From Microtetraspora niveoalba (lineage in GTDB: Bacteria > Actinomycetota > Actinomycetes > Streptosporangiales > Streptosporangiaceae), in contig NZ_BBYM01000020.1 of NCBI RefSeq assembly GCF_001570405.1, forward strand, positions 62,001-126,000: DNA of 64,000 bases, read 5' to 3'. The notes below the pieces were generated by a model that worked only from the letters and a program-made list of their open reading frames with translations, had not been told where the DNA came from and did not search any database. This document shows, piece by piece, positions 1 through 64,000 of this stretch. The translations under genes and the position numbers were made by a program. The number at the start of each line of letters is the position of its first letter. The stretch's first letter is position 1.

Positions 1-291
1 CTGCTGCACGGTTGGCTGCACCTCTTCCACGGCCTGGGTCATGTGCTCGCCGGGACGCTCTTCGAGCGACCGCCCGATCGCCGAGGCGTGGAGATCGAGG
101 CGGAACAGGTGGTGACGGTCGCCGATGTCGCCGCCTCGCACCGCGTGGCCCCGCCCGTCCGCCGCCGGCAGGTCGCGGTCCGGTTGCGCTATGACGTGCG
201 CACCCGCGACCTCTGCCTGCTGGCCCCCGCCGAGTTCGCCGGACGTGAGGCCGAGTGGCGGGAACGCGTCGCGGACGTGATGTGCGCCTGA
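1..291 (+). CDS. Partial hypothetical protein (3' end only)
   Basis: The frame is open from the first base, so only the last 96 residues of the protein are present and the true start lies outside the window. The visible part begins with a hydrophobic, His-rich stretch (LLHGWLHLFHGLGHVLAG) that could be the end of a membrane or buried helix. It continues as a hydrophilic, Arg/Glu-rich tail ending in VMCA. The stop codon directly abuts the stop codon of the convergent Clp-N gene, with no bases between them. I do not recognise a family and assign no function. Confidence 0.55.
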   Translation: MLHGWLHLFHGLGHVLAGTLFERPPDRRGVEIEAEQVVTVADVAASHRVAPPVRRRQVAVRLRYDVRTRDLCLLAPAEFAGREAEWRERVADVMCA

Positions 292-879
292 CTAACCGGG
301 CAGCTTCGGGTCCGGCCGGAGTCGCCGTTCCAGTTCGGTACGGAGAGTGGGGATGTCGATGCCGGCGACACCGATGATCCGCGCACCGAGCCCCTCGGCC
401 TCTCGCAGCACACCGAGGAGGATGTGGCCGTCGCGGATGTCCTTGGACTTGAGGGCGAGCGCCTCGCGCAGGGACAGTTCGAGCGCCTTCTTCGCTCCTT
501 TGCCGACCCGGATGTGGCGGCCGCTGACGAGCGTGCCCCGGTGGTCGCGGCCCGGTTCCCTGTCGAGGGCGCCGGGCCCGAAGGTCGCCTCCACTTTCTC
601 CCGCACCGCCGCGAGGTCGATGCCGATCGTCTCCAGGGCGTCGGCGTCCAGGTCTCCACCTCGTGGATCAGGGCCGGGCAGTGCCCGAAGCAGCTCCGCC
701 TCCGCCCGCTCCAGCGTGAGCCCGTGCCCGTTCAGGGTGCGCCCCGACAGTGTGTCCGGCTGTCCGAGGAGGCCGAGCAGCAGGTGCTCGGTACCGACTT
801 CGAGGTGATGCAGGCGGCGGGCGTGCTCCTGCGCCTGGGTGACCGCCTGCCGGGCCTCGGTGGTGAACCGTTCGAACAT
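292..879 (-). CDS. Clp N-terminal (ClpC-type) repeat protein
   Basis: A 195-residue protein made of the two Clp_N repeats found at the N-terminus of ClpA/ClpC chaperones, with no ATPase module. The start MFERFTTEARQAV is the classic ClpC opening, followed by HLEVGTEHLLLGLL in repeat 1. Repeat 2, from about residue 130, reads KALELSLREALALKSKDIRDGHILLGVLRE. Clp_N domains recognise substrates or adaptors, so this may be a free substrate-binding or decoy domain (inference). It starts 2 nt after the stop of the upstream HTH gene with a GGGAGAAG ribosome site inside that gene's end, so the two are almost certainly co-transcribed and share the operator at 1118-1164. Confidence 0.88.
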   Translation of the reverse strand: MFERFTTEARQAVTQAQEHARRLHHLEVGTEHLLLGLLGQPDTLSGRTLNGHGLTLERAEAELLRALPGPDPRGGDLDADALETIGIDLAAVREKVEATFGPGALDREPGRDHRGTLVSGRHIRVGKGAKKALELSLREALALKSKDIRDGHILLGVLREAEGLGARIIGVAGIDIPTLRTELERRLRPDPKLPG

Positions 880-881
880 CG

Positions 882-1115
882 CTACTTCTCCCGTCTCGTC
901 AGTCCACGTCCACCCGCGTACTTCTTGTGAACCGCCTGCCTGGTGACGCCCAGCAAGGTGGCGATCTCCTGCCAGGACCAGCCCAGGGACCGGGCGTTCT
1001 CCACCTGCAGCGCTTCAAGCCGCTCGACCAGCACCCGCAGGGCCCGTACGGCCCTGAGCCCGATGCCGGGATCGCGGCTGCCGGCATCGCCGGCCAGCTT
1101 CGCCGTCTCGTTCAT
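882..1115 (-). CDS. Small helix-turn-helix DNA-binding protein, probable autoregulator
   Basis: A 77-residue protein with a C-terminal HTH at about residues 48-66 (WSWQEIATLLGVTRQAVHKKY), preceded by a helical segment RALRVLVERLEALQVENAR that could dimerise it. Such HTH proteins commonly accompany Clp-N genes in actinobacteria. The start codon lies 3 nt from a doubled near-palindrome that overlaps a good -35/-10 pair, so the protein probably represses its own operon. The predicted transcript begins at or next to the ATG, which makes the gene leaderless. Family placement is by motif only. Confidence 0.85.
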   Translation of the reverse strand: MNETAKLAGDAGSRDPGIGLRAVRALRVLVERLEALQVENARSLGWSWQEIATLLGVTRQAVHKKYAGGRGLTRREK

Positions 1116-1117
1116 GA

Positions 1118-1164
1118 TGTCAACCTAGGTTTACATCCTCCGTGTGTCAACCTAGGTTTACATC
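1118..1164 (-). promoter_or_regulatory. Tandem palindromic operator and leaderless promoter of the HTH/Clp-N operon
   Basis: A 20-bp element is repeated exactly, with start-to-start spacing of 27 bp, at 1118-1137 and 1145-1164. Each copy is centred on the palindrome AACCTAGGTT with near-symmetric TGT/ACA flanks. Read on the minus strand, the distal copy supplies TTGACA (1145-1150). Seventeen bases later the proximal copy supplies TAGGTT (1123-1128), which is 7 nt before the ATG. The operators therefore overlap the -35 and -10 boxes and bound repressor would block transcription. The assignment of the HTH protein as the ligand is inference. Confidence 0.75.
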
Positions 1165-1274
1165 TCCGAGGGGCGGCGTCCGGGAGAACGCCGGGAAAGG
1201 CGCGTGAGGGAGGACACGCCGACAGGAAAATCGTTTGCCGGGCCGGGGATCGGCCTGTGAGCCTGGAGGACGCC

Positions 1275-2966
1275 ATGCTCTCCTTGCCAGTCGCCGATCC
1301 CGGCGTACCCGATGCCCGAAGTCCCGTCCGTTACCTGTGGTGGGTCGCCCGTGCCCAGCGTGCTCCGTTGCTGATCGGCATCGGGTTCGCCATCCTGTGG
1401 TGGCTGGGCCAGGCCCTTGTGCCCGCCGCCCTCGGCAGCGCCGTCGACGCCCTGTCGTCCAAGGACACGGACGGCCTGGTGCGCTGGTCGCTCGTGCTGC
1501 TCGCACTGGGGGTCGTTCAGGCGGTCGCCGGTGTGATGCGGCACCGGTTCGCCGTGTTCACCTGGCTGTCCGCCGCGTACCGGACGGTCCAGGTGACCTC
1601 CCGCCAGGCCACCCGGCTCGGGGCGACGCTGCCGAAGCGGCTCTCGACCGGCGAGGTGGTGAGCGTCGGCAACTCCGACATCGCCCACATCGGCAACGCG
1701 ATGGACATCCTGCTGCGCGGCACGGGCGCGGTCGTCGCCGTCGTCACGGTGACGGTCATCCTGATCACCTCGTCACTGCCGCTCGGGCTCCTGGTGCTGA
1801 TCGGCGTCCCGCTCATGGCCGCCGCCGTCGGCCCGCTGCTGCGGCCGCTGCATCGCCGCCAGCACGGGCAGCGCGACCTTCAGGGCGAGCTGGCCACCAA
1901 GGCCTCCGACATCGTGGCGGGCCTGCGGGTGCTTCGCGGCATCGGCGGCGAGCAGGTGTTCGCCACCCGATACCGCGAGGAGTCGCAGCGGGTACGGCAG
2001 GCGGGGGTACGGGTCGCGTCGGTCGACTCGGTGCTCGAAGGCGCCCAGATCCTGCTGCCCGGGCTGCTCATCGCCTGCGTGACGTGGATCGGCGCGCGGT
2101 TCGCCCTGGACGGGGAGATCAGCCCGGGACGCCTCCTCGCCTTCTACGCGTACGCGGTGTTCCTCATCGCGCCGCTCCGGACCCTCACCGAGGCCGCCGA
2201 CAAGATCACGAAGGGGCACGTCGCGGCCGGCCGGGTCTGCCGCATCCTGACGCTGTCACCGGAGCGCATCGGAGGCGACGCCGACATGCCCGCCGGCGGC
2301 GACCTGCACGACGAGGAATCCGGCCTGACCCTGCGCCCGGGGCGGTTGACCGCGCTGGTCGCGGCGGTGCCCGAAGACGCGATCGCCGTCGCCGAGCGCC
2401 TCGGCGGGTACGAGCCCGGGAACGTGACGCTGGACGGCAGGCCGCTCGACGAGCTGCCGCTGGACGAGGTCAGGCGGCACATCCTCGTCGCGGACAACTT
2501 GGCCAAGATCTTCACCGGCCGGTTGCGAGACGAGCTGGACGTCAGCGGAACGGCCTCCGACGAGTCGGTACGGCGCGCCCTGGCGGCCGCCTGCGCCGAG
2601 GACATCGTGGAGGCGCTCCCGGACGGGCTCGACGCTCACGTGGCGGAGTCCGGGCGGGAGTTCTCCGGCGGGCAGCAGCAGCGGCTCCGCCTGGTCAGAG
2701 CGCTGGTCGCCGACCCCGAGATCCTGATCCTGATCGAGCCGACCAGCGCGGTGGACGCGCACACCGAGGCGCGGGTGGCCGAGCGACTGGGAGCGGCGCG
2801 GGCCGGCCGCACCACCCTGGTCTGCACCACGAGCCCGCTCGTCCTCGACCACGCGGACGTCGTCGTCTTCCTGGAGGACGGCAAGGTGCGGGCCGAGGGC
2901 GGCCACCGGGAGCTGCTCGTCGCGGAACCCGCGTACCGGTCCACCGTGACCCGAGGGGAGGAGTAG
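1275..2966 (+). CDS. ABC exporter half-transporter, degenerate-Walker subunit
   Basis: A 563-residue permease-ATPase fusion. The start is the ATG preceded by GGAGG at 1265-1269; the longer open frame upstream runs through the HTH promoter and is rejected. Residues 1-300 hold the membrane helices (for example PLLIGIGFAILWWLGQAL). The nucleotide-binding domain keeps a perfect signature motif (FSGGQQQRLRLVRAL), but its Walker A is lost (LVAAVPEDAIAVAERLG, no GxxGxGKS). Its Walker B reads ILILIEPTSAVD, with the Mg-binding Asp replaced. It therefore cannot form a full ATP site alone. Its stop is 3 nt before the partner gene, and the two complementary degenerate sites indicate a heterodimeric exporter of the TmrAB/BmrCD type. 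The substrate is unknown. Confidence 0.9.
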   Translation: MLSLPVADPGVPDARSPVRYLWWVARAQRAPLLIGIGFAILWWLGQALVPAALGSAVDALSSKDTDGLVRWSLVLLALGVVQAVAGVMRHRFAVFTWLSAAYRTVQVTSRQATRLGATLPKRLSTGEVVSVGNSDIAHIGNAMDILLRGTGAVVAVVTVTVILITSSLPLGLLVLIGVPLMAAAVGPLLRPLHRRQHGQRDLQGELATKASDIVAGLRVLRGIGGEQVFATRYREESQRVRQAGVRVASVDSVLEGAQILLPGLLIACVTWIGARFALDGEISPGRLLAFYAYAVFLIAPLRTLTEAADKITKGHVAAGRVCRILTLSPERIGGDADMPAGGDLHDEESGLTLRPGRLTALVAAVPEDAIAVAERLGGYEPGNVTLDGRPLDELPLDEVRRHILVADNLAKIFTGRLRDELDVSGTASDESVRRALAAACAEDIVEALPDGLDAHVAESGREFSGGQQQRLRLVRALVADPEILILIEPTSAVDAHTEARVAERLGAARAGRTTLVCTTSPLVLDHADVVVFLEDGKVRAEGGHRELLVAEPAYRSTVTRGEE

Positions 2967-2969
2967 GCG

Positions 2970-4916
2970 ATGGCACGCGAGATCCTGCCGGTCGCCGACG
3001 AGGCGCAGGTGCGCGCCTACGCGCGGCGGCTCACGCTGAAGTACCCGCGCGAGCTCGCGCTCGCCCTGGTGCTGCACGCCCTGGCCGCCGTCTCGGGGCT
3101 GGCCGCCCCGCGGCTCCTCGGCGAACTGGTCGAGGCCGTCGCCGAGCACCACGCCGACATCAACGTGGACACCCTGGCCCTGGCGATCGCCGGATTCGTG
3201 ATCGTGCAGGCCGTCCTGGTCAGGTTCGCCGTCTTCGTTTCGGCCCGCCTGGGCGAGAAGGTGCTCGCCGAGCTGCGCGAGGACTTCGTCGACAAGATCC
3301 TCGCCCTGCCGCTGTCCACCGTCGAGCGGGCCGGCTCCGGTGACCTGCTCACCCGCACCTCCCGTGACGTGGACGCCCTCTCCCGCAGCGTGCGGCACGC
3401 CGTGCCCGAGACGCTGATCGCGGTCGTCACCGGGTTCTTCGTGGTGGGCGCGGTCCTCGTGGTCAACCCCATCCTGGCGGTGCCCTCGCTGCTCGCCGTG
3501 CCGGTGTTGTGGATCGCCACCCGGTGGTACCTCAAGCGGGCCAGAGACGGCTACCTCCGGGAGAACGCCGCCTACGCGGAGATGACCGAGGGGCTGGCCG
3601 AGACCGTGGACGGCGCCCGGACCGTCGAGGCGCTGGGCCTGCGGGACCGCCGCCATCGCAGGACCGACCGGGACATCGCCCGTTCGTGGAAGGCCGAGCG
3701 CTACACCCTCGGGCTCCGCACGGTGTGGTTCCCGGCGGTCGAGTTCGGCTACGTGATCCCGGTCGTGGCCACGCTGCTCGTCGGCGGGCTGTTCGCCGCC
3801 GAAGGGTGGGTGTCGCTGCGGGACGTGACGGCGGCGACGCTCTACGTCCAGATGCTCATCGACCCGCTCGACCGGCTGCTGTCCTGGGTCGACGAGCTCC
3901 AGGTCGGCGGCGCGTCGATGGCCCGGCTCCTCGGCGTCGCCGAGGTCAAGGAGGACCGCGTCACCGGCTCCGCCCGTCCCGGCGGAGAGGAGATCCAGGC
4001 GTCCGAGGTCCGCTACTCCTACCGGCCCGGACACGACGTGCTGCACGGCATCGACCTGGAGGTGCGACAGGGCGAACGGCTCGCCATGGTCGGCCCGTCC
4101 GGCGCGGGCAAGTCCACGCTGGGCCGGCTGCTCGCGGGCATCCACGGCCCGCGCACCGGCTCCGTCACCGTGGGCGGCGTCCCGCTGGTCGAGCTGCCGC
4201 TCGACGAGTTGCGCGGCCATGTCGCCCTCGTGACCCAGGAGCACCACGTCTTCCGGGGGACGTTGCGCGACAACGTCCTGATCGCGCGTCCCGACGCCTC
4301 CGATGACGACGTCCGCCGCGCGCTCGCCGCCGTGGACGCCCTGGAGTGGGTCGAGCAGCTCGACCAGGGACTGGACACGGCCGTCGGCTCCGGACGCACC
4401 GCGATCTCACCGGCGCAGGCGCAGCAGCTCGCGCTCGCCCGCCTCGTGCTGGCCGACCCGCACACGCTCGTGCTCGACGAGGCGACCTCGTTGATCGATC
4501 CGCGCGCCGCGCGTGACCTGGAGCGGTCGCTGGCGGCCGTCCTGGACGGGCGGACCGTGATCGCCATCGCGCACCGGCTGTACACCGCGCACGACGCCGA
4601 CCGGGTCGCCGTCGTCGAGGGCGGACGGATCAGCGAGCTGGGCCCGCACGACGAGCTGGTCGCGGCGGGCGGCGCCTACGCCGCACTGTGGCAGAGCTGG
4701 CACGGGAGACCGGCCCATTCGATCGAGACCACACCCATGGAAGCGGGGCCCATGGATTCGGCCGTTCCGGACGGGGGAAGCCCGCCGGCCGTGACGCCGG
4801 ATGCCGATCCGTCGGGAGCGGAGACCGCGGCCGAGGGGGCCTCGGACCAGGCCGTCCTCACCGAGGAGAGCCCGGACGCGGAAAGCCCCGACGCTCAGGT
4901 CCCCCTGGGGGCCTGA
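2970..4916 (+). CDS. ABC exporter half-transporter, partner subunit
   Basis: A 648-residue partner of the preceding gene, with a GAGGAG ribosome site formed by that gene's last codons. An N-terminal membrane domain (to about residue 310) is followed by an ATPase domain with an intact Walker A (MVGPSGAGKSTLGRLLAG) and Walker B (TLVLDEATSLID). The H-loop region IAIAHRL is also present. Its signature motif is degenerate (ISPAQAQQLALARLV instead of LSGGQ). Combined with subunit 1, this gives one canonical site (Walker motifs here, signature from the partner) and one dead site. The last ~65 residues are a disordered Pro/Glu/Ser/Asp-rich tail. Convergent with the S9 peptidase gene, with a shared terminator between them. 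Confidence 0.9.
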   Translation: MAREILPVADEAQVRAYARRLTLKYPRELALALVLHALAAVSGLAAPRLLGELVEAVAEHHADINVDTLALAIAGFVIVQAVLVRFAVFVSARLGEKVLAELREDFVDKILALPLSTVERAGSGDLLTRTSRDVDALSRSVRHAVPETLIAVVTGFFVVGAVLVVNPILAVPSLLAVPVLWIATRWYLKRARDGYLRENAAYAEMTEGLAETVDGARTVEALGLRDRRHRRTDRDIARSWKAERYTLGLRTVWFPAVEFGYVIPVVATLLVGGLFAAEGWVSLRDVTAATLYVQMLIDPLDRLLSWVDELQVGGASMARLLGVAEVKEDRVTGSARPGGEEIQASEVRYSYRPGHDVLHGIDLEVRQGERLAMVGPSGAGKSTLGRLLAGIHGPRTGSVTVGGVPLVELPLDELRGHVALVTQEHHVFRGTLRDNVLIARPDASDDDVRRALAAVDALEWVEQLDQGLDTAVGSGRTAISPAQAQQLALARLVLADPHTLVLDEATSLIDPRAARDLERSLAAVLDGRTVIAIAHRLYTAHDADRVAVVEGGRISELGPHDELVAAGGAYAALWQSWHGRPAHSIETTPMEAGPMDSAVPDGGSPPAVTPDADPSGAETAAEGASDQAVLTEESPDAESPDAQVPLGA

Positions 4917-5042
4917 CCGCTGGAAGGCGGACCGTCGGAAGGCGGCCCCTGACGCACCCAGGTGCTCGCGGGTGCTCCCGGACGTCCGCAGGCCGGGCGG
5001 GGCGGACACGGGCCGCCGCGGGTGCCCGGGCATCGAGACGTC

Positions 5043-5074
5043 GCGGGTGCCTCCCCACCTGGGGAGGCACCCGC
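5043..5074. terminator. Bidirectional hairpin terminator
   Basis: A perfect 15-bp inverted repeat (arms 5043-5057 and 5060-5074) lies between the convergent ABC exporter and S9 peptidase genes. It is very GC-rich with no long T-run, typical of high-GC actinomycete terminators. Confidence 0.75.
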
Positions 5075-5083
5075 GGGAGACGT

Positions 5084-7126
5084 TCAGCCCAGGGCCTTCT
5101 TGAGGAAGTCGAGCTGGAGGAGCAGCAGGTTCTCCGCGACGACCTCCTGCGGCGTCATGTGCGTCACGCCGGACAGCGGCAGCACGGTGTGCGCGCGTCC
5201 GGCGGCGAGCAGCGCCGAGGACAGCCGCAGCGTGTGCGCGGCCACCACGTTGTCGTCCGCGAGGCCGTGCACGAGCAGCAGCGGGCGCTCCAGCTTCTCC
5301 GCATCGGCGAGTAGCGACGACGCCTCGTAGTGCCCCTCGTCCGGGTGGCCGAGGTACCGCTCGGTGTAGCACGTGTCGTACAGCCGCCAGTCCGTCACGG
5401 GCGCGCCCGCGACCGCCGCGTGGAACACGTCCGGACGGCGGAGCACGGCCAGGGCGGCCAGATAGCCGCCGTACGACCAGCCGCGGATGCCCACCCGGGA
5501 CAGGTCGAGGTCGTACTGCTGCGCCGCGCCGTGCAGCGCCTCGACCTGGTCGTCGAGCGTCACGGTGAAGTCGTGCAGCACCTCGCGCTCGAAGGCCGGA
5601 CCGCGTCCGGGCGTGCCCCGGCCGTCGGCCACGATCACCGCGAAGCCCTGCTCGGCCCACCACTGGGACTCCAGGAACATCCGGCCGGAGGCGAGCACCC
5701 GCTGCGCGTGCGGCCCGCCGTACGGGTCCATGAGGACGGGCAGCTTCCCGCCGCCCGGCTCGTACCAGGAGGGGAGCAGCACTGCCGTGGCGAAGTTGCG
5801 CTTGCCGGTCGGTACGAGCGCCACCCGCAGGTCGAGCCCGGGCCGCTCGGCGTGGGAGTCGATGTGGCCGAGCAGCCGTCCCTCGCGGAGGACGCGGGTG
5901 ACGGAGGTCTGGCTCTCCAGCGTGGAGCCGATGATCACGGTCGTGCCGCCGGACGTGGTGCCGCTGTAGACGCCCGGCTCCTCGGGGCTCACCCGGGTCA
6001 GCACGCCGTCCGTGCAGGCCCAGACCTGCACCTCGGTGGGGTCGGCGCTCGCCTGGAACAGGACCGTGTCGCCGTCCACGGCCAGCACCGAGCGCACCTG
6101 CAGGGTCGGGGGCGTGACCGGCCGGTCGCCGACGATCAGGCGCCGCCCGCCCTCGGAGTCGGCCACCCACACCAGGGTGCCGTCGGCCAGCCGGTCCGGG
6201 ACGCCGGCGACGATCTCCACCCAGGCCGGGTCCACGTCCTCGCGGACCAGCGTGGGGCCGGACGCCGGATCGACCGTGAACAGGCGCATGGCCTTCTGGT
6301 CGCGCGGCATGGTGACGATCGACAGGCCGTGGTCGTCCCAGACGGCGGTGACCAGGTACTCGTCGTCGTACGGGACCGGGATGCGCGAGCCGTCCAGGCC
6401 GACCACGAACAGCTCGGTGCGGGCGTTGGGCGTGCCCGCGGCCGGGTAGGCCACGGTCACCGGCTCGGACGCGGGGTTGGCGGGGTCGGCGATGTGCCAG
6501 CGCGTCACCGGGGACTCGTCCACCCGCTCGACCAGCAGCGCGTCGCCGGCGGGCGACCACCAGTAGCCGCGCATCCGGTCCATCTCCTCGGACGCGATGA
6601 ACTCGGCCAGGCCGTATGTCACGCCGTCCTCGGCGGCGACGGCGACGTCCTCGTCCGTCGCCAGGTCCCGCACCCGCAGCGCGCCCCCGGTGACGTACGC
6701 GACCCGGGTGCCCTGCGGGTTCAGCCGGGGGTCGATGACCGGCCCCGGCGTCTCCAGGTGGCGTACGGTGCCGGACGCGAGATCGACCAGATGGAGGGCG
6801 CCGGAGAGGGCGAAGACGGCCTTCTCGGCCGCGGAGTCGGTGGCGTAGGCGACCACGCCGCCCGCCGCCTCGCGGGCCCGCTCGCGCCGGGCGCGCTCCT
6901 CCGGCGGCAGGTCCTCCTCGGCGGCGCCGAGCCCGAGCGGGTCCACGACGAGCCGTTCGGCGCCGGACGCGACGTCGAACTCCCACAGGCACGTCACCGG
7001 GTCGGTGCCGGACCTCGACCGGAGGAAGATCACCCGACCGCCGTCGGGAGAGATCGTGAAGCCGCGTGGAACGCCCAAGGTGAAACGCCTGGTCCGGGCG
7101 AACAGCCGGGGAAAGCTCTCAGTCAT
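5084..7126 (-). CDS. S9 family (prolyl oligopeptidase / DPP-IV-like) peptidase
   Basis: A 680-residue serine peptidase. The N-terminal ~430 residues read as the beta-propeller of the S9B/S9C type (for example GFTISPDGGRVIFLRSRSG and YWWSPAGDALLVERVDES). The C-terminal alpha/beta-hydrolase domain has the nucleophile elbow GIRGWSYGGYLAALAVL, the acid in LLLVHGLADDNV and the histidine in LSGVTHMTPQEV. The glutamates in IASEEMDRMRGYW resemble the EE motif that DPP-IV-like enzymes use to bind the substrate N-terminus. No signal peptide is present, so it is probably cytoplasmic, releasing dipeptides or processing short peptides. It is divergent from mshB, only 31 bp away. Confidence 0.92.
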   Translation of the reverse strand: MTESFPRLFARTRRFTLGVPRGFTISPDGGRVIFLRSRSGTDPVTCLWEFDVASGAERLVVDPLGLGAAEEDLPPEERARRERAREAAGGVVAYATDSAAEKAVFALSGALHLVDLASGTVRHLETPGPVIDPRLNPQGTRVAYVTGGALRVRDLATDEDVAVAAEDGVTYGLAEFIASEEMDRMRGYWWSPAGDALLVERVDESPVTRWHIADPANPASEPVTVAYPAAGTPNARTELFVVGLDGSRIPVPYDDEYLVTAVWDDHGLSIVTMPRDQKAMRLFTVDPASGPTLVREDVDPAWVEIVAGVPDRLADGTLVWVADSEGGRRLIVGDRPVTPPTLQVRSVLAVDGDTVLFQASADPTEVQVWACTDGVLTRVSPEEPGVYSGTTSGGTTVIIGSTLESQTSVTRVLREGRLLGHIDSHAERPGLDLRVALVPTGKRNFATAVLLPSWYEPGGGKLPVLMDPYGGPHAQRVLASGRMFLESQWWAEQGFAVIVADGRGTPGRGPAFEREVLHDFTVTLDDQVEALHGAAQQYDLDLSRVGIRGWSYGGYLAALAVLRRPDVFHAAVAGAPVTDWRLYDTCYTERYLGHPDEGHYEASSLLADAEKLERPLLLVHGLADDNVVAAHTLRLSSALLAAGRAHTVLPLSGVTHMTPQEVVAENLLLLQLDFLKKALG

Positions 7127-7145
7127 AGCTCCCCATCCTGCCAGC

Positions 7146-7151
7146 TAGGCT
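7146..7151 (+). promoter_or_regulatory. -10 box of leaderless mshB promoter
   Basis: TAGGCT lies exactly 6 nt before the mshB ATG, so transcription should begin at the start codon. No Shine-Dalgarno is seen. The same arrangement recurs at several other genes in the window (see findings). Confidence 0.55.
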
Positions 7152-7157
7152 CGAAGC

Positions 7158-8063
7158 ATGACTGATCGGCGATTGTTGCTCGTACACGCCCATCCCGACG
7201 ACGAGTCGATCGGCACGGGGGCCACCATGGCCAAGTACGCGGCCGAGGGCGCCCACGTCACGCTGGTGACCTGCACGCTGGGCGAGGAGGGCGAGGTCAT
7301 CCCCGCGGATCTCGCGCATCTGGCCGCCGACCGGACCGACACCCTCGGGCAGCACCGCATCGGCGAGCTGGAGTCGGCCTGCCGGGCGCTCGGCGTCACC
7401 GATCAGCGTTTCCTCGGCGGCCCCGGCCGCTGGCGCGACTCGGGCATGATGGGCGCCCCCACCAACGACCGTCCCGACTGCTTCTGGCGGGCCGATCTCG
7501 ACGAGGCGGCGGGCGAGCTGGCCGGCGTGATCCGCGAGGTCAGGCCGCAGGTGCTCGTCACCTACGATGAGAACGGCTTCTACGGCCACCCCGACCACAT
7601 CCAGGCGCACCGCGTGGCCCGGCGGGCGGTCGAGCTGGCCGCCGACCCCGGGCACCCCGGCGGCGAGCCGTGGCAGGTGGCCAAGTTCTACTACACCGCC
7701 ATGCCGAAGTCGGTGATGAAGCGCGCCGCCGACGCGATGCGCGAGGCCGACGTGGAGTTCTTCGGAGAGGATGTGGACGCCCTGCCCTTCGGCTGCACGG
7801 ACGAGGAGGTGACGACGGAGATCGACGCCCGTGCCCACGTCACCGCCAAGCTCGACGCGATGCGCGCGCACGCCACGCAGATCGCGGTCGACGCCCCGTG
7901 GTTCGCGCTGTCCAACAACATCGGCCAGGCGGCGCTCGGAGTCGAGCACTTCATCCTGCACGCCGGCGTTCCCGGGCGGCCCGGCGTCGGCGCGCCGTAC
8001 GAGGCGGGGGGCATCGGCGAGCCGTACAACCGCGAGGATGATCTTTTTGCAGGCATCGACTAG
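7158..8063 (+). CDS. mshB: N-acetyl-1-D-myo-inositol-2-amino-2-deoxy-alpha-D-glucopyranoside deacetylase (mycothiol biosynthesis)
   Basis: A 301-residue PIG-L/LmbE-family zinc deacetylase that removes the acetyl group from GlcNAc-Ins, the second step of mycothiol synthesis in the cytoplasm. The zinc motif [12 protein letters not shown] sits at residues 10-21 and the third ligand is in [14 protein letters not shown] near residue 145. The [11 protein letters not shown]-type loop and the C-terminal [19 protein letters not shown] are MshB-typical, and the length matches the family. The start is an ATG 6 nt after TAGGCT (leaderless). The next gene begins inside its 3' end, as seen in related actinomycetes. 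Presence of mshB supports an actinobacterial host. Confidence 0.95.
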
Positions 8064-8514
8064 TCCCGACGATCCCGGCGCTCCGGGCGTCTCAGGCATC
8101 TCAGGCGTTCCGGGTGTCGCCGGCGGGTCCGACCCGGAGCCGGTGGAGTCCCCGGCCGTCACCGGCGCTGCCTACGGCGTGCTCTTCCTGCTCGGCGTCG
8201 CCCTCGGCGTGGTCGGCGGGTTCGAGCACGCGTGGTACGCCGGGAACCTACCGGTCGCCGCGATCGTGTGGCTGGCCGTCCTGTTCGCCGTGCCGTACGC
8301 GATGGGACGGCTCATCGGCGGCAGGCTGGGCGCGGTGTTGCCCGCCGCCGGCTGGATGGCCGTCTCGTTCCTCCTGGCGAACCAGCGGCCCGAGGGAGAC
8401 CTGGTCATCGCGGGGAACTCCGCCGGATACTGGTACCTCTACGGCGGCATGGCGGCGTTCGTGGTCGCGATCGTGATGACGCGATCCCGGGGGTCGTGGC
8501 TCCTCAGACACTGA
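8038..8514 (+). CDS. DUF6113-like membrane protein next to mshB
   Basis: A 158-residue protein whose ATG lies 26 nt inside the end of mshB in another frame, implying translational coupling. A Pro/Gly-rich start (about 35 residues) is followed by hydrophobic segments [53 protein letters not shown] and [13 protein letters not shown]. These give about four membrane helices, ending in a basic tail ([11 protein letters not shown]). This fits a small actinobacterial membrane family (DUF6113) that follows mshB. Function unknown. Confidence 0.8.
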
Positions 8515-8548
8515 GCGGGCGTACCCGGACGACGGTGGGTGGTACGGG

Positions 8549-8968
8549 ATGAGATGGCACCGGGTCCGGCAGGTCGTCAACGTCGTCAACCTCTCCACCC
8601 CCGCGGGTCTGCTGATCGCCTTGATCGGCGGCGCCACCCCGCGCAAGGGGGAGAACGGGCTCATCCTCGCGCACGGCTACCGCATCCCGTTCCCGGTCGC
8701 GGGGGCGTTCACGGTCGGGAACGTGATCCTCACCAAGAACGCCGACGGCTACCTCACGGGGGAGCTGCTCGACCACGAGTCCCGGCACGCCACGCAGTAC
8801 GTCGTCTGCGTGGGGCTGCCGATGTTGCCGCTCTATCTGATCGCCGCCGCGGTCTCGCTCGTGGTCTGCGGCGATCCCGCCTCCTGGAACGTGTTCGAAC
8901 GGCTGGCCGGCCTGGAGGACGGCGGCTACGTCCGGCGGCACCCCCGGTGGCGCCGACCGGCTCGATGA
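8549..8968 (+). CDS. Conserved membrane protein with HExxH-like motif
   Basis: A 139-residue protein. It contains DHESRHATQY at about residues 76-85, which matches the HExxH zinc-peptidase pattern and resembles the HExxHxxQ core of DUF4157-type proteins. A hydrophobic segment follows (VGLPMLPLYLIAAAVSLVVCG). The N-terminal half (TPAGLLIALIGGATP, PVAGAFTVGNVIL) may form a beta-rich or membrane-associated part. The acidic/aromatic tail FERLAGLEDGGYVRR looks conserved. Zinc binding and peptidase activity are not shown. It follows the DUF6113-like gene by 34 nt and may belong to the same operon. Confidence 0.65.
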   Translation: MRWHRVRQVVNVVNLSTPAGLLIALIGGATPRKGENGLILAHGYRIPFPVAGAFTVGNVILTKNADGYLTGELLDHESRHATQYVVCVGLPMLPLYLIAAAVSLVVCGDPASWNVFERLAGLEDGGYVRRHPRWRRPAR

Positions 8969-9082
8969 ACGCGCCGCATGATCCCGCCCGCGCCGTCGCT
9001 CAGGCCGGGGGCCCGCTCCGGCGCGTCACGCCAGGAGGCTCTACGACTCCCGGGCGTACACCCGAGGGAACGTACGGCGGTG

Positions 9083-9787
9083 TCAGACCTTCCCGATGTC
9101 CGAGGACAGGTCCAGGCCCAGGAGGTGGTCGAGATGCAGGAACGTCTCGAACCGCGCCCCGGTCGCCACCGAGTCGTCCGTCTCCAGCTCGCACAGCAGC
9201 CCGATCGCGCGGGGCGTGTCGAGGTCGTCGTCGAACGCCTCGCGCACCGCCGAGGCCCGCTCCCCGGCGATCGGGGCGCTCGGCGACTCGGCCCAGCGCG
9301 CCACGCGTCCCCGCCAGCGCCGTACCGTGCGGTCCGCCGACCGCAGCAGGTCCCAGGTCAGGTCCACCGGGGCCCGGTAGTGGTGCTCCAGCAGCGCGAG
9401 CCGTAGCGCCAGCGGGTCGAGGCCCGCCGCCTCCACCTCGGTGAGAAGCGTGCCCGCCGCCTCGCGTCCCTCGAACCGCAGCGGCCCGCCCACCACACGG
9501 TGCCGGCCGTCCGGCCCGCCCGAGCCGACGACGAGGTCGACCGGCTCCCCGGCGTACGGCAGCGGTGAGAACGGATGCACGTTGAGCGCGAGCGGCGCGG
9601 TGAACTCGCGGTCGTCGGCGTGCGCCAGCACCCGCAGCCCCTGCCGCTCGGCCACCCGCCGCACCAGATCGGGCAGCAGGTACGCCAGGGGGTCCGGCGA
9701 CGCGGAGACGTACATCCGCAACGCCCGCGCCCCGGCGGGGACGACGGGGTCGACGCTGTTCCGCAGGGTGTCGTGGAGCCGCAACAT
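9083..9787 (-). CDS. Cysteinyl-tRNA synthetase/MshC-like protein lacking the catalytic signatures
   Basis: A 234-residue protein that begins MLRLHDTLRNSVDPV...LRMYVSASPDP, aligning with the start of CysRS/MshC (LxLYDTxxxxxxxF...xxMYVCGxTVYDxxHIGH). Here the zinc Cys and the HIGH box are replaced by SASPDPLAYLLP. It ends with ALLEHHYRAPVDLTWDLLRSADRTVRRWR, like the CysRS helical region. The KMSKS region and most of the Rossmann core are absent; the length is about half that of MshC. It probably cannot ligate cysteine. The start is 6 nt from TAGGCT on the minus strand (9794-9799), so leaderless. It may bind a tRNA, a mycothiol intermediate or an MshC partner (speculative). Confidence 0.7.
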   Translation of the reverse strand: MLRLHDTLRNSVDPVVPAGARALRMYVSASPDPLAYLLPDLVRRVAERQGLRVLAHADDREFTAPLALNVHPFSPLPYAGEPVDLVVGSGGPDGRHRVVGGPLRFEGREAAGTLLTEVEAAGLDPLALRLALLEHHYRAPVDLTWDLLRSADRTVRRWRGRVARWAESPSAPIAGERASAVREAFDDDLDTPRAIGLLCELETDDSVATGARFETFLHLDHLLGLDLSSDIGKV

Positions 9788-9914
9788 ACCCCGAGCCTAG
9801 GCCGTGCCCCGCCGCGCGCGGCTCGGACGGCGTCTCGTCGCGTCGCCGCCCCACCCGGCATCGATCTTGACACAAAGATCAACTGGTCTGCAGCGGTTGT
9901 GCTAGATATTTCCG

Positions 9915-10667
9915 GTGAGGATGCACAATGTCCTGAATGCCGCGACCGTCACCGCGATGGCGGCGGCGACCACCGCCATCCCCGCCGCCGCGTACGCGTC
10001 GAGCCCGCCGGATCCCGCCGTCGCCGTGGCGAAGCGGATCCGGGCAGGTCACGGCGTGAAGATCTCCGAGAGCGCCACGATCACATTCGGCAGTGAAATC
10101 ATCGGGTACCGGGTCAAGGGGACCTTCGAGTTCGGCAAGTCCGGGATCGCCGCGGCCGACGTCACCCGCGTCCCCATCGTGGACGGTAAGACCGGGGACA
10201 AGTTCCACTTCCGCGTCGTCCGCGGCGTGAGCTACGCGTACGGCGGAGCCTGGGGCGACGAGTGGACCCGGGTGGGCCGGAAGTTCAAGCCGCGGGAGTT
10301 CTCCGAGCAGAACATCGACATCTTCGAGCGGGCGACCCTCAGGAAGCTCCTCACGACCACCGCCGAGCGCGCTCCCGGAGGGACCGTGGGCGGCGTGCGG
10401 ACCACCGCCTACTCCGGCACCGTCGATTTCGGCACCATGTACGACGTCTCGCCGGCGTTCCGCGACGAGTTCGGCAAGCTCGGCGCGAAGGCGAAGAAGA
10501 CCGGGATCACCTGGCGGCTGTGGGTGGACGGCAAGGGCCTGCCGCGCCGCCTCACCACGTCGTGGAAACGTCGCGCCGACGATTTCCCGGCGGACATGGG
10601 CTCCCATGTCACGACGAACTACGACGCCTGGGGCGTGAAGGTGACGATCACCTCGCCGCTGACGTGA
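9915..10667 (+). CDS. Secreted hypothetical protein
   Basis: A 250-residue protein with an N-terminal signal peptide (VLNAATVTAMAAATTAIPAAAYA, likely cut after AYA) and no lipobox. The mature part is basic and beta-strand-rich (SESATITFGSEIIGYRVKGT, TWRLWVDGKGLPRRLTTSW). The WVDGKGLPRR phrase resembles the strand pattern of LppX/LprG-like or other secreted lipid-binding folds, but I cannot confirm that. The start is the GTG at 9915, with ATG 9921 as the alternative. TAGATA lies 6 nt before the GTG, suggesting a leaderless transcript. It stands alone, divergent from the CysRS-like gene. Confidence 0.7.
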   Translation: MRMHNVLNAATVTAMAAATTAIPAAAYASSPPDPAVAVAKRIRAGHGVKISESATITFGSEIIGYRVKGTFEFGKSGIAAADVTRVPIVDGKTGDKFHFRVVRGVSYAYGGAWGDEWTRVGRKFKPREFSEQNIDIFERATLRKLLTTTAERAPGGTVGGVRTTAYSGTVDFGTMYDVSPAFRDEFGKLGAKAKKTGITWRLWVDGKGLPRRLTTSWKRRADDFPADMGSHVTTNYDAWGVKVTITSPLT

Positions 10668-10724
10668 CCGGGTCAGGCGCCCGCCGGAGTGCCCTGGGAG
10701 ACCGAGGCCGCGCCGGAAGGGGGG

Positions 10725-12569
10725 TCAGGAGTCGAGGAACCCGAGGATGTCCCGGTCGCCCCGCTCCCGCAGCCGGGCCATGATCTCGTCACGCGCCGCA
10801 CCCTCCGGCAGCCCGATCCGCGCCCCGATGAGCCGCAGCCCCTCGGCCTCCGAGGCCACCGGCGCCGTGTAGCCGATCAGGTGCAGCGCCCGGTTGAGCG
10901 CGGCGAGCCCGGGAGCGGCGGCCGGCAGGAAGCGGGTCAGCAGCTCGCCGCCGTCGGAGACGGTCAGGAAGACGTGGTCGCCCTCCGACGCGTTGTATCC
11001 CGCCAGCACCGGCCGGATGGACCCCATCGTGGGCTGGTTGTGCCAACTGATCACCACGTCCCCGGAGGGGGTGGAGGCGGTGAGCTGGCCGCCCGGGGCC
11101 ATCCCCAGGTGCGCGGCGAAACCGGTCGGCAGCGGCGACCCGGAGCCGCGCAGGTGCTCCGGGTTGACGTCCACCCGGTGCCACCAGCGGCCGTCCCTGC
11201 TGCGGAAGCAGCGGCGGGTCATCGACACGTCCCGGCGCGGCTGGTACGGCTCGGCCTGCTCCTGGCCCGCCACCCGGATCCAGCCCCGCTGCGTGCGCTC
11301 GAACCCCGGCCCTCCGGCGTACGCGCGGACCGAGCTCTCGCTCACCTCGTAGCGCGACGTGAGGTTGCTGACGATCGTGCTCACCGACGCCTCGCCGCCC
11401 GCCCGCTCGATCTCCCGCGTGATCATCTCGCGGATGCCGAGATACTCCTCGCCGCCCCAGCGGCGCAGGCCGTACTTGTTGCGGTCGAGGCGCAGGAAGC
11501 GGTCGTCCGCGGTGAGCTGGTTGCGGATGCCGACCAGGCTGTAGTCCTCGCCGATCCGCGCCTGGATCTCCTCCGGCGACAGCGCGGTGCCCGCCACCGC
11601 CAGAACCGCCTCGGCCTTGTCGTTGACGCTGCGCGGCCACGGGACCACGTGCCCCTCCAGCACCCGCAGGTGCGGTACGGCGGCCAGCCAGCGCTCCGCG
11701 ACGTCCTCGCGGATGCCGAGCTGGGCGGCCAGGGACACCGCCTCGTCGAGGGGGCGCGGGCCGTCGGCGAAGATCTGCCGCGTCTTCTCCCGCAGCTCGT
11801 CCGCGCCGCCCGCGACCAGCCAGCCGTCCACCTGGTCGTACCCGGTGAGCAGGGTGCGCAGGAACCGCCAGGTGGGGATCGCCAGCGTGGCCAGCTCGGC
11901 GCGGTGCCACGGGACCGCCGCCGCGAGGTCGTCGGCCGGTACGGCGGAGCCGAGACGGCCGCGCAACCAGGTCAGATGCGCGGTCAGCGCGGCGGCCTCG
12001 GGCGAGGCGAGCCACGACTCGACGTGGTCGCGAAGGTCGCGCTCGATCTGGCGGATGCGCTCGCGGGTCACCGAGAACCGCTGGGCCAGCTCGTCCAGCG
12101 TCACCCGGTGCTCGGCGTAGAGCCGGTCCCTGGCGATGGCGCGCTGCCGGTCGTCGAGCCGGGCGAAGACCTCGTCGATGATCTCGGGGATCGGGCGCTC
12201 GGGCAGCGCGGGCGCGACGGGGGCGCCGGGCGCCTCCTCGACCGGCTCGGTCTCCAGGAGCTTGCCGATGACGTCCGCGAACAGACGCTGCACGGCGTCG
12301 CGCGCGCCGGGCGTCTGGAGGCTCTCCTGCGGGTTGGTGAACCTCAGCAACGGCAGGATGTCCCCGAGCGACAGGTGTCCCCAGCACGCCGTGGTGAGGT
12401 CGACCAGCCGGGAGACGACCTGTTCGATCCCCACCGCCCCGCAGGCCCGATCGAGGGGAATCGCCTGCCACCACGCGTCTGGAAGACCGGGGTCGCTCGC
12501 GATCGGCTCGACCTGACTGGGGGCGGTCCAGCGCAGGGGAGGCACGATGTCGCTCAGGCTAAGGTTCAT
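10725..12569 (-). CDS. Sigma-region-4 / winged-helix protein, paralogue A of the helicase operon
   Basis: A 614-residue protein opening MNLSLSDIVPPLRW, shared with paralogue B. Residues ~145-190 (LDDRQRAIARDRLYAEHRVTLDELAQRFSVTRERIRQIERDL) match sigma-70 region 4, the -35-binding HTH. Residues ~330-390 (AVLAVAGTALSPEEIQARIGEDYSLVGIRNQLTADDRFLRL) resemble a HARE-HTH winged helix. The C-terminal ~190 residues (from DVSMTRRCFRSRDGRWWHRVDV to LRERGDRDILGFL) are a domain common to both paralogues and unknown to me. It is the third gene of an operon, 48 nt after the UvrD-like helicase. No sigma region 2 is present, so it is probably not a sigma factor but a DNA-binding partner. Confidence 0.75.
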   Translation of the reverse strand: MNLSLSDIVPPLRWTAPSQVEPIASDPGLPDAWWQAIPLDRACGAVGIEQVVSRLVDLTTACWGHLSLGDILPLLRFTNPQESLQTPGARDAVQRLFADVIGKLLETEPVEEAPGAPVAPALPERPIPEIIDEVFARLDDRQRAIARDRLYAEHRVTLDELAQRFSVTRERIRQIERDLRDHVESWLASPEAAALTAHLTWLRGRLGSAVPADDLAAAVPWHRAELATLAIPTWRFLRTLLTGYDQVDGWLVAGGADELREKTRQIFADGPRPLDEAVSLAAQLGIREDVAERWLAAVPHLRVLEGHVVPWPRSVNDKAEAVLAVAGTALSPEEIQARIGEDYSLVGIRNQLTADDRFLRLDRNKYGLRRWGGEEYLGIREMITREIERAGGEASVSTIVSNLTSRYEVSESSVRAYAGGPGFERTQRGWIRVAGQEQAEPYQPRRDVSMTRRCFRSRDGRWWHRVDVNPEHLRGSGSPLPTGFAAHLGMAPGGQLTASTPSGDVVISWHNQPTMGSIRPVLAGYNASEGDHVFLTVSDGGELLTRFLPAAAPGLAALNRALHLIGYTAPVASEAEGLRLIGARIGLPEGAARDEIMARLRERGDRDILGFLDS

Positions 12570-12617
12570 GCAGGTCCAACCGGCAAGGGGAATATATCCG
12601 CAGTTCAGACTAGGGGA

Positions 12618-14678
12618 TCAGGCGGGTAGGAAGGGACTCGCCCGACCGGTGTAGGACACGTAGAGCATCTCGCTCGCCCGTGTGCACGCCACGTAGAGGA
12701 GCCCCCGTTCGCGTTGCATGTCATGAGCCCGAGCCGTCGGATCCTCGGCGGCAGGGGTGAGTGCCTCGGGTGCCGGCACGATTCCGTCAGCCACGCCTAT
12801 CACGGCCACGCGGCGGAATTCCAGCCCCTTCATGCCGTGCAGCATCGTCACCTTGACGCTGATCCCGGCCTGCTGCAGCGCCGCGCGCGCGGCCCGGACC
12901 AGGTCGGTGCTGCGGGCCGCCACCGCGATCTCGTCCTCCGGCACACCGTCGGCCGACCACGACGAAAGCTGGGACACCAGCCCGGCCAGCTCGGCCTCCT
13001 GGGAGACGTATCCGAGCACCGTCGGCCGCGGTCCGTGCTGCAGCGCGCGATAGCCGTGCAGCTCCGCGATGCCCTCGACGAGCCCGTCCGCGGGCCCGCC
13101 GCCGCGCAGCCGGATGCCGAACGACAGGATCTCGTGCGGCAGCCGGTAGGAGATCTTGAGGTGGAACCTCCGGACCGGGATGCCGAGCCCGGCCAGCGCC
13201 ACCCGGGTGTCGAACATGCGCTGGTGGGGGTCGCCCACGATGAACATGTCGTTCGGGGCGAGCGGCACCGCCGCCCGCAGCAGCCGCCACTGCGCCGGGT
13301 GCAGGTCCTGCGCCTCGTCCACCACGATGTGCCGGTACGGCTCCCGCCCCGGCGCCTCGTCGCCCAGCATGTCGCCGGTGGACCGGCCGAGCAGCTCGGC
13401 GGCATCGGAGGCGAGCTGGAGCAGCGTACGACGGCCCGACTCCCGCAGCCGCTCCTCGACGTGCTGCACCGCGCGCCACACCGTGGCGCGGATCTCCGGG
13501 GACAGCTCGACCGTGCGGCCGGAACGGGGGGCGGCGATGTACTCGTCGAGGGTGCGCAGGTTCTGGGAGAGGATCACCTGCTCCCACTCGCGCAGCAGGA
13601 AGGCGGCGCCGAACCTGCTGCCCGCCGCCTCCTGCCACAGCGCGGCCAGGTCGCCGGTGCCGACCAGGGTCGGCGGGCGGCCCTCGGCCTCGGACACGAC
13701 GCGGTGCGCCAGCCGGTCCACGTTGCGCACCTCGATGCGCTCACGCACCGCCTCGTCGTCGATGATCAGGTCGAGCCGCGCGGCCAGCTCCGAGGCCAGC
13801 GCCTGCGAGAAGGAGACCAGCAGGACCGGCCCGGCCCCGGCGCGGGCGAGATGGGCGGCCCGGTGCAGGGCGATGACCGTCTTTCCGGTGCCCGCGCCGC
13901 CGGTCACCAGCGTGGGCTGGTCGTAGCGCTCCCAGTTGGAGTAGGTGTGCTGCGGCGGATAGAGGAACGTGGCCCAGTGGGGGGCGTTGAGGATCCGCTC
14001 CAGCTCCTGCTGGCTGGTGGCGAAGGCCGCCCGTCCGGGGCTGCGCCGCAGCGCGGCCACCAGGTCGTCCGGATCGATCTCCCCTGGCTCCATGCAGCGG
14101 CAGCCGTCCAGCTCCGACCACGCCGCCGCGAGCGATCCGCCCTTCACCAGCGCCATGAGCGGCGCGAGCTGGCTCTCCGGCAGGAACGGCTCGATGCCGG
14201 TGAGGTGCGCCTCCGACGTCATCAGCCGCAGCAGCGGGAGCAGGGTCTCGTCGATCCCGATGTCGAGCAGGTCGTTGTCGCAGAACGTCTCGAACAGGCG
14301 CCGCTCACTGCGCGTCGCGGCCCGGCGCAGCGCCGCCTCCGACTCGTCGATGGCCTCGGCGTCCCACACCTCGACCACGCCGATGGCGGTGTTGACGCCG
14401 ACGCGGTGCCGCTGCGCGTACGACCAGGCCTCCTCGTCGGGCAGCACGGTCAGCAGCCAGTACGTGTCCTCCTGCCGTACGACGACGCCGCGATGGCCGT
14501 CGGACAGGCGCAGGGTGGCCACGCGCGGGTCCCGGCCGTTGCGCACCCGCTCCGGATGCGGCGCGGCGAGGGAGTTGTGCAGGAACCGGCGCAGCGCGAC
14601 GGCGGCGTCCCGCCGGGTCTGGGCGTCCAGCGCGGCGAGCTTCCTGACGAAGTCCGGTGAGATTGCGAGGCTTGGCAT
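12618..14678 (-). CDS. UvrD/Rep-type superfamily I DNA helicase with RelE/ParE-like N-terminal domain
   Basis: A 686-residue protein. Residues 1-105 look like a RelE/ParE-type domain: FVRKLAALDAQTRRDAAVALRRFL, then RDPRVATLRLSDGHRGVVVRQEDTYWLLTVLPDEEAWSYAQRH. The SF1 motor follows: motif I TLVTGGAGTGKTVIALHRA (~255), motif II IVVDEAQDLHPAQWRLLRA, motif III FIVGDPHQRMFD, motif IV FHLKISYRLPHEI, then MLHGMKGLEFRRVAVIGV and LLYVACTRASEMLYV. It is short for UvrD, with reduced 1B/2B insertions. It starts 6 nt after paralogue B ends, so translation is probably coupled. The toxin-like fold assignment is by pattern and needs structural confirmation. Confidence 0.85.
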   Translation of the reverse strand: MPSLAISPDFVRKLAALDAQTRRDAAVALRRFLHNSLAAPHPERVRNGRDPRVATLRLSDGHRGVVVRQEDTYWLLTVLPDEEAWSYAQRHRVGVNTAIGVVEVWDAEAIDESEAALRRAATRSERRLFETFCDNDLLDIGIDETLLPLLRLMTSEAHLTGIEPFLPESQLAPLMALVKGGSLAAAWSELDGCRCMEPGEIDPDDLVAALRRSPGRAAFATSQQELERILNAPHWATFLYPPQHTYSNWERYDQPTLVTGGAGTGKTVIALHRAAHLARAGAGPVLLVSFSQALASELAARLDLIIDDEAVRERIEVRNVDRLAHRVVSEAEGRPPTLVGTGDLAALWQEAAGSRFGAAFLLREWEQVILSQNLRTLDEYIAAPRSGRTVELSPEIRATVWRAVQHVEERLRESGRRTLLQLASDAAELLGRSTGDMLGDEAPGREPYRHIVVDEAQDLHPAQWRLLRAAVPLAPNDMFIVGDPHQRMFDTRVALAGLGIPVRRFHLKISYRLPHEILSFGIRLRGGGPADGLVEGIAELHGYRALQHGPRPTVLGYVSQEAELAGLVSQLSSWSADGVPEDEIAVAARSTDLVRAARAALQQAGISVKVTMLHGMKGLEFRRVAVIGVADGIVPAPEALTPAAEDPTARAHDMQRERGLLYVACTRASEMLYVSYTGRASPFLPA

Positions 14679-14684
14679 CTCCGG

Positions 14685-17537
14685 CTAACCCAACAGGGAC
14701 AGGAGGTCGCGGTCCCCTCGCTCTCGGAGGCGGGTGAGGAGTTCGGGCTCGGCGACGGGACCGGCCAGGCCGATGCGGGTGGCGATGACCCGGTACGCCT
14801 GCTCGCGGGTGCCGCCGGGCGCGGTGTAGCCGACCAGCCGGAGCGCCCGCGCGGTCGAGTCGCCGCCGCTCGCCGCCGGCAGGTGCCGCACTCTCAACAT
14901 CCCCTCGTCCGACAGCGTCAGGAAGATGTGGCTTCCCTCCTTGGCCGCCATCTCCGTGAGGATCGACTGGAGCGATCCGAGAGCCGGGTGGGCCTGCCAC
15001 GAGAACGTGACGTCCCCGGTGGCGCTTCGCACGGTACGGCTGCCTCCGGGGGAGAGCCCGAGATAGGCGGCGAACCCGCTGGGCAAGGAGATCTCCGCTC
15101 CTTCCAGATGCTGCGCGGTCACGTCGACCCGCAGCCACCAGCGCCCGTCGGGCTGGCGGAAGCAGCGCCGGGTGAGCGCGACGTCCTTCAACTGGCCTTG
15201 CTGCATCGCCGGCGCCGCCGGCGGGAAACCGGGCGCGGGGCCGGGCGAGAAATCCGGGGCGGGCGCGCTCTGCGGCGCCCCGGGAGGAACCGGGGGTACC
15301 GCCTGGCCGACCGGAACCGGCGGCACCGAGGGAGCCACCGGAGCATGGGGAGTCGGAGGAACGGCCTGGCCGGGTGGAACCGGCGCCGGCTGGGCGGGCG
15401 GAACCGGTGGCGTTCCGGGGGCCGGGACCGGAGCCGGCGCGGGCTGGCCGACCGGGGCGGGGGCCGGCCGCGAGCCGTTGCCACTCTGCATCCGGAGCTG
15501 CGGAACGTTCTCCAGCCACTCCTTGGCGACCTCGGGATGGATGCCCAGCGAGGCGACCAGCTCCAGCGCGCGGGCGATCGTCGGGGGCCGCTCCGCGCCC
15601 AGGATGAGCGCGCGCGTCCTCTCGTGCAGCTCGCTCAGCTCTCCGGCCACCACCCAGCTCCCCGAGACGCGGTGGTCGGGCAGCGTGGCCAGCACGAACT
15701 GCCAGGCGGGCACGTCGAGGGAGGGCAGGTGGGCCCGGTGCCAGGGCGCGGCGTCGATCAGCCGGGACGTCGGCGCGGCCACGCCCAGCGTCTCCGCGAC
15801 CCGCTTCACATGTTCGCCGTACGGCACGGCGTCCGGCCCGGCGAGCCACCCGGCCAGCCGCTCGCGCAGCGTCTCCTCGATGGCGCCGATGGCCGCCACG
15901 GGGATGGCGAGCAGCTTGGCCAGTGCTTCCGGCGCCGTCGGCGTATCGGCGAAGACCCTGTTCTGGGCGACCATCCACGACTCGTCGTCCAGCCCGGCGA
16001 ACACGGCGTCGAGTAGGGCGGGGAAGTCGACGTCCTCGGCGGGAGCCTTCCCGGAGGAATCGTCCGGGCTCCCACCAGCGTCCGCGTCCGGGCCGTCGCC
16101 GAGCACCGCCGCGTCGGGGTTCTCGCTCGCGTCCGGTTCGGCCGCGTGGGCCTCCGCGCCGGGGTTCGCGTCCGCGTCCGGTTCGTCGTGCGATGTCGTC
16201 CCGGGGCTCGGGGCCGAGTCCGGGGTGTCGCCGAGTGCCTCCGCGTCGAGGCTTGGTACGGCGTCGGGTTCGTCGTCGGCTGCCGTTCCATGGGGGCTCG
16301 GAGCCGCGTCGGGCGTGTCTTCGAGGGAGTTCTCACTCGCGTCCGGTTCGGTCGCGTGGGCCTTCGCGTCGGGGTTCGCGTCCGCGTCCGGTTCGTCGTG
16401 TGATGTCGCCCCGGGGCTCGGGGCCGAGTTCGGGGTGTCGCCGAGTGCCTCCGCGTCGAGGCTTGGTACGGCGTCGGGTTCGTCGTCGGCTGCCGTTCCA
16501 TGGGGGCTCGGAGCCGCGTCGGGCGTGTCTTCGAGGGAGTTCTCACTCGCGTCCGGTTCGGCCGCGTGGGCCTCCGCGTCGGGGTTCTCGCCCGCGTCCG
16601 GGCTGCCGGCCGCGTCCGGCGTGTTCGTGTGTTCCGCCGCGCGGGGATTCTCGCCCATGCCCGGCGTGTCCTCCGGGGCCTCCGCGTCGAGGCTCTCGGC
16701 CGGCGCGGGGAAGGCCGGGCCCTCCGCGAGAACGGAGGCGTCCCGGACGTCCAGGCTCTGCGGCTCCGGGGCGACGTCCGGGCCCTTCTGCCCCTCCGGC
16801 CCGTCCGGCGAACCCGGCATGTCCGCGACGCTCTCCGGCGAGGCGACGGCGACGGCGACGGCCTCGGGGGCCTCCCCGAGGCCGGGCGCGGTGGGAGACG
16901 GTACGAGTTCCGGCGCGGCGAGGTCCTCGGAGGGGGCGGCCACCGGGGAAGCGGCGGCGCTACCCGCCACGGGAGCGAGTACGGCGGACGCGCCCTCCGG
17001 GAGGGCGGCCGGGCTCTCGCGCACGGCCTCCGGTACGGCGGTCCGCCCGGCGGCGGGCGGGACCGCCCCGGCCGGGGCCAGGCGGGTGAAGACGGCGGTG
17101 AACAGCGCGGTCAGGACGGGACGGGCCCTGATGAACGGCTGGTCGGACAGCTCGCGGGCGGACAGGGAGAGCAGGCCCGGCCAGGACCCGGCCCGGTCGA
17201 GGGCGATGGCGACCTGCGGGTCGTCCGCGTCGTCCGGGTCGAGCACGTGCAGGGCGGGCAGCACGTCGCCGACGGCGGCGGCCGGCCACTGCTCCAGGGC
17301 CAGCTCCGTGACCAGCTCGCCGAGCGCCTCCGGGCCGAGGACGGCGAGCACGCGGGAGACGGGCAGGCTACGCCACCACGCCGGCGGCAACGCGCCCACG
17401 GCGGCGTTCGGCCGGGCCTCCGGCCGCGCCTCCGGCGAGAGGTCGTCCCCCGGACGGAGCGGCGCGGTCAGCGAACCGATGCGGGCAGCGTCACTCCAGC
17501 GCAGCGGTGGCACAAGGTCACTCAGGCAGAAGTTCAT
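14685..17537 (-). CDS. Large Asp/Glu/Pro-rich paralogue B of the helicase operon
   Basis: A 950-residue protein from the ATG at 17537, chosen over an ATG 14 codons upstream because MNFCLSDLVPPLRW then aligns with paralogue A's start. The N-terminal ~180 residues and the C-terminal ~190 residues (DVALTRRCFRQPDGRWWLRVDV to LRERGDRDLLSLL) match paralogue A. Between them lies an acidic low-complexity region with an exact-period 70-residue duplication, then a degenerate HTH region (TAPEALAKLLAIPVAAIGAIEETL) where A has the sigma-4-like HTH. A Pro/Ala linker replaces A's winged helix. First gene of the operon B - helicase - A. Function unknown; a DNA-associated scaffold is the simplest inference. 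Confidence 0.72.
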   Translation of the reverse strand: MNFCLSDLVPPLRWSDAARIGSLTAPLRPGDDLSPEARPEARPNAAVGALPPAWWRSLPVSRVLAVLGPEALGELVTELALEQWPAAAVGDVLPALHVLDPDDADDPQVAIALDRAGSWPGLLSLSARELSDQPFIRARPVLTALFTAVFTRLAPAGAVPPAAGRTAVPEAVRESPAALPEGASAVLAPVAGSAAASPVAAPSEDLAAPELVPSPTAPGLGEAPEAVAVAVASPESVADMPGSPDGPEGQKGPDVAPEPQSLDVRDASVLAEGPAFPAPAESLDAEAPEDTPGMGENPRAAEHTNTPDAAGSPDAGENPDAEAHAAEPDASENSLEDTPDAAPSPHGTAADDEPDAVPSLDAEALGDTPNSAPSPGATSHDEPDADANPDAKAHATEPDASENSLEDTPDAAPSPHGTAADDEPDAVPSLDAEALGDTPDSAPSPGTTSHDEPDADANPGAEAHAAEPDASENPDAAVLGDGPDADAGGSPDDSSGKAPAEDVDFPALLDAVFAGLDDESWMVAQNRVFADTPTAPEALAKLLAIPVAAIGAIEETLRERLAGWLAGPDAVPYGEHVKRVAETLGVAAPTSRLIDAAPWHRAHLPSLDVPAWQFVLATLPDHRVSGSWVVAGELSELHERTRALILGAERPPTIARALELVASLGIHPEVAKEWLENVPQLRMQSGNGSRPAPAPVGQPAPAPVPAPGTPPVPPAQPAPVPPGQAVPPTPHAPVAPSVPPVPVGQAVPPVPPGAPQSAPAPDFSPGPAPGFPPAAPAMQQGQLKDVALTRRCFRQPDGRWWLRVDVTAQHLEGAEISLPSGFAAYLGLSPGGSRTVRSATGDVTFSWQAHPALGSLQSILTEMAAKEGSHIFLTLSDEGMLRVRHLPAASGGDSTARALRLVGYTAPGGTREQAYRVIATRIGLAGPVAEPELLTRLRERGDRDLLSLLG
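16131..16550. repeat. Two tandem 210-bp repeats inside paralogue B
   Basis: Positions 16131-16340 and 16341-16550 are near-identical direct repeats with a period of exactly 210 bp (70 codons, frame kept), encoding the block DASENSLEDTPDAAPSPHG onward. The third occurrence of the opening motif begins at 16551 and soon diverges. The few differences suggest a recent duplication and a length-variable linker. Confidence 0.9.
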
Positions 17538-17604
17538 CGCTTTCCCATCAGTCTGTACAGCCAGACCATAGTCTGACAAATCCCCTACGACAGCGGGAGT
17601 TTCG

Positions 17605-18411
17605 TCAGCGACGAACAGCGGCGAAACGGAGCCGGACGTAGTCGGCCACCCACCCGGACTCCCGTCTGAGCGCCGGGGCGGCCAGCTCGTTCACCCTGCG
17701 CAGGAGAGGTTCCACGAGCGCGGGCGGCACCCCGTCGAGAAGCGATCCGGCGAACATCCGCACCCAGTCGGCCGCGCCGCCCGGACACTCGTCCAGCGGG
17801 GTGGGGCGGTCGACGTACTCCAGGATGCGCACCGTGAAGCCGCCCTTCTCCAGCCGGACGGCGTACTCGGCGGGGGTGGGGAAGTACCACGGGAGCTCCG
17901 GCTCGCGCAGCCCGTGCTCACGCCAGGCGGTGCGCATCGCGGAGGTGAGCGTGGCGCAGTTGCCCGCGCCGCCCAGCTCGGCGACGAACCTGCCGCCGGG
18001 CCGCAGCGCCATCCGCACGCACGAGATCACGGCGTCGGGGTCGCGGCTCATCCAGTGCAGCGCCGCGTTCGAGAACACCGCGTCGTACGGCTGGGCCACG
18101 GTGAAGTCGTCACCGTATCCCACGGTGAAGTCGAGGCCGGGGTACTGGGCGATGGCCGTCTCGATCATTGCGGGGGAGCCGTCGATGCCCAGGACGCGCG
18201 CACCACGCTTGGCGATCTCCGCGGTGAGCACGCCGGTGCCGCAGCCGAGGTCGAGGACGCGCTCGCCCGGCTGCGGGTCGAGCAGCTCCACCAGCGGCAC
18301 TCCCTGGGCCGACACGTAGCCGAAGGAGCTGTCGTAGGCGCGAGCGTTCCACCGCGTGAGACTGGGGGTTTCGTATCGCAAGATCGGCTCGCATTCTCGT
18401 GTGGGACACAC
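17605..18411 (-). CDS. Class I SAM-dependent methyltransferase (trans-aconitate methyltransferase-like)
   Basis: A 268-residue protein with the SAM motif I VLDLGCGTGVLTAEIAKRG (residues ~51-69), an acidic post-I residue in VLGIDGSPAMIETA, and motif IV YDAVFSNAALHWMSRDPD. The LHWM phrase and overall order resemble Tam and related small-molecule O-methyltransferases. Family length is ~255-270. The start is a GTG giving MCPTRECEPI; a later start is possible. The substrate cannot be predicted from context, as neighbours are an unrelated helicase operon and a binding protein. Confidence 0.82.
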   Translation of the reverse strand: MCPTRECEPILRYETPSLTRWNARAYDSSFGYVSAQGVPLVELLDPQPGERVLDLGCGTGVLTAEIAKRGARVLGIDGSPAMIETAIAQYPGLDFTVGYGDDFTVAQPYDAVFSNAALHWMSRDPDAVISCVRMALRPGGRFVAELGGAGNCATLTSAMRTAWREHGLREPELPWYFPTPAEYAVRLEKGGFTVRILEYVDRPTPLDECPGGAADWVRMFAGSLLDGVPPALVEPLLRRVNELAAPALRRESGWVADYVRLRFAAVRR

Positions 18412-18441
18412 TTTACGGCTTCGCCGAACTCGCGACCGCTA

Positions 18442-19515
18442 TCATCCGATTTGCCGGGCCCAGTGCTTCTGAAGGTAGGTCTTCGCCTCGTCCTGCTCGG
18501 GAATCGTGAGCATCACCGGGGTCCCGACGGCCTTGGGCAGCTTGGCGGCGGCGGCCCGGTCGATCGTCCCGCGCATCTCCATGGCCTCCATCCGGACCGG
18601 CCGGGCGTACCCCCTGAGGTAGAGGTTCTGGCCGTCGTCGGAGAGCAGGAACTCCTGCCACAGGCGGGCGGCGGCCGGGTGCTGCGCCTTCCTGTTGATC
18701 GCCTGGACGTAGTAGGAGGCGAGCACCGCGTCGCGGGGGATCGTCACCAGCCAGGTCGCCTTGCCGTTCTGCGTGGTGGCCGCGGACCGGGCCAGGTTGA
18801 GGTAGTCCCAGTCGACCACCGCGGTGGCCTGCTCGGGAGCCGTGAGCGCGCCCGCCTTCTTGAGCCCGGCGAAGAAGCCGACCCCCCGGGCGGCGTCCGG
18901 CTTGCCCCTCCTGAGCGAGGTCGCCATGACGCCGTTGAACGCCGAGGCGGTGCGCAGCGGGTCGCCGGGCAGGGCCACCGTGACGCCCGGCCTGTTCAGC
19001 GCCGCGAAGGTCGGCGGCGCGGGCATCTTGCGCGGGTCGTACCCGATGGACATGTAACCGCCGTACGCGGCGTACCAGAGCCCCTTGCCCTCCTTGAGGT
19101 CGTCGGGGATGTCCTGCCAGCCGCCCACCTTGTACGGCGCGAACCGCTCGGCGTTGGCCACCGCAACGTCCAGGTTCAGGTCGAACACGTCCGGCGGGAT
19201 CTTCCCCGCCGCCTCGGCGATCTGCTGCTGGCTGCTCGCGTCGGGGCGCAGCTCGGTCACCTTGATGCCGTACTCCTCGGAGAACCGCTCGATGAGGTGG
19301 CCATAGTTGACCCACGTGTGCGGCAGGCCGATGACGGTGAGCCGGCCCTCCTTGCGGGCCGCGGCGACCAGGCCCTCCATGCCGCCGAAGCCGCTCAGGC
19401 CGTCGGCGTGCACGTTCGCGGGCGGGAGCTTCTTGGACTCCTGCTCGGCCGGGGCCGAGCAGGCGGCGACTGCCGAAAGAAGAAGGATCGCGGCGACGCT
19501 GGCACTCTTGGTCAC
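18442..19515 (-). CDS. Extracellular solute-binding lipoprotein (ABC importer type), orphan
   Basis: A 357-residue protein with a lipoprotein signal: MTKSASVAAILLLSAVAAC, lipobox VAAC with Cys19 as the acylation site. The mature part has the type 2 periplasmic-binding layout seen in Fe3+/putrescine/2-aminoethylphosphonate binding proteins: GRLTVIGLPHTWVNYGHLIERFSEEYGIKVTELRPDASSQQQIAEA, then DVFDLNLDVA and GLWYAAYGGYMSIGYD. No permease or ATPase gene is adjacent, so it either shares a transporter elsewhere or acts in sensing. Ligand unknown. Confidence 0.85.
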   Translation of the reverse strand: MTKSASVAAILLLSAVAACSAPAEQESKKLPPANVHADGLSGFGGMEGLVAAARKEGRLTVIGLPHTWVNYGHLIERFSEEYGIKVTELRPDASSQQQIAEAAGKIPPDVFDLNLDVAVANAERFAPYKVGGWQDIPDDLKEGKGLWYAAYGGYMSIGYDPRKMPAPPTFAALNRPGVTVALPGDPLRTASAFNGVMATSLRRGKPDAARGVGFFAGLKKAGALTAPEQATAVVDWDYLNLARSAATTQNGKATWLVTIPRDAVLASYYVQAINRKAQHPAAARLWQEFLLSDDGQNLYLRGYARPVRMEAMEMRGTIDRAAAAKLPKAVGTPVMLTIPEQDEAKTYLQKHWARQIG

Positions 19516-19684
19516 CCGCCGAATACTCTACGTGGCGCTCCCGGTGGTCGAGGAGGCACGCGCGGGATTTACCGACCTCGCGTGGGATTTACCGACCGCA
19601 CGGGTGATTCGCCGGTCATGCCGCCGTTGCCCCGGGCGCCCCGAATCCACCGGCCACGCGCCCGACGCGCCGGGGGCCCGGGAC

Positions 19685-19906
19685 TCACCGGGCGGGCACC
19701 ACGCGGGCCGCGACCAGGGTCTCCTCCGCGATCTCGACGAGCGTCCCGTCCCGCTTGCGCACGGCCAGCACGCCGTCCTTCCATGACTCCAACACGCCGA
19801 CGGCGTCGCGGAAGCCGCCGGGCGCCACGCGCCGCGTGGTCACCCGTTTCCCCGTGTCGGCGGGGGTTATCGCGACGACGAGCCGGGCTCCCTGACGAGG
19901 GGTCAC
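19685..19906 (-). CDS. Standalone small SH3-like protein upstream of fdxA
   Basis: A 73-residue protein from GTG 19906, preceded by GAGGGGG. The text TPRQGARLVVAITP...GVLESWKDGVLAVRKRDGTLVEIAEETLVAARVVP matches the short N-terminal beta-barrel of actinobacterial GNAT acetyltransferases usually found next to fdxA, as I remember them. Here the frame stops right after that domain and no acetyltransferase frame follows in 19516-19684. It is either a retained fragment or a free-standing form of the domain. It is divergent from fdxA with about 100 bp between starts. Confidence 0.65.
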   Translation of the reverse strand: MTPRQGARLVVAITPADTGKRVTTRRVAPGGFRDAVGVLESWKDGVLAVRKRDGTLVEIAEETLVAARVVPAR

Positions 19907-20006
19907 GCCGATTGTCCCCCTCCCGTTTCGGCTTGTGGGCGGGCACCGCAATACTAGGTCTGAACAACCCGCGGTCGAATCGTGCCTACTCAGAAGGAGC
20001 CCGAAG

Positions 20007-20333
20007 GTGACGTACGTCATCGCGCAGCCTTGTGTGGACGTCCTGGACAAGGCGTGCATCGAGGAGTGCCCCGTCGATTGCATCTATGAGGGCAACCGGA
20101 TGCTCTACATCCACCCCGACGAGTGCGTGGACTGCGGAGCCTGTGAGCCGGTCTGCCCCGTCGAGGCGATCTTCTACGAAGACGACCTTCCCGAGCAGTG
20201 GAAGGACTTCTACAAGGCCAACGTGGAGTTCTTCGAGGAGCTCGGCTCCCCGGGCGGCGCCTCCAAGGTCGGCAAGATCGAGAGGGACCACCCCGTCGTC
20301 GCCGCGCTCCCGCCGCAGGGCGAGGACCACTGA
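20007..20333 (+). CDS. fdxA: Ferredoxin, 7Fe-type (3Fe-4S/4Fe-4S)
   Basis: A 108-residue soluble electron carrier. The start is GTG 20007 with AAGGAG 8 bases upstream, giving MTYVIAQPCVDVLDKACIEECPVDCIYEG. The first cluster region has CxxxxxxxCxxxCP, where the mid-position Cys typical of a [4Fe-4S] site is lost in favour of a [3Fe-4S] site. The second is CVDCGACEPVCPVEAIF. The C-terminal extension FYKANVEFFEELGSPGGASKVG is standard for this family. It directly precedes dapC, as in mycobacteria and streptomycetes, and is followed by a hairpin terminator. Confidence 0.95.
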   Translation: MTYVIAQPCVDVLDKACIEECPVDCIYEGNRMLYIHPDECVDCGACEPVCPVEAIFYEDDLPEQWKDFYKANVEFFEELGSPGGASKVGKIERDHPVVAALPPQGEDH

Positions 20334-20345
20334 CCAGCGGGAACT

Positions 20346-20377
20346 CCGCCCATTGAGCGTTCAGGCTCGATGGGCGG
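20346..20377 (+). terminator. Hairpin terminator between fdxA and dapC
   Basis: Arms 20346-20358 and 20365-20377 (13 bp with one G-T pair, 6-nt loop) follow the fdxA stop by 12 bases and precede the dapC start by 24. Confidence 0.65.
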
Positions 20378-20401
20378 GTTCATGATGACTAGGGAGCACC
20401 T

Positions 20402-21481
20402 TTGATCTCGTTGCCGGACTTCCCATGGGATCGGCTCACGGCCTACAAGGAGAGGGCGGGGGCGCACCCTGACGGGATCGTCGACCTCTCGGTCGGCACT
20501 CCGGTCGATCCGGTGCCCCTGGTCGCGCAGAAGGCGCTCGCCGAGGCGGCCGACAGCCCCGGCTACCCGCTGACGTACGGCACCCCCCGGCTGCGTGAGG
20601 CGGCCGCGGGCTGGTTGGCACGCAGGCACGGGGTGCGTGTCGACGCGGCGGACATCCTGCCCACGATCGGTTCCAAGGAACTGGTGGCCTGGCTGCCCAC
20701 CCTCCTCGGCGTACGGCCCGGCGAGCGTGTGCTGTTCCCCGAGCTGGCCTACCCCACCTACGACGTCGGGGCGCGGCTGGCCGGGGCCACTCCGCACGCC
20801 TCGGACGGGCTGCTGGCGGTGGGGCCGGAGCGCGTCCCGCTCGTCTGGGTGAACTCGCCGTCGAACCCGACCGGTCGTGTGCTCCCGGCCGAGCATCTGC
20901 GCAAGGTCGTCACCTGGGCGCGCGAGCGCGGGGCCGTGGTCGCGTCCGACGAGTGCTACCTGGAGCTCGGCTGGGAGGAACAGCCGGTCTCGATCCTCCA
21001 CCCCGACGTCTGCGGCGGCTCCCACGAGGGCCTGCTCGCCGTCCACTCGCTCTCGAAGCGCTCCAACCTGGCCGGCTACCGCGCCGGCTTCGTCACCGGA
21101 GACCCGGCGCTGGTGCGGCGGCTGCTCGAGATGCGCAAGCACGCCGGCATGATCATGCCCGCTCCCGTCCAGGCCGCCATGGCCGCCGTGCTCGACGACG
21201 ACGCGCACGCCGACGAGCAGCGCGAGAGGTACGCCCGCCGCCGGGCCGTGCTGCGTCCCGCCCTCGAAGCCGCCGGGTGGCGGGTCGAGCACTCCACGGC
21301 CGGGCTGTACCTCTGGGCGACCGACGGCACCGGCTGCTGGGAGCAGGTCGAGGCCCTGGCCGCGCGCGGCATCCTGATCGCGCCCGGCGACTTCTACGGC
21401 GTGGCCGGCGCGAGCCACGTCCGCGTCGCCGTGACCGCCACCGATGAGCGGATAAATGCGGCTGTGCGGCGCCTCCAGTAG
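20402..21481 (+). CDS. dapC: Succinyldiaminopimelate transaminase (lysine/DAP pathway)
   Basis: A 359-residue fold-type I PLP aminotransferase that makes N-succinyl-LL-DAP in the cytoplasm. The start is TTG 20402 after a GGGAG site; no ATG/GTG fits the LPDFPWDRLTAYKERAGAHPDGIVDLSVGTP opening typical of actinobacterial DapC. The PLP lysine lies in HSLSKRSNLAGYRAGFVTGD, the aldimine-pocket Asp in VASDECYLELGWE and the substrate Arg in HVRVAVTATDERI near the C-terminus. It follows fdxA, the conserved actinobacterial order. The last base of its stop codon is part of the -10 region of the next gene. Confidence 0.93.
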   Translation: MISLPDFPWDRLTAYKERAGAHPDGIVDLSVGTPVDPVPLVAQKALAEAADSPGYPLTYGTPRLREAAAGWLARRHGVRVDAADILPTIGSKELVAWLPTLLGVRPGERVLFPELAYPTYDVGARLAGATPHASDGLLAVGPERVPLVWVNSPSNPTGRVLPAEHLRKVVTWARERGAVVASDECYLELGWEEQPVSILHPDVCGGSHEGLLAVHSLSKRSNLAGYRAGFVTGDPALVRRLLEMRKHAGMIMPAPVQAAMAAVLDDDAHADEQRERYARRRAVLRPALEAAGWRVEHSTAGLYLWATDGTGCWEQVEALAARGILIAPGDFYGVAGASHVRVAVTATDERINAAVRRLQ

Positions 21482-21492
21482 GATCGCCCGGC

Positions 21493-22134
21493 ATGACGGC
21501 AGCGGTGGTGCTCATCCTGAGCGTCGCGACGCTCCTGGTCGTGCTGGGCGCCGTCCTCGCCGCCGTACGGTCGGGCCGTTCCCGGCCGCGCTCGGGGCGC
21601 GGGAAGGCGGGCCCGGGGAGACCGGGCGCCGCGGATCCGGCCGCCGCGCCCGAATACTTCGACCCTCGCACGATCAAGGTCGGCGACACCGTCCTCTGCG
21701 CCGGTGTGCGGTTCAGCGCCATCGGAGCGCTCCATCTGTCCCGGCAGGGCGAGGGACGCACCGAGTATCTCCTCGACGACGGCAACCGGCGCTACCAGTG
21801 GTTGTCGGTCGAGGAGCGCAGGGAGCAGGGCGCCGACGGAGCGGGGCTACTGGAGGTGCTGCTGTGGACCACCGTCCCGACCGAGGGCATGGTCCCGGCC
21901 AAGAGCACGCTCATGATGGACGGCGTCGAGTTCTCGCCCGTCAAACGCGACACCGTGGCGTTCCGCGCCGAGGGCACCACCGGCCTGCCCGACCGCGGTC
22001 TGCTGGACTACGCCCTCTACCACGGGAACGACGGGCGGCTGCTGGCCTTCCGGCGGCCCCAGGGCGGCGGCTGGGCGGCCGCCTACGCGCATCCGCTGCC
22101 GCCGGGCTCGATCCGCGTGGAGCGGCGTTCGTGA
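21493..22134 (+). CDS. DUF4178 domain membrane-anchored protein
   Basis: A 213-residue protein with an N-terminal membrane anchor (VVLILSVATLLVVLGAVLAAV) followed by an Arg/Gly/Ala-rich linker. The soluble DUF4178-like domain follows (IKVGDTVLCAGVRFSAIGALHLSRQGEGRTEYLLDDGNRRYQWLSVE), with its beta-rich second half (DRGLLDYALYHGNDGRLLAFRRP). Function unknown. The ATG is 8 nt after TAGGAT, whose first three bases are the dapC stop codon. It is followed after 10 nt by the lysozyme-like gene, so the pair is probably one operon. Confidence 0.82.
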   Translation: MTAAVVLILSVATLLVVLGAVLAAVRSGRSRPRSGRGKAGPGRPGAADPAAAPEYFDPRTIKVGDTVLCAGVRFSAIGALHLSRQGEGRTEYLLDDGNRRYQWLSVEERREQGADGAGLLEVLLWTTVPTEGMVPAKSTLMMDGVEFSPVKRDTVAFRAEGTTGLPDRGLLDYALYHGNDGRLLAFRRPQGGGWAAAYAHPLPPGSIRVERRS

Positions 22135-22144
22135 GGTCCGCCAC

Positions 22145-22951
22145 GTGACCGGACGTGTCCCACGTACGGCGCTGGCCATCGTGGCCATCGTCGTCGTCCT
22201 CGGGGCGGGGATCTTCTTCGGGGCGTACTACCTGCTCGAACGGGCCAAGCCGTTCGCGCTGGGCGAGCACTGCAAGATCACCACCTCCGCCGGCACGCTC
22301 GACCTGGACATCGAGCAGTCGGAGATCGCGGCCACCATCGCCGCCGTCGCCGCGCGGCGCGGCCTGCCCGAGCGCGCCCTGCAGATCGCGTACGTGACCG
22401 CGATCCAGGAGTCCAAGCTCACGAACCTGCCGTACGGCGACCGCGACTCGGTGGGCGTCTTCCAGCAGCGGCCCTCGCAGGGCTGGGGCACCTCCGCCCA
22501 GCTCCAGGACCCCGTGTACGCGACCAGGAAGTTCTTCGTCGCGCTCGAGAAGGTCAAGGGCTACCGCGGGATGCCGCTGCACGAGGCGGCCCAGGAGGTG
22601 CAACGCTCCGCCGACGGCTCCGCGTACGCCCAGCACGAGATGCAGGCGAAGATCCTGGCCGGGGCGTTCTCCGGCCGTGTCCCCAAGGCGGTGCACTGCT
22701 GGTTCCCGCTGTCCGAGAAGCCGGTCGAGCCCCGCGCCCAGGCGGCCCGCAAGCAGCTCCTGCGCGAGCTGGGCGACGACTCTCCGACGAAGCGCGCCTG
22801 GCAGGTCGCCGCGTGGTACGTCACGCACGCCCAGCGGTACGGCCTGCGCGAGATCCGCTACGACGGGGTGTCGTGGACGGCGGCGGACGGTCACGACGGC
22901 TGGGTGCCCTCCGACGCGGCGACCGGGGCGGGAAAGGTCCGCGTGCTCTGA
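22145..22951 (+). CDS. Membrane-anchored lysozyme-like protein
   Basis: A 268-residue protein starting at GTG. One N-terminal membrane helix (ALAIVAIVVVLGAGIFFGAYYLL) exports a domain in which LPERALQIAYVTAIQESKLTNLPYGDRDSVGVFQQRPSQGWG (residues ~75-120) resembles the ES...GxxQ core of SLT-type lytic transglycosylases. A Glu (AIQES) is in the catalytic position. HCWFPL and the C-terminal WQVAAWYVTHAQRYGLREIRYDGVSW are characteristic of this actinobacterial family, which databases often label as a heavy metal transporter without basis. A cell-wall role is inference. Confidence 0.8.
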   Translation: MTGRVPRTALAIVAIVVVLGAGIFFGAYYLLERAKPFALGEHCKITTSAGTLDLDIEQSEIAATIAAVAARRGLPERALQIAYVTAIQESKLTNLPYGDRDSVGVFQQRPSQGWGTSAQLQDPVYATRKFFVALEKVKGYRGMPLHEAAQEVQRSADGSAYAQHEMQAKILAGAFSGRVPKAVHCWFPLSEKPVEPRAQAARKQLLRELGDDSPTKRAWQVAAWYVTHAQRYGLREIRYDGVSWTAADGHDGWVPSDAATGAGKVRVL

Positions 22952-22970
22952 GGGATTAGGCTCGGTGGCC

Positions 22971-24029
22971 ATGCGGGCGGACCTTGACCTGAGCACGGAC
23001 GTGGGCGCGCTGACGGCGCGACTGGTGGACATCGAGTCGGTCAGCGGCGACGAGAAGGCGATCGTCGACGCGATCGAGGAGGCGCTGCGCCCCCTGCGGC
23101 ACCTGACCGTGGACAGGGACGGCGAGGCCCTCGTGGCGCGTACGGCCCTCGGCAGGGACGAGCGGGTGGTGATCGCCGGGCACATCGACACCGTGCCGGT
23201 GGCGGGCAACCTGCCCGCGCGCGTGGAGGGCGACCTCATCCACGGGTGCGGCACCTCCGACATGAAGTGCGCCGTCGCCGTCATGCTCAAGCTGTGCCTG
23301 ATCGAGACGCCCAACCGCGATCTGACGTTCGTGTTCTACGACTGCGAGGAGATCGAGGCCGAGCGCAGCGGTCTGCTCCGGCTGACCCGCAACCACCCGG
23401 AATGGCTGGCCGGCGACTTCGCGGTGCTGATGGAGCCCACCCACGGCCTGATCGAGGGCGGCTGCCAGGGCACGCTGCGGGCCGAGATCACGACGCGCGG
23501 GGTGCGCGCGCACAGCGCCAGGTCGTGGCAGGGCAGCAACGCCGTCCACGCCGCCGCGTCGATCCTCGACACGCTCAACGCGTACGAGCCGAGGCGGCCG
23601 GTCGTCGAGGGACTGGAATATCGCGAGGGCCTCAACGCGGTGGCGATCCGCGGCGGGGTGGCGGGCAACGTGATCCCCGACGAGTGCGTGGTGACGGTCA
23701 ACTACCGCTTCGCCCCCGACCTCTCCCTCGATCAGGCGAAGGACCACGTCCGCGAGGTCTTCGCCGGCCTCGAGGTGCGGTTCACCGACGCCGCGCCCGC
23801 CGCCCGGCCGGGGCTGACCCACCCGGTGGCCGCCCGCTTCGCCGAGGCCGTCGGCGGCGTCCCCCGGGCCAAGTACGGCTGGACCGACGTCGCCCGCTTC
23901 TCCGCGCTCGGCATCCCGGCCGTCAACTACGGCCCCGGCGACCCGAACGTCGCGCACCGGCGGGACGAGTACGCCGAGCTGTCCAAGATCTTCGACTGCG
24001 AGCGCCGGATGACCGCCTGGCTGGCCTGA
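22971..24029 (+). CDS. dapE: Succinyl-diaminopimelate desuccinylase
   Basis: A 352-residue M20-family zinc hydrolase that produces LL-DAP. Metal motifs: VVIAGHIDTVPVAG (His/Asp), IHGCGTSDMKCAVAV (bridging Asp), FYDCEEIEAERSGL (catalytic Glu pair), LMEPTHGLIEGGCQG, and the last His in DPNVAHRRDEYAE. The dimerisation domain runs about 170-280. The ATG at 22971 is 8 nt from TAGGCT; GTG 22965 is an alternative start. The pathway partner dapC is 1.5 kb upstream, so two late DAP steps are clustered. Confidence 0.94.
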   Translation: MRADLDLSTDVGALTARLVDIESVSGDEKAIVDAIEEALRPLRHLTVDRDGEALVARTALGRDERVVIAGHIDTVPVAGNLPARVEGDLIHGCGTSDMKCAVAVMLKLCLIETPNRDLTFVFYDCEEIEAERSGLLRLTRNHPEWLAGDFAVLMEPTHGLIEGGCQGTLRAEITTRGVRAHSARSWQGSNAVHAAASILDTLNAYEPRRPVVEGLEYREGLNAVAIRGGVAGNVIPDECVVTVNYRFAPDLSLDQAKDHVREVFAGLEVRFTDAAPAARPGLTHPVAARFAEAVGGVPRAKYGWTDVARFSALGIPAVNYGPGDPNVAHRRDEYAELSKIFDCERRMTAWLA

Positions 24030-24055
24030 GCCCGCCGTACGGGCGGTACCGCGTC

Positions 24056-24095
24056 GATCAGCTCCGGGCCGATCAGCTCCGGGCCGATCAGGGCC
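24056..24095. repeat. Short 15-bp tandem repeat downstream of dapE
   Basis: A 15-bp unit beginning GATCAGCTCC occurs at 24056-24070 and 24071-24085, with a shortened third copy at 24086-24095. It lies in the dapE 3' UTR, just before a terminator. Confidence 0.7.
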
Positions 24096-24113
24096 GATCC
24101 GCTCCGAAATGAA

Positions 24114-24159
24114 GAAAGTGGCTTTCCTCGCCGGCCATTTGGCGGGGAAAGCCACTTTC
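24114..24159 (+). terminator. Strong hairpin terminator after dapE
   Basis: A near-perfect 19-bp inverted repeat (arms 24114-24132 and 24141-24159, loop 8 nt) includes AAAGTGGCTTTCC on the left arm. It separates the dapE unit from the LOG genes. Confidence 0.85.
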
Positions 24160-24257
24160 ATCCCGAGCAGCACCCTCGCCTGTTAGACGTGAGGCGGCTG
24201 AATCCCGGTTCCGCGATTTTTCAAGATTGTTTTGACGTAGGGACTAGCGTGATCGGC

Positions 24258-25055
24258 ATGACTACGATCCGCAGGGAACGCCGCCAGGGCCCCTCCGTCC
24301 TCCGCGGCAGCATGGTGACCGAATCCACTCACGACCAGCGGCTTCTCGACCGCAGGGGGCCGACGGACTGGCTCCACATGGACCCCTGGAGAGTGCTGCG
24401 CATCCAGTCGGAGTTCGTCGAGGGATTCGGGGCGCTGGCCGAGCTGCCGCCGGCCGTGACCGTGTTCGGCTCGGCCCGCACCGGCCGCGAATCCAAGGAA
24501 TACGAGATGGGCGTCCGGCTCGGGCGCGCGCTCGCCGAAGCCGGTTTCGCGGTGATCACCGGGGGCGGTCCCGGTGTGATGGAGGCGGCCAACAAGGGCG
24601 CGCTGGAAAGCGGCGGGGTGTCGGTGGGGCTCGGCATCGAGCTCCCCCACGAGCAGAGCATGAACGAGTACGTCGATCTCGGCGTCGAGTTCCGGTACTT
24701 CTTCGTGCGCAAGACGATGTTCGTCAAGTACTCGTCCGGGTTCGTGACGCTTCCCGGCGGGTTCGGCACGCTCGACGAGCTCTTCGAGGCGCTCACCCTG
24801 GTCCAGACCCGCAAGGTCACGTCGTTCCCCGTGGTCCTGATGGGCACCGAGTTCTGGACGCCGCTGATCGACTGGATCCGCACCACGCTCGTCGCGTCCG
24901 GCAAGGTCTCTCCGCAGGACGTGGAGCTGATCCGGCTCACGGACGACGCCGAGGAGGCCGTGGACATCATCGTGGCCGCCGACCGGCAGCAGCAGGCGAG
25001 CACGGCACGCAGGGAGGAGGCAGCGCGCCGCCACACGGTCGCCGACGCCCAGTAG
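24258..25055 (+). CDS. LOG-family (TIGR00730) nucleotide phosphoribohydrolase-like protein 1
   Basis: A 265-residue Rossmann protein with the LOG signature pair: a GGGPGVMEAANKGA nucleotide loop and the catalytic PGGFGTLDELFEALT (residues ~175-190). LOG enzymes release adenine/cytokinin bases from nucleoside 5'-monophosphates. The N-terminal ~55 residues are a basic extension (MTTIRRERRQGPSVLRGSMV) not needed for the fold. The ATG is 7 nt after TAGCGT. It is the first of two tandem LOG paralogues; M. tuberculosis Rv1205 occupies this position after dapE. Confidence 0.88.
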   Translation: MTTIRRERRQGPSVLRGSMVTESTHDQRLLDRRGPTDWLHMDPWRVLRIQSEFVEGFGALAELPPAVTVFGSARTGRESKEYEMGVRLGRALAEAGFAVITGGGPGVMEAANKGALESGGVSVGLGIELPHEQSMNEYVDLGVEFRYFFVRKTMFVKYSSGFVTLPGGFGTLDELFEALTLVQTRKVTSFPVVLMGTEFWTPLIDWIRTTLVASGKVSPQDVELIRLTDDAEEAVDIIVAADRQQQASTARREEAARRHTVADAQ

Positions 25056-25076
25056 CCGAGCTTCTAAGGTGGAGCG

Positions 25077-25664
25077 ATGTTCATCTGCGTGTTCTGTTCC
25101 TCCAGCCAGAAGATCGATCCCAAATACGTCGACCTCGCGACCGAGGTCGGCGCCGAGATCGCCAAGCGCGGTCACGGGCTGGTCAGCGGAGGTGCCGTCG
25201 TCTCCTGCATGGGCGCCGTCGCGCGGGCGACGCGACGGGGCGGCGGGCGCACCATCGGTGTGATCCCCCAGGTGCTCGTGGACATCGAGATCGCCGACAC
25301 GGAGTCGGACGAGCTGGTCGTCACCGACGACATGCGCCAGCGCAAGGGCCTCATGGACGCGAGGTCGGACGCCTTCCTGGTCCTTCCCGGAGGCATCGGC
25401 ACGCTGGAGGAGCTCTTCGAGATCTGGACCTCCCGCGTGCTCGGCATGCACGAGAAGCCGCTGGTCATCCTCGACCCGTGGGGGCTCTACACCCCGCTGC
25501 GCGAGCTGGTCGAGGGCATGTACGACCAGGGCTTCACCCGGCCAGGGGTCTTCGACGCCATCTCCTGGACGGCCGACCTCCAGGAGGCGTTCGACCTCCT
25601 GGAGAAGCCGGGTCTCGAACTGCGGCCCACCCCCGAGGAGCTAGGCGAGGCCACGCCGAGTTAG
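25077..25664 (+). CDS. LOG-family (TIGR00730) nucleotide phosphoribohydrolase-like protein 2
   Basis: A 195-residue compact LOG protein: MFICVFCSSSQKIDPKY start, GLVSGGAVVSCMGAVARA loop, and catalytic PGGIGTLEELFEIWTSRVLGMHEKPLVIL. It is close to the length of characterised LOG enzymes and lacks the N-terminal extension of its upstream paralogue. In the first loop GGxxGxMG is changed to GGAVVSCMG. The start is 6 nt after TAAGGT with GGAG between, so it could be leaderless or SD-led. Its 3' end overlaps the convergent DHPS-like remnant by 24 nt. Confidence 0.9.
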   Translation: MFICVFCSSSQKIDPKYVDLATEVGAEIAKRGHGLVSGGAVVSCMGAVARATRRGGGRTIGVIPQVLVDIEIADTESDELVVTDDMRQRKGLMDARSDAFLVLPGGIGTLEELFEIWTSRVLGMHEKPLVILDPWGLYTPLRELVEGMYDQGFTRPGVFDAISWTADLQEAFDLLEKPGLELRPTPEELGEATPS

Positions 25665-25925
25665 CGCGGGCGGCCGCCGGCCGGCCAGGCACTCGGTCAT
25701 CTCCACCGCGAGCCGTACGTCCCGGGCGGTCTCGGGGGTGGCGCGGAACACCCGCGCCCCGGCCCAGGCGAAGACGGCCGCCGTGGCGACCGCCTCCGTG
25801 GCGTCCTCAGGCAGCGTCACGGCGACCGTACGGCCGGCCCGGACGAGGTCGGACACCTCCGTCACGGACCGGGCCGTCGCCCATCCCGGGTCGATCGCGT
25901 CATCGGGGCCGAGTACCACCGTCAT
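25641..25925 (-). CDS. Short dihydropteroate synthase C-terminal-like protein
   Basis: A 94-residue protein. Its second half (AWAGARVFRATPETARDVRLAVEMTECLAGRRPPALTRRGL) closely follows the last strand and helix of DHPS (GARVFRVHDVxxTRQALDM...GTRPPARTxRG). The rest of the TIM barrel and all pterin/pABA residues are absent, so it cannot be a functional DHPS. It sits where folP2 stands in M. tuberculosis (between the LOG gene and the DivIVA-like gene), but on the opposite strand. It overlaps the LOG gene end by 24 nt. A decayed or re-purposed folP fragment is the best inference. Confidence 0.6.
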   Translation of the reverse strand: MTVVLGPDDAIDPGWATARSVTEVSDLVRAGRTVAVTLPEDATEAVATAAVFAWAGARVFRATPETARDVRLAVEMTECLAGRRPPALTRRGLA

Positions 25926-25950
25926 GCATTGATGCTCGCACGGATGGGAC

Positions 25951-26751
25951 GTGTGGCACGATTCGTACGTGCTGGTTGTTCTCGTCCTCGTCGCGATCGC
26001 CGTCGTAGCCGTAACGGTGAAGCTCTCGCAGGGCCATGGCGGTGAGATGGCCGTGTTCGCGCCGGACGCGCCGCCGCTCGTCCTCCCCGTCGGTCGCCTG
26101 GAGGCGGCGGACCTGGCCCGGTTGCAGCTCCCGATCGGCCTCGTGGGCTACCAGACGGACGCGGTGGACGCGACGCTGCAGCGGCTCGCGGTCTCGCTCG
26201 ACGAGCGGGACATCCACATCGCCGCCCTGGAGCGGCGCCTCGCCGATCTGGTCACGGCCCGGCTGTACGGCCGCCCGGAGGACGCCGACGAGCCCACCCC
26301 GGACCCCCTTGACGACGTGGACGGCGTCGACGGCGGGGACTCCTGGGACGCGCAGGAGGAGATCGAGCCCGGCACCGTCGCCGACCCCGCGGAGGACGGC
26401 GCGAGTGACCAGGACGCGGGAGACGTCGAGGGTGCCCCGAGTGGCGACGTCCAGGAGGCCGAGAAGCCGGAGCGGGCGGACCGGTCCGACGAGGCGGACG
26501 AGCCTGAGCGGGAAGAGCGGCCGGAGAAGGCGGAGCGGGCGGACCGGTCCGACGAGCCTGGGCGGGAAGAGCGGCCCGAACCGGCGGGATCGCCCGAGAC
26601 GGCGGAGCGGTCCGAACCCACGGGCCAGGCTGAGACGGCAGAACAGTCCGAGACGGTGGAACAGGCCGGGAAGCCGGACGACGCCGAGCCGCGGCCCCGG
26701 GCCGCGACGGCGAGCGTGGGGAGCGCGGGGAGCAGGGAGGAGAGCCCGTGA
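25951..26751 (+). CDS. Membrane-anchored DivIVA-like protein
   Basis: A 266-residue protein. One N-terminal helix (VLVVLVLVAIAVVAVTVKL) is followed by the DivIVA-like segment AADLARLQLPIGLVGYQTDAVDATLQRLAVSLDERDIHIAALERRLADL (residues ~45-95), a coiled coil. A long acidic tail follows, built of imperfect repeats such as KAERADRSDEPGREERPE. This layout is conserved just before tag in streptomycetes and mycobacteria. DivIVA-type proteins mark curved membranes and growth poles; that role is inferred here. The start is GTG 25951 or GTG 25969. Its stop overlaps the tag start by 4 nt. Confidence 0.82.
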   Translation: MWHDSYVLVVLVLVAIAVVAVTVKLSQGHGGEMAVFAPDAPPLVLPVGRLEAADLARLQLPIGLVGYQTDAVDATLQRLAVSLDERDIHIAALERRLADLVTARLYGRPEDADEPTPDPLDDVDGVDGGDSWDAQEEIEPGTVADPAEDGASDQDAGDVEGAPSGDVQEAEKPERADRSDEADEPEREERPEKAERADRSDEPGREERPEPAGSPETAERSEPTGQAETAEQSETVEQAGKPDDAEPRPRAATASVGSAGSREESP

Positions 26752-27323
26752 TGATCAGATGCGCGTGGGCGACCTCCGCCCCCGACTACATCGCCTACCA
26801 CGACGAGGAGTGGGGCCGCCCGGTACACGGCGACGACGGCGTCTTCGAGCGCGTCACGCTGGAGGCGTTCCAGTCCGGCCTGTCCTGGCTGACCATCCTG
26901 CGCAAGCGGGAGAACTTCCGCGCGGCCTTCGCCGGGTTCTCCATCCCGAAGGTCGCCGCGTTCGACGAGTCGGACGTGGAGCGGCTGATGGGCGACGCGG
27001 GCATCATCCGCAACCGGGCCAAGATCGAGGCGGCCCTCGCCAACGCGAGGGCCGCGATGGAGTTGCCCGGCGGACTTTCCGACCTGGTCTGGAAATATGC
27101 CGACCTGTCCGCTCCGGTGCCTCCCACTCCCGCCGACATCCCGGCCCAGACCCCGGCCTCCAAGGCGCTGGCCAAGGAACTCAAGCGGAACGGCTTCCGC
27201 TTCGTCGGCCCCACCACCGCCTACGCGCTGATGCAGGCCATCGGGCTGGTCAACGACCACCTGGCCGACTGCTGGGTGCGCGACGACGTCAACGCCCGTC
27301 GAACCGCGGCCGCTCCTTGTTGA
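26748..27323 (+). CDS. tag: DNA-3-methyladenine glycosylase I
   Basis: A ~190-residue base-excision enzyme that removes 3-methyladenine. With ATG 26751 the protein reads MIRCAW, putting the zinc ligand at Cys4 as in E. coli Tag. The second ligand is His in AYHDEEWG (17) and the last two are in LVNDHLADCW. The catalytic Glu and pocket residues fall in RVTLEAFQSGLSWLTILRKRENF. GTG 26748 would overlap the upstream stop (GTGA) and is equally possible. Its 3' end overlaps the convergent enoyl-CoA hydratase gene by 35 nt. Translationally coupled to the DivIVA-like gene, the same pair as Rv1209/Rv1210 (from memory). Confidence 0.95.
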   Translation: MMIRCAWATSAPDYIAYHDEEWGRPVHGDDGVFERVTLEAFQSGLSWLTILRKRENFRAAFAGFSIPKVAAFDESDVERLMGDAGIIRNRAKIEAALANARAAMELPGGLSDLVWKYADLSAPVPPTPADIPAQTPASKALAKELKRNGFRFVGPTTAYALMQAIGLVNDHLADCWVRDDVNARRTAAAPC

Positions 27324-28089
27324 GGAACGCCTTGGTCGCGGCCGCGTGGTCGGCCGTCGCCGCGCACTCGTCCTGAAGCTCGGCCTCCAGGTCGAGCGCC
27401 TCGGACAACGAGTGCGAGGCGGCGTAGTCCAGCGCCCTCCTGGTCGCCGCGTACGCCCGCGTCGGCCCCTGCGCCAGCCGTACGGCGAGCTCGCGGGCCG
27501 CGACCGGCACCTCGTCGGCGGGGACGACCCGGGTGACCAGGCCCAGCTCGAGCGCGCGGCCGGCCTCCACGGCGTCGCCGAGCAGGAGCAGCTCGCGGGC
27601 GCGGGCGGGGCCGACCAGGCGCTGCAGCGTCCAGGACGCGCCGGAGTCCGGGGCGAGACCGATGCCGGTGAACGCCATGGCGAACTTCGCCTTCTCCGAC
27701 GCGATCCGGAAGTCGCAGGCGAAGGCGAGCGCGGCGCCCGCGCCCGCCGCCACGCCGTTGACCGCGGCGACGACCGGCTTGTCCATCGTCGTGAGCGCCC
27801 GGACGATCGGGTTGTAGTGCCGCCGGACCGTGTCGTCGAGGCCGCGGCCGCTCTCCAGGAGCTCGGCGTGCTCGCGCAGATCCTGGCCGGCGCAGAAACC
27901 CCGACCCCGGCCGGTGAGCAGCACCGCGCGCACGGAGGCGTCGTCCCCGGCCCGTTCCACGGCCGCGAGCAGCGCGGACTTCATGGAGCCGGTCAGGGAG
28001 TTCATCGCGTCCGGGCGGTTCAGCGTGATCGTGGCGACGCCGTCGCCGATCTCGTACAGAACCTCGTCGGCGACGTCATTGGCAGTCAT
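27289..28089 (-). CDS. Enoyl-CoA hydratase/isomerase (PaaG-like)
   Basis: A 266-residue crotonase-fold enzyme. The CoA-binding/oxyanion parts are RGRGFCAGQDLREHAELL and NGVAAGAGAALAFACDFRIAS. The second catalytic region GIGLAPDSGASWTLQRLVG has Asp where classical hydratases have Glu, as in PaaG ring-epoxide isomerases and related isomerases. Length is normal. It lies 44 nt downstream of a PaaX-type regulator on the same strand, so the two form a small phenylacetyl-CoA-type unit, though no other paa genes are nearby. Confidence 0.88.
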   Translation of the reverse strand: MTANDVADEVLYEIGDGVATITLNRPDAMNSLTGSMKSALLAAVERAGDDASVRAVLLTGRGRGFCAGQDLREHAELLESGRGLDDTVRRHYNPIVRALTTMDKPVVAAVNGVAAGAGAALAFACDFRIASEKAKFAMAFTGIGLAPDSGASWTLQRLVGPARARELLLLGDAVEAGRALELGLVTRVVPADEVPVAARELAVRLAQGPTRAYAATRRALDYAASHSLSEALDLEAELQDECAATADHAAATKAFLNKERPRFDGR

Positions 28090-28133
28090 CGAACCTCCTC
28101 AGCGATGTCCCCGGGCCCGGCCCCGAGGGGGAG

Positions 28134-28922
28134 TCACGGCACGGCGCCGTCGAACGCTCCATCCATGTTCCGATCGACGAACGCGGTGGCGGCCGGCAGC
28201 AGCCGGGCGGCCTCCCGCTCAAAGTAGAGGCGGGCCTTCTCTCCCGGCCATCCGGGGGGCAACAATTCGGCGGGCAGCCCCGGATCGCGGAACAGGAAGT
28301 TGCGCCAGCCGTGCAGCAGCCTGCTGCGCACCGCGAAGACCCGGTCGTCGGGCGCGTCGCCGGGCAGCGAGCCGAGGAGCACCTCGGCGTCGGCCAGCCA
28401 CTCCTCGTACGCCCGGGCGATCGCGCAGAGATCCCACGCGCGCGCCACCAGCTCGCGCGGGTCGCCGGCCAGGGTCGCGTCGAACAGGTACGCGTCGATC
28501 CGCAGCGCGTCCAGCTCGGGGGAGGGGCGCGGACCGATCCAGGTGGTCTCGGACAGCGGTGCGTATCCGAGGAACGCGAGGTTCGCCCGCAGCCGCTCCC
28601 GCCGCGACCGGTCGCGCACCGGTTCGAGCACGAGCATGTGCCACCGGCCCGACCAGCTCACCGGGCCCACCCGGTAGACGCGCGCCGCCGCCTCGTCCAG
28701 GCGGTTCACGCCCTTCGGGGTCAGCGCGTAGCCGGGGCCCTGCGGCAGCCGTACGGGTTCGAGCCAGCCCTGGCGGACCATCCGCGAGATGGCGGTGCGC
28801 ACGGCCGGGGCGGCGATGCCGAGCGGCGCGAGCAGCCGTACGAGGGCGGCCACGGAGGCGCGCGCGCCACGGGTGCGGAGGTGATCTCCGTACAGATCGA
28901 AAAGCGCGGCGCGGGCGTTCAT
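28134..28922 (-). CDS. PaaX-family transcriptional regulator
   Basis: A 262-residue regulator, start ATG 28922 after GGGTGGG. The N-terminal winged helix is ARAALFDLYGDHLRTRGARASVAALVRLLAPLGIAAPAVRTAISRMVRQGWLEP (residues 3-60). The PaaX central and C-terminal domains follow (RWHMLVLEPVRDRSRRERLRANLAFLGYAPLSETTWIGPRP; FRDPGLPAELLPPGWPGEKARLYFE). PaaX responds to phenylacetyl-CoA, and the adjacent PaaG-like gene fits that role. It is divergent from the DUF3117 gene across a 178-bp gap. Confidence 0.92.
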   Translation of the reverse strand: MNARAALFDLYGDHLRTRGARASVAALVRLLAPLGIAAPAVRTAISRMVRQGWLEPVRLPQGPGYALTPKGVNRLDEAAARVYRVGPVSWSGRWHMLVLEPVRDRSRRERLRANLAFLGYAPLSETTWIGPRPSPELDALRIDAYLFDATLAGDPRELVARAWDLCAIARAYEEWLADAEVLLGSLPGDAPDDRVFAVRSRLLHGWRNFLFRDPGLPAELLPPGWPGEKARLYFEREAARLLPAATAFVDRNMDGAFDGAVP

Positions 28923-29100
28923 CCCACCCAGTGTGCTGTGCGGATGTGCCCTCGACAATGCATAACCGACGTCCTTTGATCGACTGCGCGGGGCATGGTC
29001 GTTACCTTTTTAAGCTGAGAGGCGGGATAATAGGCCATCACACAAGACGTGAATATGCCGGCCACCCCCGGGGAGCCGGCGACGTGGAAGGGATACACGC

Positions 29101-29268
29101 ATGGCGGCGATGAAGCCGCGGACTGGCGACGGTCCGCTGGAAGTCACCAAGGAAGGCCGGGGCATTGTCATGCGGGTCCCCCTCGAGGGTGGCGGCCGGC
29201 TCGTCGTCGAGCTCTCGGCGGATGAGGCCGGCGCCCTTGGAGACGCACTGAAGAAGGTGGTCGGCTGA
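29101..29268 (+). CDS. DUF3117 small conserved actinobacterial protein
   Basis: A 55-residue protein reading MAAMKPRTGDGPLEVTKEG, then RGIVMRVPLEGGGRLVVELS and ADEAGALGDALKKVVG. The sequence is almost invariant across actinobacteria (M. tuberculosis Rv1211, from memory) and its function is unknown. GGAAGGGA lies 7 nt before the ATG. A -10-like GATAAT at about 29026-29031 gives a leader of roughly 65 nt. It precedes the leucyl aminopeptidase gene by 79 bp. Confidence 0.93.
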   Translation: MAAMKPRTGDGPLEVTKEGRGIVMRVPLEGGGRLVVELSADEAGALGDALKKVVG

Positions 29269-29347
29269 ATCCCAGCCGACCTGTTCGATTTTCGGCCCTG
29301 GCGGCGGGGGTGATCCCGGTGCCGGGGCCGCCTTGTTGGAGGTGCCT

Positions 29348-30754
29348 GTGCCGATAGAGACCACGCCGACCTTCGTCGCCGAGCCCGCCGCCGACGCGCA
29401 GTTCGTCGCCGTGCCGTTCGGACGCGATCTCGCTCCTCCGGTGGAGCTTCCACTGCCGGTCGACGCGCTGCTGGCCCATTACGAGGCCAAGGGGGATCCG
29501 GGAGAGGTCGTCGAGGTCCCGGTGGCGCACGGCACCGGCGTCCGCCGCGTCCTCCTGTACGGAGTGGGTGACGGCTCCGCCGCCGGACTGCGGCGGGCGG
29601 GGGCGTCCGTGGTGAGGAAGGTCAAGGGCGGAGCGACGCTCTGGATCCGGGTGCCCGAAACGGCCGACGCCGGTGCCGCCGCCCTGGCCGAGGGCGCGCT
29701 GCTCGCCTCCTACACCTTCAGGATCGGCGCGGGCCGTACGGCTCCGAAGATCGTCTTCGTCGGCGGGGACGAGGAGGCGCTGCGGAGAGGTGAGAGGGTC
29801 GCCCGCGCCACGGCGCTGGCCCGCGACCTCATCAACACCCCGTCGTCGATCAAGTCCCCGGCGTGGCTGGCCGACCAGGCGCGGGAGGTCGCCGCGAGCG
29901 CCGGTCTGGGCTTCAGGGAGGACACGGCGCTCGACGAGTTCGGCGGCATCCGCGCGGTCGGGCAGGGGTCCGTCAACCCGCCCCGACTGGTCGAGCTCAC
30001 CTACGCGCCCGAGGGGGCCACCCGGCACGTCGTCCTCGTCGGCAAGGGCATCACGTTCGACACCGGCGGTCTGTCACTCAAGCCCGAAGAGGGCATGAAG
30101 ACGATGAAGACCGACATGGCGGGCGGCGCGACGGTCATCGCCGTGATGGGCGCGCTCGCGGCGGCCGGCGTGCCGGTGCGGGTGACCGGGCTCGTCGCGT
30201 GCGCCGAGAACGCGTTCTCCGGATCCGCGCAGCGGCCCGGCGACGTCATCACCCAGTACGGCGGGCGCACCGTCGAGGTCCTGAACACCGACGCCGAGGG
30301 AAGGCTGGTGCTGGCGGACGCGCTCGCCTACGCCGACGCCGAGCTCGCCCCCGACATCGTGATCGACATCGCCACCCTCACCGGCGCGGCCAAGGTCGCT
30401 CTCGGGCTGCGGCTGGGCGCTCTGTACGCGACCGACGAGCCGCTGGCGGCCGCGCTGCTCGAAGCGGGGGAGGCCACCGGCGACCGGCTGTGGCGGATGC
30501 CGCTGATCGACGACTACCGCGCCGACCTCGACTCCGACATCGCCGACCTGGCCAACGTGGACCGGAGGATGTCCGGCTCGGCCGGCTCCGTGGCCGCCGC
30601 GCTCTTCCTCAGGGAGTTCACCGGCGGGCGGCCGTGGGCGCATCTCGACGTGGCCGGTCCGGCGCGGGCGACCGCCGACGACGGCGAGATCACGAAGGGC
30701 GGTACGGGTTTCGGCGTCCGGCTGCTGCTCCGCTACCTCGCGTCACTGGGCTAG
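29348..30754 (+). CDS. pepA: Leucyl aminopeptidase (M17)
   Basis: A 468-residue cytoplasmic metallo-aminopeptidase, from GTG 29348 with GGAGG 5 nt upstream; a TTG five codons earlier lacks a ribosome site. The M17 signature NTDAEGRLVLADALAYA (residues ~315-330) and the metal-site stretch VLVGKGITFDTGGLSLKPEEGMKTMKTDMAGG are intact. The N-terminal macro-like domain is residues ~1-160. The last 12 bases overlap the convergent O-methyltransferase gene. Expected to form a two-metal hexamer that removes N-terminal residues and turns over peptides. Confidence 0.94.
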   Translation: MPIETTPTFVAEPAADAQFVAVPFGRDLAPPVELPLPVDALLAHYEAKGDPGEVVEVPVAHGTGVRRVLLYGVGDGSAAGLRRAGASVVRKVKGGATLWIRVPETADAGAAALAEGALLASYTFRIGAGRTAPKIVFVGGDEEALRRGERVARATALARDLINTPSSIKSPAWLADQAREVAASAGLGFREDTALDEFGGIRAVGQGSVNPPRLVELTYAPEGATRHVVLVGKGITFDTGGLSLKPEEGMKTMKTDMAGGATVIAVMGALAAAGVPVRVTGLVACAENAFSGSAQRPGDVITQYGGRTVEVLNTDAEGRLVLADALAYADAELAPDIVIDIATLTGAAKVALGLRLGALYATDEPLAAALLEAGEATGDRLWRMPLIDDYRADLDSDIADLANVDRRMSGSAGSVAAALFLREFTGGRPWAHLDVAGPARATADDGEITKGGTGFGVRLLLRYLASLG

Positions 30755-31378
30755 CTTGACGGCGGCGAGCAGGCCGTCGCCGAGGGGCAGCATCAGCGGG
30801 CGGAGCCGGTCGTCGGCGCGGACCAGCTTGCCCAGCTCCCGGACGGCGACGGTGTCCGGGTCGCGCTGGGTGGGATCCGCCACGCGGTCGTCGCAGAGGG
30901 CGTCGCCGAACGCGACGATCCCGCCGACACGCAGCAGCCGTACCGACTCGGCCAGATAGTCGCCGTACTCCTGCTTGGCGGCGTCGCAGAAGACGAGGTC
31001 GTAGCCCCCGTCGGCCAGACGGGGGAGCACGTCGAGGGCGCGGCCGCCGATCAGGCGGATCCTGCTGCCGGAGAAGCCGGCCTCGGCGAACGTCTTGCGG
31101 GCCAGCCGCTGGTGCTCGGGCTCGGAGTCCACGCTCGTCAGCGTGCCGTCCGGCCGCATGCCGCGCAGGAGCCACAGCCCCGAGACGCCGCAGCCCGTGC
31201 CGACCTCGACCACCGAACGGGCGTTGATCGCGGTGGCGAGGAAGCAGAGCGCCGCCCCGCACCCGGACAGGATCGGGGGAGCTCCCACCTCGATGGCCCG
31301 CCGGCGTGCGGATCGCAGGATCTCGTCCTCGGGGACGAACTCCTCCGCGTAGGCCAGGCTGGCCGGGGTCGTCGCCAT
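30743..31378 (-). CDS. SAM-dependent O-methyltransferase (catechol/caffeoyl-CoA type)
   Basis: A 211-residue protein, start ATG 31378 with AAGGAGAGG before it. Motif I is [20 protein letters not shown]; the Asp/metal region is [27 protein letters not shown], followed by [19 protein letters not shown]. These match bacterial class I O-methyltransferases of the M. tuberculosis Rv1220c type, which likewise lie divergent from sigE. Substrate unknown. Its promoter shares a 187-bp region with sigE. Confidence 0.92.
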
Positions 31379-31434
31379 CGGCCTCTCCTTCCCTCCTGCA
31401 TTCTGTCGCAGCCTAGGGGAGTCGGGGTCGAACG

Positions 31435-31460
31435 GGAACTCACGCCACAACGGGGACGTT
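31435..31460 (+). promoter_or_regulatory. ECF-type promoter upstream of sigE
   Basis: GGAAC at 31435-31439 and CGTT at 31457-31460 are separated by exactly 17 nt, the classic consensus of SigE/SigR-class ECF sigma factors. It points at sigE, predicting positive autoregulation with a transcript start near 31467. Confidence 0.72.
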
Positions 31461-31565
31461 GCACGCTTTGAACGGTCTTTGTACAGACCGCTCGATCGCG
31501 GTGCGCAGGAAGGGGCGAAACCAGGCACTATGGCTGTAGCGACGATCCTGCAGAGAGGACTCCCG

Positions 31566-32168
31566 GTGGACCACCACGACCACCAGGCGGACGCCCCCGT
31601 GTCCGACTGGACGCCTCCCACCTGGGAGGAGGTCGTAAGAACGCATTCCGCCCGGGTCTACCGACTCGCGTACCGCCTCACCGGCAACGTGCACGACGCC
31701 GAGGACCTGACGCAGGAAGTCTTCGTCCGGGTCTTCCGCTCGCTGTCCAGCTACACGCCCGGCACTTTCGAGGGCTGGCTGCACCGGATCACCACGAACC
31801 TCTTCCTGGACATGGCGCGGCGCAGGCAGCGCATCAGGTTCGAGGGGCTGGCCGACGACGCCGCCGAGCGGCTGCACGGCCGGGAGCCGTCCCCCGCGCA
31901 GGCGTACGACGACGCCCACCTGGATCACGACATCCAGGCGGCGCTCGACGCACTCGCGCCGGAGTTCCGGGCGGCCGTGGTGTTGTGCGACATCGAGGGG
32001 CTCTCCTACGAGGAGATCGCGGCGACGCTCGGCGTGAAGCTGGGCACCGTGCGCAGCAGGATCCACCGGGGCCGCGCCCAGTTGCGTGAGGCGCTCGAGC
32101 ACCGCGCCCCGGGGGCGAACAGGAATGGTGACCAACTCCCCCCTTCGTTCAGCAAGGAGGGTGCATGA
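31566..32168 (+). CDS. sigE: ECF RNA polymerase sigma factor SigE (envelope stress)
   Basis: A 200-residue group IV sigma factor. Region 2 spans [39 protein letters not shown] and region 4 spans [41 protein letters not shown]; both match SigE of streptomycetes and mycobacteria. The start is uncertain: GTG 31566 after GAGAGGA is chosen, and ATG 31530 would add 12 residues. Its stop overlaps the anti-sigma start (ATGA). The order sigE-rseA-htrA-tatB is that of M. tuberculosis Rv1221-Rv1224, so it should direct the response to cell-envelope stress. Confidence 0.93.
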
Positions 32169-32722
32169 GTCATCTTGGCGAGCGTGTTTCCGCGCTCATC
32201 GACGGCGAGCTCGGTCACAGGGATCGTGAGCGCGCTCTCGCGCACCTGACCTTCTGCGCGGACTGCCGCGCCGAGGTCGACGCCATGCGCGCGCTGAAGA
32301 GCCGGCTGCGCTCCATCGAGCCGCCGGCCATGCCGGCCGACCTCACCATGTCGTTGCTGCGCATGTCGGAGCCGGGCGGGCCGATCCCGCCGCGCATCCG
32401 GCCGTTCCCCGACCACCCGGCCTTCGCCGCCGCCAGGCTGCCCTCGATGCACGGCAGTCCGGCGGACAACCGGCCCCGGCTGGCGGGCGGGCACTCCGGG
32501 CCGGGGCGGCCGAGCCGTACGCGCCGGGCCGGATATGTCGCGGTGGGGTTCGCGTCCGCCGCCGTGGCGCTCGGTACGATGTTCATCGTCGGCGGCACCG
32601 GCGGCCAGCAGACGCCCAATCCGCCGGTGCAGTTCGTCAACCCGCAGCAGAGGATCGCTCCACCGCAGACGAGCCCGACGCCCAGCCCGTCGCCGAGCCT
32701 GCGCTCCCACGTCGCTCGATGA
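32165..32722 (+). CDS. rseA: Anti-sigma factor RseA-like (zinc-binding, ZAS type)
   Basis: A 185-residue protein. The N-terminal ZAS domain carries HLTFCADC (HxxxCxxC, residues ~27-34). A Pro-rich linker, one membrane helix ([23 protein letters not shown], ~118-140) and a Pro/Ser/Thr-rich tail follow. It should hold SigE inactive until envelope stress or redox change; HtrA-class proteolysis is plausible since htrA is next. Translationally coupled to sigE through a 4-nt overlap. Confidence 0.9.
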
Positions 32723-32749
32723 CATTCGAACGCAGGAGGGACCGCGCCG

Positions 32750-34150
32750 ATGACCGACGACACGGGTGCGTTCGAGAGCGGCGGACATGACGGCGGGGCA
32801 TACGACAGGGGCGGGTACGGCAGCGCCGGATACGACAGCGCTGGTTACGACAGCTCGGGTTACGACAGCTCGGGTTACGACAGGGGCCGGTACGACGAGA
32901 GGGCCGGGTTCGACCCCGAGGGGTACGGCCGCCAGGGGCGGCCCGACTTCCTCCCCGCGCCCGACCGGGCGACCGGTCTCGGCCCCGGCTGGGGTCCCCC
33001 GCCGCCGTTCCCGCCCGCTCCCGTGCGTACGGCGCCGCCGGCGCGCCTCTATCTCGCCCTGGCCGTCGTCATCGCGCTCGTGGCGGGTACGGCGGGCAGT
33101 CTCGGCACCTACCTGCTGACGCGGCCGCGGTCGGGCCCCGACCCGTCGTACCGGCTCGGGGCGATGCCGTCGGCCTCCATCTCGCGCGCGCCCGAGTCCG
33201 TCGCGGGAGTGGCGGCCCGGGTGCTGCCCAGCGTGGTCTCGCTGGAGGTCAAGGGCAACCAGGAGGCCGGCACGGGCTCCGGCTTCGTCATCCAGGGCGG
33301 CTACATCGTGACGAACAACCACGTCGTCGCGGTCGCCGCGCAGAGCGGAGAGATCCGCATCCGGTTCAACAACCGAAGGTCGACCACCGCCAAGATCATC
33401 GGCCGTGATCCGAACTCCGACATCGCCGTGGTCAAGCCGGAGGACACCTTCGGGGCGCCGGAGGTCACTCTGGGCAACTCCGACGGTGTGGTCGTCGGCG
33501 ACCCCGTCATCGCCATCGGCTCGCCGCTCGGCCTCACCGGCACCGTCACCACCGGCATCGTCAGCTCGCTCAACCGGCCCGTCGAGGCGGGCGGGGAGTC
33601 CGGGACCGACTATGCGCTGATCAACGCGATCCAGACGGACGCCGCGATCAACCCCGGCAACTCCGGAGGCCCGCTCGTCAACACGGCCGGGCAGGTCATC
33701 GGGGTGAACTCGGCCATCGCCACACTCGGCAGCGGCGCCGCCATCGGCCAGCAGACCGGCAGCATCGGCCTGGGCTTCGCGATCCCCGTCAACCACGTCA
33801 GGAGGGTCGCCCAGGAGCTCATCACGACGGGGAGCGCGCGCACCTCGCGGATCGGCATCACCATCGACTCGGAATATCGGGGTCAGGGCGTGCGGATCGC
33901 CTCAGGGGCGACCGGCGGCGAGCCCGCGGTCACCCCCGGCGGCCCCGCGGACAAGGCGGGCATCAAGCCCGGCGACATCATCCTGGAGGTCGACGGGCAG
34001 CCCGTCGACGACAGCCGCGAGCTCATCGTGACGATCCGCAGCAAGGCTCCCGGCGACCGCGTGCGCATCAGGTTCCAGCACGACGGCGACGAGAAGACCG
34101 CGACGGTCACCGTCGGCGCCGCTCCGGCCCCCACCGCACGCCCGTCGTAA
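32750..34150 (+). CDS. htrA: HtrA/DegP-like membrane serine protease with PDZ domain
   Basis: A 466-residue protease anchored by one helix (LYLALAVVIALVAGTAGSLGTYLL, ~100-123). The cytoplasmic N-terminus has Tyr-rich repeats (GYDSAGYDSSGYDSSGYDR). The trypsin-like domain has the catalytic triad His in VTNNHVVAV, Asp in NSDIAVVKPE and Ser in INPGNSGGPLVN. The PDZ domain (~365-450) contains GGPADKAGIKPGDIILEVDGQPV. It degrades or holds misfolded exported proteins and probably cleaves envelope-stress regulators. RBS GGAGGGA; 27 nt after the anti-sigma gene. Confidence 0.94.
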   Translation: MTDDTGAFESGGHDGGAYDRGGYGSAGYDSAGYDSSGYDSSGYDRGRYDERAGFDPEGYGRQGRPDFLPAPDRATGLGPGWGPPPPFPPAPVRTAPPARLYLALAVVIALVAGTAGSLGTYLLTRPRSGPDPSYRLGAMPSASISRAPESVAGVAARVLPSVVSLEVKGNQEAGTGSGFVIQGGYIVTNNHVVAVAAQSGEIRIRFNNRRSTTAKIIGRDPNSDIAVVKPEDTFGAPEVTLGNSDGVVVGDPVIAIGSPLGLTGTVTTGIVSSLNRPVEAGGESGTDYALINAIQTDAAINPGNSGGPLVNTAGQVIGVNSAIATLGSGAAIGQQTGSIGLGFAIPVNHVRRVAQELITTGSARTSRIGITIDSEYRGQGVRIASGATGGEPAVTPGGPADKAGIKPGDIILEVDGQPVDDSRELIVTIRSKAPGDRVRIRFQHDGDEKTATVTVGAAPAPTARPS

Positions 34151-34206
34151 TACCAGTCAGGTGCTATTAGTCTGAAACCAGCTGTTCCCGGAAGAGGAGA
34201 CCACCT

Positions 34207-34572
34207 GTGTTCGGACTGGGCTGGCCGGAGATCCTGGCACTCGTGGTGATCGCGCTGCTCGTTTTCGGCCCCGAGAAGCTGCCGCAGGCGGCACAGCAGG
34301 CGGGCCGTACGCTCCGGCAACTGCGCCAGATGGCCAACAACGCCAAGGCGGACCTGGAGGCCAACCTCGGTCCGGAGTTCAAGAACTTCGACCCGGCCGA
34401 TCTCAATCCCAAGACGTTCGTCCGCAAGCACCTGCTCGACGACGTCGAGGGCGACTGGAACGCCGCGTCGGCCGCGTCGGCGGCGGCCGTGCCCGCCGTG
34501 GCCGCGGCCCGGCCGCCGGGGGGCGACCTCGGCTTCGGCGAGATCCCCCCGTACGACACGGAAGCCACCTGA
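34207..34572 (+). CDS. tatB: Sec-independent (twin-arginine) translocase subunit TatB
   Basis: A 121-residue protein, GTG start with GAGGAG 8 nt upstream. A single N-terminal helix (GWPEILALVVIALLVFGPEKLPQAA) is followed by the amphipathic helix of TatA/B proteins. The N-terminal FGLGWPEIL and the Glu/Pro hinge are TatB-like, and the position after htrA is that of tatB in actinobacteria. The C-terminal Ala/Pro tail is variable. It forms the substrate-receptor complex with TatC, which is not in this window. Confidence 0.9.
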   Translation: MFGLGWPEILALVVIALLVFGPEKLPQAAQQAGRTLRQLRQMANNAKADLEANLGPEFKNFDPADLNPKTFVRKHLLDDVEGDWNAASAASAAAVPAVAAARPPGGDLGFGEIPPYDTEAT

Positions 34573-34691
34573 GATCCGCCGCCCCAGACCGGTGGGACGC
34601 GACGACGCTCTGATCGTCGAGAGCCGGTGGTGACGCGTCCGGGCGGGTGAGGCGTGGGGTCGGTCTTCGACACCCGGGCTCGGACGCGCGT

Positions 34692-34718
34692 GGGCCCGCT
34701 CACGACGTGAGCGGGCCC
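34692..34718. terminator. Bidirectional hairpin terminator between tatB and mrp
   Basis: Arms 34692-34703 and 34707-34718 form a perfect 12-bp stem between convergent genes; 13 nt separate it from the mrp stop. Confidence 0.8.
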
Positions 34719-34731
34719 AGTGGTGGAGAGG

Positions 34732-35871
34732 TCAGCGACGGGACGGCGAGATGTCCAGCTTGAGCCCCTTGAGGCTGGTGGACTTCTTGCCCAGCCCCGC
34801 GGCGATCCGGCGCAGCTCGGCGGCGGCCGGGGCGTCGGGGTCGGTCAGCACCAGCGGCTTGCCCTCGTCGCCGCCCTCGCGCAGCCGCATGTCCAGCGGG
34901 ATCTGGCCGAGCAGCGGCACCCGGGAGCCGAGGATCCGGGTCAGCCCATCGGCCACGGTCTGACCGCCGCCCTCGCCGAACACCGGGATGCGCTCGTCGC
35001 AGTGCGGGCAGGGCAGCCACGCCATGTTCTCGATGACACCGGCGATCTGCTGGTGGGTCTGCGCGGCGATGGATCCGGCGCGCTCGGCCACCTCGGCCGC
35101 GGCCTGCTGCGGGGTGGTGACGACGAGGATCTCGGCGGACGGCATGCGCTGCGCCACCGAGATGGCGATGTCGCCGGTGCCCGGGGGCAGGTCCATGAGC
35201 AGGACGTCGAGGTCGCCCCAGAAGACGTCGGCGAGGAACTGGTGCAGCGCGCGGTCGAGCATGGGACCCCGCCACACCACCGGGGTGTTGCCCTCGGGCT
35301 TGAACATGCCGACGGAGATGACCTTGATGTCATGCGCCACCGGCGGCATGATCATGTCTTCGACCTTGGTGGGCCGCTGGTCCACGCCGAGCATCCGCGG
35401 CACGGAGTGGCCGTAGATGTCCGCGTCGACCACGCCGACCTTGAGGCCGGAGTCGGCCATGGCGGCGGCGAGGTTCACGGTGACGGACGACTTGCCCACG
35501 CCGCCCTTGCCGCTCGCGACGGCGAACACGCGGGTCAGCGAGCCGGGCTTGGCGAACGGGATCTCCTTCTCGGGGGCCCGGTCGCCGCGCAGCTTGGTCT
35601 GCAGGGCCTTGCGCTGCTCGGTGCTCATGACGTCCATGTCCACGTGGACGCGCGTCACGCCGTCGATCTTGGAGACGGCGTTCGTGATGTCCCGGGTGAT
35701 GGTGTCCTTCAGGGGGCAGCCGGCGACGGTGAGGAACACGCCGACGCGCACCACCCCGTCAGGGGAGATATCGATGCTCTTGACCATGTCAAGCTCGGTG
35801 ATCGGCCGGCGGATCTCCGGGTCGTTGACCGTCGCAAGCGCGGCCGTCACCAATTCTGGGGTCGGTGCCAT
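34732..35871 (-). CDS. mrp: Mrp/ApbC/NBP35-family Fe-S cluster carrier ATPase
   Basis: A 379-residue protein. The N-terminal DUF59/MIP18 domain (TAALATVNDPEIRRPITELDMV...VFLTVAGCPLKDTI) is followed by the deviant Walker A VASGKGGVGKSSVTVNLA (~118-135). The switch regions are DADIYGHSVPRMLG and DLPPGTGDIAISVAQ. The cluster-binding CxxC is in ENMAWLPCPHCDERIPVFGEGGG. It transfers Fe-S clusters in the cytoplasm. In M. tuberculosis mrp lies just beyond tatB in the same orientation. Confidence 0.95.
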   Translation of the reverse strand: MAPTPELVTAALATVNDPEIRRPITELDMVKSIDISPDGVVRVGVFLTVAGCPLKDTITRDITNAVSKIDGVTRVHVDMDVMSTEQRKALQTKLRGDRAPEKEIPFAKPGSLTRVFAVASGKGGVGKSSVTVNLAAAMADSGLKVGVVDADIYGHSVPRMLGVDQRPTKVEDMIMPPVAHDIKVISVGMFKPEGNTPVVWRGPMLDRALHQFLADVFWGDLDVLLMDLPPGTGDIAISVAQRMPSAEILVVTTPQQAAAEVAERAGSIAAQTHQQIAGVIENMAWLPCPHCDERIPVFGEGGGQTVADGLTRILGSRVPLLGQIPLDMRLREGGDEGKPLVLTDPDAPAAAELRRIAAGLGKKSTSLKGLKLDISPSRR

Positions 35872-36000
35872 GGATCCATGCTATGGAGTCGGTCGCGGTC
35901 CTCCGAACACCGGGAGCGCTCATTCGCTGTGCCGTCGCGCCGTACGGGCGGGGAGGGGGCAGGCGGTGCCCTTGGGACCGCTGGTGGGGCGGTCGCCGGG

Positions 36001-36462
36001 CTACTGGTTCCTGCCGCCGAGCTCCTCCTGGAGGCGCTGGAGCTCCGAACGGATGTAGTCCCTGGTCGCGGTCTCGCCGATCGCGATCCGGAGGGCGGCG
36101 ATCTCCCGGGTGAGGTACTCGATCTCGGCCTTGGTGCGCTCGTCCACGATGCGGTCCTGCTCGTACTGCACGCGGTCGCGGTCGTCCTGGCGGTTCTGCG
36201 CGAGCAGGATCAGCGGGGCCGCGTACGACGCCTGGAGCGAGAGCATGAGCGTCAGGAAGATGTACGGATAGGGGTCGAACTTGAACGGGGCCAGGACGTT
36301 CCACACCACCCAGACGCCGACGAACACCGTCATATAGACAAGGAAGCGGGCGGTGCCGAGAAATCGGGCGATCTGCTCGGACAGCCGCCCGAACGCCTCC
36401 GGGTCGTAGTGGGGACGGAGTCGCATGGTCACGTCCCGCGGCTGGTCGAGCCGCTCAGTCAT
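36001..36462 (-). CDS. DUF1003 membrane protein
   Basis: A 153-residue protein: hydrophilic start (LRPHYDPEAFGRLSEQIARFLGTARFL), two helices (VYMTVFVGVWVVWNVLA; YIFLTLMLSLQASYAAPLILLA) with the DUF1003-typical FDPYPYIFLTLMLS and LLAQNRQDDRDR, then a coiled-coil tail. Its start overlaps the end of the MgtE-N/CBS gene by 8 nt, so the two are translated together. Function unknown; repeated linkage to an MgtE-N/CBS protein suggests a role in metal or membrane homeostasis (inference). Confidence 0.9.
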   Translation of the reverse strand: MTERLDQPRDVTMRLRPHYDPEAFGRLSEQIARFLGTARFLVYMTVFVGVWVVWNVLAPFKFDPYPYIFLTLMLSLQASYAAPLILLAQNRQDDRDRVQYEQDRIVDERTKAEIEYLTREIAALRIAIGETATRDYIRSELQRLQEELGGRNQ

Positions 36463-37663
36463 TTCTCTCCCGCCAGTCGTCCGGCAGCATGTGGTCCAGG
36501 ACGTCGTCCACCGTCACCGCTCCGAGCAGCCGACCGTGCTCGTCCACCACGGGTGTCGCGACGAGGTTGTACGTCGCGAGGAAGGACGCCACTCCCGGGA
36601 GGGGGAGGTCGGGCCTGATCGGGTCGACGGTGTTGTCTATCACGCCGCCGAGCAGGGTGGACGGAGGCTCTCGCAGGAGCCGCTGGAAATGGGCCACGCC
36701 GAGGAACCGGCCGGTCGGCGTCTCGGTCGGCGGCCGGGCGACGTAGACCTGGGCGGCCACGGCAGGGGTCTGCTCCCGCTGGCGGATGTGCGCGAGCGCC
36801 TCGGCCACCGTGGCGTTGGGCGGGAGGATCACCGGCTCGGTCGTCATCATGCCTCCGGCCGTGTCCTCGTCGTAGGTCAGCAGCCGTCGTACGGGCTCGG
36901 CCTCCTCGGGGATCATCAGCCGCAGCAGGGCCTCGGCCTCGTCCGAGGGCAGCTCCTGGAGCAGGTCGGCCGCGTCGTCCGGGCTCATCGCCTCGAGCAC
37001 GTCGGCGGCCCGCTCGGCGTGGAGCTGGCTCAGCACGGTGACCTGGTCGCGTTCCGGCAGCTCTTCGAGGACGTCGGCGAGCCGGGCGTCGTCGAGGGCG
37101 GCGGCGACCTCGGCCATGCGCTTGCGCGGCAGGTCGTGGAGCACGTTGGCGAGGTCGGCGGAGCGCATCGCGTCGAAGGCGGCGAGCAGGTTGGCCGCGC
37201 CCTGGTCCTTCTGGACCACGCCGAAGCCGGTGACCTCGTCCCAGTCCACGATCAGGGTCTCGCCCCTGCGCTTGGTGCCGCGCCGTACGGCGACCTTGCT
37301 GAGCACCCACTCGGTCGGGCGGGCACGCTCCATGGCGAGGTCGAGGACGGTGACCTCCTCGCCCTGGTGGCGCACCTTCAGGTCGAGCATCTCTCCGATG
37401 GCGAGGGTCTCGGACTCGCGCTGCTCGAACCTGCGCATGTTGATCTTGCCGGTGAAGACGGCGGCGCGGGGCTCGACGCTGGTGATGCGGGTGATCGGCA
37501 GGAAGACGCGGCGGCGTGGCTGGATCTCGACGACGAAACCGTGGACGCGTGGCGGGAGCGGGCCGCGCATCGCGACCACGACGTCCCGGATCCGGCCGAT
37601 CTGGTCACCGGCCGGGTCGAACACCGCGAGCCCGGCCAGCCGGGCCACGAAGATCCGATCCAC
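36455..37663 (-). CDS. MgtE N-terminal-like / CBS domain protein without channel
   Basis: A 402-residue cytoplasmic protein: PRC-barrel-like start (MDRIFVARLAGLAVFDPAGDQIGRIRDVVV, 1-70), MgtE intracellular N domain with helical repeats (NVLHDLPRKRMAEVAAALDDARLADVLEELPERDQVTVLSQL, ~175-260), then a CBS pair (~270-395; MMTTEPVILPPNATVAEALAHI, VATPVVDEHGRLLGAVTVDDVLDHML). The MgtE transmembrane part is missing, so it may sense Mg2+ or nucleotides and act on a partner such as the DUF1003 protein encoded next. Same type as Rv1232c (from memory). Confidence 0.88.
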   Translation of the reverse strand: MDRIFVARLAGLAVFDPAGDQIGRIRDVVVAMRGPLPPRVHGFVVEIQPRRRVFLPITRITSVEPRAAVFTGKINMRRFEQRESETLAIGEMLDLKVRHQGEEVTVLDLAMERARPTEWVLSKVAVRRGTKRRGETLIVDWDEVTGFGVVQKDQGAANLLAAFDAMRSADLANVLHDLPRKRMAEVAAALDDARLADVLEELPERDQVTVLSQLHAERAADVLEAMSPDDAADLLQELPSDEAEALLRLMIPEEAEPVRRLLTYDEDTAGGMMTTEPVILPPNATVAEALAHIRQREQTPAVAAQVYVARPPTETPTGRFLGVAHFQRLLREPPSTLLGGVIDNTVDPIRPDLPLPGVASFLATYNLVATPVVDEHGRLLGAVTVDDVLDHMLPDDWRERND

Positions 37664-37762
37664 CCAGCCAGATTACGCCGCCGGGATTACCCCCGGATGC
37701 GTGGGACGGCCTGGTATGACAGGATCAAAAGGGGTTAATGGTAGTTACATGAGGTGGTGGCC

Positions 37763-38713
37763 ATGAGGGCGGCTAGCCTGGCGATCGCGGTGGCGTCCGC
37801 GGCCTGTTTCGGATTCTCCGGGCCCATGGCGCGATATCTGGGAGCCGCGGGGATGTCGCCGCTCGAGTCGGTCTGGGTGCGCATGGCCGGAGCGGGAGCG
37901 ATCCTGATCATCGCTCTCATGATTGTACGGCCGAGGGCCCTGCGCGTCCCGCGCGACCGGCTGCTGTTCGTCGGCGCGTACGCGCTGGTGGCGGTGGCCG
38001 CCGTCCAGGGGTTGTACTTCTTCATGATCACCCGGCTGCCGGTCGGGATCGCGCTGCTCCTGGAGTACCTCTCGCCGGTGGTGGTCGTGGTCTGGGCGCG
38101 GTTCGTCCGCCGGCTGCGGCTCGCCCGGTCGGCCTACGTGGGCGCCGTGATCGCGGTGGCCGGGCTGGCCGTCGTCGTGGAGGTGTGGGACGGCATCCGG
38201 CTCGACGCGCTCGGGCTGGCGGCGGGGCTCGTGGCCGCCGCCTGCTCCGCCGGATATTTCCTGATGAATGATGCTTTCTCGGATGACGACCTGGACCCGC
38301 TCGGCCTTATCGCCTGGGGGATGGCCGGCGCCGCCGTGCTGCTCATTCCGCTCTCGCGCCCCTGGAACATCGACTGGACCGCGTTCGGGCGCACCGCCAC
38401 CGTGGCCGGGCACACCCTGCCCGTGCTGGGCGCCGCGCTCTGGCTGGTGCTGGTGGCCACGATCACGGCGTACGTCACCGGGGTGATCGCGGTGCGCCGC
38501 CTCTCGGCGGCGGTCGGCGCCACCGTGGCCACCCTGGAGGTCATCGCGGGCGCCGTCGTCGCCTGGTTCCTGCTCGGCGAACGGCTCGGCGGTGCCCAGA
38601 TCATCGGCGGCGCCGTCGTCCTCGCCGGCGCCCTGCTCGCCCAGGCGGCCGCCTCCCGCCCCGCGGCCGACCCCGCCGTACGACTCACGCCCGAGGCGTC
38701 AACCGTACGATGA
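37763..38713 (+). CDS. EamA/RhtA-type drug/metabolite transporter
   Basis: A 316-residue membrane protein with about ten helices and two EamA repeats (SAACFGFSGPMARYLGAAGMSPLESVWVRM; second repeat from SAGYFLMNDAF). The closing motif GATVATLEVIAGAVVAWFLLGERLGGAQIIGGAVVLAGALLAQ is typical of RhtA-like exporters of amino acids and metabolites. The start is ATG 37763 with GAGG 8 nt upstream; GTG 37754 is an alternative. It ends 29 nt inside the convergent neighbour. Confidence 0.9.
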   Translation: MRAASLAIAVASAACFGFSGPMARYLGAAGMSPLESVWVRMAGAGAILIIALMIVRPRALRVPRDRLLFVGAYALVAVAAVQGLYFFMITRLPVGIALLLEYLSPVVVVVWARFVRRLRLARSAYVGAVIAVAGLAVVVEVWDGIRLDALGLAAGLVAAACSAGYFLMNDAFSDDDLDPLGLIAWGMAGAAVLLIPLSRPWNIDWTAFGRTATVAGHTLPVLGAALWLVLVATITAYVTGVIAVRRLSAAVGATVATLEVIAGAVVAWFLLGERLGGAQIIGGAVVLAGALLAQAAASRPAADPAVRLTPEASTVR

Positions 38714-39050
38714 CGGACCCGGCGGCCCAGCGGTCCGGGAGAGTGGCGGCGTCGACCGCGTTGAGCCGCTCCTTGGCGAGCGCGGCCACGACGTCGGGCG
38801 AGGCCGCCTGATCCACCACCTCGACCGAGGCCGTGAACCTGACCAGCTCGGCGCCGTTGTCCTTGCTGCGGAGCGTCACCTCCACCTCGGACGCCTCCGC
38901 CAGGCCGGGCAGCTCCTGCTCGCCGCCGCCGGTCACCAGGCAGACGGCCCCCTCGTGCCAGACGTGCCAGGCCAGGCGCGGTCCGGCGGGCAGGGTCACC
39001 CACAGCACGCCGGACTTCTTCGCGCCCTCCTCGATCAGAGGAGCGCTCAT
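38685..39050 (-). CDS. Conserved actinobacterial protein, split-barrel-like
   Basis: A 121-residue protein. GVLWVTLPAGPRLAWHVWHEGAVCLVTGGGEQELPGL and EVTLRSKDNGAELVRFTASVEVV suggest a pyridoxamine-oxidase-like (FMN-binding split barrel) fold, but no cofactor motif is certain. It ends AAGSVIVRLTPRA. Its ATG overlaps the bioY stop (ATGA), so it is co-translated with bioY, an unexpected pairing. Its 3' end overlaps the EamA gene by 29 nt. Confidence 0.68.
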   Translation of the reverse strand: MSAPLIEEGAKKSGVLWVTLPAGPRLAWHVWHEGAVCLVTGGGEQELPGLAEASEVEVTLRSKDNGAELVRFTASVEVVDQAASPDVVAALAKERLNAVDAATLPDRWAAGSVIVRLTPRA

Positions 39051-39631
39051 CGGCCGGAACGCCCGGTGAGCCGCCACGCGGCGGGCAGCAGGCCGGCCGC
39101 GACCGCGATCTTCAGGGCGTCTCCGACGAGGAACGGCACCACGCCGGCGGCGAGCGCGGCGACCGGACCCATGCCGGTGACCGCCATCAGCGCCGGCACG
39201 CCGAAGGCGTAGATCACCAGGTTGCCGAGGAACATCGTGCCGGCCGTACGCGCCGGGGTGCGGTCGCCGCCGCGCTCGGCCAGCCTGCCGACGAGGGCCG
39301 CGGCCACGATGAACCCGATCAGGTAGCCGAACGTGGCCCCGCCGGGACCGTGGGCGCCGCCGGCGAACCACGGCACGCCCGCGATGCCCGCCAGGACGTA
39401 CACGACCATGCTGAGCGCGGCCCGGTTCAAGCCGAGCGCGGCGCCGACGAGCACGACCGCGAGGGTCTGACCGGTGACCGGGACGGGCGAGCCCGGGATC
39501 GGGACCGCGATCTGGGCGGCCAGGCCGGTCAGCGCGGCCCCGCCGAGGACGAGGGCGGCGTCGCGGACCCGCGCGCCGGGGATGAGATCGGACAGGACGG
39601 CGGGGCGTGCCCCGGAGGCGATTTCGGACAT
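39047..39631 (-). CDS. bioY: Biotin transporter S-component BioY
   Basis: A 194-residue ECF-transporter substrate-binding membrane protein with about six helices. BioY phrases are IPGSPVPVTGQTLAVVLVGAALG (GxPxPxTxQT), YVLAGIAGVPWFAGGAHGPGGATFGYLIGF and FLVGDALKIAVAAGLLPAAWRL. Start ATG 39631 with GAGGGAG 6 nt upstream. No bioM/bioN energising genes are adjacent, so it probably uses shared ECF components or acts alone. It heads a two-gene operon with the split-barrel-like gene. Confidence 0.95.
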   Translation of the reverse strand: MSEIASGARPAVLSDLIPGARVRDAALVLGGAALTGLAAQIAVPIPGSPVPVTGQTLAVVLVGAALGLNRAALSMVVYVLAGIAGVPWFAGGAHGPGGATFGYLIGFIVAAALVGRLAERGGDRTPARTAGTMFLGNLVIYAFGVPALMAVTGMGPVAALAAGVVPFLVGDALKIAVAAGLLPAAWRLTGRSGR

Positions 39632-39763
39632 CGATTGCTCCCTCAACGCTCGTGGATGCCGCCATTCTTCGCGAAAGACACGCCCATGGCCGTACAACGC
39701 CCGCGCCAAGAACGCGGCACCTCCTTTGTAGCGATCGGACAGGCCCCCGCTAGCGTGTGGGCC

Positions 39764-40705
39764 ATGCGTGCTCGACGTTCGTGCCTGGCCGTGCCGGCCA
39801 GCAACCCCCGTTTCATCGAGAAGGCCCAGGGGCTGGCGGCAGACGAGGTCTTCCTCGACCTGGAGGACGCGGTGGCGCCGGCGGCCAAGGAGCAGGCGCG
39901 CGCGAACGCCGTCGCCGCCCTCCGCGACGGCGACTGGTCCGGGAAGACGATCGTCGTCCGGATCAACGACGTGACCACGCCGTGGGCGTACCGGGACGTC
40001 GTGGACGTGGTCGAGGGCGCGGGCGACCGCCTTGACTGCCTCCTGCTGCCCAAGGTCGAGGACGCCTCGCACGTCGTGTGGCTCGACATGCTGCTCGGCC
40101 AGATCGAGAAAGCGGTCGGGCTGACCAGGCGGATCGGCATCGAGGCGCAGATCGAGAGCGCGCGCGGCCTCGTCAACGTGGACGCCGTCGCCGCCTCGTC
40201 CGACCGGCTGGAGACCCTGGTGTTCGGGCCCGCCGACTTCATGGCGTCCGTCGGGATGAAGACGCTGGTCGTCGGCGAGCAGCCGCCCGGGTACGGCGAG
40301 GGCGACGCCTACCACTACATCCTGATGCGGATCCTGATGGCGGCCCGGGCCAACGACCTCCAGGCCATCGACGGGCCGTACCTGCAGATCAAGGACGTGG
40401 ACGGCTTCCGCCGCGTGGCGGGCAGGGCGGCGGCGCTCGGGTTCGACGGCAAGTGGGTGCTGCACCCCTCGCAGGTGGAGGCGGGCAACGAGGTGTTCTC
40501 GCCGTCCCAGGAGGACTACGAGCACGCCGAGCTGATCCTCGACGCGTACGAGTACTACACGACCGTGGAGCGGCGCGGCGCGGCGATGCTCGGCGACGAG
40601 ATGATCGACGAGGCGTCCCGGAAGATGGCGCTCGTGGTGGCGGCCAAGGGCCGCGCGGCGGGGCTGACGAGGGCGCGGACGTTCGAACGGCCGACAATGG
40701 GCTGA
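39764..40705 (+). CDS. HpcH/HpaI (CitE-like) CoA ester lyase, malyl-CoA lyase/thioesterase type
   Basis: A 313-residue TIM-barrel enzyme. The phosphate/CoA loop is RRSCLAVPASNPRFIEKA; VFLDLEDAVAP carries acidic metal ligands; IVVRIND, LLLPKVE, IEAQIESARGLVNV (catalytic/metal Glu) and LVFGPADFMASVGM follow. KWVLHPSQVEAGNEVFSPS is the C-terminal lid. This combination is that of Mcl/CitE-like proteins that cleave (or hydrolyse) malyl-CoA-type esters. The ATG is 7 nt after TAGCGT. Its stop shares one base with the next start (TGATG). Confidence 0.92.
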   Translation: MRARRSCLAVPASNPRFIEKAQGLAADEVFLDLEDAVAPAAKEQARANAVAALRDGDWSGKTIVVRINDVTTPWAYRDVVDVVEGAGDRLDCLLLPKVEDASHVVWLDMLLGQIEKAVGLTRRIGIEAQIESARGLVNVDAVAASSDRLETLVFGPADFMASVGMKTLVVGEQPPGYGEGDAYHYILMRILMAARANDLQAIDGPYLQIKDVDGFRRVAGRAAALGFDGKWVLHPSQVEAGNEVFSPSQEDYEHAELILDAYEYYTTVERRGAAMLGDEMIDEASRKMALVVAAKGRAAGLTRARTFERPTMG

Positions 40706-41862
40706 TGACCGACCCGCAGTGGAACCCGCCCGCCCAGGGAAACCCGCCGGAGCATGGGAACCCGTCGGCCCAGGGAAACCCGCCGGAGCATGGGAACCCG
40801 TCGGCCCAGGGAAACCCGCCGGAGCATGGGAACCCGTCGGCCCAGGGAAACCCGCCGGAGCACGGGAACCCGCCCGCCGGGTGGCACCCGCCCCCGTACG
40901 GCGGGCCGGGCGGGCCGCCTCCCGGCCCGCCGTACCAGTGGGCGCCCCCGCCGGTCCGGGGGCCGTGGAGCGTGACGCCGCCTCCCGGCACCAGGTACGA
41001 CCGGCTGGCCCGTACGGCGCTGCACCGCTGGTGGCGGCCGATCGTCGGCACGCTCGCCATCGTCGTCGGCTACCTCGTGGTATCGCTCGTGCTCGGGCTC
41101 GTCGCCGCGCTGGTGTCGCTCCTCGCGGGTGTGCCGATGATGCTGAGCGGCACCCAGATCTTCGCCGACCCCCTGCTGACGCTCGGCTTCAGCCTCGTGC
41201 TGATCGCCCTGGCGATCCCTCTCGTGATCGGCGCGGCGTGGGCGGTGCAGCGGCGGCGGCCGGGCACGCTCTCCTCCGTCACCGGGCGGCTGCGCTGGTC
41301 GTGGCTGCTCTGGTGCCTGCCGGTCGCGCTGGTCGCGGTGGTCCTCGGCGAGGTGGCGCAGCAGCTCACGTTCCTCGCGACGGGGGTGTCCAGCGAGTTC
41401 GCCTGGGTGGGCTGGGACCGCTTCCTCGCCCCTCTGATCGTCATCGTGGTACTGGTGCCGTTCCAGGCGGCCGCCGAGGAGTACGTGTTCCGCGGGTGGA
41501 TCATCCAGGCGTTCGGGGCATATCTCCGCAACCCGGTGCCCGGCATCGTCATCGGCGCGGCCGCCTTCACCTCGTTGCACGGCTACACCGACTGGGGCAT
41601 CGCCTACGTCTTCGGGTTCGGGCTGCTCGCGGGATGGCTCGCGATCCGCACCGGCGGTCTGGAGGCGCCGATCGCGCTGCACGCGGTCAACAACGTGTTC
41701 GCGTTCGGGATGACCGCCGCGGCCGGAGGGCTGCGGAACGCGCTGGAGCAGGGGTCGGTGCCCTGGCAGACGATCGTCGGCACGGTCGTCCAGTTCGCCG
41801 TGTTCACCGTCGTCGTCCTGATAATCGCCCAGAGGCGGGCAATTCAGACCCTCTCTCGATAA
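40705..41862 (+). CDS. CPBP-family intramembrane metalloprotease with repeat N-terminus
   Basis: A 385-residue protein. Residues ~8-57 are four copies of the 12-residue unit NPPEHGNPSAQG, then a Pro/Gly linker. After that come about eight helices and the CPBP (Rce1-like) motifs: AAAEEYVFRGWIIQAFGAYL (EExxxR), FTSLHGYTDWGIAYVFGFG (His) and LEAPIALHAVNNVFAFG. Such enzymes are glutamate proteases of prenylated or membrane substrates; some give bacteriocin immunity. It starts on the last base of the CoA lyase stop codon, so it is translationally coupled to it, without a clear functional link. Confidence 0.9.
   Translation: MTDPQWNPPAQGNPPEHGNPSAQGNPPEHGNPSAQGNPPEHGNPSAQGNPPEHGNPPAGWHPPPYGGPGGPPPGPPYQWAPPPVRGPWSVTPPPGTRYDRLARTALHRWWRPIVGTLAIVVGYLVVSLVLGLVAALVSLLAGVPMMLSGTQIFADPLLTLGFSLVLIALAIPLVIGAAWAVQRRRPGTLSSVTGRLRWSWLLWCLPVALVAVVLGEVAQQLTFLATGVSSEFAWVGWDRFLAPLIVIVVLVPFQAAAEEYVFRGWIIQAFGAYLRNPVPGIVIGAAAFTSLHGYTDWGIAYVFGFGLLAGWLAIRTGGLEAPIALHAVNNVFAFGMTAAAGGLRNALEQGSVPWQTIVGTVVQFAVFTVVVLIIAQRRAIQTLSR
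40731..40874. repeat. Four tandem 36-bp coding repeats
   Basis: The 36-bp unit GCCCAGGGAAACCCGCCGGA... is repeated about four times head to tail in frame, and the first three copies are almost identical. It encodes the cytoplasmic tail of the CPBP protein and is likely to vary in copy number between strains. Confidence 0.9.
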
Positions 41863-41985
41863 ATCTCACTAGAGAGGTATATTCAGCGCCGCGTTGGCGT
41901 GTTGGGCTGGAGAGGTGATCGCCAGCCGGAGACCGGGTATCAACATGCTCGCGTCCGCTTCGCCGTTCTAGTGGAGGCACGGAGC

Positions 41986-44784
41986 GTGGACTCGGACCCC
42001 CCTTCACGCGATGAGGAACACCCGGCGACGCCCTCGGCGATCCCGCCCGTCCCCGGTGCCCCGGCCCGGGGCACCTCCGGGGACTCTCCCGGGCACCCCG
42101 GGGAGTGGCCCCCGCGCCACTCCGAGCGGCGCTCGCCGTGGGAGCTGCCCCCCTTCGCGGCCCCCGTGGCCGACGAGCCGCCGCCCCAGCGCCGCGCCGG
42201 GCGACGCCCGTACTCCGACGAGCCCGCGACTCCGAGGCCCCGTCGGCTGGTGACCCGCCCGGACAAACTGGTCGCCTCCGGCCGTCCGGCCCGCCAGGAG
42301 CCCGCGATGCCGGAGGAGGGGACGGCGGAGCAGCCGGAGGAGCCGCCGACGGAGCCGGTGCGCAGGATCGGCGCCCCGCCCGGAGGACGGCCGGCGCGCC
42401 CCGACGTGCTCGTGGCCTCGGGCCCGCCCAGGTCCGGCGGCGGCCGCCACCACCACCATCACCGCCGCAGGAGCGAGCCCAAACGCCCCTTCCGGGTCCG
42501 CAGGTACCTCACCCCGGTGCTGGCGCTCGCCGTGCTGCTCGCGGCCGCGTTCGGCGTCGCCCGCTGGGTGTCCGACGCACCGGCGTCCGGACTGCTCCTC
42601 GCGTCGGGCGACGGACGGTCGGGCGACGACGCGTTCCCCGCCATCGGACTGCCGGGCAACGGTTCCAGCCAGGTGCTCAACGCGGTCACGTCGGCGGGGT
42701 CCACGGTCGTGGCCGTGGGCAGCGACATCAGCGGACCCGTGCCGAGACCGCTCTTCCTCGTCTCCACGGACGGCGGGGAGAAGTGGGAGCTGGGCCGGGT
42801 CGCCGGCCCGTCCGGGTACGACACCGTCGGCGGGGCCGTGGGACGGGTCGCGGGAGGCGACGGGCGGTGGCTCGCCGCCGGCACAGACGCCCCGGGCTCC
42901 GCGGGCCCGGGGGCGCGCGGCATGTGGGTCTCCTCCGACGGCGTGACCTGGACGGCGGTGGACCCCGCCCGGCTGACCGCCTTCTGGAGCCAGGACAGGA
43001 TCACCGACCTGGCCAGGACCGCCACCGGCTTCGTGGCCGTGGGCACCGCCACGCTCCGGGACGGCACGGCCGGCCCGGTGGTCTGGGTCTCGCCCGACGG
43101 GCAGGGGTGGACGCGGGTGGACAGCGCCCAGATCGGCCCCCCGGACAAGGTGCGCGGCATGCGCGCCGTGGCCGCGCGCGGCGACCGGGTCGTCGCCCTG
43201 GCCGATCCGGGCGAGGGCTCCGCCTCGGTCGTCCTGCGTTCGTCCGACGGCGGCAGGTCGTGGCTCCGTACGGCTGTCGCCCTCCCGGACGTACGGCCGG
43301 AGCCGGGCGCGCTGGCCGCGACGGACAAGGGGTTCGTCCTGGTCCCGACGCGGCAGCGGTCCGCGGAGGGGGAGGTGCCGGTCTTCTGCTCCCCGGACGG
43401 CGCCGAGTGGGACCGATGCGGCACCATCGGGAAGCTCGGCCCCGAAGGGGCGGGCGTACGCGGCCTCGCCTCCTCGGCGGCGGGGGTCGCGGCGGTGACC
43501 GAGTCGGCCTGGGAGCGGTACGCCCTCTACACGAGCGCGGACGGGCGCGACTGGACCAAGAGCGCCGACCTCGGGGAGATCCCCGGCACGCTGCGCGGGC
43601 TCGCCATCACCGACGCGGGCGTGCTCGTCGCGGGCGGCGACAAGCGGGGCGCCGGCGACGTGGAGAACCTGCCCGTGCTGATGACGGCGCGGAAGGGCAA
43701 GAAGGCGAAGGCCGTGCCCACCGAGGAGATCGCCGGGCTGACCCGGCAGGCCAGGGAGACGACCGGCCTGGCCGCCGCGGACGGCCTGTTCGTCGCCGTG
43801 GGCTCAGGGGGCGGCGACGCCGGCGTCTGGACCAGCGGCGACGGCGGGGCCGACTGGAAGAGCCGCGCCGATTCCGACGTGCTCGGCGGCCCCGGCCGCC
43901 AGGCGCTGAGCGCGGTCGCCCACGGACGGAAGGGGTGGCTGGCGGTCGGCACCACGACCTCCGACCCGGCGGTCACCCGGCCGCTCCTGGTCACGTCGGC
44001 CGACGGCAGGACGTGGAAGCCCGGCCCGGACGTCGAGGTGCCCGCCGGCCACTTCCTCCTGGCGCCGAACGCGGTCGCGGCCGGGCCGGCCGGCTACGTG
44101 GTCGCGGGGGAGGACCGGGGCGCGACGGGCGTGCTGCCCGCCCTGTGGTTCAGCGCCGATCTCAAGCGGTTCACCCGCGCGCCCCAGGGGGCCATGCCCG
44201 CCGGAGGCGCAGGCGTGCGCATCGCGGACGTCACCGCCACCCCGTCCGGGTTCATGGCCGTGGGCGGCTCCGGCACCGCGGACAGGGAGACCGGCGTCGT
44301 GTGGGTGTCCTCCGACGGGGTCAACTGGACCGCCAAGGGGCGGGTGCTCCCCGACGACACCCACTCCGCCGGGCTGCGCCGCGTGGTGGCGCGCGGCGGC
44401 GAGGTGATCGTGGTCGGCCTCGCCGACGGCCGCCGGCCGTTCGCGGCGGTGTCGTCCGACGACGGCTCCCACTGGGAGTACGCGTGGCTGCCCACGGAGG
44501 AGGCGGCGGCGGTGCTCGGCCTGGCCGCCACGGACCAGGGCGTGGTCGCGGTGGGGGCGCACGGCAGGGCGGGCGAGGAGGACAGCACCGTCTGGATCTC
44601 CGGCGACGGCCTCGAATGGACCCGCCACACGCTGACCGCCGACGGCCTCGGCGGGGACGGCGCGCAGTGGCTCGGCTCGGTCGCGGTCTCCGGCGACGGC
44701 GTCGTCGCCGCCGGCCGTTCGGTGGCCTACACGCAGGACCATCTCACGGTCTGGCGGAGCAGGCTCACGTCGTCGGACCGATGA
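41986..44784 (+). CDS. Large membrane-anchored Asp-box (BNR) beta-propeller protein
   Basis: A 932-residue protein from GTG 41986 with GGAGG upstream. Residues ~1-165 are Pro/Arg-rich and cytoplasmic, ending in a His/Arg run ([21 protein letters not shown]). One helix follows ([22 protein letters not shown]). The ~730-residue exported part has at least eleven Asp-boxes (SxDGxxW): [81 protein letters not shown]. These are spaced by strands like VVAVGS, so probably two propellers. Sialidase catalytic residues are not evident; a binding or structural role is more likely. Confidence 0.82.
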
Positions 44785-45163
44785 CCTTCCACGAGACGAG
44801 GGCGTCCACCAGGCCGTCGGTGAGCGGTAGCCGTACAAGCTCGGCGGGGGAGCACCACCGGGCGTCGGCCGCGTCGTCGCCCGGGGTGAGGCGGCCGTCG
44901 GCGGCGGTCACCAGGTAGTCGTGGATCTCGTAGGTCACGCCCGCCGGTCCTGGACGCAGCACGCTCCCCGCCAGGGGGCCCACCGTTCCGTCGAGGCCGG
45001 TCTCCTCGCGCAGCTCGCGTCGTACGGCCTCGGCGTCGCTCTCGCCGGGCTCGACCCTGCCGCCGGGAAGCGACCACAGGCCCTCTCCGGGCGGGTGGCC
45101 GCGGCGGACCAGCAGCAGGCGTCCGGCCGGATCCCGGACGATCGCACCCACGCATCTCACCAC
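44765..45163 (-). CDS. Nudix hydrolase
   Basis: A 132-residue protein with the full Nudix box [26 protein letters not shown] (GX5EX7REUXEEXGU). [35 protein letters not shown] is the MutT-like start. It hydrolyses a nucleoside diphosphate linked to X; substrate unknown. It ends with 20 nt of overlap into the convergent Asp-box gene. Confidence 0.93.
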
Positions 45164-45235
45164 AAAAGAACATTACGCCCGGATAACCGGGAGGTTCTTG
45201 ACGCGATTGCTCCCTCGCAAGCAACGTGGAGAGTT

Positions 45236-45886
45236 GTGAGAGCCGCGCCTTCCTGTCCGCGGTGCTTCGGGCCGCTGCACGAGCCGAGCGTCTGGAACAG
45301 TTCCTGGCGATGTGACGCGCACGGGGACGTCCTCCCGCGCCAACCGCCCCACCGTCCCTCACAGGCGGTGCTGGACGCTCTGCGGCAGTCGGCCGTGGTC
45401 CCCATCTGGCTGCCGTGGCCGCTGCCCGCCGGCTGGCTGGTGACCGGCTTCGACGAGGTGGGCGACGAGCGCACGGGAGCGCGGGCCACGGTCGTGGCCC
45501 TGTCCGGGCCCTCCTTCACGTACGGCCCCGCCGATCTCCTCGTCATCGCGGAGGAGCCCGGCGTCGGCATCGGCGCCGCGTACGCCGGTCTGGACGGCCC
45601 CGACCCGGGAGCCGATTTCGACGCCGGCCCCGCCCACGCCAAGATCGACATACGCGGCCATCCGGGCGCGCTGTGGTGTCTCAAGGAGGTGCCGCCCGAT
45701 CGCGCCGTGTACGTAGGAGAGGCGCTCGGCAACTGGCTGTGGATGATCGCCTGGCCGGCCGAGGTCGGCTGCCTCATCCCGCTCGCCCAGCTTTCCCTGC
45801 GCGACCTCCGGGACAACGACCAGGAGCTCGACCTCCCGTTCGGCGCGTTCTCCCCGCGCCTCGACGACGAGCCACGAGAGGGCTGA
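45236..45886 (+). CDS. DUF6758 protein with N-terminal zinc-ribbon-like cysteines
   Basis: A 216-residue protein, GTG start with GGAG 7 nt upstream. The start MRAAPSCPRCFGPLHEPSVWNSSWRCDAHGDVLP has CxxC and a later CxxH that could bind zinc. The rest (VPIWLPWPLPAGWLVTGFDEVGDERTGARATVVALSGP; VYVGEALGNWLWMIAWPAEVG) follows the conserved actinobacterial DUF6758 pattern. Function unknown. It precedes the MBL-fold gene, the usual partner in streptomycetes as I recall. Confidence 0.85.
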   Translation: MRAAPSCPRCFGPLHEPSVWNSSWRCDAHGDVLPRQPPHRPSQAVLDALRQSAVVPIWLPWPLPAGWLVTGFDEVGDERTGARATVVALSGPSFTYGPADLLVIAEEPGVGIGAAYAGLDGPDPGADFDAGPAHAKIDIRGHPGALWCLKEVPPDRAVYVGEALGNWLWMIAWPAEVGCLIPLAQLSLRDLRDNDQELDLPFGAFSPRLDDEPREG

Positions 45887-45905
45887 GCTAGTAGGGTTCT
45901 GAGAC

Positions 45906-46616
45906 GTGACAGCGCGTATCGAACGAGTGGTGACCTCCGGCGTGGTCGAGATCGACGACGCCGAGCACAAGGTTGAGAACAACACGTGGATCGTGGGTGA
46001 CGACGAGGAGGTCATCGTCGTCGACCCGGCGCGGGACGCCGACAAGATCCTGGAAAAGGTGGGCGAGCGCGAGGTCCTCGCCGTCATCTGCACCCACGGG
46101 CTGCCCGACCACGTCGGCGGGGCCATCGAGGTGGCCGCCCGGGACGAGGCCGTGATCGCCCTGCACCCCAAGGACAAGCGCCTGTGGCGTCAGACCTGGG
46201 AGGAGACCTGGCCCGACATCGAGATGGAGGACGAGGGGCTGTTCTCCGTCGCGGGCGTCGAGCTCGAAGTCCTCGCCACACCCGGCATCACCCAGGGCGG
46301 CGTCTCGCTGTACTGCGAGTCCCTCGGCGCGGTCTTCACCGGCAAGTCGCTCCAGGCGGACGGCCCGGGCCGGCTCGGCGGGGAGTACCCGGCGCTGGCC
46401 GACCAGCTCACCGCCATCGGGGAGCGGCTGTTCACGCTCCCGCACGCGACCCGCGTGCTGCCCGCGCACGGCGAGGAGTCGCTGATCGGTGACCTGGAGC
46501 CGCAGTTCGACGCCTGGCTGTCCGGCTCCCTCACCGGGGGCGGCGAGCAGCGCGAGTCGCCCCTCGTGGACGGCACCGGCGCCGCGGGCATCACGCTGAA
46601 GCTCGACGACGAATAG
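45906..46616 (+). CDS. MBL-fold protein with degenerate metal site
   Basis: A 236-residue metallo-beta-lactamase-fold protein of the glyoxalase II-like type. The overall order is intact (NNTWIVGDDEEVIVVDPARD; VLAVICTHGLPDHVGGAIEV), but metal ligands are lost. HxHxDH is HGLPDH (second His is Leu), the GHTPG His is Ile (TPGITQGGVSLY), and the bridging Asp of FTGDT is Lys (FTGKSLQ). The last His (LPAHGEES) remains. It may bind one metal or none, so hydrolase activity is doubtful. Start GTG 45906, 8 nt from TAGGGT. Confidence 0.85.
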   Translation: MTARIERVVTSGVVEIDDAEHKVENNTWIVGDDEEVIVVDPARDADKILEKVGEREVLAVICTHGLPDHVGGAIEVAARDEAVIALHPKDKRLWRQTWEETWPDIEMEDEGLFSVAGVELEVLATPGITQGGVSLYCESLGAVFTGKSLQADGPGRLGGEYPALADQLTAIGERLFTLPHATRVLPAHGEESLIGDLEPQFDAWLSGSLTGGGEQRESPLVDGTGAAGITLKLDDE

Positions 46617-46630
46617 GCCGGTCTCCCCCC

Positions 46631-47626
46631 ATGGAGCAGGAGCAGCTCGGATTCGAGGGCATGCCGCGTCGCCTGTACGCGTGCACGCCCTCACGGCTGA
46701 ACTCGTGGCTCGACTGCCGCCGCCGCTATCGCTTCACCTACCTCGACCGGCCGGCGCCGCAGAAGGGGCCGCCCTGGGCGCACAACAGCGTCGGGGCGTC
46801 CGTCCACAACGCGCTGGCCGGGTGGTGGCGGCAGCCGTACGAGCGGCGGACGCCGATGACGGCGGCGACCCTCCTGACCAGCGGCTGGATCACCGAGGGC
46901 TTCCGCGACCAGGAGCAGTCCCTGACCTGGCGTGATCGGGCCCGCGAGATGGTGTCCGGATATGTCGCGACACTGGATCCGGCGGACGAGCCGGTCGGCG
47001 TCGAGCGCACCGTCGCCACCCGGACGTCCGTCCTCGCGGTCTCCGGTCGCATCGACCGGCTCGACCGGCGCGGCGACGAGCTCGTGGTCGTCGACTACAA
47101 GACGGGCCGCCGGGCGCCGGGTGCCGACGACGCCCGCTCCTCCCTGGCGCTCGCCGTGTACGCGGTGGCCGCGGCGCGCGTGATGCACCGCTCCTGCCGG
47201 AAGGTGGAGCTGCACCACCTGCCCACCGGGTCGGTGGCCGAGTGGGAGCACGACGACGAGTCCCTCCGGCGGCATCTGGGCCGGGCCGAGCAGATCGCGC
47301 TGGAGGCGTCCGAGGCCGACGATGCCTACCGCGCCTGGTCGGGCACGTCCCGGCCGGGCGGAACCCGTACGAGCGGGGCGCGGCCCGGCGGGTCGCGGGC
47401 GGGCCGGGCCGGATCGGGGCCGGCGACAGCCGGTGCCGAGGCGTCCGGGGCGGGGGCGTCCGGAGCGGGGGCGGATGCCGCCCTCTCCACCGTGCCACCG
47501 GAGATCGACGCGCTGTTCCCGCCCAACCCCGGGCCGATCTGCTCGTGGTGCGACTTCCGCCGGCACTGCCCCGAGGGCATGCGGATCGCACCGGAACGGA
47601 ACCCCTGGGACGGCCTTCCTCAGTAG
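46631..47626 (+). CDS. RecB-family PD-(D/E)XK nuclease with Fe-S cysteines
   Basis: A 331-residue single-domain nuclease. Motifs: LYACTPSRLNSWLDCRRRYRFTYLDRP, VSGRIDRLDRRGDELVVVDYKTGRRAPG (catalytic D...DYK, ~140-165) and SSLALAVYAVAAARVM. C-terminal CSWCDFRRHCPEGM plus Cys in SWLDCRRR give the four-cysteine [4Fe-4S] latch of AddB/Cas4-like nucleases. A Gly/Ala/Ser-rich insert (~240-285) separates the core from the latch. No helicase gene is adjacent. It starts 14 nt after the MBL gene. Confidence 0.9.
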   Translation: MEQEQLGFEGMPRRLYACTPSRLNSWLDCRRRYRFTYLDRPAPQKGPPWAHNSVGASVHNALAGWWRQPYERRTPMTAATLLTSGWITEGFRDQEQSLTWRDRAREMVSGYVATLDPADEPVGVERTVATRTSVLAVSGRIDRLDRRGDELVVVDYKTGRRAPGADDARSSLALAVYAVAAARVMHRSCRKVELHHLPTGSVAEWEHDDESLRRHLGRAEQIALEASEADDAYRAWSGTSRPGGTRTSGARPGGSRAGRAGSGPATAGAEASGAGASGAGADAALSTVPPEIDALFPPNPGPICSWCDFRRHCPEGMRIAPERNPWDGLPQ

Positions 47627-47630
47627 AGCG

Positions 47631-47654
47631 CGGCCCGGCGGCCTCGCCGGGCCG
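47631..47654. terminator. Hairpin terminator between nuclease and hydrolase genes
   Basis: Arms 47631-47640 and 47645-47654, a perfect 10-bp GC stem with a 4-nt loop, between two convergent genes. Confidence 0.7.
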
Positions 47655-47667
47655 GGCCGCGACCGGG

Positions 47668-48546
47668 TCAGGAGTGGTGGAGGATCTGGCTCTCGGCGGC
47701 GTTCCAGAAGCGGGTGAGCGCCGCCGCCGTCGTCTCCGGCGCCTCGACGGCCGGTGAGTGGGCGGCGCCGGGCACGACCACGCACTCGGCGTCGAGCCGG
47801 TCGGCCATCTCCGCCTGCAGCAGGGGCGGCCACCCGTCGTCGTGCTCGCCGTACAGGACGAGGACGGCGAGGCCGGACTCGGCGAGCTCGTCCACGCGGT
47901 CGGGGGCGTTCAGGACCTCTCTCGCCATCGCCATCAGCCCGGCGGGCGAGTGCGCGAGCAGGCGCTTGCGGAGGAAGGCCACGATCTCGTCGGAGATCCC
48001 CGCCTTGATCGCGTCGGGCTCCATCCGGTTGGCCCAGAGGTATTCGACGCCGTATTCGGGCAGCTCGGCGAGCATCACCCGGCCGACCTTCTCCCGCGGG
48101 CCGATGATCCCCGCGGGCCCGGAGCTCATCAGCGTGTACGACGCGAGCTTGGCGGTGCCGTCGAGCACGGTCTCACGGGTGATCAGGCCGCCGAAGGAAT
48201 GGCCGAGCAGGTGCACCGGCTCGCCCTGCCCCACGGCGTGGGCGATCAGGTCGATGTCGGCGCCCAGAGCCGCGCACGTGTACGCGAAGGGGTCTTCGGG
48301 GCCCGGCGTCTCGTACTGGCCGCGGACGTCCACGGCGACGACCCTGCGCCCGGCCTGGGCGAGGGTCTGGAGGACGGAGATGAAGTCCTCCTTGCTGCCG
48401 GTGAACCCCGGGACGAGAAGGGCGGGCCATCGCTCGGGGACACCGCTGACGGGCTCCGCCGAGAGGACCGCGAACGTGCCCGCCGGCGTCTCGATCTGCT
48501 GGGTGCTGACACCCGGGGGCAGCGTCAGGAATCGCGGCGTACTCAC
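47668..48546 (-). CDS. Alpha/beta hydrolase
   Basis: A 292-residue hydrolase. The oxyanion region is ALLVPGFTGSKEDFISVL, the nucleophile elbow is VHLLGHSFGGLITRE, the acid is probably in LVLYGEHDDGWP and the histidine in VVVPGAAHSPAVEAPE. GTG start. Substrate unknown; it resembles small-molecule esterase/epoxide-hydrolase-like proteins. It lies alone between the nuclease and the DEAD-box helicase. Confidence 0.88.
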   Translation of the reverse strand: MSTPRFLTLPPGVSTQQIETPAGTFAVLSAEPVSGVPERWPALLVPGFTGSKEDFISVLQTLAQAGRRVVAVDVRGQYETPGPEDPFAYTCAALGADIDLIAHAVGQGEPVHLLGHSFGGLITRETVLDGTAKLASYTLMSSGPAGIIGPREKVGRVMLAELPEYGVEYLWANRMEPDAIKAGISDEIVAFLRKRLLAHSPAGLMAMAREVLNAPDRVDELAESGLAVLVLYGEHDDGWPPLLQAEMADRLDAECVVVPGAAHSPAVEAPETTAAALTRFWNAAESQILHHS

Positions 48547-48666
48547 GTGGCACCACGATACCCAGCGAGGCTGTCAGCGACACCGCCAACAACGCTTTGC
48601 CGGTTGTGACCCATAACTCATGCCTCCTACAGAGGGTCTACCCACTGCCGGAAGGCGGTCTCCCGT

Positions 48667-48686
48667 CCCCGGCCGGCGGGCCGGGG
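48667..48686 (-). terminator. Hairpin terminator of the DEAD-box helicase gene
   Basis: An 8-bp GC stem (48667-48674 / 48679-48686, loop GGCG) 20 nt beyond the helicase stop codon. Confidence 0.6.
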
Positions 48687-48705
48687 AACGGTCTGTCTCC
48701 CGTTG

Positions 48706-50451
48706 CTATCCGCCTCGCCGCGACCGCGCTGGGCGGCGGCGCTGAGCCGCGCGCTCCGTCGCGGCGGAGGGCGCCGGAATGTCGTCCTCCGTCGCGAGAT
48801 CCGGAGATCGGAACACCACGACGAACGGGCTCGGCGGGATGATGCGCTCGGGCTCCTGCCTGGGCCGCGACGCGGCCGCCGGCTGAGGCTCGGGCGCCGG
48901 CCCGGGCTCGGGCACGGCCGGGGCCTCCTCGACGACCACCGTGGTCACGGCGTCCGCCTCGTGGACCTTCTCGGCCTCCCGGACGTCCTCCGCCTCGCGG
49001 ACCTTCTCGGCCTCCCGGACCCTCGCGAACTCGGCGGTCTCCCGCGGCTCGCGCGCGTCCTCGGACGTCGCCGCCTCGGCCGGACGGCCCCCGCGGGTGC
49101 GGCGGCGCTCCCTCGGCGTACGCGCCGGACGCTCGCGCCGCTCGTCGCGGTCGCGGTCGCGGCCGGGCCGGTCGCCCCTGCCACGCGAGCGGATGCGCCC
49201 GGTCTCACCGAGGTCTTCGATCTCCTCGGCGTCCAGCCCGGCGCGCGACCGGTTGGCGTGCGGCAGGACGCCCTTGGTGCCCTCGGGGATGCCGAGGTCG
49301 GTGTAGACGTGCGGCGAGCTGGAGTAGCTCTCCACCGGCTCGGCGAAGTCGAGGCCGAGCGCGTTGTTGATGACCTTCCAGCGGGTGAGCTCGGTCCACT
49401 CCACGAACGTCACCGCCACGCCGGTGCGCCCGGCGCGGCCGGTACGGCCGATGCGGTGGACGTACGTCTTCTCGTCCTGCGGGCAGTCGTAGTTGACCAC
49501 GTGGGTGACGTCGTCGATGTCGATGCCGCGGGCCGCCACGTCCGTCGCGACCAGAACGTTGATCTTGCCGTTGCGGAACGCCCGCAGGGCCTGCTCGCGC
49601 TGGCCCTGGCCGAGGTCGCCGTGCACCGCCGCGACGGCGAAGCCCTTGTCGTGGAGCTGCTCGGCCACCATGTCGCAGGCCCGCTTGGTCTCACAGAAGA
49701 TCATGGTGAGACCCGTGTCGGTGCTCTGCAGCAGCCGCGCCACGATCTCGATCTTGTCCATGCGGTGCGTGCGGTACACGAACTGCGTGGTCTGCGGCGT
49801 GGCCTCGGCCTCGGCGTCGTTGTTCTCCGCGCGCACGTGGATCGGGCGGTTGAGGTAGCGCCGGGACAGCGCCACGATCTCACCCGGCATCGTCGCGGAG
49901 AACAGCATGGTCTGCCGCTGCTCCGGAACCAGCTTGATGATCCGCTCGATGTCGGGGAGGAAGCCCAGGTCGAGCATGCGGTCGGCCTCGTCCATCACCA
50001 GCATGGTGATCTGGCCGAGGTCGAGGTGCTTCTGCTTCACCAGGTCGAGGAGCCGGCCGGGGGTGCCGACGATGACGTCGACGCCGCTCTTGAGCGCCTC
50101 GATCTGCGGCTCGTACGCGCGGCCGCCGTACACGGTGAGGATGCGGGAGCCGAGCTTGCCCGCCGCGAGGACGAGGTCCTCGCTGACCTGGAGGGCGAGC
50201 TCGCGGGTGGGGACGAGGACCAGGCCGCGCGGCTTCTTGCGGTTCTTGCGCGGCTTGCCGACAAGCTGCAGCATCGCGACGCCGAACGCGTAGGTCTTGC
50301 CGGTGCCGGTGCGTGCCTGGCCGATGACGTCCTGGCCGGCGAGAGCCAGCGGGAGCGCCATTTCTTGGATCGGGAACGGTGAAGTGATGCCCTCTGTCTC
50401 CAGGGCATCAGCGATCTCTGGGATGACTCCCAGGGCTCGGAACGTCGTCAG
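48706..50451 (-). CDS. DEAD-box ATP-dependent RNA helicase, probable CTG start
   Basis: A 581-residue RhlE/DeaD-type helicase. Motifs: Q motif TTFRALGVIPEIADALETEGITSPFPIQEM, I ARTGTGKT, Ia PTRELALQ, II MDEADRML, III FSATM, V ATDVAARGIDI, VI HRIGRTGRAG. The C-terminal ~170 residues are an Arg/Glu/Pro-rich tail (GRGDRPGRDRDRDERRERP), probably RNA-binding. The first ATG (50361) falls inside the Q motif, and no ATG/GTG/TTG exists in frame before an upstream stop. CTG 50451 matches the expected MTTF start and has GCAGG upstream. Conserved neighbours are the ferritin-like, DUF3107 and TetR genes. Confidence 0.88.
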   Translation of the reverse strand: MTTFRALGVIPEIADALETEGITSPFPIQEMALPLALAGQDVIGQARTGTGKTYAFGVAMLQLVGKPRKNRKKPRGLVLVPTRELALQVSEDLVLAAGKLGSRILTVYGGRAYEPQIEALKSGVDVIVGTPGRLLDLVKQKHLDLGQITMLVMDEADRMLDLGFLPDIERIIKLVPEQRQTMLFSATMPGEIVALSRRYLNRPIHVRAENNDAEAEATPQTTQFVYRTHRMDKIEIVARLLQSTDTGLTMIFCETKRACDMVAEQLHDKGFAVAAVHGDLGQGQREQALRAFRNGKINVLVATDVAARGIDIDDVTHVVNYDCPQDEKTYVHRIGRTGRAGRTGVAVTFVEWTELTRWKVINNALGLDFAEPVESYSSSPHVYTDLGIPEGTKGVLPHANRSRAGLDAEEIEDLGETGRIRSRGRGDRPGRDRDRDERRERPARTPRERRRTRGGRPAEAATSEDAREPRETAEFARVREAEKVREAEDVREAEKVHEADAVTTVVVEEAPAVPEPGPAPEPQPAAASRPRQEPERIIPPSPFVVVFRSPDLATEDDIPAPSAATERAAQRRRPARSRRGG

Positions 50452-50843
50452 CGTGACCTGCCTCAGTCGTTGGCGAAGGCGGCCCTCCGGAACCTGTTCG
50501 GCCGTAAGGTCTCCCAGGCCGTGTCCTCACGGATGTGGCGCCTTCGGCGTCATAGCGACCGCGGCATCCAGTTACTGGGGGTCTGGGGCCGGACGGCCCA
50601 GATCAATACAGTGCGGTCGCACCTTCGCGAACCAGTCTACTCGATACCACAACATGGAACCGATTTCTCCGTGTTCCCGAAGTTGGGTCAAGGATTTCCG
50701 GTGACGACCGGTCGGCACGGCCGTCCCGGGACCGGCCGGCGGGCGGGGGCGGGACCGGCCGAAGAGGCGCGCGCGACCCCCGGAAGCCGGAGGCGGTGGG
50801 CACACGCGGGCGGGGGCGGACGCGACCCGCGTACGCTGCACCC
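50452..50843. other. 392-bp intergenic region, divergent promoters
   Basis: The region separates the divergent helicase and ferritin-like genes. A -10-like TAGACT on the minus strand (50634-50639) would give the helicase a ~180-nt leader, as is common for DEAD-box genes under autoregulation. On the plus strand TACGCT (50832-50837) lies 6 nt before the ferritin-like ATG. I see no further gene. Confidence 0.5.
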
Positions 50844-51503
50844 ATGAACGAAACCCCTCCTGGCGTCGTGGATCTGCTCGGTGTGCTGGCGTACGCGGAG
50901 CTGACCGCGTTTCTGCGTCTGGCCGAGGACGCGGCGCTGCTCGCGCCCACGCTGACCGACCGCGCCGCCCTCGGTGACATCGCCGCCGCCGAGTACGGGC
51001 ACTTCCGGCTGCTGCGCGACCGGCTCACCGCGCTCGGCGTGGACCCGGAGGAGGCGATGGCGCCCTTCGTCGACGCCATCGACGCCTGGCACGAGCAGAC
51101 CAAGCCGCGTGACTGGCCCGAGGCCCTGGTCAAGGCGTACGTCGGCACCGGGATCGCGGGCGACTTCTACCGCGAGGCCGCCCGGCACGCCGACCCCTCC
51201 GTGACCGAGCTGGTGGAGGAGGTGCTGGCGGACGAGGCGCGTTCGGAGTTCACGGTGGACCGGGTGCGTACGGCCATCGAGGAGGATCCGCGCCTGAGCA
51301 GCCGGTTGGCGCTGTGGGCGCGCCGGATGGTGGGCGAGGCGCTGAGCCAGGGGCAGCGGCTGGCGGCGGCCCGTCCGGAGCTGGCCCTCCTGCTGGTGGA
51401 GCCGGGCAGTGAGGATCTCGCCGAGATCGGGCGCCTCTTCGCGCGGCTGACCGAGGCGCACGGGAAGCGCATGTCGGCCCTGGGCCTCACCCCCGGCCCG
51501 TGA
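50844..51503 (+). CDS. Ferritin-like fold protein (MiaE-like)
   Basis: A 219-residue helical protein; ATG 50844, 6 nt after TACGCT. Candidate di-iron residues occur in AYAELTAFLRLAEDAALL (Glu), AAEYGHFRLLRDRL (ExxH), AGDFYREAARHA and EEVLADEARSEFTVDRV. This is the four-helix ferritin-like pattern of a conserved actinobacterial family near rhlE. The substrate is unknown; tRNA hydroxylation is only an analogy with MiaE. Confidence 0.82.
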   Translation: MNETPPGVVDLLGVLAYAELTAFLRLAEDAALLAPTLTDRAALGDIAAAEYGHFRLLRDRLTALGVDPEEAMAPFVDAIDAWHEQTKPRDWPEALVKAYVGTGIAGDFYREAARHADPSVTELVEEVLADEARSEFTVDRVRTAIEEDPRLSSRLALWARRMVGEALSQGQRLAAARPELALLLVEPGSEDLAEIGRLFARLTEAHGKRMSALGLTPGP

Positions 51504-51536
51504 GCGCGGCGCCTGCCGGCGGGCGCTGAGCCGCCG

Positions 51537-51563
51537 CGCCCGCCGCTCGACCGGCGGCGGGCG
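51537..51563. terminator. Hairpin terminator between ferritin-like and DUF3107 genes
   Basis: Arms 51537-51545 and 51555-51563 form a 9-bp GC stem with a 9-nt loop between convergent genes. Confidence 0.6.
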
Positions 51564-51582
51564 GAGGGCGGCGGTCAGGGCG

Positions 51583-51813
51583 TCAGAGCGTGCCGCCGAA
51601 CCCGACCGTGCGCTGCTCGTCCTCGCCGACCTCGACGAAACCGAGGGCGTACACGGGGACGACCACCCGCCTGCCGCTCTTGTCGGTGAGGGAGAAGACG
51701 CCCTTGTCCGCGGCGAGGGCCTGGCGGAGCTCCTCCTCGATCTGCTCGGCCGTCATGTCGGTCTCCACGACGAGCTCGCGGTGCACCGACCGAACAGCGA
51801 TCTTGACTTCCAT
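51583..51813 (-). CDS. DUF3107 small conserved protein
   Basis: A 76-residue protein, MEVKIAVRSVHRELVVETDMTAEQIEEELRQALAADKGVFSLTDKSGRRVVVPVYALGFVEVG onward, matching the actinobacterial DUF3107 family (M. tuberculosis TB9.4, from memory). Start ATG 51813 with GGGGAG 7 nt upstream. Function unknown; nearly always beside the TetR and DEAD-box genes, as here. Confidence 0.92.
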   Translation of the reverse strand: MEVKIAVRSVHRELVVETDMTAEQIEEELRQALAADKGVFSLTDKSGRRVVVPVYALGFVEVGEDEQRTVGFGGTL

Positions 51814-51925
51814 CGGGCTCCCCTTTCCGGAGGGCTGCGTCACACAGCGCCTCACCCCCATCGTCGCCGTCCGCCGACGCGGTGAGCCCTTTGATCGCGT
51901 CAAGCGAACAGGAAATGCGGCACGG

Positions 51926-52546
51926 TCAGCCGGTGCGCGGGAAGCCGCTGATGCCGCGCCAGGCGAGGCGGGCCATGAGCTGGGTCGCGGCCTCCTTGGG
52001 AATGGAACCGTGGCTGCTGAGCCAGTACCGCGCGCTCACCTCCGCCATGCCGACCAGGCCGACGCCGAGCAGGTGCGCCTCGTCGCTGGAGCAGCCGGTG
52101 TCCTCCTGGATGACCTGGCTGATCGCCTCGGCGCTCTCCCGGAGGGACCGCTCCATCCGCTGGCGTACGGGGGCCACGTTGCGCAGGTCGGACTCGAAGA
52201 CCAGCCGGAACGCCTCGCCCTGGCTGGACACGAAGTCGAAGAACGCCCCGATCGCGGCCTGCACCCGCTGCTTGTTGTCCGTGGTGGACGCGAGGGCCTC
52301 GTGGCACCGGGTGACCATGTCGTCCACGTGCAGGTCGAGGAGGGCGAGGTAGAGCTCCAGCTTGCCCGGGAAGTGCTGGTAGAGCACCGGTTTGCTGACG
52401 CCGGCCCGTTCGGCGATCTCGTCCATGGCCGCCGCGTGGTAGCCGTTCTCCACGAACACTTCCTGCGCCGCGCTCAGGAGCTGGCGGCGGCGGGCCATGC
52501 GGGGCAGGCGGGTGCCCCGGGGCTTGGCGTCCGGGGTAGCGGTCAC
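51926..52546 (-). CDS. TetR-family transcriptional regulator
   Basis: A 206-residue regulator from GTG 52546. HTH at residues ~20-65: RRRQLLSAAQEVFVENGYHAAAMDEIAERAGVSKPVLYQHFPGKLELYLALLD. The ligand domain has FFDFVSSQGEAFRLVFESDLRN. It corresponds to the TetR regulator between DUF3107 and the DUF3152 gene in mycobacteria (Rv3208, from memory). The DUF3152 gene expected next is not present in this window. Confidence 0.93.
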   Translation of the reverse strand: MTATPDAKPRGTRLPRMARRRQLLSAAQEVFVENGYHAAAMDEIAERAGVSKPVLYQHFPGKLELYLALLDLHVDDMVTRCHEALASTTDNKQRVQAAIGAFFDFVSSQGEAFRLVFESDLRNVAPVRQRMERSLRESAEAISQVIQEDTGCSSDEAHLLGVGLVGMAEVSARYWLSSHGSIPKEAATQLMARLAWRGISGFPRTG

Positions 52547-52602
52547 GGCACTCTCGTCTCCTCGTTGCGGGAACTCGCCCATCCTACGCGCGGGTAACCA
52601 GG

Positions 52603-52803
52603 TCAGCGGTAGTCCTCTTCGTCGTGCTCGACCACCCGCTCCTGGTCGGTGGTGTCCGCGGGGTCGGCCTCGATGGGCACCTGGTCGGGCCAGCGGGTCT
52701 CGTCGGACGGTTGCATCCGCTGGTGCTGCTCGACCGCGTCCGCCTCCGGCGCCTCGATCGAGAGATCCTCGGCCGTCTCGCCGAGGGAGTCCATCTCGGA
52801 CAT
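52603..52803 (-). CDS. Small acidic conserved protein
   Basis: A 66-residue protein from ATG 52803, with GGAGGGA 6 nt upstream. MSEMDSLGETAEDLSIEAPEADAVEQHQRM and a tail TTDQERVVEHDEEDYR are very acidic (pI clearly below 4.5) with no hydrophobic core, so it is probably disordered. Similar acidic ORFs occur in other actinomycetes; function unknown. Confidence 0.7.
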   Translation of the reverse strand: MSEMDSLGETAEDLSIEAPEADAVEQHQRMQPSDETRWPDQVPIEADPADTTDQERVVEHDEEDYR

Positions 52804-52872
52804 GTGCCGTCCCTCCGTTCCCGGCCCTGTGCGATGCGCGCAGGTCCACACTACGACCATGGGCCGTACCGG

Positions 52873-53754
52873 CTAAGCGGCGGAGGCCCGGAACAGGTCT
52901 CCGCACCGCTGGACCCGATCCAGCACGTCCCGTGCCGTGAAGACGAGCTGTCCGGGGTCTCCGCAGGCATCCACCTCTTCCCAGGAAAGCGGGGTCGACA
53001 CGGTGGGGGCGCCGCCGGCCCGCAGGGAGTAGGGAGCGACCGTGGTCTTGGCCGGGTTGTTCTGGCTCCAGTCGATGAACACCTTGCCGGGACGTTCCCG
53101 CTTCGCCATCACGCTGGTGACGAACGTGTGCTCGCGCTCCATCCGCCGGGCCAGCGCCCTGGCGTACGCGGAGGTGTCCTCGTCGCGGTCCCAGGGCACG
53201 TAGACCTGCATGCCCTTCATGCCGCTGGTCTTGGGCACCCCCTCGTGGCCGTCCGCCTCAAGGGCCTCGCGGAGCAGGAGGGCCACCTCGCAGCACTCCA
53301 CGATGGTGGCCGGGGCGCCCGGATCGAGGTCGAAGACCAGAGTGTCCGGCGGCAGCGGGTCGCCCCGCTCGGTGACGCGCCACATGGGGACGTGGATCTC
53401 CAGCGCGGCCAGGTTGGCGTAGTAGACGAGCGTCGCGAGGTCGTCCACCACCGCGAAGTCGATCGTCTCGCGGTTCTTGGTGCTGCCGGACGCGGGCAGG
53501 GTGACCGTACGGACCCAGGCGGGGGTGTGGCCGGGGACGTTCTTCTCGAAGAAGAACTGGCCGTCCACGCCGTCGGGATAGCGCTTCACGGTCAGCGGCC
53601 GGCCGCGCAGGTGGGGGAGGAGGACCGGGGCGATCCGGGTGTAGTAGTCGATGACCTCGGCCTTGGTGAACGAGGCGCTCGGGTACAGGACCTTGCCGAG
53701 ATTGGTGAGCGCGAGGCGCCTGCCCTCGACCTCGACCCGTACCTTCCCGGTCAC
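52873..53754 (-). CDS. ligD: NHEJ DNA polymerase (standalone LigD polymerase domain)
   Basis: A 293-residue archaeo-eukaryotic primase-type polymerase from GTG 53754 with GGAGG 7 nt upstream. Motifs: LTNLGKVLYPSASFTKAEVIDYYTRIAPVLLPHLRGRPLTVKRYPDG (5'-phosphate binding), FEKNVPGHTPAWV, the DxD metal motif in LVFDLDPGAPA, KTSGMKGMQVYVP, and the third acidic residue in KVFIDWSQNNPAKTTVAPYSLRA. The ligase and phosphoesterase domains of LigD are absent, as usual in actinomycetes with split genes. Divergent from ku, its end-binding partner. Confidence 0.92.
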   Translation of the reverse strand: MTGKVRVEVEGRRLALTNLGKVLYPSASFTKAEVIDYYTRIAPVLLPHLRGRPLTVKRYPDGVDGQFFFEKNVPGHTPAWVRTVTLPASGSTKNRETIDFAVVDDLATLVYYANLAALEIHVPMWRVTERGDPLPPDTLVFDLDPGAPATIVECCEVALLLREALEADGHEGVPKTSGMKGMQVYVPWDRDEDTSAYARALARRMEREHTFVTSVMAKRERPGKVFIDWSQNNPAKTTVAPYSLRAGGAPTVSTPLSWEEVDACGDPGQLVFTARDVLDRVQRCGDLFRASAA

Positions 53755-53797
53755 GCCGCACCTCCGGAGGCGGCCGATAGGGCGCCGCCATAGTGGG

Positions 53798-53814
53798 TAC
53801 CTGCCCAGCAGGTA
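53798..53814. promoter_or_regulatory. Palindrome between ligD-pol and ku
   Basis: TACCTG and CAGGTA (53798-53803 / 53809-53814, 5-nt spacer) form a perfect inverted repeat in the 114-bp region between the divergent NHEJ genes. It is a candidate shared operator; no known factor is identified. Confidence 0.4.
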
Positions 53815-53868
53815 AGTCCTTTGAATCCCTAGATGGTGTAGTTCGAACAAAGAGACGAGAATGTGGTT

Positions 53869-54807
53869 ATGCGCAGCATCTGGAAGGGCGCGATATCGTT
53901 CGGGCTGGTCACCATCCCCGTGAAGCTCTACTCCGCCACGGAGCAGAAGGACGTCTCCTTCCACCAGGTGCACCGGGAGGACGGCGGGCGGATCAAGTAC
54001 AAGCGGGTCTGCACGGTCGACGGCGAAGAGGTGCCGTACTCCGACATCGCCAAGGGATACGAGCTGGCCAGCGGCGACATGGTCGTGCTGACCGACGAGG
54101 ACTTCGCCGACCTGCCGCTCACCACCTCCCGCCGCATCGACGTGCTGCAGTTCAGCCCGGCCGAGCAGATCGACCCGATCTACTTCGCCAAGTCGTACTA
54201 CCTGGAGCCCGAGGCGCAGGGGGCGAAGCCGTACGTGCTGCTGCGGGACGCGCTGGAGCGCTCCGGGCAGGTGGCGATCGTGAAGGTGGCGCTGCGTCAG
54301 CGCGAGTCCCTGGCGACGCTCCGCGTCCGCGACGGCGTCTTCGTCCTGGAGACGATGTTGTGGCCGGACGAGGTGCGCGAGTCGGACTTCGCCTTCCTCG
54401 ACGAGGACATCGACGTACGCCCGCAGGAGCTCAAGATGGCGGAGTCCCTGATCGACACGATGGTCGCGGACTTCGATCCCGGGGAGTACAAGGACACCTA
54501 CCGCGAGGCGCTGCAGGCGATCATCGAGGCGAAGGTCGCGGGCAAGGAGGTGGTCGTTCCCGAGGGGCCCGCCGAGGAGAAGCCCGCCGTCGATCTGATG
54601 GCCGCACTGCGCGCCAGCGTCGAGGCCGCGAAGAGGGAGCGCGAGGGACGCGAGCCGGCCGCGAAGAAGGCGGCGGCGTCCGGCGGGAAGACCGCCGCGA
54701 AATCCGCGGGGAAGGCCGGAGGGAAGGCCGCGGCGAAGAAGGCGGCGTCCGAGGCCGAGGACGAGGAGAAGGCGCCGCGCAAGCGCGGAGCGCGCCGCTC
54801 CGCCTGA
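53869..54807 (+). CDS. ku: Ku protein for non-homologous end joining
   Basis: A 312-residue Ku homodimer subunit. MRSIWKGAISFGLVTIPVKLYSATEQKDVSFHQVHREDGGRIKYKRVC is the canonical bacterial Ku start; the core runs to about residue 250 (DLMAALRASVEAAK). The C-terminal ~60 residues are a Lys/Ala-rich tail (AAKKAAASGGKTAAKSAGKA), the histone-like extension that lets some actinobacterial Ku proteins bind DNA without ends. ATG 53869 is preferred over GTG 53863. Confidence 0.95.
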   Translation: MRSIWKGAISFGLVTIPVKLYSATEQKDVSFHQVHREDGGRIKYKRVCTVDGEEVPYSDIAKGYELASGDMVVLTDEDFADLPLTTSRRIDVLQFSPAEQIDPIYFAKSYYLEPEAQGAKPYVLLRDALERSGQVAIVKVALRQRESLATLRVRDGVFVLETMLWPDEVRESDFAFLDEDIDVRPQELKMAESLIDTMVADFDPGEYKDTYREALQAIIEAKVAGKEVVVPEGPAEEKPAVDLMAALRASVEAAKREREGREPAAKKAAASGGKTAAKSAGKAGGKAAAKKAASEAEDEEKAPRKRGARRSA

Positions 54808-55089
54808 CGGCTCTTGTACGTGGGCGGAAACGCCCGGGGAAGGGCCGGCGCGGCGTGCCGCGGCCAGGTGACCGCCGCATGACGGGAACCCCGGGCGGCG
54901 GCTGCGGTCCCGGCGACGTCCTGTCCCGCATCCTGTCGGTGGACCTACTGCCCTGACGCCACGTCCGCCGACGGCTGGTGTGGCGAGACGGACGGGCGGG
55001 GAAGACGGGCGCACTCTCGCACGTCACCGCGCACGGCTGATCGCGACGGCCAGGCCGCCGACCGGTCTGGGTCGTGGTGGAAATGGAGC
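54808..55089. other. Intergenic region downstream of ku
   Basis: No convincing coding frame is seen. The first half is GC-rich sequence after the ku stop; the part nearest 55090 lies beyond the terminator of the first array gene, which comes from the other direction. Nothing else is supported. Confidence 0.5.
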
Positions 55090-55125
55090 GGCCATCCGGC
55101 CGGGAGTCTCCCCGGCCGGATGGCC
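55090..55125 (-). terminator. Terminator of array gene 1
   Basis: A perfect 15-bp stem (55090-55104 / 55111-55125, 6-nt loop), 185 nt beyond the stop codon of array gene 1, leaving a long untranslated 3' region. Confidence 0.8.
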
Positions 55126-55310
55126 CTGTAGTAGGGAAGGCGGGGAGCCGACGGCTCTCGTCCGCGACGTCCGCCTATATGCGCTTAAACGATGAATCTC
55201 ATCGTGTGGGTGAGGAGACGGAAGTCTCCCCCTGTGTGGTCCACGCCTCCCCGCGGATCTCGCTCTCAGGTCGAGCGATGATCACGATGAGGTCGTGAGC
55301 GCGGCTCCAC

Positions 55311-55670
55311 TCAGCCGACGGCCCCCGGGACCGGCACGGCGCCGGTGACCGCCGGTTCCGGCCGCTCTCGCAGGAACTCCAGGACCTGCCTGGGCAGGTG
55401 GATCGTGATGTTGTTGATCACGTTCTGACGCTGCCGCTGGTGCTGCCGCTGGTGCCCGCGCTGGTGCTGGCGGTTGCGGTTGTGGTTGCGGTTCCAGTTG
55501 CGGTTGCGCTGGGCGCGCCCCCAGCCGCCGCCGCAGCCCCCGCCGCAGCCGGCCTGGACGACGGCCGCGCTCGCCGTGGTCGTGGTGGTGGCCGCGCCGA
55601 GCGCCACGGCTCCACCCGTCATCGCGGTGCTGATCGCCAGCCCCGCGATGACGCTTTTGAACTTGGGCAT
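55311..55670 (-). CDS. Array gene 1: small secreted Cys-Gly / Asn-Arg-rich protein
   Basis: A 119-residue member of an eight-gene paralogous array; family not recognised. MPKFKSVIAGLAISTAMTGGAVALG...TASA is a Sec signal peptide (predicted cut after ASA). The mature part begins AVVQ and has the cluster CGGGCGGGWGR, the tract RNRNWNRNHNRNRQHQRGHQ, then the motif NVINNITIHLP. Its own C-terminus (LEFLRERPEPAVTGAVPVPGAVG) is Pro-rich and lacks the GGNGG tail of genes 2-5. AAGGAGAAGCGCA lies just before the ATG. The signal peptide is closest to that of gene 8 (KSVIAGLAIST). Mature protein strongly basic, two Cys. Confidence 0.8.
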   Translation of the reverse strand: MPKFKSVIAGLAISTAMTGGAVALGAATTTTTASAAVVQAGCGGGCGGGWGRAQRNRNWNRNHNRNRQHQRGHQRQHQRQRQNVINNITIHLPRQVLEFLRERPEPAVTGAVPVPGAVG

Positions 55671-55775
55671 TGCGCTTCTCCTTTGAAAGGAATTGATTGT
55701 CTCTTACCTTTCGCCGCTCTCCGGGATGAGATGGAGAACGATTGAGATCATCCGGAGTGGATCATCTCGATATCG

Positions 55776-55808
55776 TCTTGATTGCCGAGATTGCCGGGCG
55801 ACAAACGG
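55776..55808 (-). promoter_or_regulatory. Conserved leader element of array gene 1
   Basis: 106-138 nt upstream of the ATG. On the transcribed strand it reads CGTTTGTC, a short variable spacer, then (C)GGCAATCAAGA. It is the most diverged of the eight copies (GCAATC instead of GAAATC). Confidence 0.55.
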
Positions 55809-56017
55809 TGAGGTACGGATCTTTGGTGTCACATGTGTTTTGTTGAATATGCTCCGCCGGGAGCGATCCTTTGATTGAAATGAGAAATCGCCGACGGTGA
55901 GCCGTTCGGGCGATCGGGTATGAGGGCCCCTCGGGTCGATTCGGGCGGCCGAATGCGGGAGGCGTGCGGGAGGCGCCGGTCCAGCGGGATCCGGCGCCGT
56001 CTCCCGGTACACGGAAA

Positions 56018-56053
56018 GGCCCGTCCGGGCGGCTTGGGCCGACCGGACGGGCC
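56018..56053 (-). terminator. Terminator of array gene 2
   Basis: An 11-bp stem GGCCCGTCCGG (56018-56028) pairs with 56043-56053, about 195 nt beyond the stop of gene 2. Confidence 0.75.
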
Positions 56054-56247
56054 GTGGTTCTTCCAGTTGGGTGAGACCGGACGACGACCTGCCGGCCTTC
56101 GGGCGGTGCGTGATCCAGGTGACGCGCGGGGCGACGCCGCGTCCCCGATCCTTCCGCTCACACGAGGTCGCCGGGTTCACACCGGCGCCGATGTGTTGAG
56201 CGGACCGACCTCCCGGTCGTTCACGGTCTCACAACGGTGAAATGCGC

Positions 56248-56727
56248 TTACCGCTGGTTGGCGGTGCCGGCGGCGTTGCCGTTGCCGCCGTTGCCGCCGT
56301 TGGCGTTGGCGTTGGTGGAGCCGGCGATGGCGCCGCCGTTGCCGCCGTTGCCGCCGCGGGCCAGGACGAGCTGGGCGAGGATGTCCTCGGCCCGCAGGCC
56401 GCGCTCCTCACGGACCTGCTCGCGCACGCGCTCCCGCGGGATGTGCACGCGGACGTTGTTGATCACGTTCTGGCGCTGGTGCTCCTGCTGGCGCTGGTGC
56501 TCGCGCTGCTGCTGGTGGTTGCGGTTGTGGTTGCGGTTGTGGTTGCGGTTCCGGTGGCCACGGCCCCAGCCGCCGCCGCAGCCGCCGCCGCAGCCGCCGC
56601 CGCACCCGACCTGGACGACGCCGGCGTTCGCCGCGGTGGCCGTGGTGGCGGCGCCGAGCGCGACGGCTCCGCCGGTCAGCGCGGTGCTGATGGCCAGCAG
56701 CCCGACGAGGTTCTTGAACTTGGGCAT
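56248..56727 (-). CDS. Array gene 2: small secreted Cys-Gly / Asn-Arg-rich protein
   Basis: A 159-residue paralogue from ATG 56727 (AGGGGGAAACGCA before it); the open frame continues upstream but without the family start. Signal peptide MPKFKNLVGLLAISTALTGG to ANA. Mature: GVVQVGCGGGCGGGCGGGWGRG (three Cys), RNRNHNRNHNRNHQQQREHQ, VINNVRVHIPRE. An amphipathic charged helix RVREQVREERGLRAEDILAQLVLA follows, then the low-complexity tail GGNGGNGGAIAGSTNANANG. Genes 2-5 share this long C-terminal form. Function unknown; extracellular by signal peptide. Confidence 0.82.
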   Translation of the reverse strand: MPKFKNLVGLLAISTALTGGAVALGAATTATAANAGVVQVGCGGGCGGGCGGGWGRGHRNRNHNRNHNRNHQQQREHQRQQEHQRQNVINNVRVHIPRERVREQVREERGLRAEDILAQLVLARGGNGGNGGAIAGSTNANANGGNGGNGNAAGTANQR

Positions 56728-56831
56728 TGCGTTTCCCCCTGAAGGAATCAGATTCCTCTTGACGCTTCGACACTTTCGGGGAACCCCCCGAAGAATGCCC
56801 CGGATGCCCTTGATGTGGCATTTCCGTAATG

Positions 56832-56866
56832 TCTTGATTTCCGGCGGAGGGAGATGACAAACGCCG
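56832..56866 (-). promoter_or_regulatory. Conserved leader element of array gene 2
   Basis: 105-139 nt upstream of the ATG: CGTTTGTCA, spacer, CCGGAAATCAAGA on the transcribed strand. It is followed by a possible hairpin with ATGCC/GGCAT arms. Confidence 0.6.
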
Positions 56867-57029
56867 CAATTCCCTCCTTGGTCGGCTCTTTTCATTTCAT
56901 TGGGCGCGCCGCGTGCGACACGTTCGTGTTGGCGGCGCAGACCTTCACGACGCGATTCGGTCCCGTATGTAGGCGGGCGTCGGATCGGCGTGCGGTCGCG
57001 TGTTCTTCGGAAAAGGCCGAACATGGAAA

Positions 57030-57067
57030 ACCCTGCCCGGCTCGCACGAGGCGAGGCCGGGCAGGGT
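57030..57067 (-). terminator. Terminator of array gene 3
   Basis: An ~16-bp stem with one bulge (ACCCTGCCCGGC on the left arm), flanked by AAAA and TTTT, so it can work in both directions. It sits 270 nt beyond the stop of gene 3. Homologous stems end genes 4 and 5. Confidence 0.85.
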
Positions 57068-57195
57068 GGTGTTTTCCGCGAGGGAAGCGTTATGGGGGTG
57101 CGCCCTCGCTGCCGGTGTCGTAGCCGTCCCGCGTCTGGGGCTTCCGGCCCTTTTCCGGCCTGGTCGCGTTTCTCGTGAACGCGGGTCAGGAGGAA

Positions 57196-57317
57196 CCGCG
57201 TGCCAGGTGGCACGCGGAGAGGCGGGGATACGGCTTTCGCACACCGGCGGACTGACCGCCGCCGGTGTTCTCGTCAGGTGAGACCGGCCTCACGCGCGTG
57301 TCGCCGGGCGGTCTCAC
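57196..57317 (-). ncRNA. Structured 3' UTR of array gene 3 (three hairpins)
   Basis: Three stems: 57278-57286 with 57309-57317 (9 bp), 57242-57250 with 57259-57267 (9 bp), 57196-57204 with 57209-57217 (9 bp, AGGT loop). They recur in genes 4 and 5 with compensatory changes. Whether this is a separate RNA or part of the mRNA tail is unknown. Confidence 0.6.
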
Positions 57318-57336
57318 GGCCGGAGAATGCGCCTAC

Positions 57337-57831
57337 TTACGGCCGGTTGTTGGCGTTCTGGTTGGCGGCGCCTGCGGCGTTGCCGGTGCCGCCGTTGCCG
57401 CCGTTGGCGTTGGCGTTGGTGGAGCCGGCGATGGCGCCGCCGTTGCCGCCGTTGCCGCCGCGGGCCAGGACGAGCTGGGCGAGGATGTCCTCGGCCCGCA
57501 GGCCGCGCTCCTCACGGACCTGCTCGCGCTCGCGCTCCCGCGGGATGTGCAGGCGGATGTTGTTGATCACGTTCTGACGCTGGCGCTGCTGCTGGCGCTG
57601 GTGCTCGCGCTGGTGCTGGCGGTTGCGGTTGTGGTTGCGGTTCCAGTTGCGGTTCCGGTTGCCGCGACCCCAGCCGCCGCCGCCGCAGCCGCCGCCGCAG
57701 CCGCCGCCCCAGGTCTGGACGACGGAGGCGTTCGCCGTGGTGGCCGTGGTGGCGGCGCCCAGCGCGACGGCTCCGCCGGTCAGCGCGGTGCTGATGGCCA
57801 GCAGCCCGACGAGGTTCTTGAACTTCGGCAT
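57337..57831 (-). CDS. Array gene 3: small secreted Cys-Gly / Asn-Arg-rich protein
   Basis: A 164-residue paralogue. Signal peptide MPKFKNLVGLLAISTALTGG...TANA, then SVVQTWGGGCGGGCGGGGWGRG, RNRNWNRNHNRNRQHQREHQ, NVINNIRLHIPREREREQVREERGLRAEDILAQLVLA, and the tail GGNGGNGGAIAGSTNANANG...NQNANNRP. Nearly identical to gene 4 in the first 95 residues; differences concentrate in the REREREQ segment and the last ten residues. Two Cys. Ribosome site AGGGGGAAACGCA. Confidence 0.82.
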   Translation of the reverse strand: MPKFKNLVGLLAISTALTGGAVALGAATTATTANASVVQTWGGGCGGGCGGGGWGRGNRNRNWNRNHNRNRQHQREHQRQQQRQRQNVINNIRLHIPREREREQVREERGLRAEDILAQLVLARGGNGGNGGAIAGSTNANANGGNGGTGNAAGAANQNANNRP

Positions 57832-57934
57832 TGCGTTTCCCCCTGAAGGAATCAATTCCGCTTGACGCTTCGACATCCTCGTGGAATCCCCCGAAGAATG
57901 CCCCGGATGCCGCTGATGTGGCATTTCCGTAATG

Positions 57935-57969
57935 TCTTGATTTCCGGGTGAAGGAGAGGGCAAACGCCG
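57935..57969 (-). promoter_or_regulatory. Conserved leader element of array gene 3
   Basis: 104-138 nt upstream of the ATG: CGTTTGCC, spacer, CCGGAAATCAAGA, followed by a hairpin with ATGCC/GGCAT arms. Confidence 0.6.
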
Positions 57970-58127
57970 CTGTTCAGTTCTTAGTCGGCTCTTTTCGTTT
58001 CATTGGGCGCGTCGCGCAGAGAGTGGTTATGTGGATGACGCGGAGCCGTTCGGGAGGAGATTCCGCCGTGTGCGGCTATGTGGGCGTCACGCAGTTGTTT
58101 CCCCGTGCTCTTCGGAATGTGCGAAAA

Positions 58128-58165
58128 ACCCTGCCCGGCTCGCACGAGGCGAGGCCGGGCAGGGT
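58128..58165 (-). terminator. Terminator of array gene 4
   Basis: The same stem as that of gene 3 (ACCCTGCCCGGC arm), 268 nt beyond the stop of gene 4, flanked by A-run and T-run. Confidence 0.85.
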
Positions 58166-58294
58166 GGTGTTTTCCGCGAGGGAAGCGTTATGAGAGTGCG
58201 CCCTCGCTGCTGGTGTCGTAGCCGTCCCGCGTCTCGGGCTTCGGCCCTTTTCCGGCCTGGTCGCGTTCTTCTCGTGAACGCGGGCCAGGAGGAA

Positions 58295-58413
58295 CCGCGT
58301 TACAGACGGAACGCGGAGAGGCGGGGATACGGCTTTCGAGCACCGGCGGCCAGGCCGCCGCCGGTGTTCTCGTCAGGTGAGACCGTCCGCCGCTGTTCGA
58401 TCGGCGGTCTCAC
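58295..58413 (-). ncRNA. Structured 3' UTR of array gene 4 (three hairpins)
   Basis: Stems 58377-58385 with 58405-58413, 58341-58349 with 58358-58366, and 58295-58301 with 58310-58316. The last keeps CCGCGT but has T-A where gene 3 has G-C at the seventh pair. Confidence 0.6.
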
Positions 58414-58432
58414 GGCCGGAGAATGCGCTTAC

Positions 58433-58927
58433 TTACGGGACCAGCTGCTCGTCCTGGTTGGCGGCGCCTGCGGCGTTGCCGTTGCCGCCGTTGCCGCCGT
58501 TGGCGTTGGCGTTGGTGGAGCCGGCGATGGCGCCGCCGTTGCCGCCGTTGCCGCCACGGGCCAGGACGAGCTGGGCGAGGATGTCCTCGGCCCGCAGGCC
58601 GCGCTCCTCACGGACCTGCTCGCGCACGCGCTCCCGCGGGGTCTGCACGCGCACGTTGTTGATCACATTCTGACGCTGGCGCTGCTCCTCGCGCTGGTGC
58701 TCGCGCTGGTGCTGGCGGAGGCGGTTGTGGTTGCGGTTCCAGTTGCGGTTCCGGTTGCCGCGACCCCAGCCGCCGCCGCCGCAGCCGCCGCCGCAGCCGC
58801 CGCCCCAGGTCTGGACGACGGAGGCGTTCGCCGTGGTGGCCGTGGTGGCGGCGCCGAGCGCGACGGCTCCGCCGGTCAGCGCGGTGCTGATGGCCAGCAG
58901 CCCGACGAGGTTCTTGAACTTGGGCAT
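58433..58927 (-). CDS. Array gene 4: small secreted Cys-Gly / Asn-Arg-rich protein
   Basis: A 164-residue paralogue, the closest copy of gene 3: identical signal peptide and SVVQTWGGGCGGGCGGGGWGRG. The tract is RNRNWNRNHNRLRQHQREHQREEQ, then NVINNVRVQTPRERVREQVREERGLRAEDILAQLVLA and the GGNGG/NANANGG tail ending NQDEQLVP. The ribosome site GGGGGGATACACA differs slightly from the others. Function unknown. Confidence 0.82.
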   Translation of the reverse strand: MPKFKNLVGLLAISTALTGGAVALGAATTATTANASVVQTWGGGCGGGCGGGGWGRGNRNRNWNRNHNRLRQHQREHQREEQRQRQNVINNVRVQTPRERVREQVREERGLRAEDILAQLVLARGGNGGNGGAIAGSTNANANGGNGGNGNAAGAANQDEQLVP

Positions 58928-59032
58928 TGTGTATCCCCCCGAAGGAATCAGGTTCCTCTTGACGCTTCGACATCTTCGTGAAAGCCATCCGAAGAATGCC
59001 CCGGACGCCCTTGACGCGGCATTTCCGTATTA

Positions 59033-59070
59033 TGTTGATTTCCGGATCCGTGAGACGACAAACGCCGCGG
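59033..59070 (-). promoter_or_regulatory. Conserved leader element of array gene 4
   Basis: 106-143 nt upstream of the ATG: CGTTTGTCG, spacer, CCGGAAATCAACA. A hairpin with ACGCC/GGC arms follows. Confidence 0.6.
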
Positions 59071-59229
59071 TTCCGCTCTTAGTCAGCTCTTTTCATTTCG
59101 TTGGACACGTCGCACATTGCGCCTCTCCCTGAACGGCACGACTCTGCTCGCAGAGGGTTTCCAGCGCACGGCGGTGCGGGCGCCCGAGCGGTTCGTGTTC
59201 TTCCGGGAAAAGGATCCCGCGTCAAAAAA

Positions 59230-59264
59230 CCTGCCCGGCGTCGCATGAATGCGGGCCGGGCAGG
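59230..59264 (-). terminator. Terminator of array gene 5
   Basis: CCTGCCCGGC (59230-59239) pairs with 59255-59264 and an inner CGCAT/ATGCG stem extends it. Related to the terminators of genes 3 and 4. Confidence 0.8.
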
Positions 59265-59397
59265 GTGGTGCCTCTCGGCGAGGGGTGAGCCGGTAGAGAG
59301 CGCCCTCGCTGTTCGCGCCGGGGCCGGTCCGACGGCGGGGACCTTTTGTCCCCTTTCCGGCCTGCTCGCGTCCTTCGTGAACGTCGGTCAGGAAGAA

Positions 59398-59514
59398 CCG
59401 CGTAGTTATAAGTACGCGGATACCGTGGAAACGGCCTTCAGGCGCGACGGCGGCACATGCCGCCGGTTATCTGGAAGGTGAGACCGTCCGCCGCTGTTCG
59501 CTCGGCGATCTCAC
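59398..59514 (-). ncRNA. Structured 3' UTR of array gene 5 (three hairpins)
   Basis: Stems 59478-59486 with 59506-59514 (one G-U pair), 59448-59454 with 59459-59465, and 59398-59404 with 59413-59419. The last again keeps CCGCGT but has A-T at the seventh pair. Confidence 0.6.
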
Positions 59515-59533
59515 GGCCGGAGAATGCGCTTAC

Positions 59534-60025
59534 TTACGGGACAAGCGGGTTGTTCTGGTTGGCGGCGCCGGCAGCGTTGCCGGTGCCGCCGGTGCCGCCG
59601 TTGGCGTTGGCGTTGGTGGAGCCGGAGATGGCGCCGCCGTTGCCGCCGTTGCCGCCGCGGGCCAGGACGAGCTGGGCGAGGATGTCCTCGGCCAGGATGT
59701 CGCGGACGTCGCGGCCATCCTCACGGAACGGCTCGCGCTCGCGCTCCCGCGGGATCTGCAGGCGGATGTTGTTGATCACGTGCTGGCGCTGGCGCTGCTG
59801 CTGGCGCTGGTGCTCACGCTGGTGCTGGCGGAGGCGGTTGTGGTTGCGGTTCCAGTTGCGGTTGTGGCTGCGGCCACCCCAGCCGCCGCACCCGCCGCCG
59901 CCGCAGCCGACCTGGATGACGCCGGCGTTCGCCGTGGTGGCCGTGGCGGCGCCCAGGGCGACGGCTCCACCGGTCAGCGCGGTGCTGACGGCCAGCAGCC
60001 CCAGGAGGTTCTTGAACTTGGGCAT
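59534..60025 (-). CDS. Array gene 5: small secreted Cys-Gly / Asn-Arg-rich protein
   Basis: A 163-residue paralogue from ATG 60025. Signal MPKFKNLLGLLAVSTALTGG to ANA; mature GVIQVGCGGGGCGGWGGRSH, then NRNWNRNHNRLRQHQREHQ, HVINNIRLQIPRERERE. An insertion PFREDGRDVRDILAEDILAQLVLA duplicates the DILA helix motif. Tail GGNGGNGGAISGSTNANANG...NQNNPLVP. The Cys spacing (CGGGGCGGWGG) differs from genes 2-4. Two Cys. Confidence 0.82.
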   Translation of the reverse strand: MPKFKNLLGLLAVSTALTGGAVALGAATATTANAGVIQVGCGGGGCGGWGGRSHNRNWNRNHNRLRQHQREHQRQQQRQRQHVINNIRLQIPREREREPFREDGRDVRDILAEDILAQLVLARGGNGGNGGAISGSTNANANGGTGGTGNAAGAANQNNPLVP

Positions 60026-60130
60026 TGCGATTCTCCCTTGGAAGGAATTGATTTGCCCCGGCACTCTGGAATTCCGGGAATTTTCTCGGAAGCGTGCCCG
60101 GATGACCCTTGCCGGATCATCTCCACGGTG

Positions 60131-60167
60131 TCTCTGATTTCCGTCCGTGTCGGGCGGCAAACGGTGG
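60131..60167 (-). promoter_or_regulatory. Conserved leader element of array gene 5
   Basis: 106-142 nt upstream of the ATG: CGTTTGCCG, spacer, ACGGAAATCAGAGA. A second conserved box with core AGCGACAAGCA lies at 60186-60202. Confidence 0.6.
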
Positions 60168-60354
60168 TTGGCGGCTCTTAGTCTTTGCTTGTCGCTCTAT
60201 TAATGAAGTAGGTCGGTTGAAGTTGATTTGCCACTGATGCCCCTTATGTCGGAATTTCTGGGGGAGCAATCGGTGCGGATCGCCCCGTGGCGAGGGGCCG
60301 CGCCCGCTCGGCCCGTGCCGTACGAACAGGGGGACGGGGCGGTCAAAAAAAGAA

Positions 60355-60381
60355 ATCCGGCCGGCGAGACGCCGGCCGGAT
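60355..60381 (-). terminator. Terminator of array gene 6
   Basis: A perfect 12-bp stem (ATCCGGCCGGCG, 60355-60366 with 60370-60381) followed on the minus strand by a T-rich run (TTTCTTTTTTT), a classic intrinsic terminator. Confidence 0.9.
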
Positions 60382-60597
60382 GAATGTGATTTCCATGTGG
60401 ATGGGATGACGGCTCGCGGACGGGAGGCGCGCCGCCGTCCCTATGAGAGTCGTCCCTATGAGAATCGTCGAGAACGTACGTGCTTTCCGGACGGTGAACG
60501 GGAGTCGGCGCCTCGCCCGCGTTACGTGCCCTGATCCCGTGCGCGCGGCGCGGAGCCGTCGGTCCGGCCGTGCTCCCGCCTCGGTGGGTGCGGCGGC

Positions 60598-60963
60598 TCA
60601 GTCGAGGACTCGGAATTCGCGGACGATGTCCCTGCCGTTGGAGCTCGACGTGGTGGTGGCGGTCGGCGGCAGGTTGCGGTCGGCCGGGACGACGACGTCG
60701 TTGATCAGGAACTGCGTCTGCTCCTGGTTCTGCTTCTGCTCCTTGTGCTGGCTCTGGTTCTTGTTGTTCCAGTTGCGGTTCCAGCCGTTCCCACAGCCGC
60801 CGCCGCCGCAGCCGCCGTCGCACCAGCCGTCGCCGCAGCCGTCGACCCGGACCATGCCGGCGTTCGCCGCGGTGGTGGTGGTCGCCGCGCCGAGCGCGAC
60901 GGCGCCCGTGATCATCGCGGCGCCGGTGGCGAGAAGCCCGGCGAGTCTTGTGAACTTGGGCAT
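60598..60963 (-). CDS. Array gene 6: most diverged paralogue, four cysteines
   Basis: A 121-residue member. The signal peptide is altered (MPKFTRLAGLLATGAAMITG...ANA). Mature part GMVRVDGCGDGWCDGGCGGGGCGNGW has four Cys; the basic tract is replaced by NRNWNNKNQSQHKEQKQNQEQTQ (Lys/Gln rather than Arg/His). The family motif becomes FLINDVVVP, and the tail is PTATTTSSSNGRDIVREFRVLD. It shows which parts are under constraint: Cys-Gly cluster, polar tract, (V/L)IN(N/D). Ribosome site AAGGAGAAACGCA. Confidence 0.8.
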   Translation of the reverse strand: MPKFTRLAGLLATGAAMITGAVALGAATTTTAANAGMVRVDGCGDGWCDGGCGGGGCGNGWNRNWNNKNQSQHKEQKQNQEQTQFLINDVVVPADRNLPPTATTTSSSNGRDIVREFRVLD

Positions 60964-61072
60964 TGCGTTTCTCCTTCGAAAGGAATGCGTTCGCCCTCCC
61001 GGTCCGGCGTTTCGGAGATTTCCGGGTCGCCGCGGAGGACGGCGGAGCGACCTCGGTGATCACTCCCGCGGG

Positions 61073-61109
61073 TCTGTGATTTCCTTCCGTATCGAGCGGC
61101 AAACGATGG
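61073..61109 (-). promoter_or_regulatory. Conserved leader element of array gene 6
   Basis: 110-146 nt upstream of the ATG: CGTTTGCCG, spacer, GGAAATCACAGA. The AGCGACAAGCA box is at 61128-61144. Confidence 0.6.
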
Positions 61110-61216
61110 TTGGCCGCTCTTAGGCGCTGCTTGTCGCTCTATTACTAATGTTGCGATGATAAACGCAGATTTGCGGGAACTCGCGAGATATGTCCGAGTT
61201 GGAGAGGCGCGCAAAA

Positions 61217-61243
61217 ATCCGGCCGGCGAGATGCCGGCCGGAT
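61217..61243 (-). terminator. Terminator of array gene 7
   Basis: An 11-bp stem ATCCGGCCGGC (61217-61227 with 61233-61243), followed on the minus strand by TTTT. Nearly the same stem as gene 6. Confidence 0.88.
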
Positions 61244-61460
61244 CGGACGCTATTTCCCGGCGAGGGCCGCGGATGGCCGCCCTCCTCGGAGCCCCGCGCC
61301 CACCGGGCCGGGTTCCGCCTCTCCTCCGGGATTCGGGATGTCAACTCGTCAGGCGTGCCCGCGCCCTCCGCGGCCTTCCGCCTCCTGCTGCGAGGCCGTA
61401 CGGCCCCGGAGGAACGCGGGCACGTGGGATCACTTCTCGCCGGCGCCGGCGGGCGGCTCC

Positions 61461-61832
61461 TTAGATGCCGTCGTCGTCGCCTTCGCCGTCGAGCACGGCG
61501 GCGTTGGACAGGATCTCCGGCAGGTCGTCGTCGAACTCCTCACCGTCGCGGCCCACGCGGATGTTGTTGATCACGTGCTGGCGCTGGCGCTGGTGCTCGG
61601 TCTGACGCTCGTGCTGACGCTGGTGGTTGCGGTTGTGGTTGCGGTTGTGGTTGCGGTTGTGGCCGCGGCCACCCCAGCCGCCGCCGCAGCCGCCGCCGCA
61701 GCCGCCGCCCCAGGTCTGGACGACGGAGGCGCTCGCCGCGGTGGTGGTGGCGGCGGCGCCGAGCGCGACGGCTCCGCCGGTCAGCGCCGTGCTGATGGCG
61801 AGAAGCCCGACGACGTTCTTGAACTTGGGCAT
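61461..61832 (-). CDS. Array gene 7: secreted paralogue with acidic tail
   Basis: A 123-residue member from ATG 61832. Signal MPKFKNVVGLLAISTALTGG to ASA; mature SVVQTWGGGCGGGCGGGWGG, RGHNRNHNRNHNRNHQRQHE, HVINNIRVGRDG. In contrast to genes 2-5 the C-terminus is acidic (EEFDDDLPEILSNAAVLDGEGDDDGI), so the protein is polarised: basic middle, acidic end. Two Cys, with the highest His content of the array. The spacing of the CGGGCGGGW cluster is kept. Confidence 0.82.
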   Translation of the reverse strand: MPKFKNVVGLLAISTALTGGAVALGAAATTTAASASVVQTWGGGCGGGCGGGWGGRGHNRNHNRNHNRNHQRQHERQTEHQRQRQHVINNIRVGRDGEEFDDDLPEILSNAAVLDGEGDDDGI

Positions 61833-61932
61833 AGCGATTCTCCCTTGAAAGGAATTGATTTGCCCGACACTCTGACGTTCTCCGAATTCGGAGAATTCGC
61901 GGATGACCCTTACGTGGATCATCTTCGCGTCG

Positions 61933-61965
61933 TCTAGATTTCCTTCGGCGTCGAGCGATAAACGG
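61933..61965 (-). promoter_or_regulatory. Conserved leader element of array gene 7
   Basis: 101-133 nt upstream of the ATG: CGTTTATCG, spacer, GGAAATCTAGA. The second box (AATAAAGCGACAAGCG) is at 61987-62003. Confidence 0.6.
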
Positions 61966-62062
61966 TGATCGGAGGCTTTTGCCGTCCGCTTGTCGCTTTA
62001 TTGGAGACGTTGCGCGATTACTGCTACTTATGCGGTGATGTGCGCTATATGTCGCAATTGCG

Positions 62063-62130
62063 CCCTATGGTGAACGCCCTGAGGGGCGGGCGTGCGCCCC
62101 TATGGCGAACGCCCTGATGAGTGGGCGGGG
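62063..62130. repeat. 35-bp imperfect direct repeat downstream of array gene 8
   Basis: CCCTATGG(T/C)GAACGCCCTGA occurs at 62063-62082 and 62098-62117, period 35, followed in each by a G-rich stretch. It lies between the gene 8 terminator and the gene 7 promoter region. Confidence 0.7.
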
Positions 62131-62141
62131 AACGCGAAAAG

Positions 62142-62176
62142 ACCACCCGGTCGGCGGTGTACGCCGACCGGGTGGT
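62142..62176 (-). terminator. Terminator of array gene 8
   Basis: A perfect 15-bp stem (62142-62156 with 62162-62176, 5-nt loop) followed on the minus strand by CTTTTCGCG, about 200 nt beyond the stop of gene 8. Confidence 0.85.
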
Positions 62177-62379
62177 CCCGGTCTTGCTGTGGTGAGGGCT
62201 CCCGCGACTCCTCATTGCGGGAGCCCTCGGGTGTCATCGCGGTGGATCACCGTCCACCGCCCCGTGTAGTGCTCTCGTTCTTCCGTCGTGCCCGCGCTCT
62301 CCGTGAGGCTCGCGTCCGGCCGGAACCGCGGCTCCGGTGGAGCGTGGGCACGTCACGAATCCTTCGTCGCCTCCGTTGT

Positions 62380-62706
62380 TTAGAAGTCGTCGAAGCCCCG
62401 GTCGAAGCCCCGGTCGCGCTCACGGCCGACGCGGATGTTGTTGATCACGAACTGGCGCTGGTTCTGGTTCTGACGGTTGGTCTGGTGCTGACGGTTGTGG
62501 TTCCGGTTGAAGTTGCGGTTGTGGTTGCGGTTGCGGCCGCGGCCACCCCAGCCCCCGCCGCAGCCACCGCCGCAGCCGCCACACCCGACCTGGACCACGC
62601 CGGCGTTCGCCGCGGTGGTGGTGGTCGCCGCGCCGAGCGCCACGGCACCGCCGGTCAGCGCCGTGCTGATGGCGAGCCCCGCGATGACACTCTTGAACTT
62701 GGGCAT
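62380..62706 (-). CDS. Array gene 8: shortest secreted paralogue
   Basis: A 108-residue member, first in transcriptional order. Signal MPKFKSVIAGLAISTALTGG to ANA; mature GVVQVGCGGCGGGCGGGWGG (three Cys), RGRNRNHNRNFNRNHNRQHQ, TNRQNQNQRQFVINNIRVGRERDRGFDRGFDDF. It ends soon after the VINNI motif with a short RGFD repeat. The ribosome site is AAGGGGGAAACGCA. It may be close to the minimal unit: signal, Cys-Gly cluster, Asn/Arg tract, VINNI. Confidence 0.82.
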   Translation of the reverse strand: MPKFKSVIAGLAISTALTGGAVALGAATTTTAANAGVVQVGCGGCGGGCGGGWGGRGRNRNHNRNFNRNHNRQHQTNRQNQNQRQFVINNIRVGRERDRGFDRGFDDF

Positions 62707-62806
62707 TGCGTTTCCCCCTTGAAAGGAATGGTCGCCCCGTTTTTCGACGTTTTTCAAATGCCTCTGAAAAACGACTCGGATGTCACTGGATGGTGCATCC
62801 TGGTTG

Positions 62807-62839
62807 TCTTGATTTCCGTGCAGAGCGCCCGACAAACGG
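62807..62839 (-). promoter_or_regulatory. Conserved leader element of array gene 8
   Basis: 101-133 nt upstream of the ATG: CGTTTGTCG, spacer, CGGAAATCAAGA. The second box (AATAAAGCGACAAGCG) is at 62861-62877. Confidence 0.6.
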
Positions 62840-62995
62840 CAATCGTGCGCTTTTACTCCGCGCTTGTCGCTTTATTGACGATGTTGAACTCTTATTGCTG
62901 ATTATGATGTGATATGTCCCGTAATGTCCGATTTAGGATGGCGGGGTGGGGGAGGGCGATATCGTCGGAAGCGGCGGGTGGACAGAGGAGGACGC

Positions 62996-63898
62996 GTGGG
63001 TGCCGAGCCGATTCCGGACTGGCCGGGAGAGCTGATCGAGCTGGGAGACACGCGGATCCACGTACGGGCGACACCGAGCGGACCTGAGGAGCGGGCGGTG
63101 TTCGTCCACGGGCTCGCGGGCTCCGCCACCAACTGGACCGACCTGATGGGCGAGCTGGCCGGCGAGGTCAGCGGCCGGGCCCTCGACCTGCCCGGAGCGG
63201 GCTTCTCGCCGGCGCCCCCCGACGGCGACTACTCGGTGGACGGCCACGCCCGCGCGGTCGTCGCGCTGATCGAGCACCTCGGCGGCCCGGTCCACCTGTT
63301 CGGCAACTCTCTCGGCGGCGCGGTGTCCGTACGCGTCGCGGCCACCCGGCCCGAACTGGTCAGGTCGCTCGTCCTCGTGTCACCCGCGCTGCCCGACCTG
63401 CTCCCCAGGTACGGCCCGGCCCGCGTGGCCGTCTCGGCCGCCCCGCGCGTCGGGGAGTGGGCGATCCGGCGGATGAGCGCGGTCCCCGCCGAGCGGCGGG
63501 TCCGGGCGACGCTCGGCATGTGCTACGCCGACGTCGGCCGCGTCCACCCGGAACGCGTACGGCTCGCCGTGGAGGAGCTGCGCCGCCGGGACGCGCTGGA
63601 GCACGCGGGCCAGGCGCTGGTCGGCTCCGCCAGGGGCATCGTGGGCGAGTACTTCCGCACCGGGCCGGACAACCTGTGGCGGCAGGCCGCCCGGGTGACC
63701 GCGCCCACGCTGGTGATCCACGGCCTCAGGGACCGGCTCGTGGACGCCCGGATGGCGCGGCGCGCCGGACGCGCGTTCCCCGATGTGCGTCTCGTCACAA
63801 TCCCCAACGCCGGGCACGTCGCGCAGATGGAGTTTCCCGGGATCGTGGCCCGCGAGGCCGCCCGGCTGATCGCCGAGACACGCGTACGCGCCGGGTGA
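62996..63898 (+). CDS. Alpha/beta hydrolase upstream of moeZ
   Basis: A 300-residue hydrolase from GTG 62996, chosen because GAGGAGGA stands 5 nt upstream; longer in-frame starts have none. Oxyanion region AVFVHGLAGSATNWTDLMGEL, nucleophile elbow VHLFGNSLGGAVSVRVA (GNSLGG), acid in LVIHGLRDRLVDARM, histidine in IPNAGHVAQMEFP. No signal peptide, so cytoplasmic. Substrate unknown. It is divergent from the array and, in the usual actinobacterial order, belongs with the TetR/DUF3107 block 10 kb away. Confidence 0.9.
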   Translation: MGAEPIPDWPGELIELGDTRIHVRATPSGPEERAVFVHGLAGSATNWTDLMGELAGEVSGRALDLPGAGFSPAPPDGDYSVDGHARAVVALIEHLGGPVHLFGNSLGGAVSVRVAATRPELVRSLVLVSPALPDLLPRYGPARVAVSAAPRVGEWAIRRMSAVPAERRVRATLGMCYADVGRVHPERVRLAVEELRRRDALEHAGQALVGSARGIVGEYFRTGPDNLWRQAARVTAPTLVIHGLRDRLVDARMARRAGRAFPDVRLVTIPNAGHVAQMEFPGIVAREAARLIAETRVRAG

Positions 63899-63981
63899 CC
63901 TCCCGATTGGGGAATGCGGAAGGGCCCCGGTTAGGTTGTCACTAGATGCTTGTGATGACCCCCTGAAACGGGAGTGGGACT

Positions 63982-64000
63982 GTGTCGTTGCCACCGCTGG
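63982..64000 (+). CDS. moeZ: Start of probable moeZ (adenylyltransferase/sulfurtransferase), cut by window end
   Basis: Only six codons are visible: GTG then S-L-P-P-L, with GGGAG 8 nt upstream. VSLPPLVEPA is the usual beginning of actinobacterial MoeZ, and moeZ follows an alpha/beta hydrolase in this gene order. The call rests on these two points only. Confidence 0.45.

What the first reader, a model, noticed from the sequence alone, without database searches (positions are those of the whole stretch)
55311..62706. Eight tandem genes for an unrecognised family of small secreted Cys-Gly/Asn-Arg-rich proteins
Eight same-strand paralogues (108-164 aa) share a near-invariant signal peptide (MPKFKxxxGLLAIST), a mature start (A/G/S)VVQ, a CGGGCGGGW-type cluster, an Asn/Arg/His/Gln tract (for example RNRNHNRN) and a VINNI motif. 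They differ in the C-terminus: a GGNGG/NANANGG tail in 2-5, acidic in 7, Thr/Ser in 6, short RGFD in 8, Pro-rich in 1. A constant export and core part with variable tails suggests diversifying cell-surface, matrix or interaction proteins. The Cys/His/Asn content also allows metal binding. I know no named family with this layout. Function is open.
Basis: partly seen in the sequence, partly recalled or inferred. Interest (0 to 1): 0.85.

Follow-up and report, generated by a model that had tools for sequence, protein, structure and literature searches.

The report
Secreted-protein family with shared RNA leader
Eight neighbouring genes in a soil actinomycete encode small exported proteins that share one promoter, one folded RNA leader and one export signal, and relatives put very different proteins behind that same front end, possibly for the coat of the filaments or spores.

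Summary
In detail: eight same-strand paralogues (108-164 aa) with a shared Sec-type signal, Cys/Gly cluster, Asn/Arg/Gln/His tract and VINN[IV] motif (g6 diverges). No Pfam, NCBIfam or PDB family fits. The genome is a Microtetraspora (Streptosporangiaceae) with ten leader-bearing copies.

The larger finding is non-coding. Each copy carries the same ~145-nt upstream block: promoter-like GTTTGY-N14-GGAAAT, then a 5' UTR with two covarying hairpins (detected in nine of ten). It matches no Rfam family; in the own genome it was found (E<=0.01) only before these genes. In 145 leader-bearing genes from 34 genomes the signal peptides form one cluster, the mature parts 27-55. Cargo includes low-complexity proteins, two collagen-like fusions and one PF00144 serine-hydrolase fusion. 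The array lies between ku and an alpha/beta hydrolase; in six sampled leaderless genomes that pair lies within 0.8 kb.

Tails are not hypervariable: four subtypes keep their order in five genomes. Cys-based metal binding is weakened: 17 of 46 window-type proteins lack mature Cys.

Best reading: disordered coat or matrix proteins under a SigB/SigF-like promoter, working like rodlins or chaplins without being chaplins. Expression and function are untested.

The parts
55311..55670 (-). g1, 119 aa secreted paralogue, Pro-rich tail
   Evidence: ORF and SD; orthologues in 4 other genomes
55671..55812 (-). g1 leader block (R1 match); twin hairpins at 55703-55786
56248..56727 (-). g2, 159 aa, GGNGG/NANANGG tail
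56835..56862 (-). g2 promoter-like GTTTGY-N14-GGAAATCA
   Evidence: contig coordinates converted
56759..56842 (-). g2 twin-hairpin 5' UTR
   Evidence: R2 match
57337..57831 (-). g3, 164 aa, GGNGG tail
   Evidence: AlphaFold mean pLDDT 46
57938..57965 (-). g3 promoter-like element
57862..57945 (-). g3 twin-hairpin 5' UTR
58433..58927 (-). g4, 164 aa, GGNGG tail
59036..59063 (-). g4 promoter-like element
58959..59043 (-). g4 twin-hairpin 5' UTR
59534..60025 (-). g5, 163 aa, GGNGG tail
60135..60162 (-). g5 promoter-like element
60058..60142 (-). g5 twin-hairpin 5' UTR
60598..60963 (-). g6, 121 aa, most divergent; conserved tail LPPTATTTSSSNGRDIVREFRVLD
   Evidence: orthologues in 4 other genomes
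61077..61104 (-). g6 promoter-like element (leader found by R1, not by R2)
61461..61832 (-). g7, 123 aa, acidic tail
61834..61971 (-). g7 leader block; twin hairpins at 61864-61943
62380..62706 (-). g8, 108 aa, RGFD tail
62810..62837 (-). g8 promoter-like element
62736..62817 (-). g8 twin-hairpin 5' UTR
56018..56053 (-). terminator-like hairpin after g2
   Evidence: coordinates converted from its offsets; no shuffle control
57030..57067 (-). terminator-like hairpin after g3
58128..58165 (-). terminator-like hairpin after g4
59230..59264 (-). terminator-like hairpin after g5
60356..60380 (-). terminator-like hairpin after g6
61216..61244 (-). terminator-like hairpin after g7
62140..62178 (-). 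terminator-like hairpin after g8
53863..54807 (+). ku, left border of the array locus
   Evidence: PF02735 E 1.1e-56; synteny
62909..63898 (+). alpha/beta hydrolase, right border of the array locus
   Evidence: PF00561 E 2.3e-29; synteny

Best explanation
The array is a set of probably monocistronic genes for small, intrinsically disordered exported coat or matrix proteins. Each gene has its own promoter of a SigB/SigF-like layout (GTTTGY-N14-GGAAAT), a 5' UTR of about 105 nt with two hairpins that may stabilise the message or tune translation, a Sec signal peptide cut at AxA, and a mature part that may bind polyanions or itself through the Asn/Arg/Gln/His tract and the short hydrophobic VINNI-like strand; tails give subtype-specific contacts. 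The promoter-leader-signal front end is one conserved cassette used in the Streptosporangiaceae for many different cargos. Shown by computation: paralogy, export-type signal, shared front end, hairpin covariation, near-exclusive use of the front end in the own genome, syntenic locus, cargo diversity. Inferred: transcription start, sigma factor, timing, abundance, coat role, the hairpins' function.
For: AxA columns; a loose A-x-[AGS] pattern near the expected site in 148 of 149 leader-bearing proteins. Exact promoter pattern: 6 hits in 8.47 Mb, all in the array, reversed control 0; spacer 14 in 133 of 143, 13 in 9, 15 in 1. S. coelicolor SigB-homologue promoters have a GTTT -35 and a similar spacer, GTTT being best kept for the sporulation sigmas SigF, SigH and SigN (PMC8346170, passages read); two SigBFG sigmas over the cut-off in the genome. 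UTR folding z -2.29 against -0.45 upstream and -0.49 in coding, n=77; 56 cells changed on both sides against 24.0 (sd 4.8) shuffled, 0 of 500. One signal cluster and 27 (unmasked) or 55 (masked) mature clusters in 145 genes. Fusions to PF00144 (1.7e-63) and to a collagen repeat (27.4 bits, cut-off 27.2; a second at 25.8, below it). Terminator-like hairpins in 7 of 7 spacers. Strongly biased codon use.
Against: No expression, proteome or localisation data. No leader of 143 has G at the third -10 base (A 122, C 18, T 3), which is almost invariant in the SigB-type promoters. No sorting signal: LPxTA occurs only in g6 and its four orthologues with no hydrophobic segment after it, so anchoring is unexplained. 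The same genome also has chaplin domains, so a coat is already available. The serine-hydrolase fusion could mean wall targeting instead. The terminator scan did not exceed its shuffles, and one search had no shuffle control and found none after g1. Low pLDDT from 10 low-complexity sequences is weak evidence for disorder. R2 misses the g6 leader. Some cargo is acidic or His-rich, which no single binding mode explains.
Confidence: 0.5

Rival explanations
1. Secreted defence or competition peptides: a conserved pre-region with diverse, often basic mature parts acting as antimicrobials, as in conotoxin or amphibian peptide precursors (recalled).
For: One signal cluster, 27-55 mature clusters; Arg/His/Asn-rich mature parts in several classes.
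Against: Subtypes and order conserved in five genomes; dN/dS of g1, g6 and g8 below 1; acidic tails and collagen-like cargo occur.
Confidence: 0.15
2. Extracellular metal or polyanion binders (Cys/His/Arg-rich), for example scavengers or storage proteins.
For: 2-4 Cys in all eight window proteins and one invariant Cys column; His-rich cargo in other genera.
Against: Mature Cys absent in 17 of 46 window-type proteins; the commoner trait is Asn/Gln (median 20% N+Q, 2% C, 4% H over 149).
Confidence: 0.12
3. Targeting modules for cell-wall enzymes: the Asn/Arg/Gln tract binds the wall or its polymers, mostly alone, sometimes fused to an enzyme.
For: PF00144 fusion in G085 behind the LLRDITLVVTPAQK type (L115); a contig-end gene in G012 (L050) with a related signal and the same domain, but no R1 leader hit.
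Against: 1 enzyme fusion among 149 leader-bearing genes.
Confidence: 0.15
4. The leader is a ligand-sensing riboswitch or thermosensor rather than a stabilising hairpin pair.
For: Structure kept by covariation across genera.
Against: No Rfam match at gathering score (window only); no invariant loop in A6; only two simple hairpins.
Confidence: 0.1

Closest known systems
Rodlins RdlA/RdlB of Streptomyces (PMC5314377, abstract start in a listing, and one text passage)
   Same: Small secreted coat proteins of a filamentous actinomycete; the passage ties Ser, Gln or Asn at three RdlB sites to beta-sheet formation.
   Different: No sequence comparison was made. That rodlins lack an Arg/Asn tract is recalled. 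Here many subtypes share one leader RNA.
Chaplins (PF03777)
   Same: Gene families for secreted coat proteins.
   Different: No PF03777 match for any of the eight; chaplin domains lie elsewhere in the same genome (C51).
SspA of Actinoplanes missouriensis (PMC13293333, abstract read)
   Same: Putatively disordered spore-surface protein of a sporangium former.
   Different: SspA has a sortase-dependent signal and a known phenotype; the window proteins show no such anchor and no phenotype is known.
SigB-homologue promoters of S. coelicolor (PMC8346170, passages read)
   Same: GTTT -35 element, 14-nt spacer, GG-led -10 with A at the fifth base.
   Different: Third -10 base is A in 122, C in 18, T in 3 and G in 0 of 143 leaders.
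Conotoxin-type precursors (recalled)
   Same: Constant signal with diverse mature parts.
   Different: Here promoter and structured UTR are constant too, and subtypes are stable between species.

Membership tests
Chaplins (PF03777) | ChpA-C domain | tested here: not met
   no PF03777 hit for the 8 proteins at E<=10
Rodlins | homology to RdlA/RdlB | not tested
   No rodlin sequence or model was compared
Rodlins / functional amyloids | fibril formation | not testable with these tools
   Needs ThT, EM or X-ray fibre data
Sortase-anchored surface proteins (SspA type) | LPxTG-like motif followed by a hydrophobic segment and basic tail | tested here: not met
   LPxT[GAS] in the last 45 residues of 5 of 149, all g6 orthologues (LPPTA), with no hydrophobic segment after it by eye
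Sec-exported proteins | basic N-terminus, hydrophobic core, AxA site | tested here: met
   invariant A33 and A35 and core, by eye; no SignalP was available
SigB/SigF-type promoter class | spacer of 12-14 between GTTT-led -35 and GG-led -10 | tested here: met
   spacer 14 in 133, 13 in 9, 15 in 1 of 143; the GTTT box itself was required to enter the count
SigB/SigF-type promoter class | GGG at the start of -10 | tested here: not met
   G at the third base in 0 of 143
Known Rfam leader or riboswitch | match at gathering score | tested here: not met
   window 55200-63200: 20 weak matches, all below gathering
Any Pfam or NCBIfam family | score over curated cut-off | tested here: not met
   eight window proteins; best sub-threshold hits: New_glue 0.0017 and MAP_0585_fam 0.0025, likely compositional

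The most novel reading that the evidence does not exclude
The unit that evolves is not a protein but a promoter + twin-hairpin leader RNA + signal-peptide cassette, found in the sampled genomes only in the Streptosporangiaceae, that is copied in a nursery locus between ku and a hydrolase and receives or diversifies unrelated cargo, giving each genus its own set of surface-matrix proteins under one shared developmental switch. The leader RNA would be a new RNA family.
Probability: 0.5. Interest if true: 0.78.

Novelty: new variant of a known kind. Interest (0 to 1): 0.62.

Why it matters
It gives Microtetraspora, Planotetraspora and relatives a candidate set of coat or matrix proteins with a single regulatory handle, adds a structured leader RNA that Rfam does not hold, and offers a bacterial case in which the non-coding front end and export signal stay fixed while the product changes. 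The conserved promoter lets a few tests find the sigma factor and the regulon.

Tried and rejected
RNAalifold on the 180-column leader alignment gave no pair, probably because the hairpins were misaligned. A shorter UTR alignment (A6, 40 of the 73 UTRs that passed my length, score and redundancy filters) with a named structure gave clear covariation. I read that structure off these same rows, so the slid controls favour it somewhat; the fold z-scores do not depend on it. A hairpin across the GTTT box was considered by eye and dropped as inconsistent. Known RNA family: no match. Chaplin replacement: rejected, chaplin domains coexist. Structure: mean pLDDT 46.4, pTM 0.13, so no fold search was run; the second structure job was not used. 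Terminators: the tool's scan was no higher than its shuffles (8 against 9.5); my looser fold found long GC stems in 7 of 7 spacers, none after g1, without a shuffle control. In one search two of 33 leader hits seemed to lack a family-like ORF (G077, G065 158739); one search showed that I had picked the wrong frame, and both have a signal-type ORF. Literature: the listings showed no paper on this family; the Frankia secretome paper (passages) was not relevant. dS is 0.05-0.43 over whole genes, so dN/dS is noisy.
Full report
WHAT IS THERE. The eight ORFs are real and lie where stated. All are on the minus strand, GC3 is 0.92-0.98, and codon use is strongly biased (Asn AAC 123 of 124, Gln CAG 79 of 79). 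The alignment has 33 invariant columns. g6 (60598-60963) is the odd member. No Pfam or NCBIfam family reaches its cut-off and no PDB chain matches the ten-sequence profile at E 0.01.

WHERE IT IS. The window lies in an 8.47-Mb genome, contig C20. A same-genus genome (G001) has a contig of 430,939 bases, the length of NZ_BSSE01000004.1, Microtetraspora sp. NBRC 16547, which one search returned as a relative; the genus is thus very probably Microtetraspora, family Streptosporangiaceae. Two further close copies lie on contig C16 and one distant 390-aa protein, with no GTTT box at the usual place, on C13. The protein profile was found in 11 of 60 genomes, the own included; all 11 are of the own family, which supplied 37 of the 60.

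THE CONSTANT FRONT END. The regions upstream of the ten close copies and their same-genus relatives align over about the last 170 bases. A sequence model (R1, 32 leaders) finds ten leaders before the ten genes in the own genome (E 2.4e-23 to 1.4e-14) and one weak hit (E 0.66) elsewhere; 150 of 1015 first-look candidates were scored. The exact pattern GTTTGYC-N10-16-GGAAATCA occurs six times, all before array genes, reversed control none. Over 143 leaders with a GTTT box the spacer is 14 in 133, 13 in 9 and 15 in 1; GTTT lies a median 134 nt before the start codon, range 115-162. Two A's about 17 nt before GTTT are nearly invariant (98 and 96% among 85 deduplicated leaders). This resembles the -35/-10 layout of SigB-homologue promoters (PMC8346170, passages read) except for the third -10 base, which is never G here. 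The genome has two SigBFG-family sigmas over the cut-off. Which sigma acts, and where transcription starts, is not shown.

THE LEADER RNA. Downstream of the box, 77 deduplicated UTRs fold with mean z -2.29, against -0.45 for the stretch upstream and -0.49 for coding sequence of the same genes. On 40 UTRs two hairpins (19 pairs) have 56 cells changed on both sides against 24.0 (sd 4.8) in shuffles, 0 of 500 as high; slid versions have 17-33. A covariance model (R2) finds nine sites in the own genome at E<=1, all before family genes; it misses g6 (150 of 1196 candidates scored). On 45 held loci it gave 72 matches at E<=0.1; these include the same window sites twice (window and L020), sequences used to build it, others not used, and six short matches opposite a true site. 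No Rfam family matches at its threshold (array region only). Seven of seven spacers hold a strong GC hairpin whose T-run begins 230-307 nt after the stop, which suggests single-gene transcripts; the standard scan did not exceed its shuffles, and none was found after g1.

THE VARIABLE CARGO. R1 hits 13 of 61 genomes, one per genus, in the family sample, 32 of 121 in the order sample and 6 of 197 in the class sample, the own genome included each time. All hits are in the own family; these larger searches use stricter filters and score few candidates per genome, so absence elsewhere is provisional. In the loci fetched, nhmmer with the same leader alignment gave 150 leader hits, 149 with a start codon; not every hit was fetched. 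The 33 hits looked at all lead into a signal-type ORF once two start choices are corrected. Classes by regular expression: window type 46 (5 genomes), LLRDFTLVVTPFQK 20 (14), AKDVAIGFQDKTN 23 (10), NNxN 28 (13), Gly/His 8 (7), collagen-like 2 (1), PF00144 fusion 1 (1), other 21 (15). One of the 'other' (L164 2689, E 0.003) looks like a false hit. The 145 with leader E<=1e-3 come from 34 genomes (one hit without a start and four weaker ones dropped). Among them the signal parts form one cluster and the mature parts 27 (no masking) or 55 (masked). The leader search does not use the signal, so the signal result is separate evidence; but the leaders behind the model were chosen through the protein family. 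The largest mature cluster (77) joins window type and LLRDF type through the Asn/Arg/Gln tract, which may be composition.

THE LOCUS. The flanking genes are ku (PF02735) and an alpha/beta hydrolase (PF00561). They flank the array in the four Microtetraspora, G064, G085, G060, G025 and Planotetraspora phitsanulokensis, and leader genes lie between them in G008 and G012. In six genomes of the family without a leader hit the matched parts of the two genes lie close: about 20 to 320 bases apart in G005, G016, G022, G017 and G023 and about 770 in G018. G007 has 2 kb between them with a His-rich secreted ORF and no leader match. In G006, G014 and G048 they are on different contigs, and in several genomes one of them was not found at E 1e-60. 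The main arrays were not tested for these borders. The link to ku is taken as a neighbourhood, not a function.

EVOLUTION. g1, g6, g7 and g8 each have an orthologue in all five genomes compared, in the same order; the g2-g5 type is expanded within lineages (tree without printed supports). dN/dS against G000: g1 0.30-0.64, g6 0.46-0.62, g7 0.44-1.29 (2 of 4 above 1), g8 0.21-0.33; ku 0.09-0.17 (three genomes) and hydrolase 0.15-0.25 (four). Constraint is weaker than in the flanks but mostly purifying.

HOW IT LIKELY WORKS. Sec export with AxA cleavage is well supported by sequence. The mature proteins are low-complexity (median N+Q 20% over 149) and g3 has no confident model. Small, multi-copy, exported, Asn/Gln-rich proteins in spore-forming actinomycetes, with collagen-like fusions, fit a coat or matrix best; rodlins, chaplins and SspA are working analogies, not relatives. 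The genome's chaplin domains mean this would be an additional layer. I put the coat reading at 0.5 and the description of the shared cassette much higher.

LIMITS. That nothing was found in print rests on the listings in an open-access library only.

Noticed in passing
L019:3333-4505 and L122:417-1460: Long relatives: NRN/Q tract followed by Pro/Thr region and LG-rich (ADAGAGLG/ADLGVSADLG-like) repeats; the own-genome copy starts with TTG and has no GTTT box at the usual place.
   Followed up: partly
L115:2-1408 (-), L050:2-346 (-): PF00144 serine-hydrolase domain behind the family signal; in L115 also behind the Arg/Gln tract and LLRDITLVVTPAQK motif.
   Followed up: partly
L118:329-1000 (-), L119:190-1008 (-): Collagen-like GPQGPQG repeats behind the tract; L119 falls just below the Pfam cut-off and changes character after the repeats.
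   Followed up: partly
L159:4366-5438: Leader genes whose products show SVSVGQSNTNS-type repeats reminiscent of curlin or rodlin (recalled look); similarity not tested.
   Followed up: no
L057:2530-3542, L023:6686-7783: Family genes without a GTTT box of their own lie directly downstream of a leader-bearing gene, so probably in an operon.
   Followed up: partly
L184 (G007 between ku and hydrolase): His-rich secreted ORF between the same borders, without a leader match; may be an unrelated or eroded member.
   Followed up: partly
G065 (L121, L125, L170): Contig length 4,189,976 equals my recollection of Thermobispora bispora; it has four leader hits.
   Followed up: no
window 55680-62730, just before each start codon: The SD is preceded by a complementary CCTT stretch (CCTTTCAAGGGGG), a possible third hairpin masking the ribosome site.
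   Followed up: no
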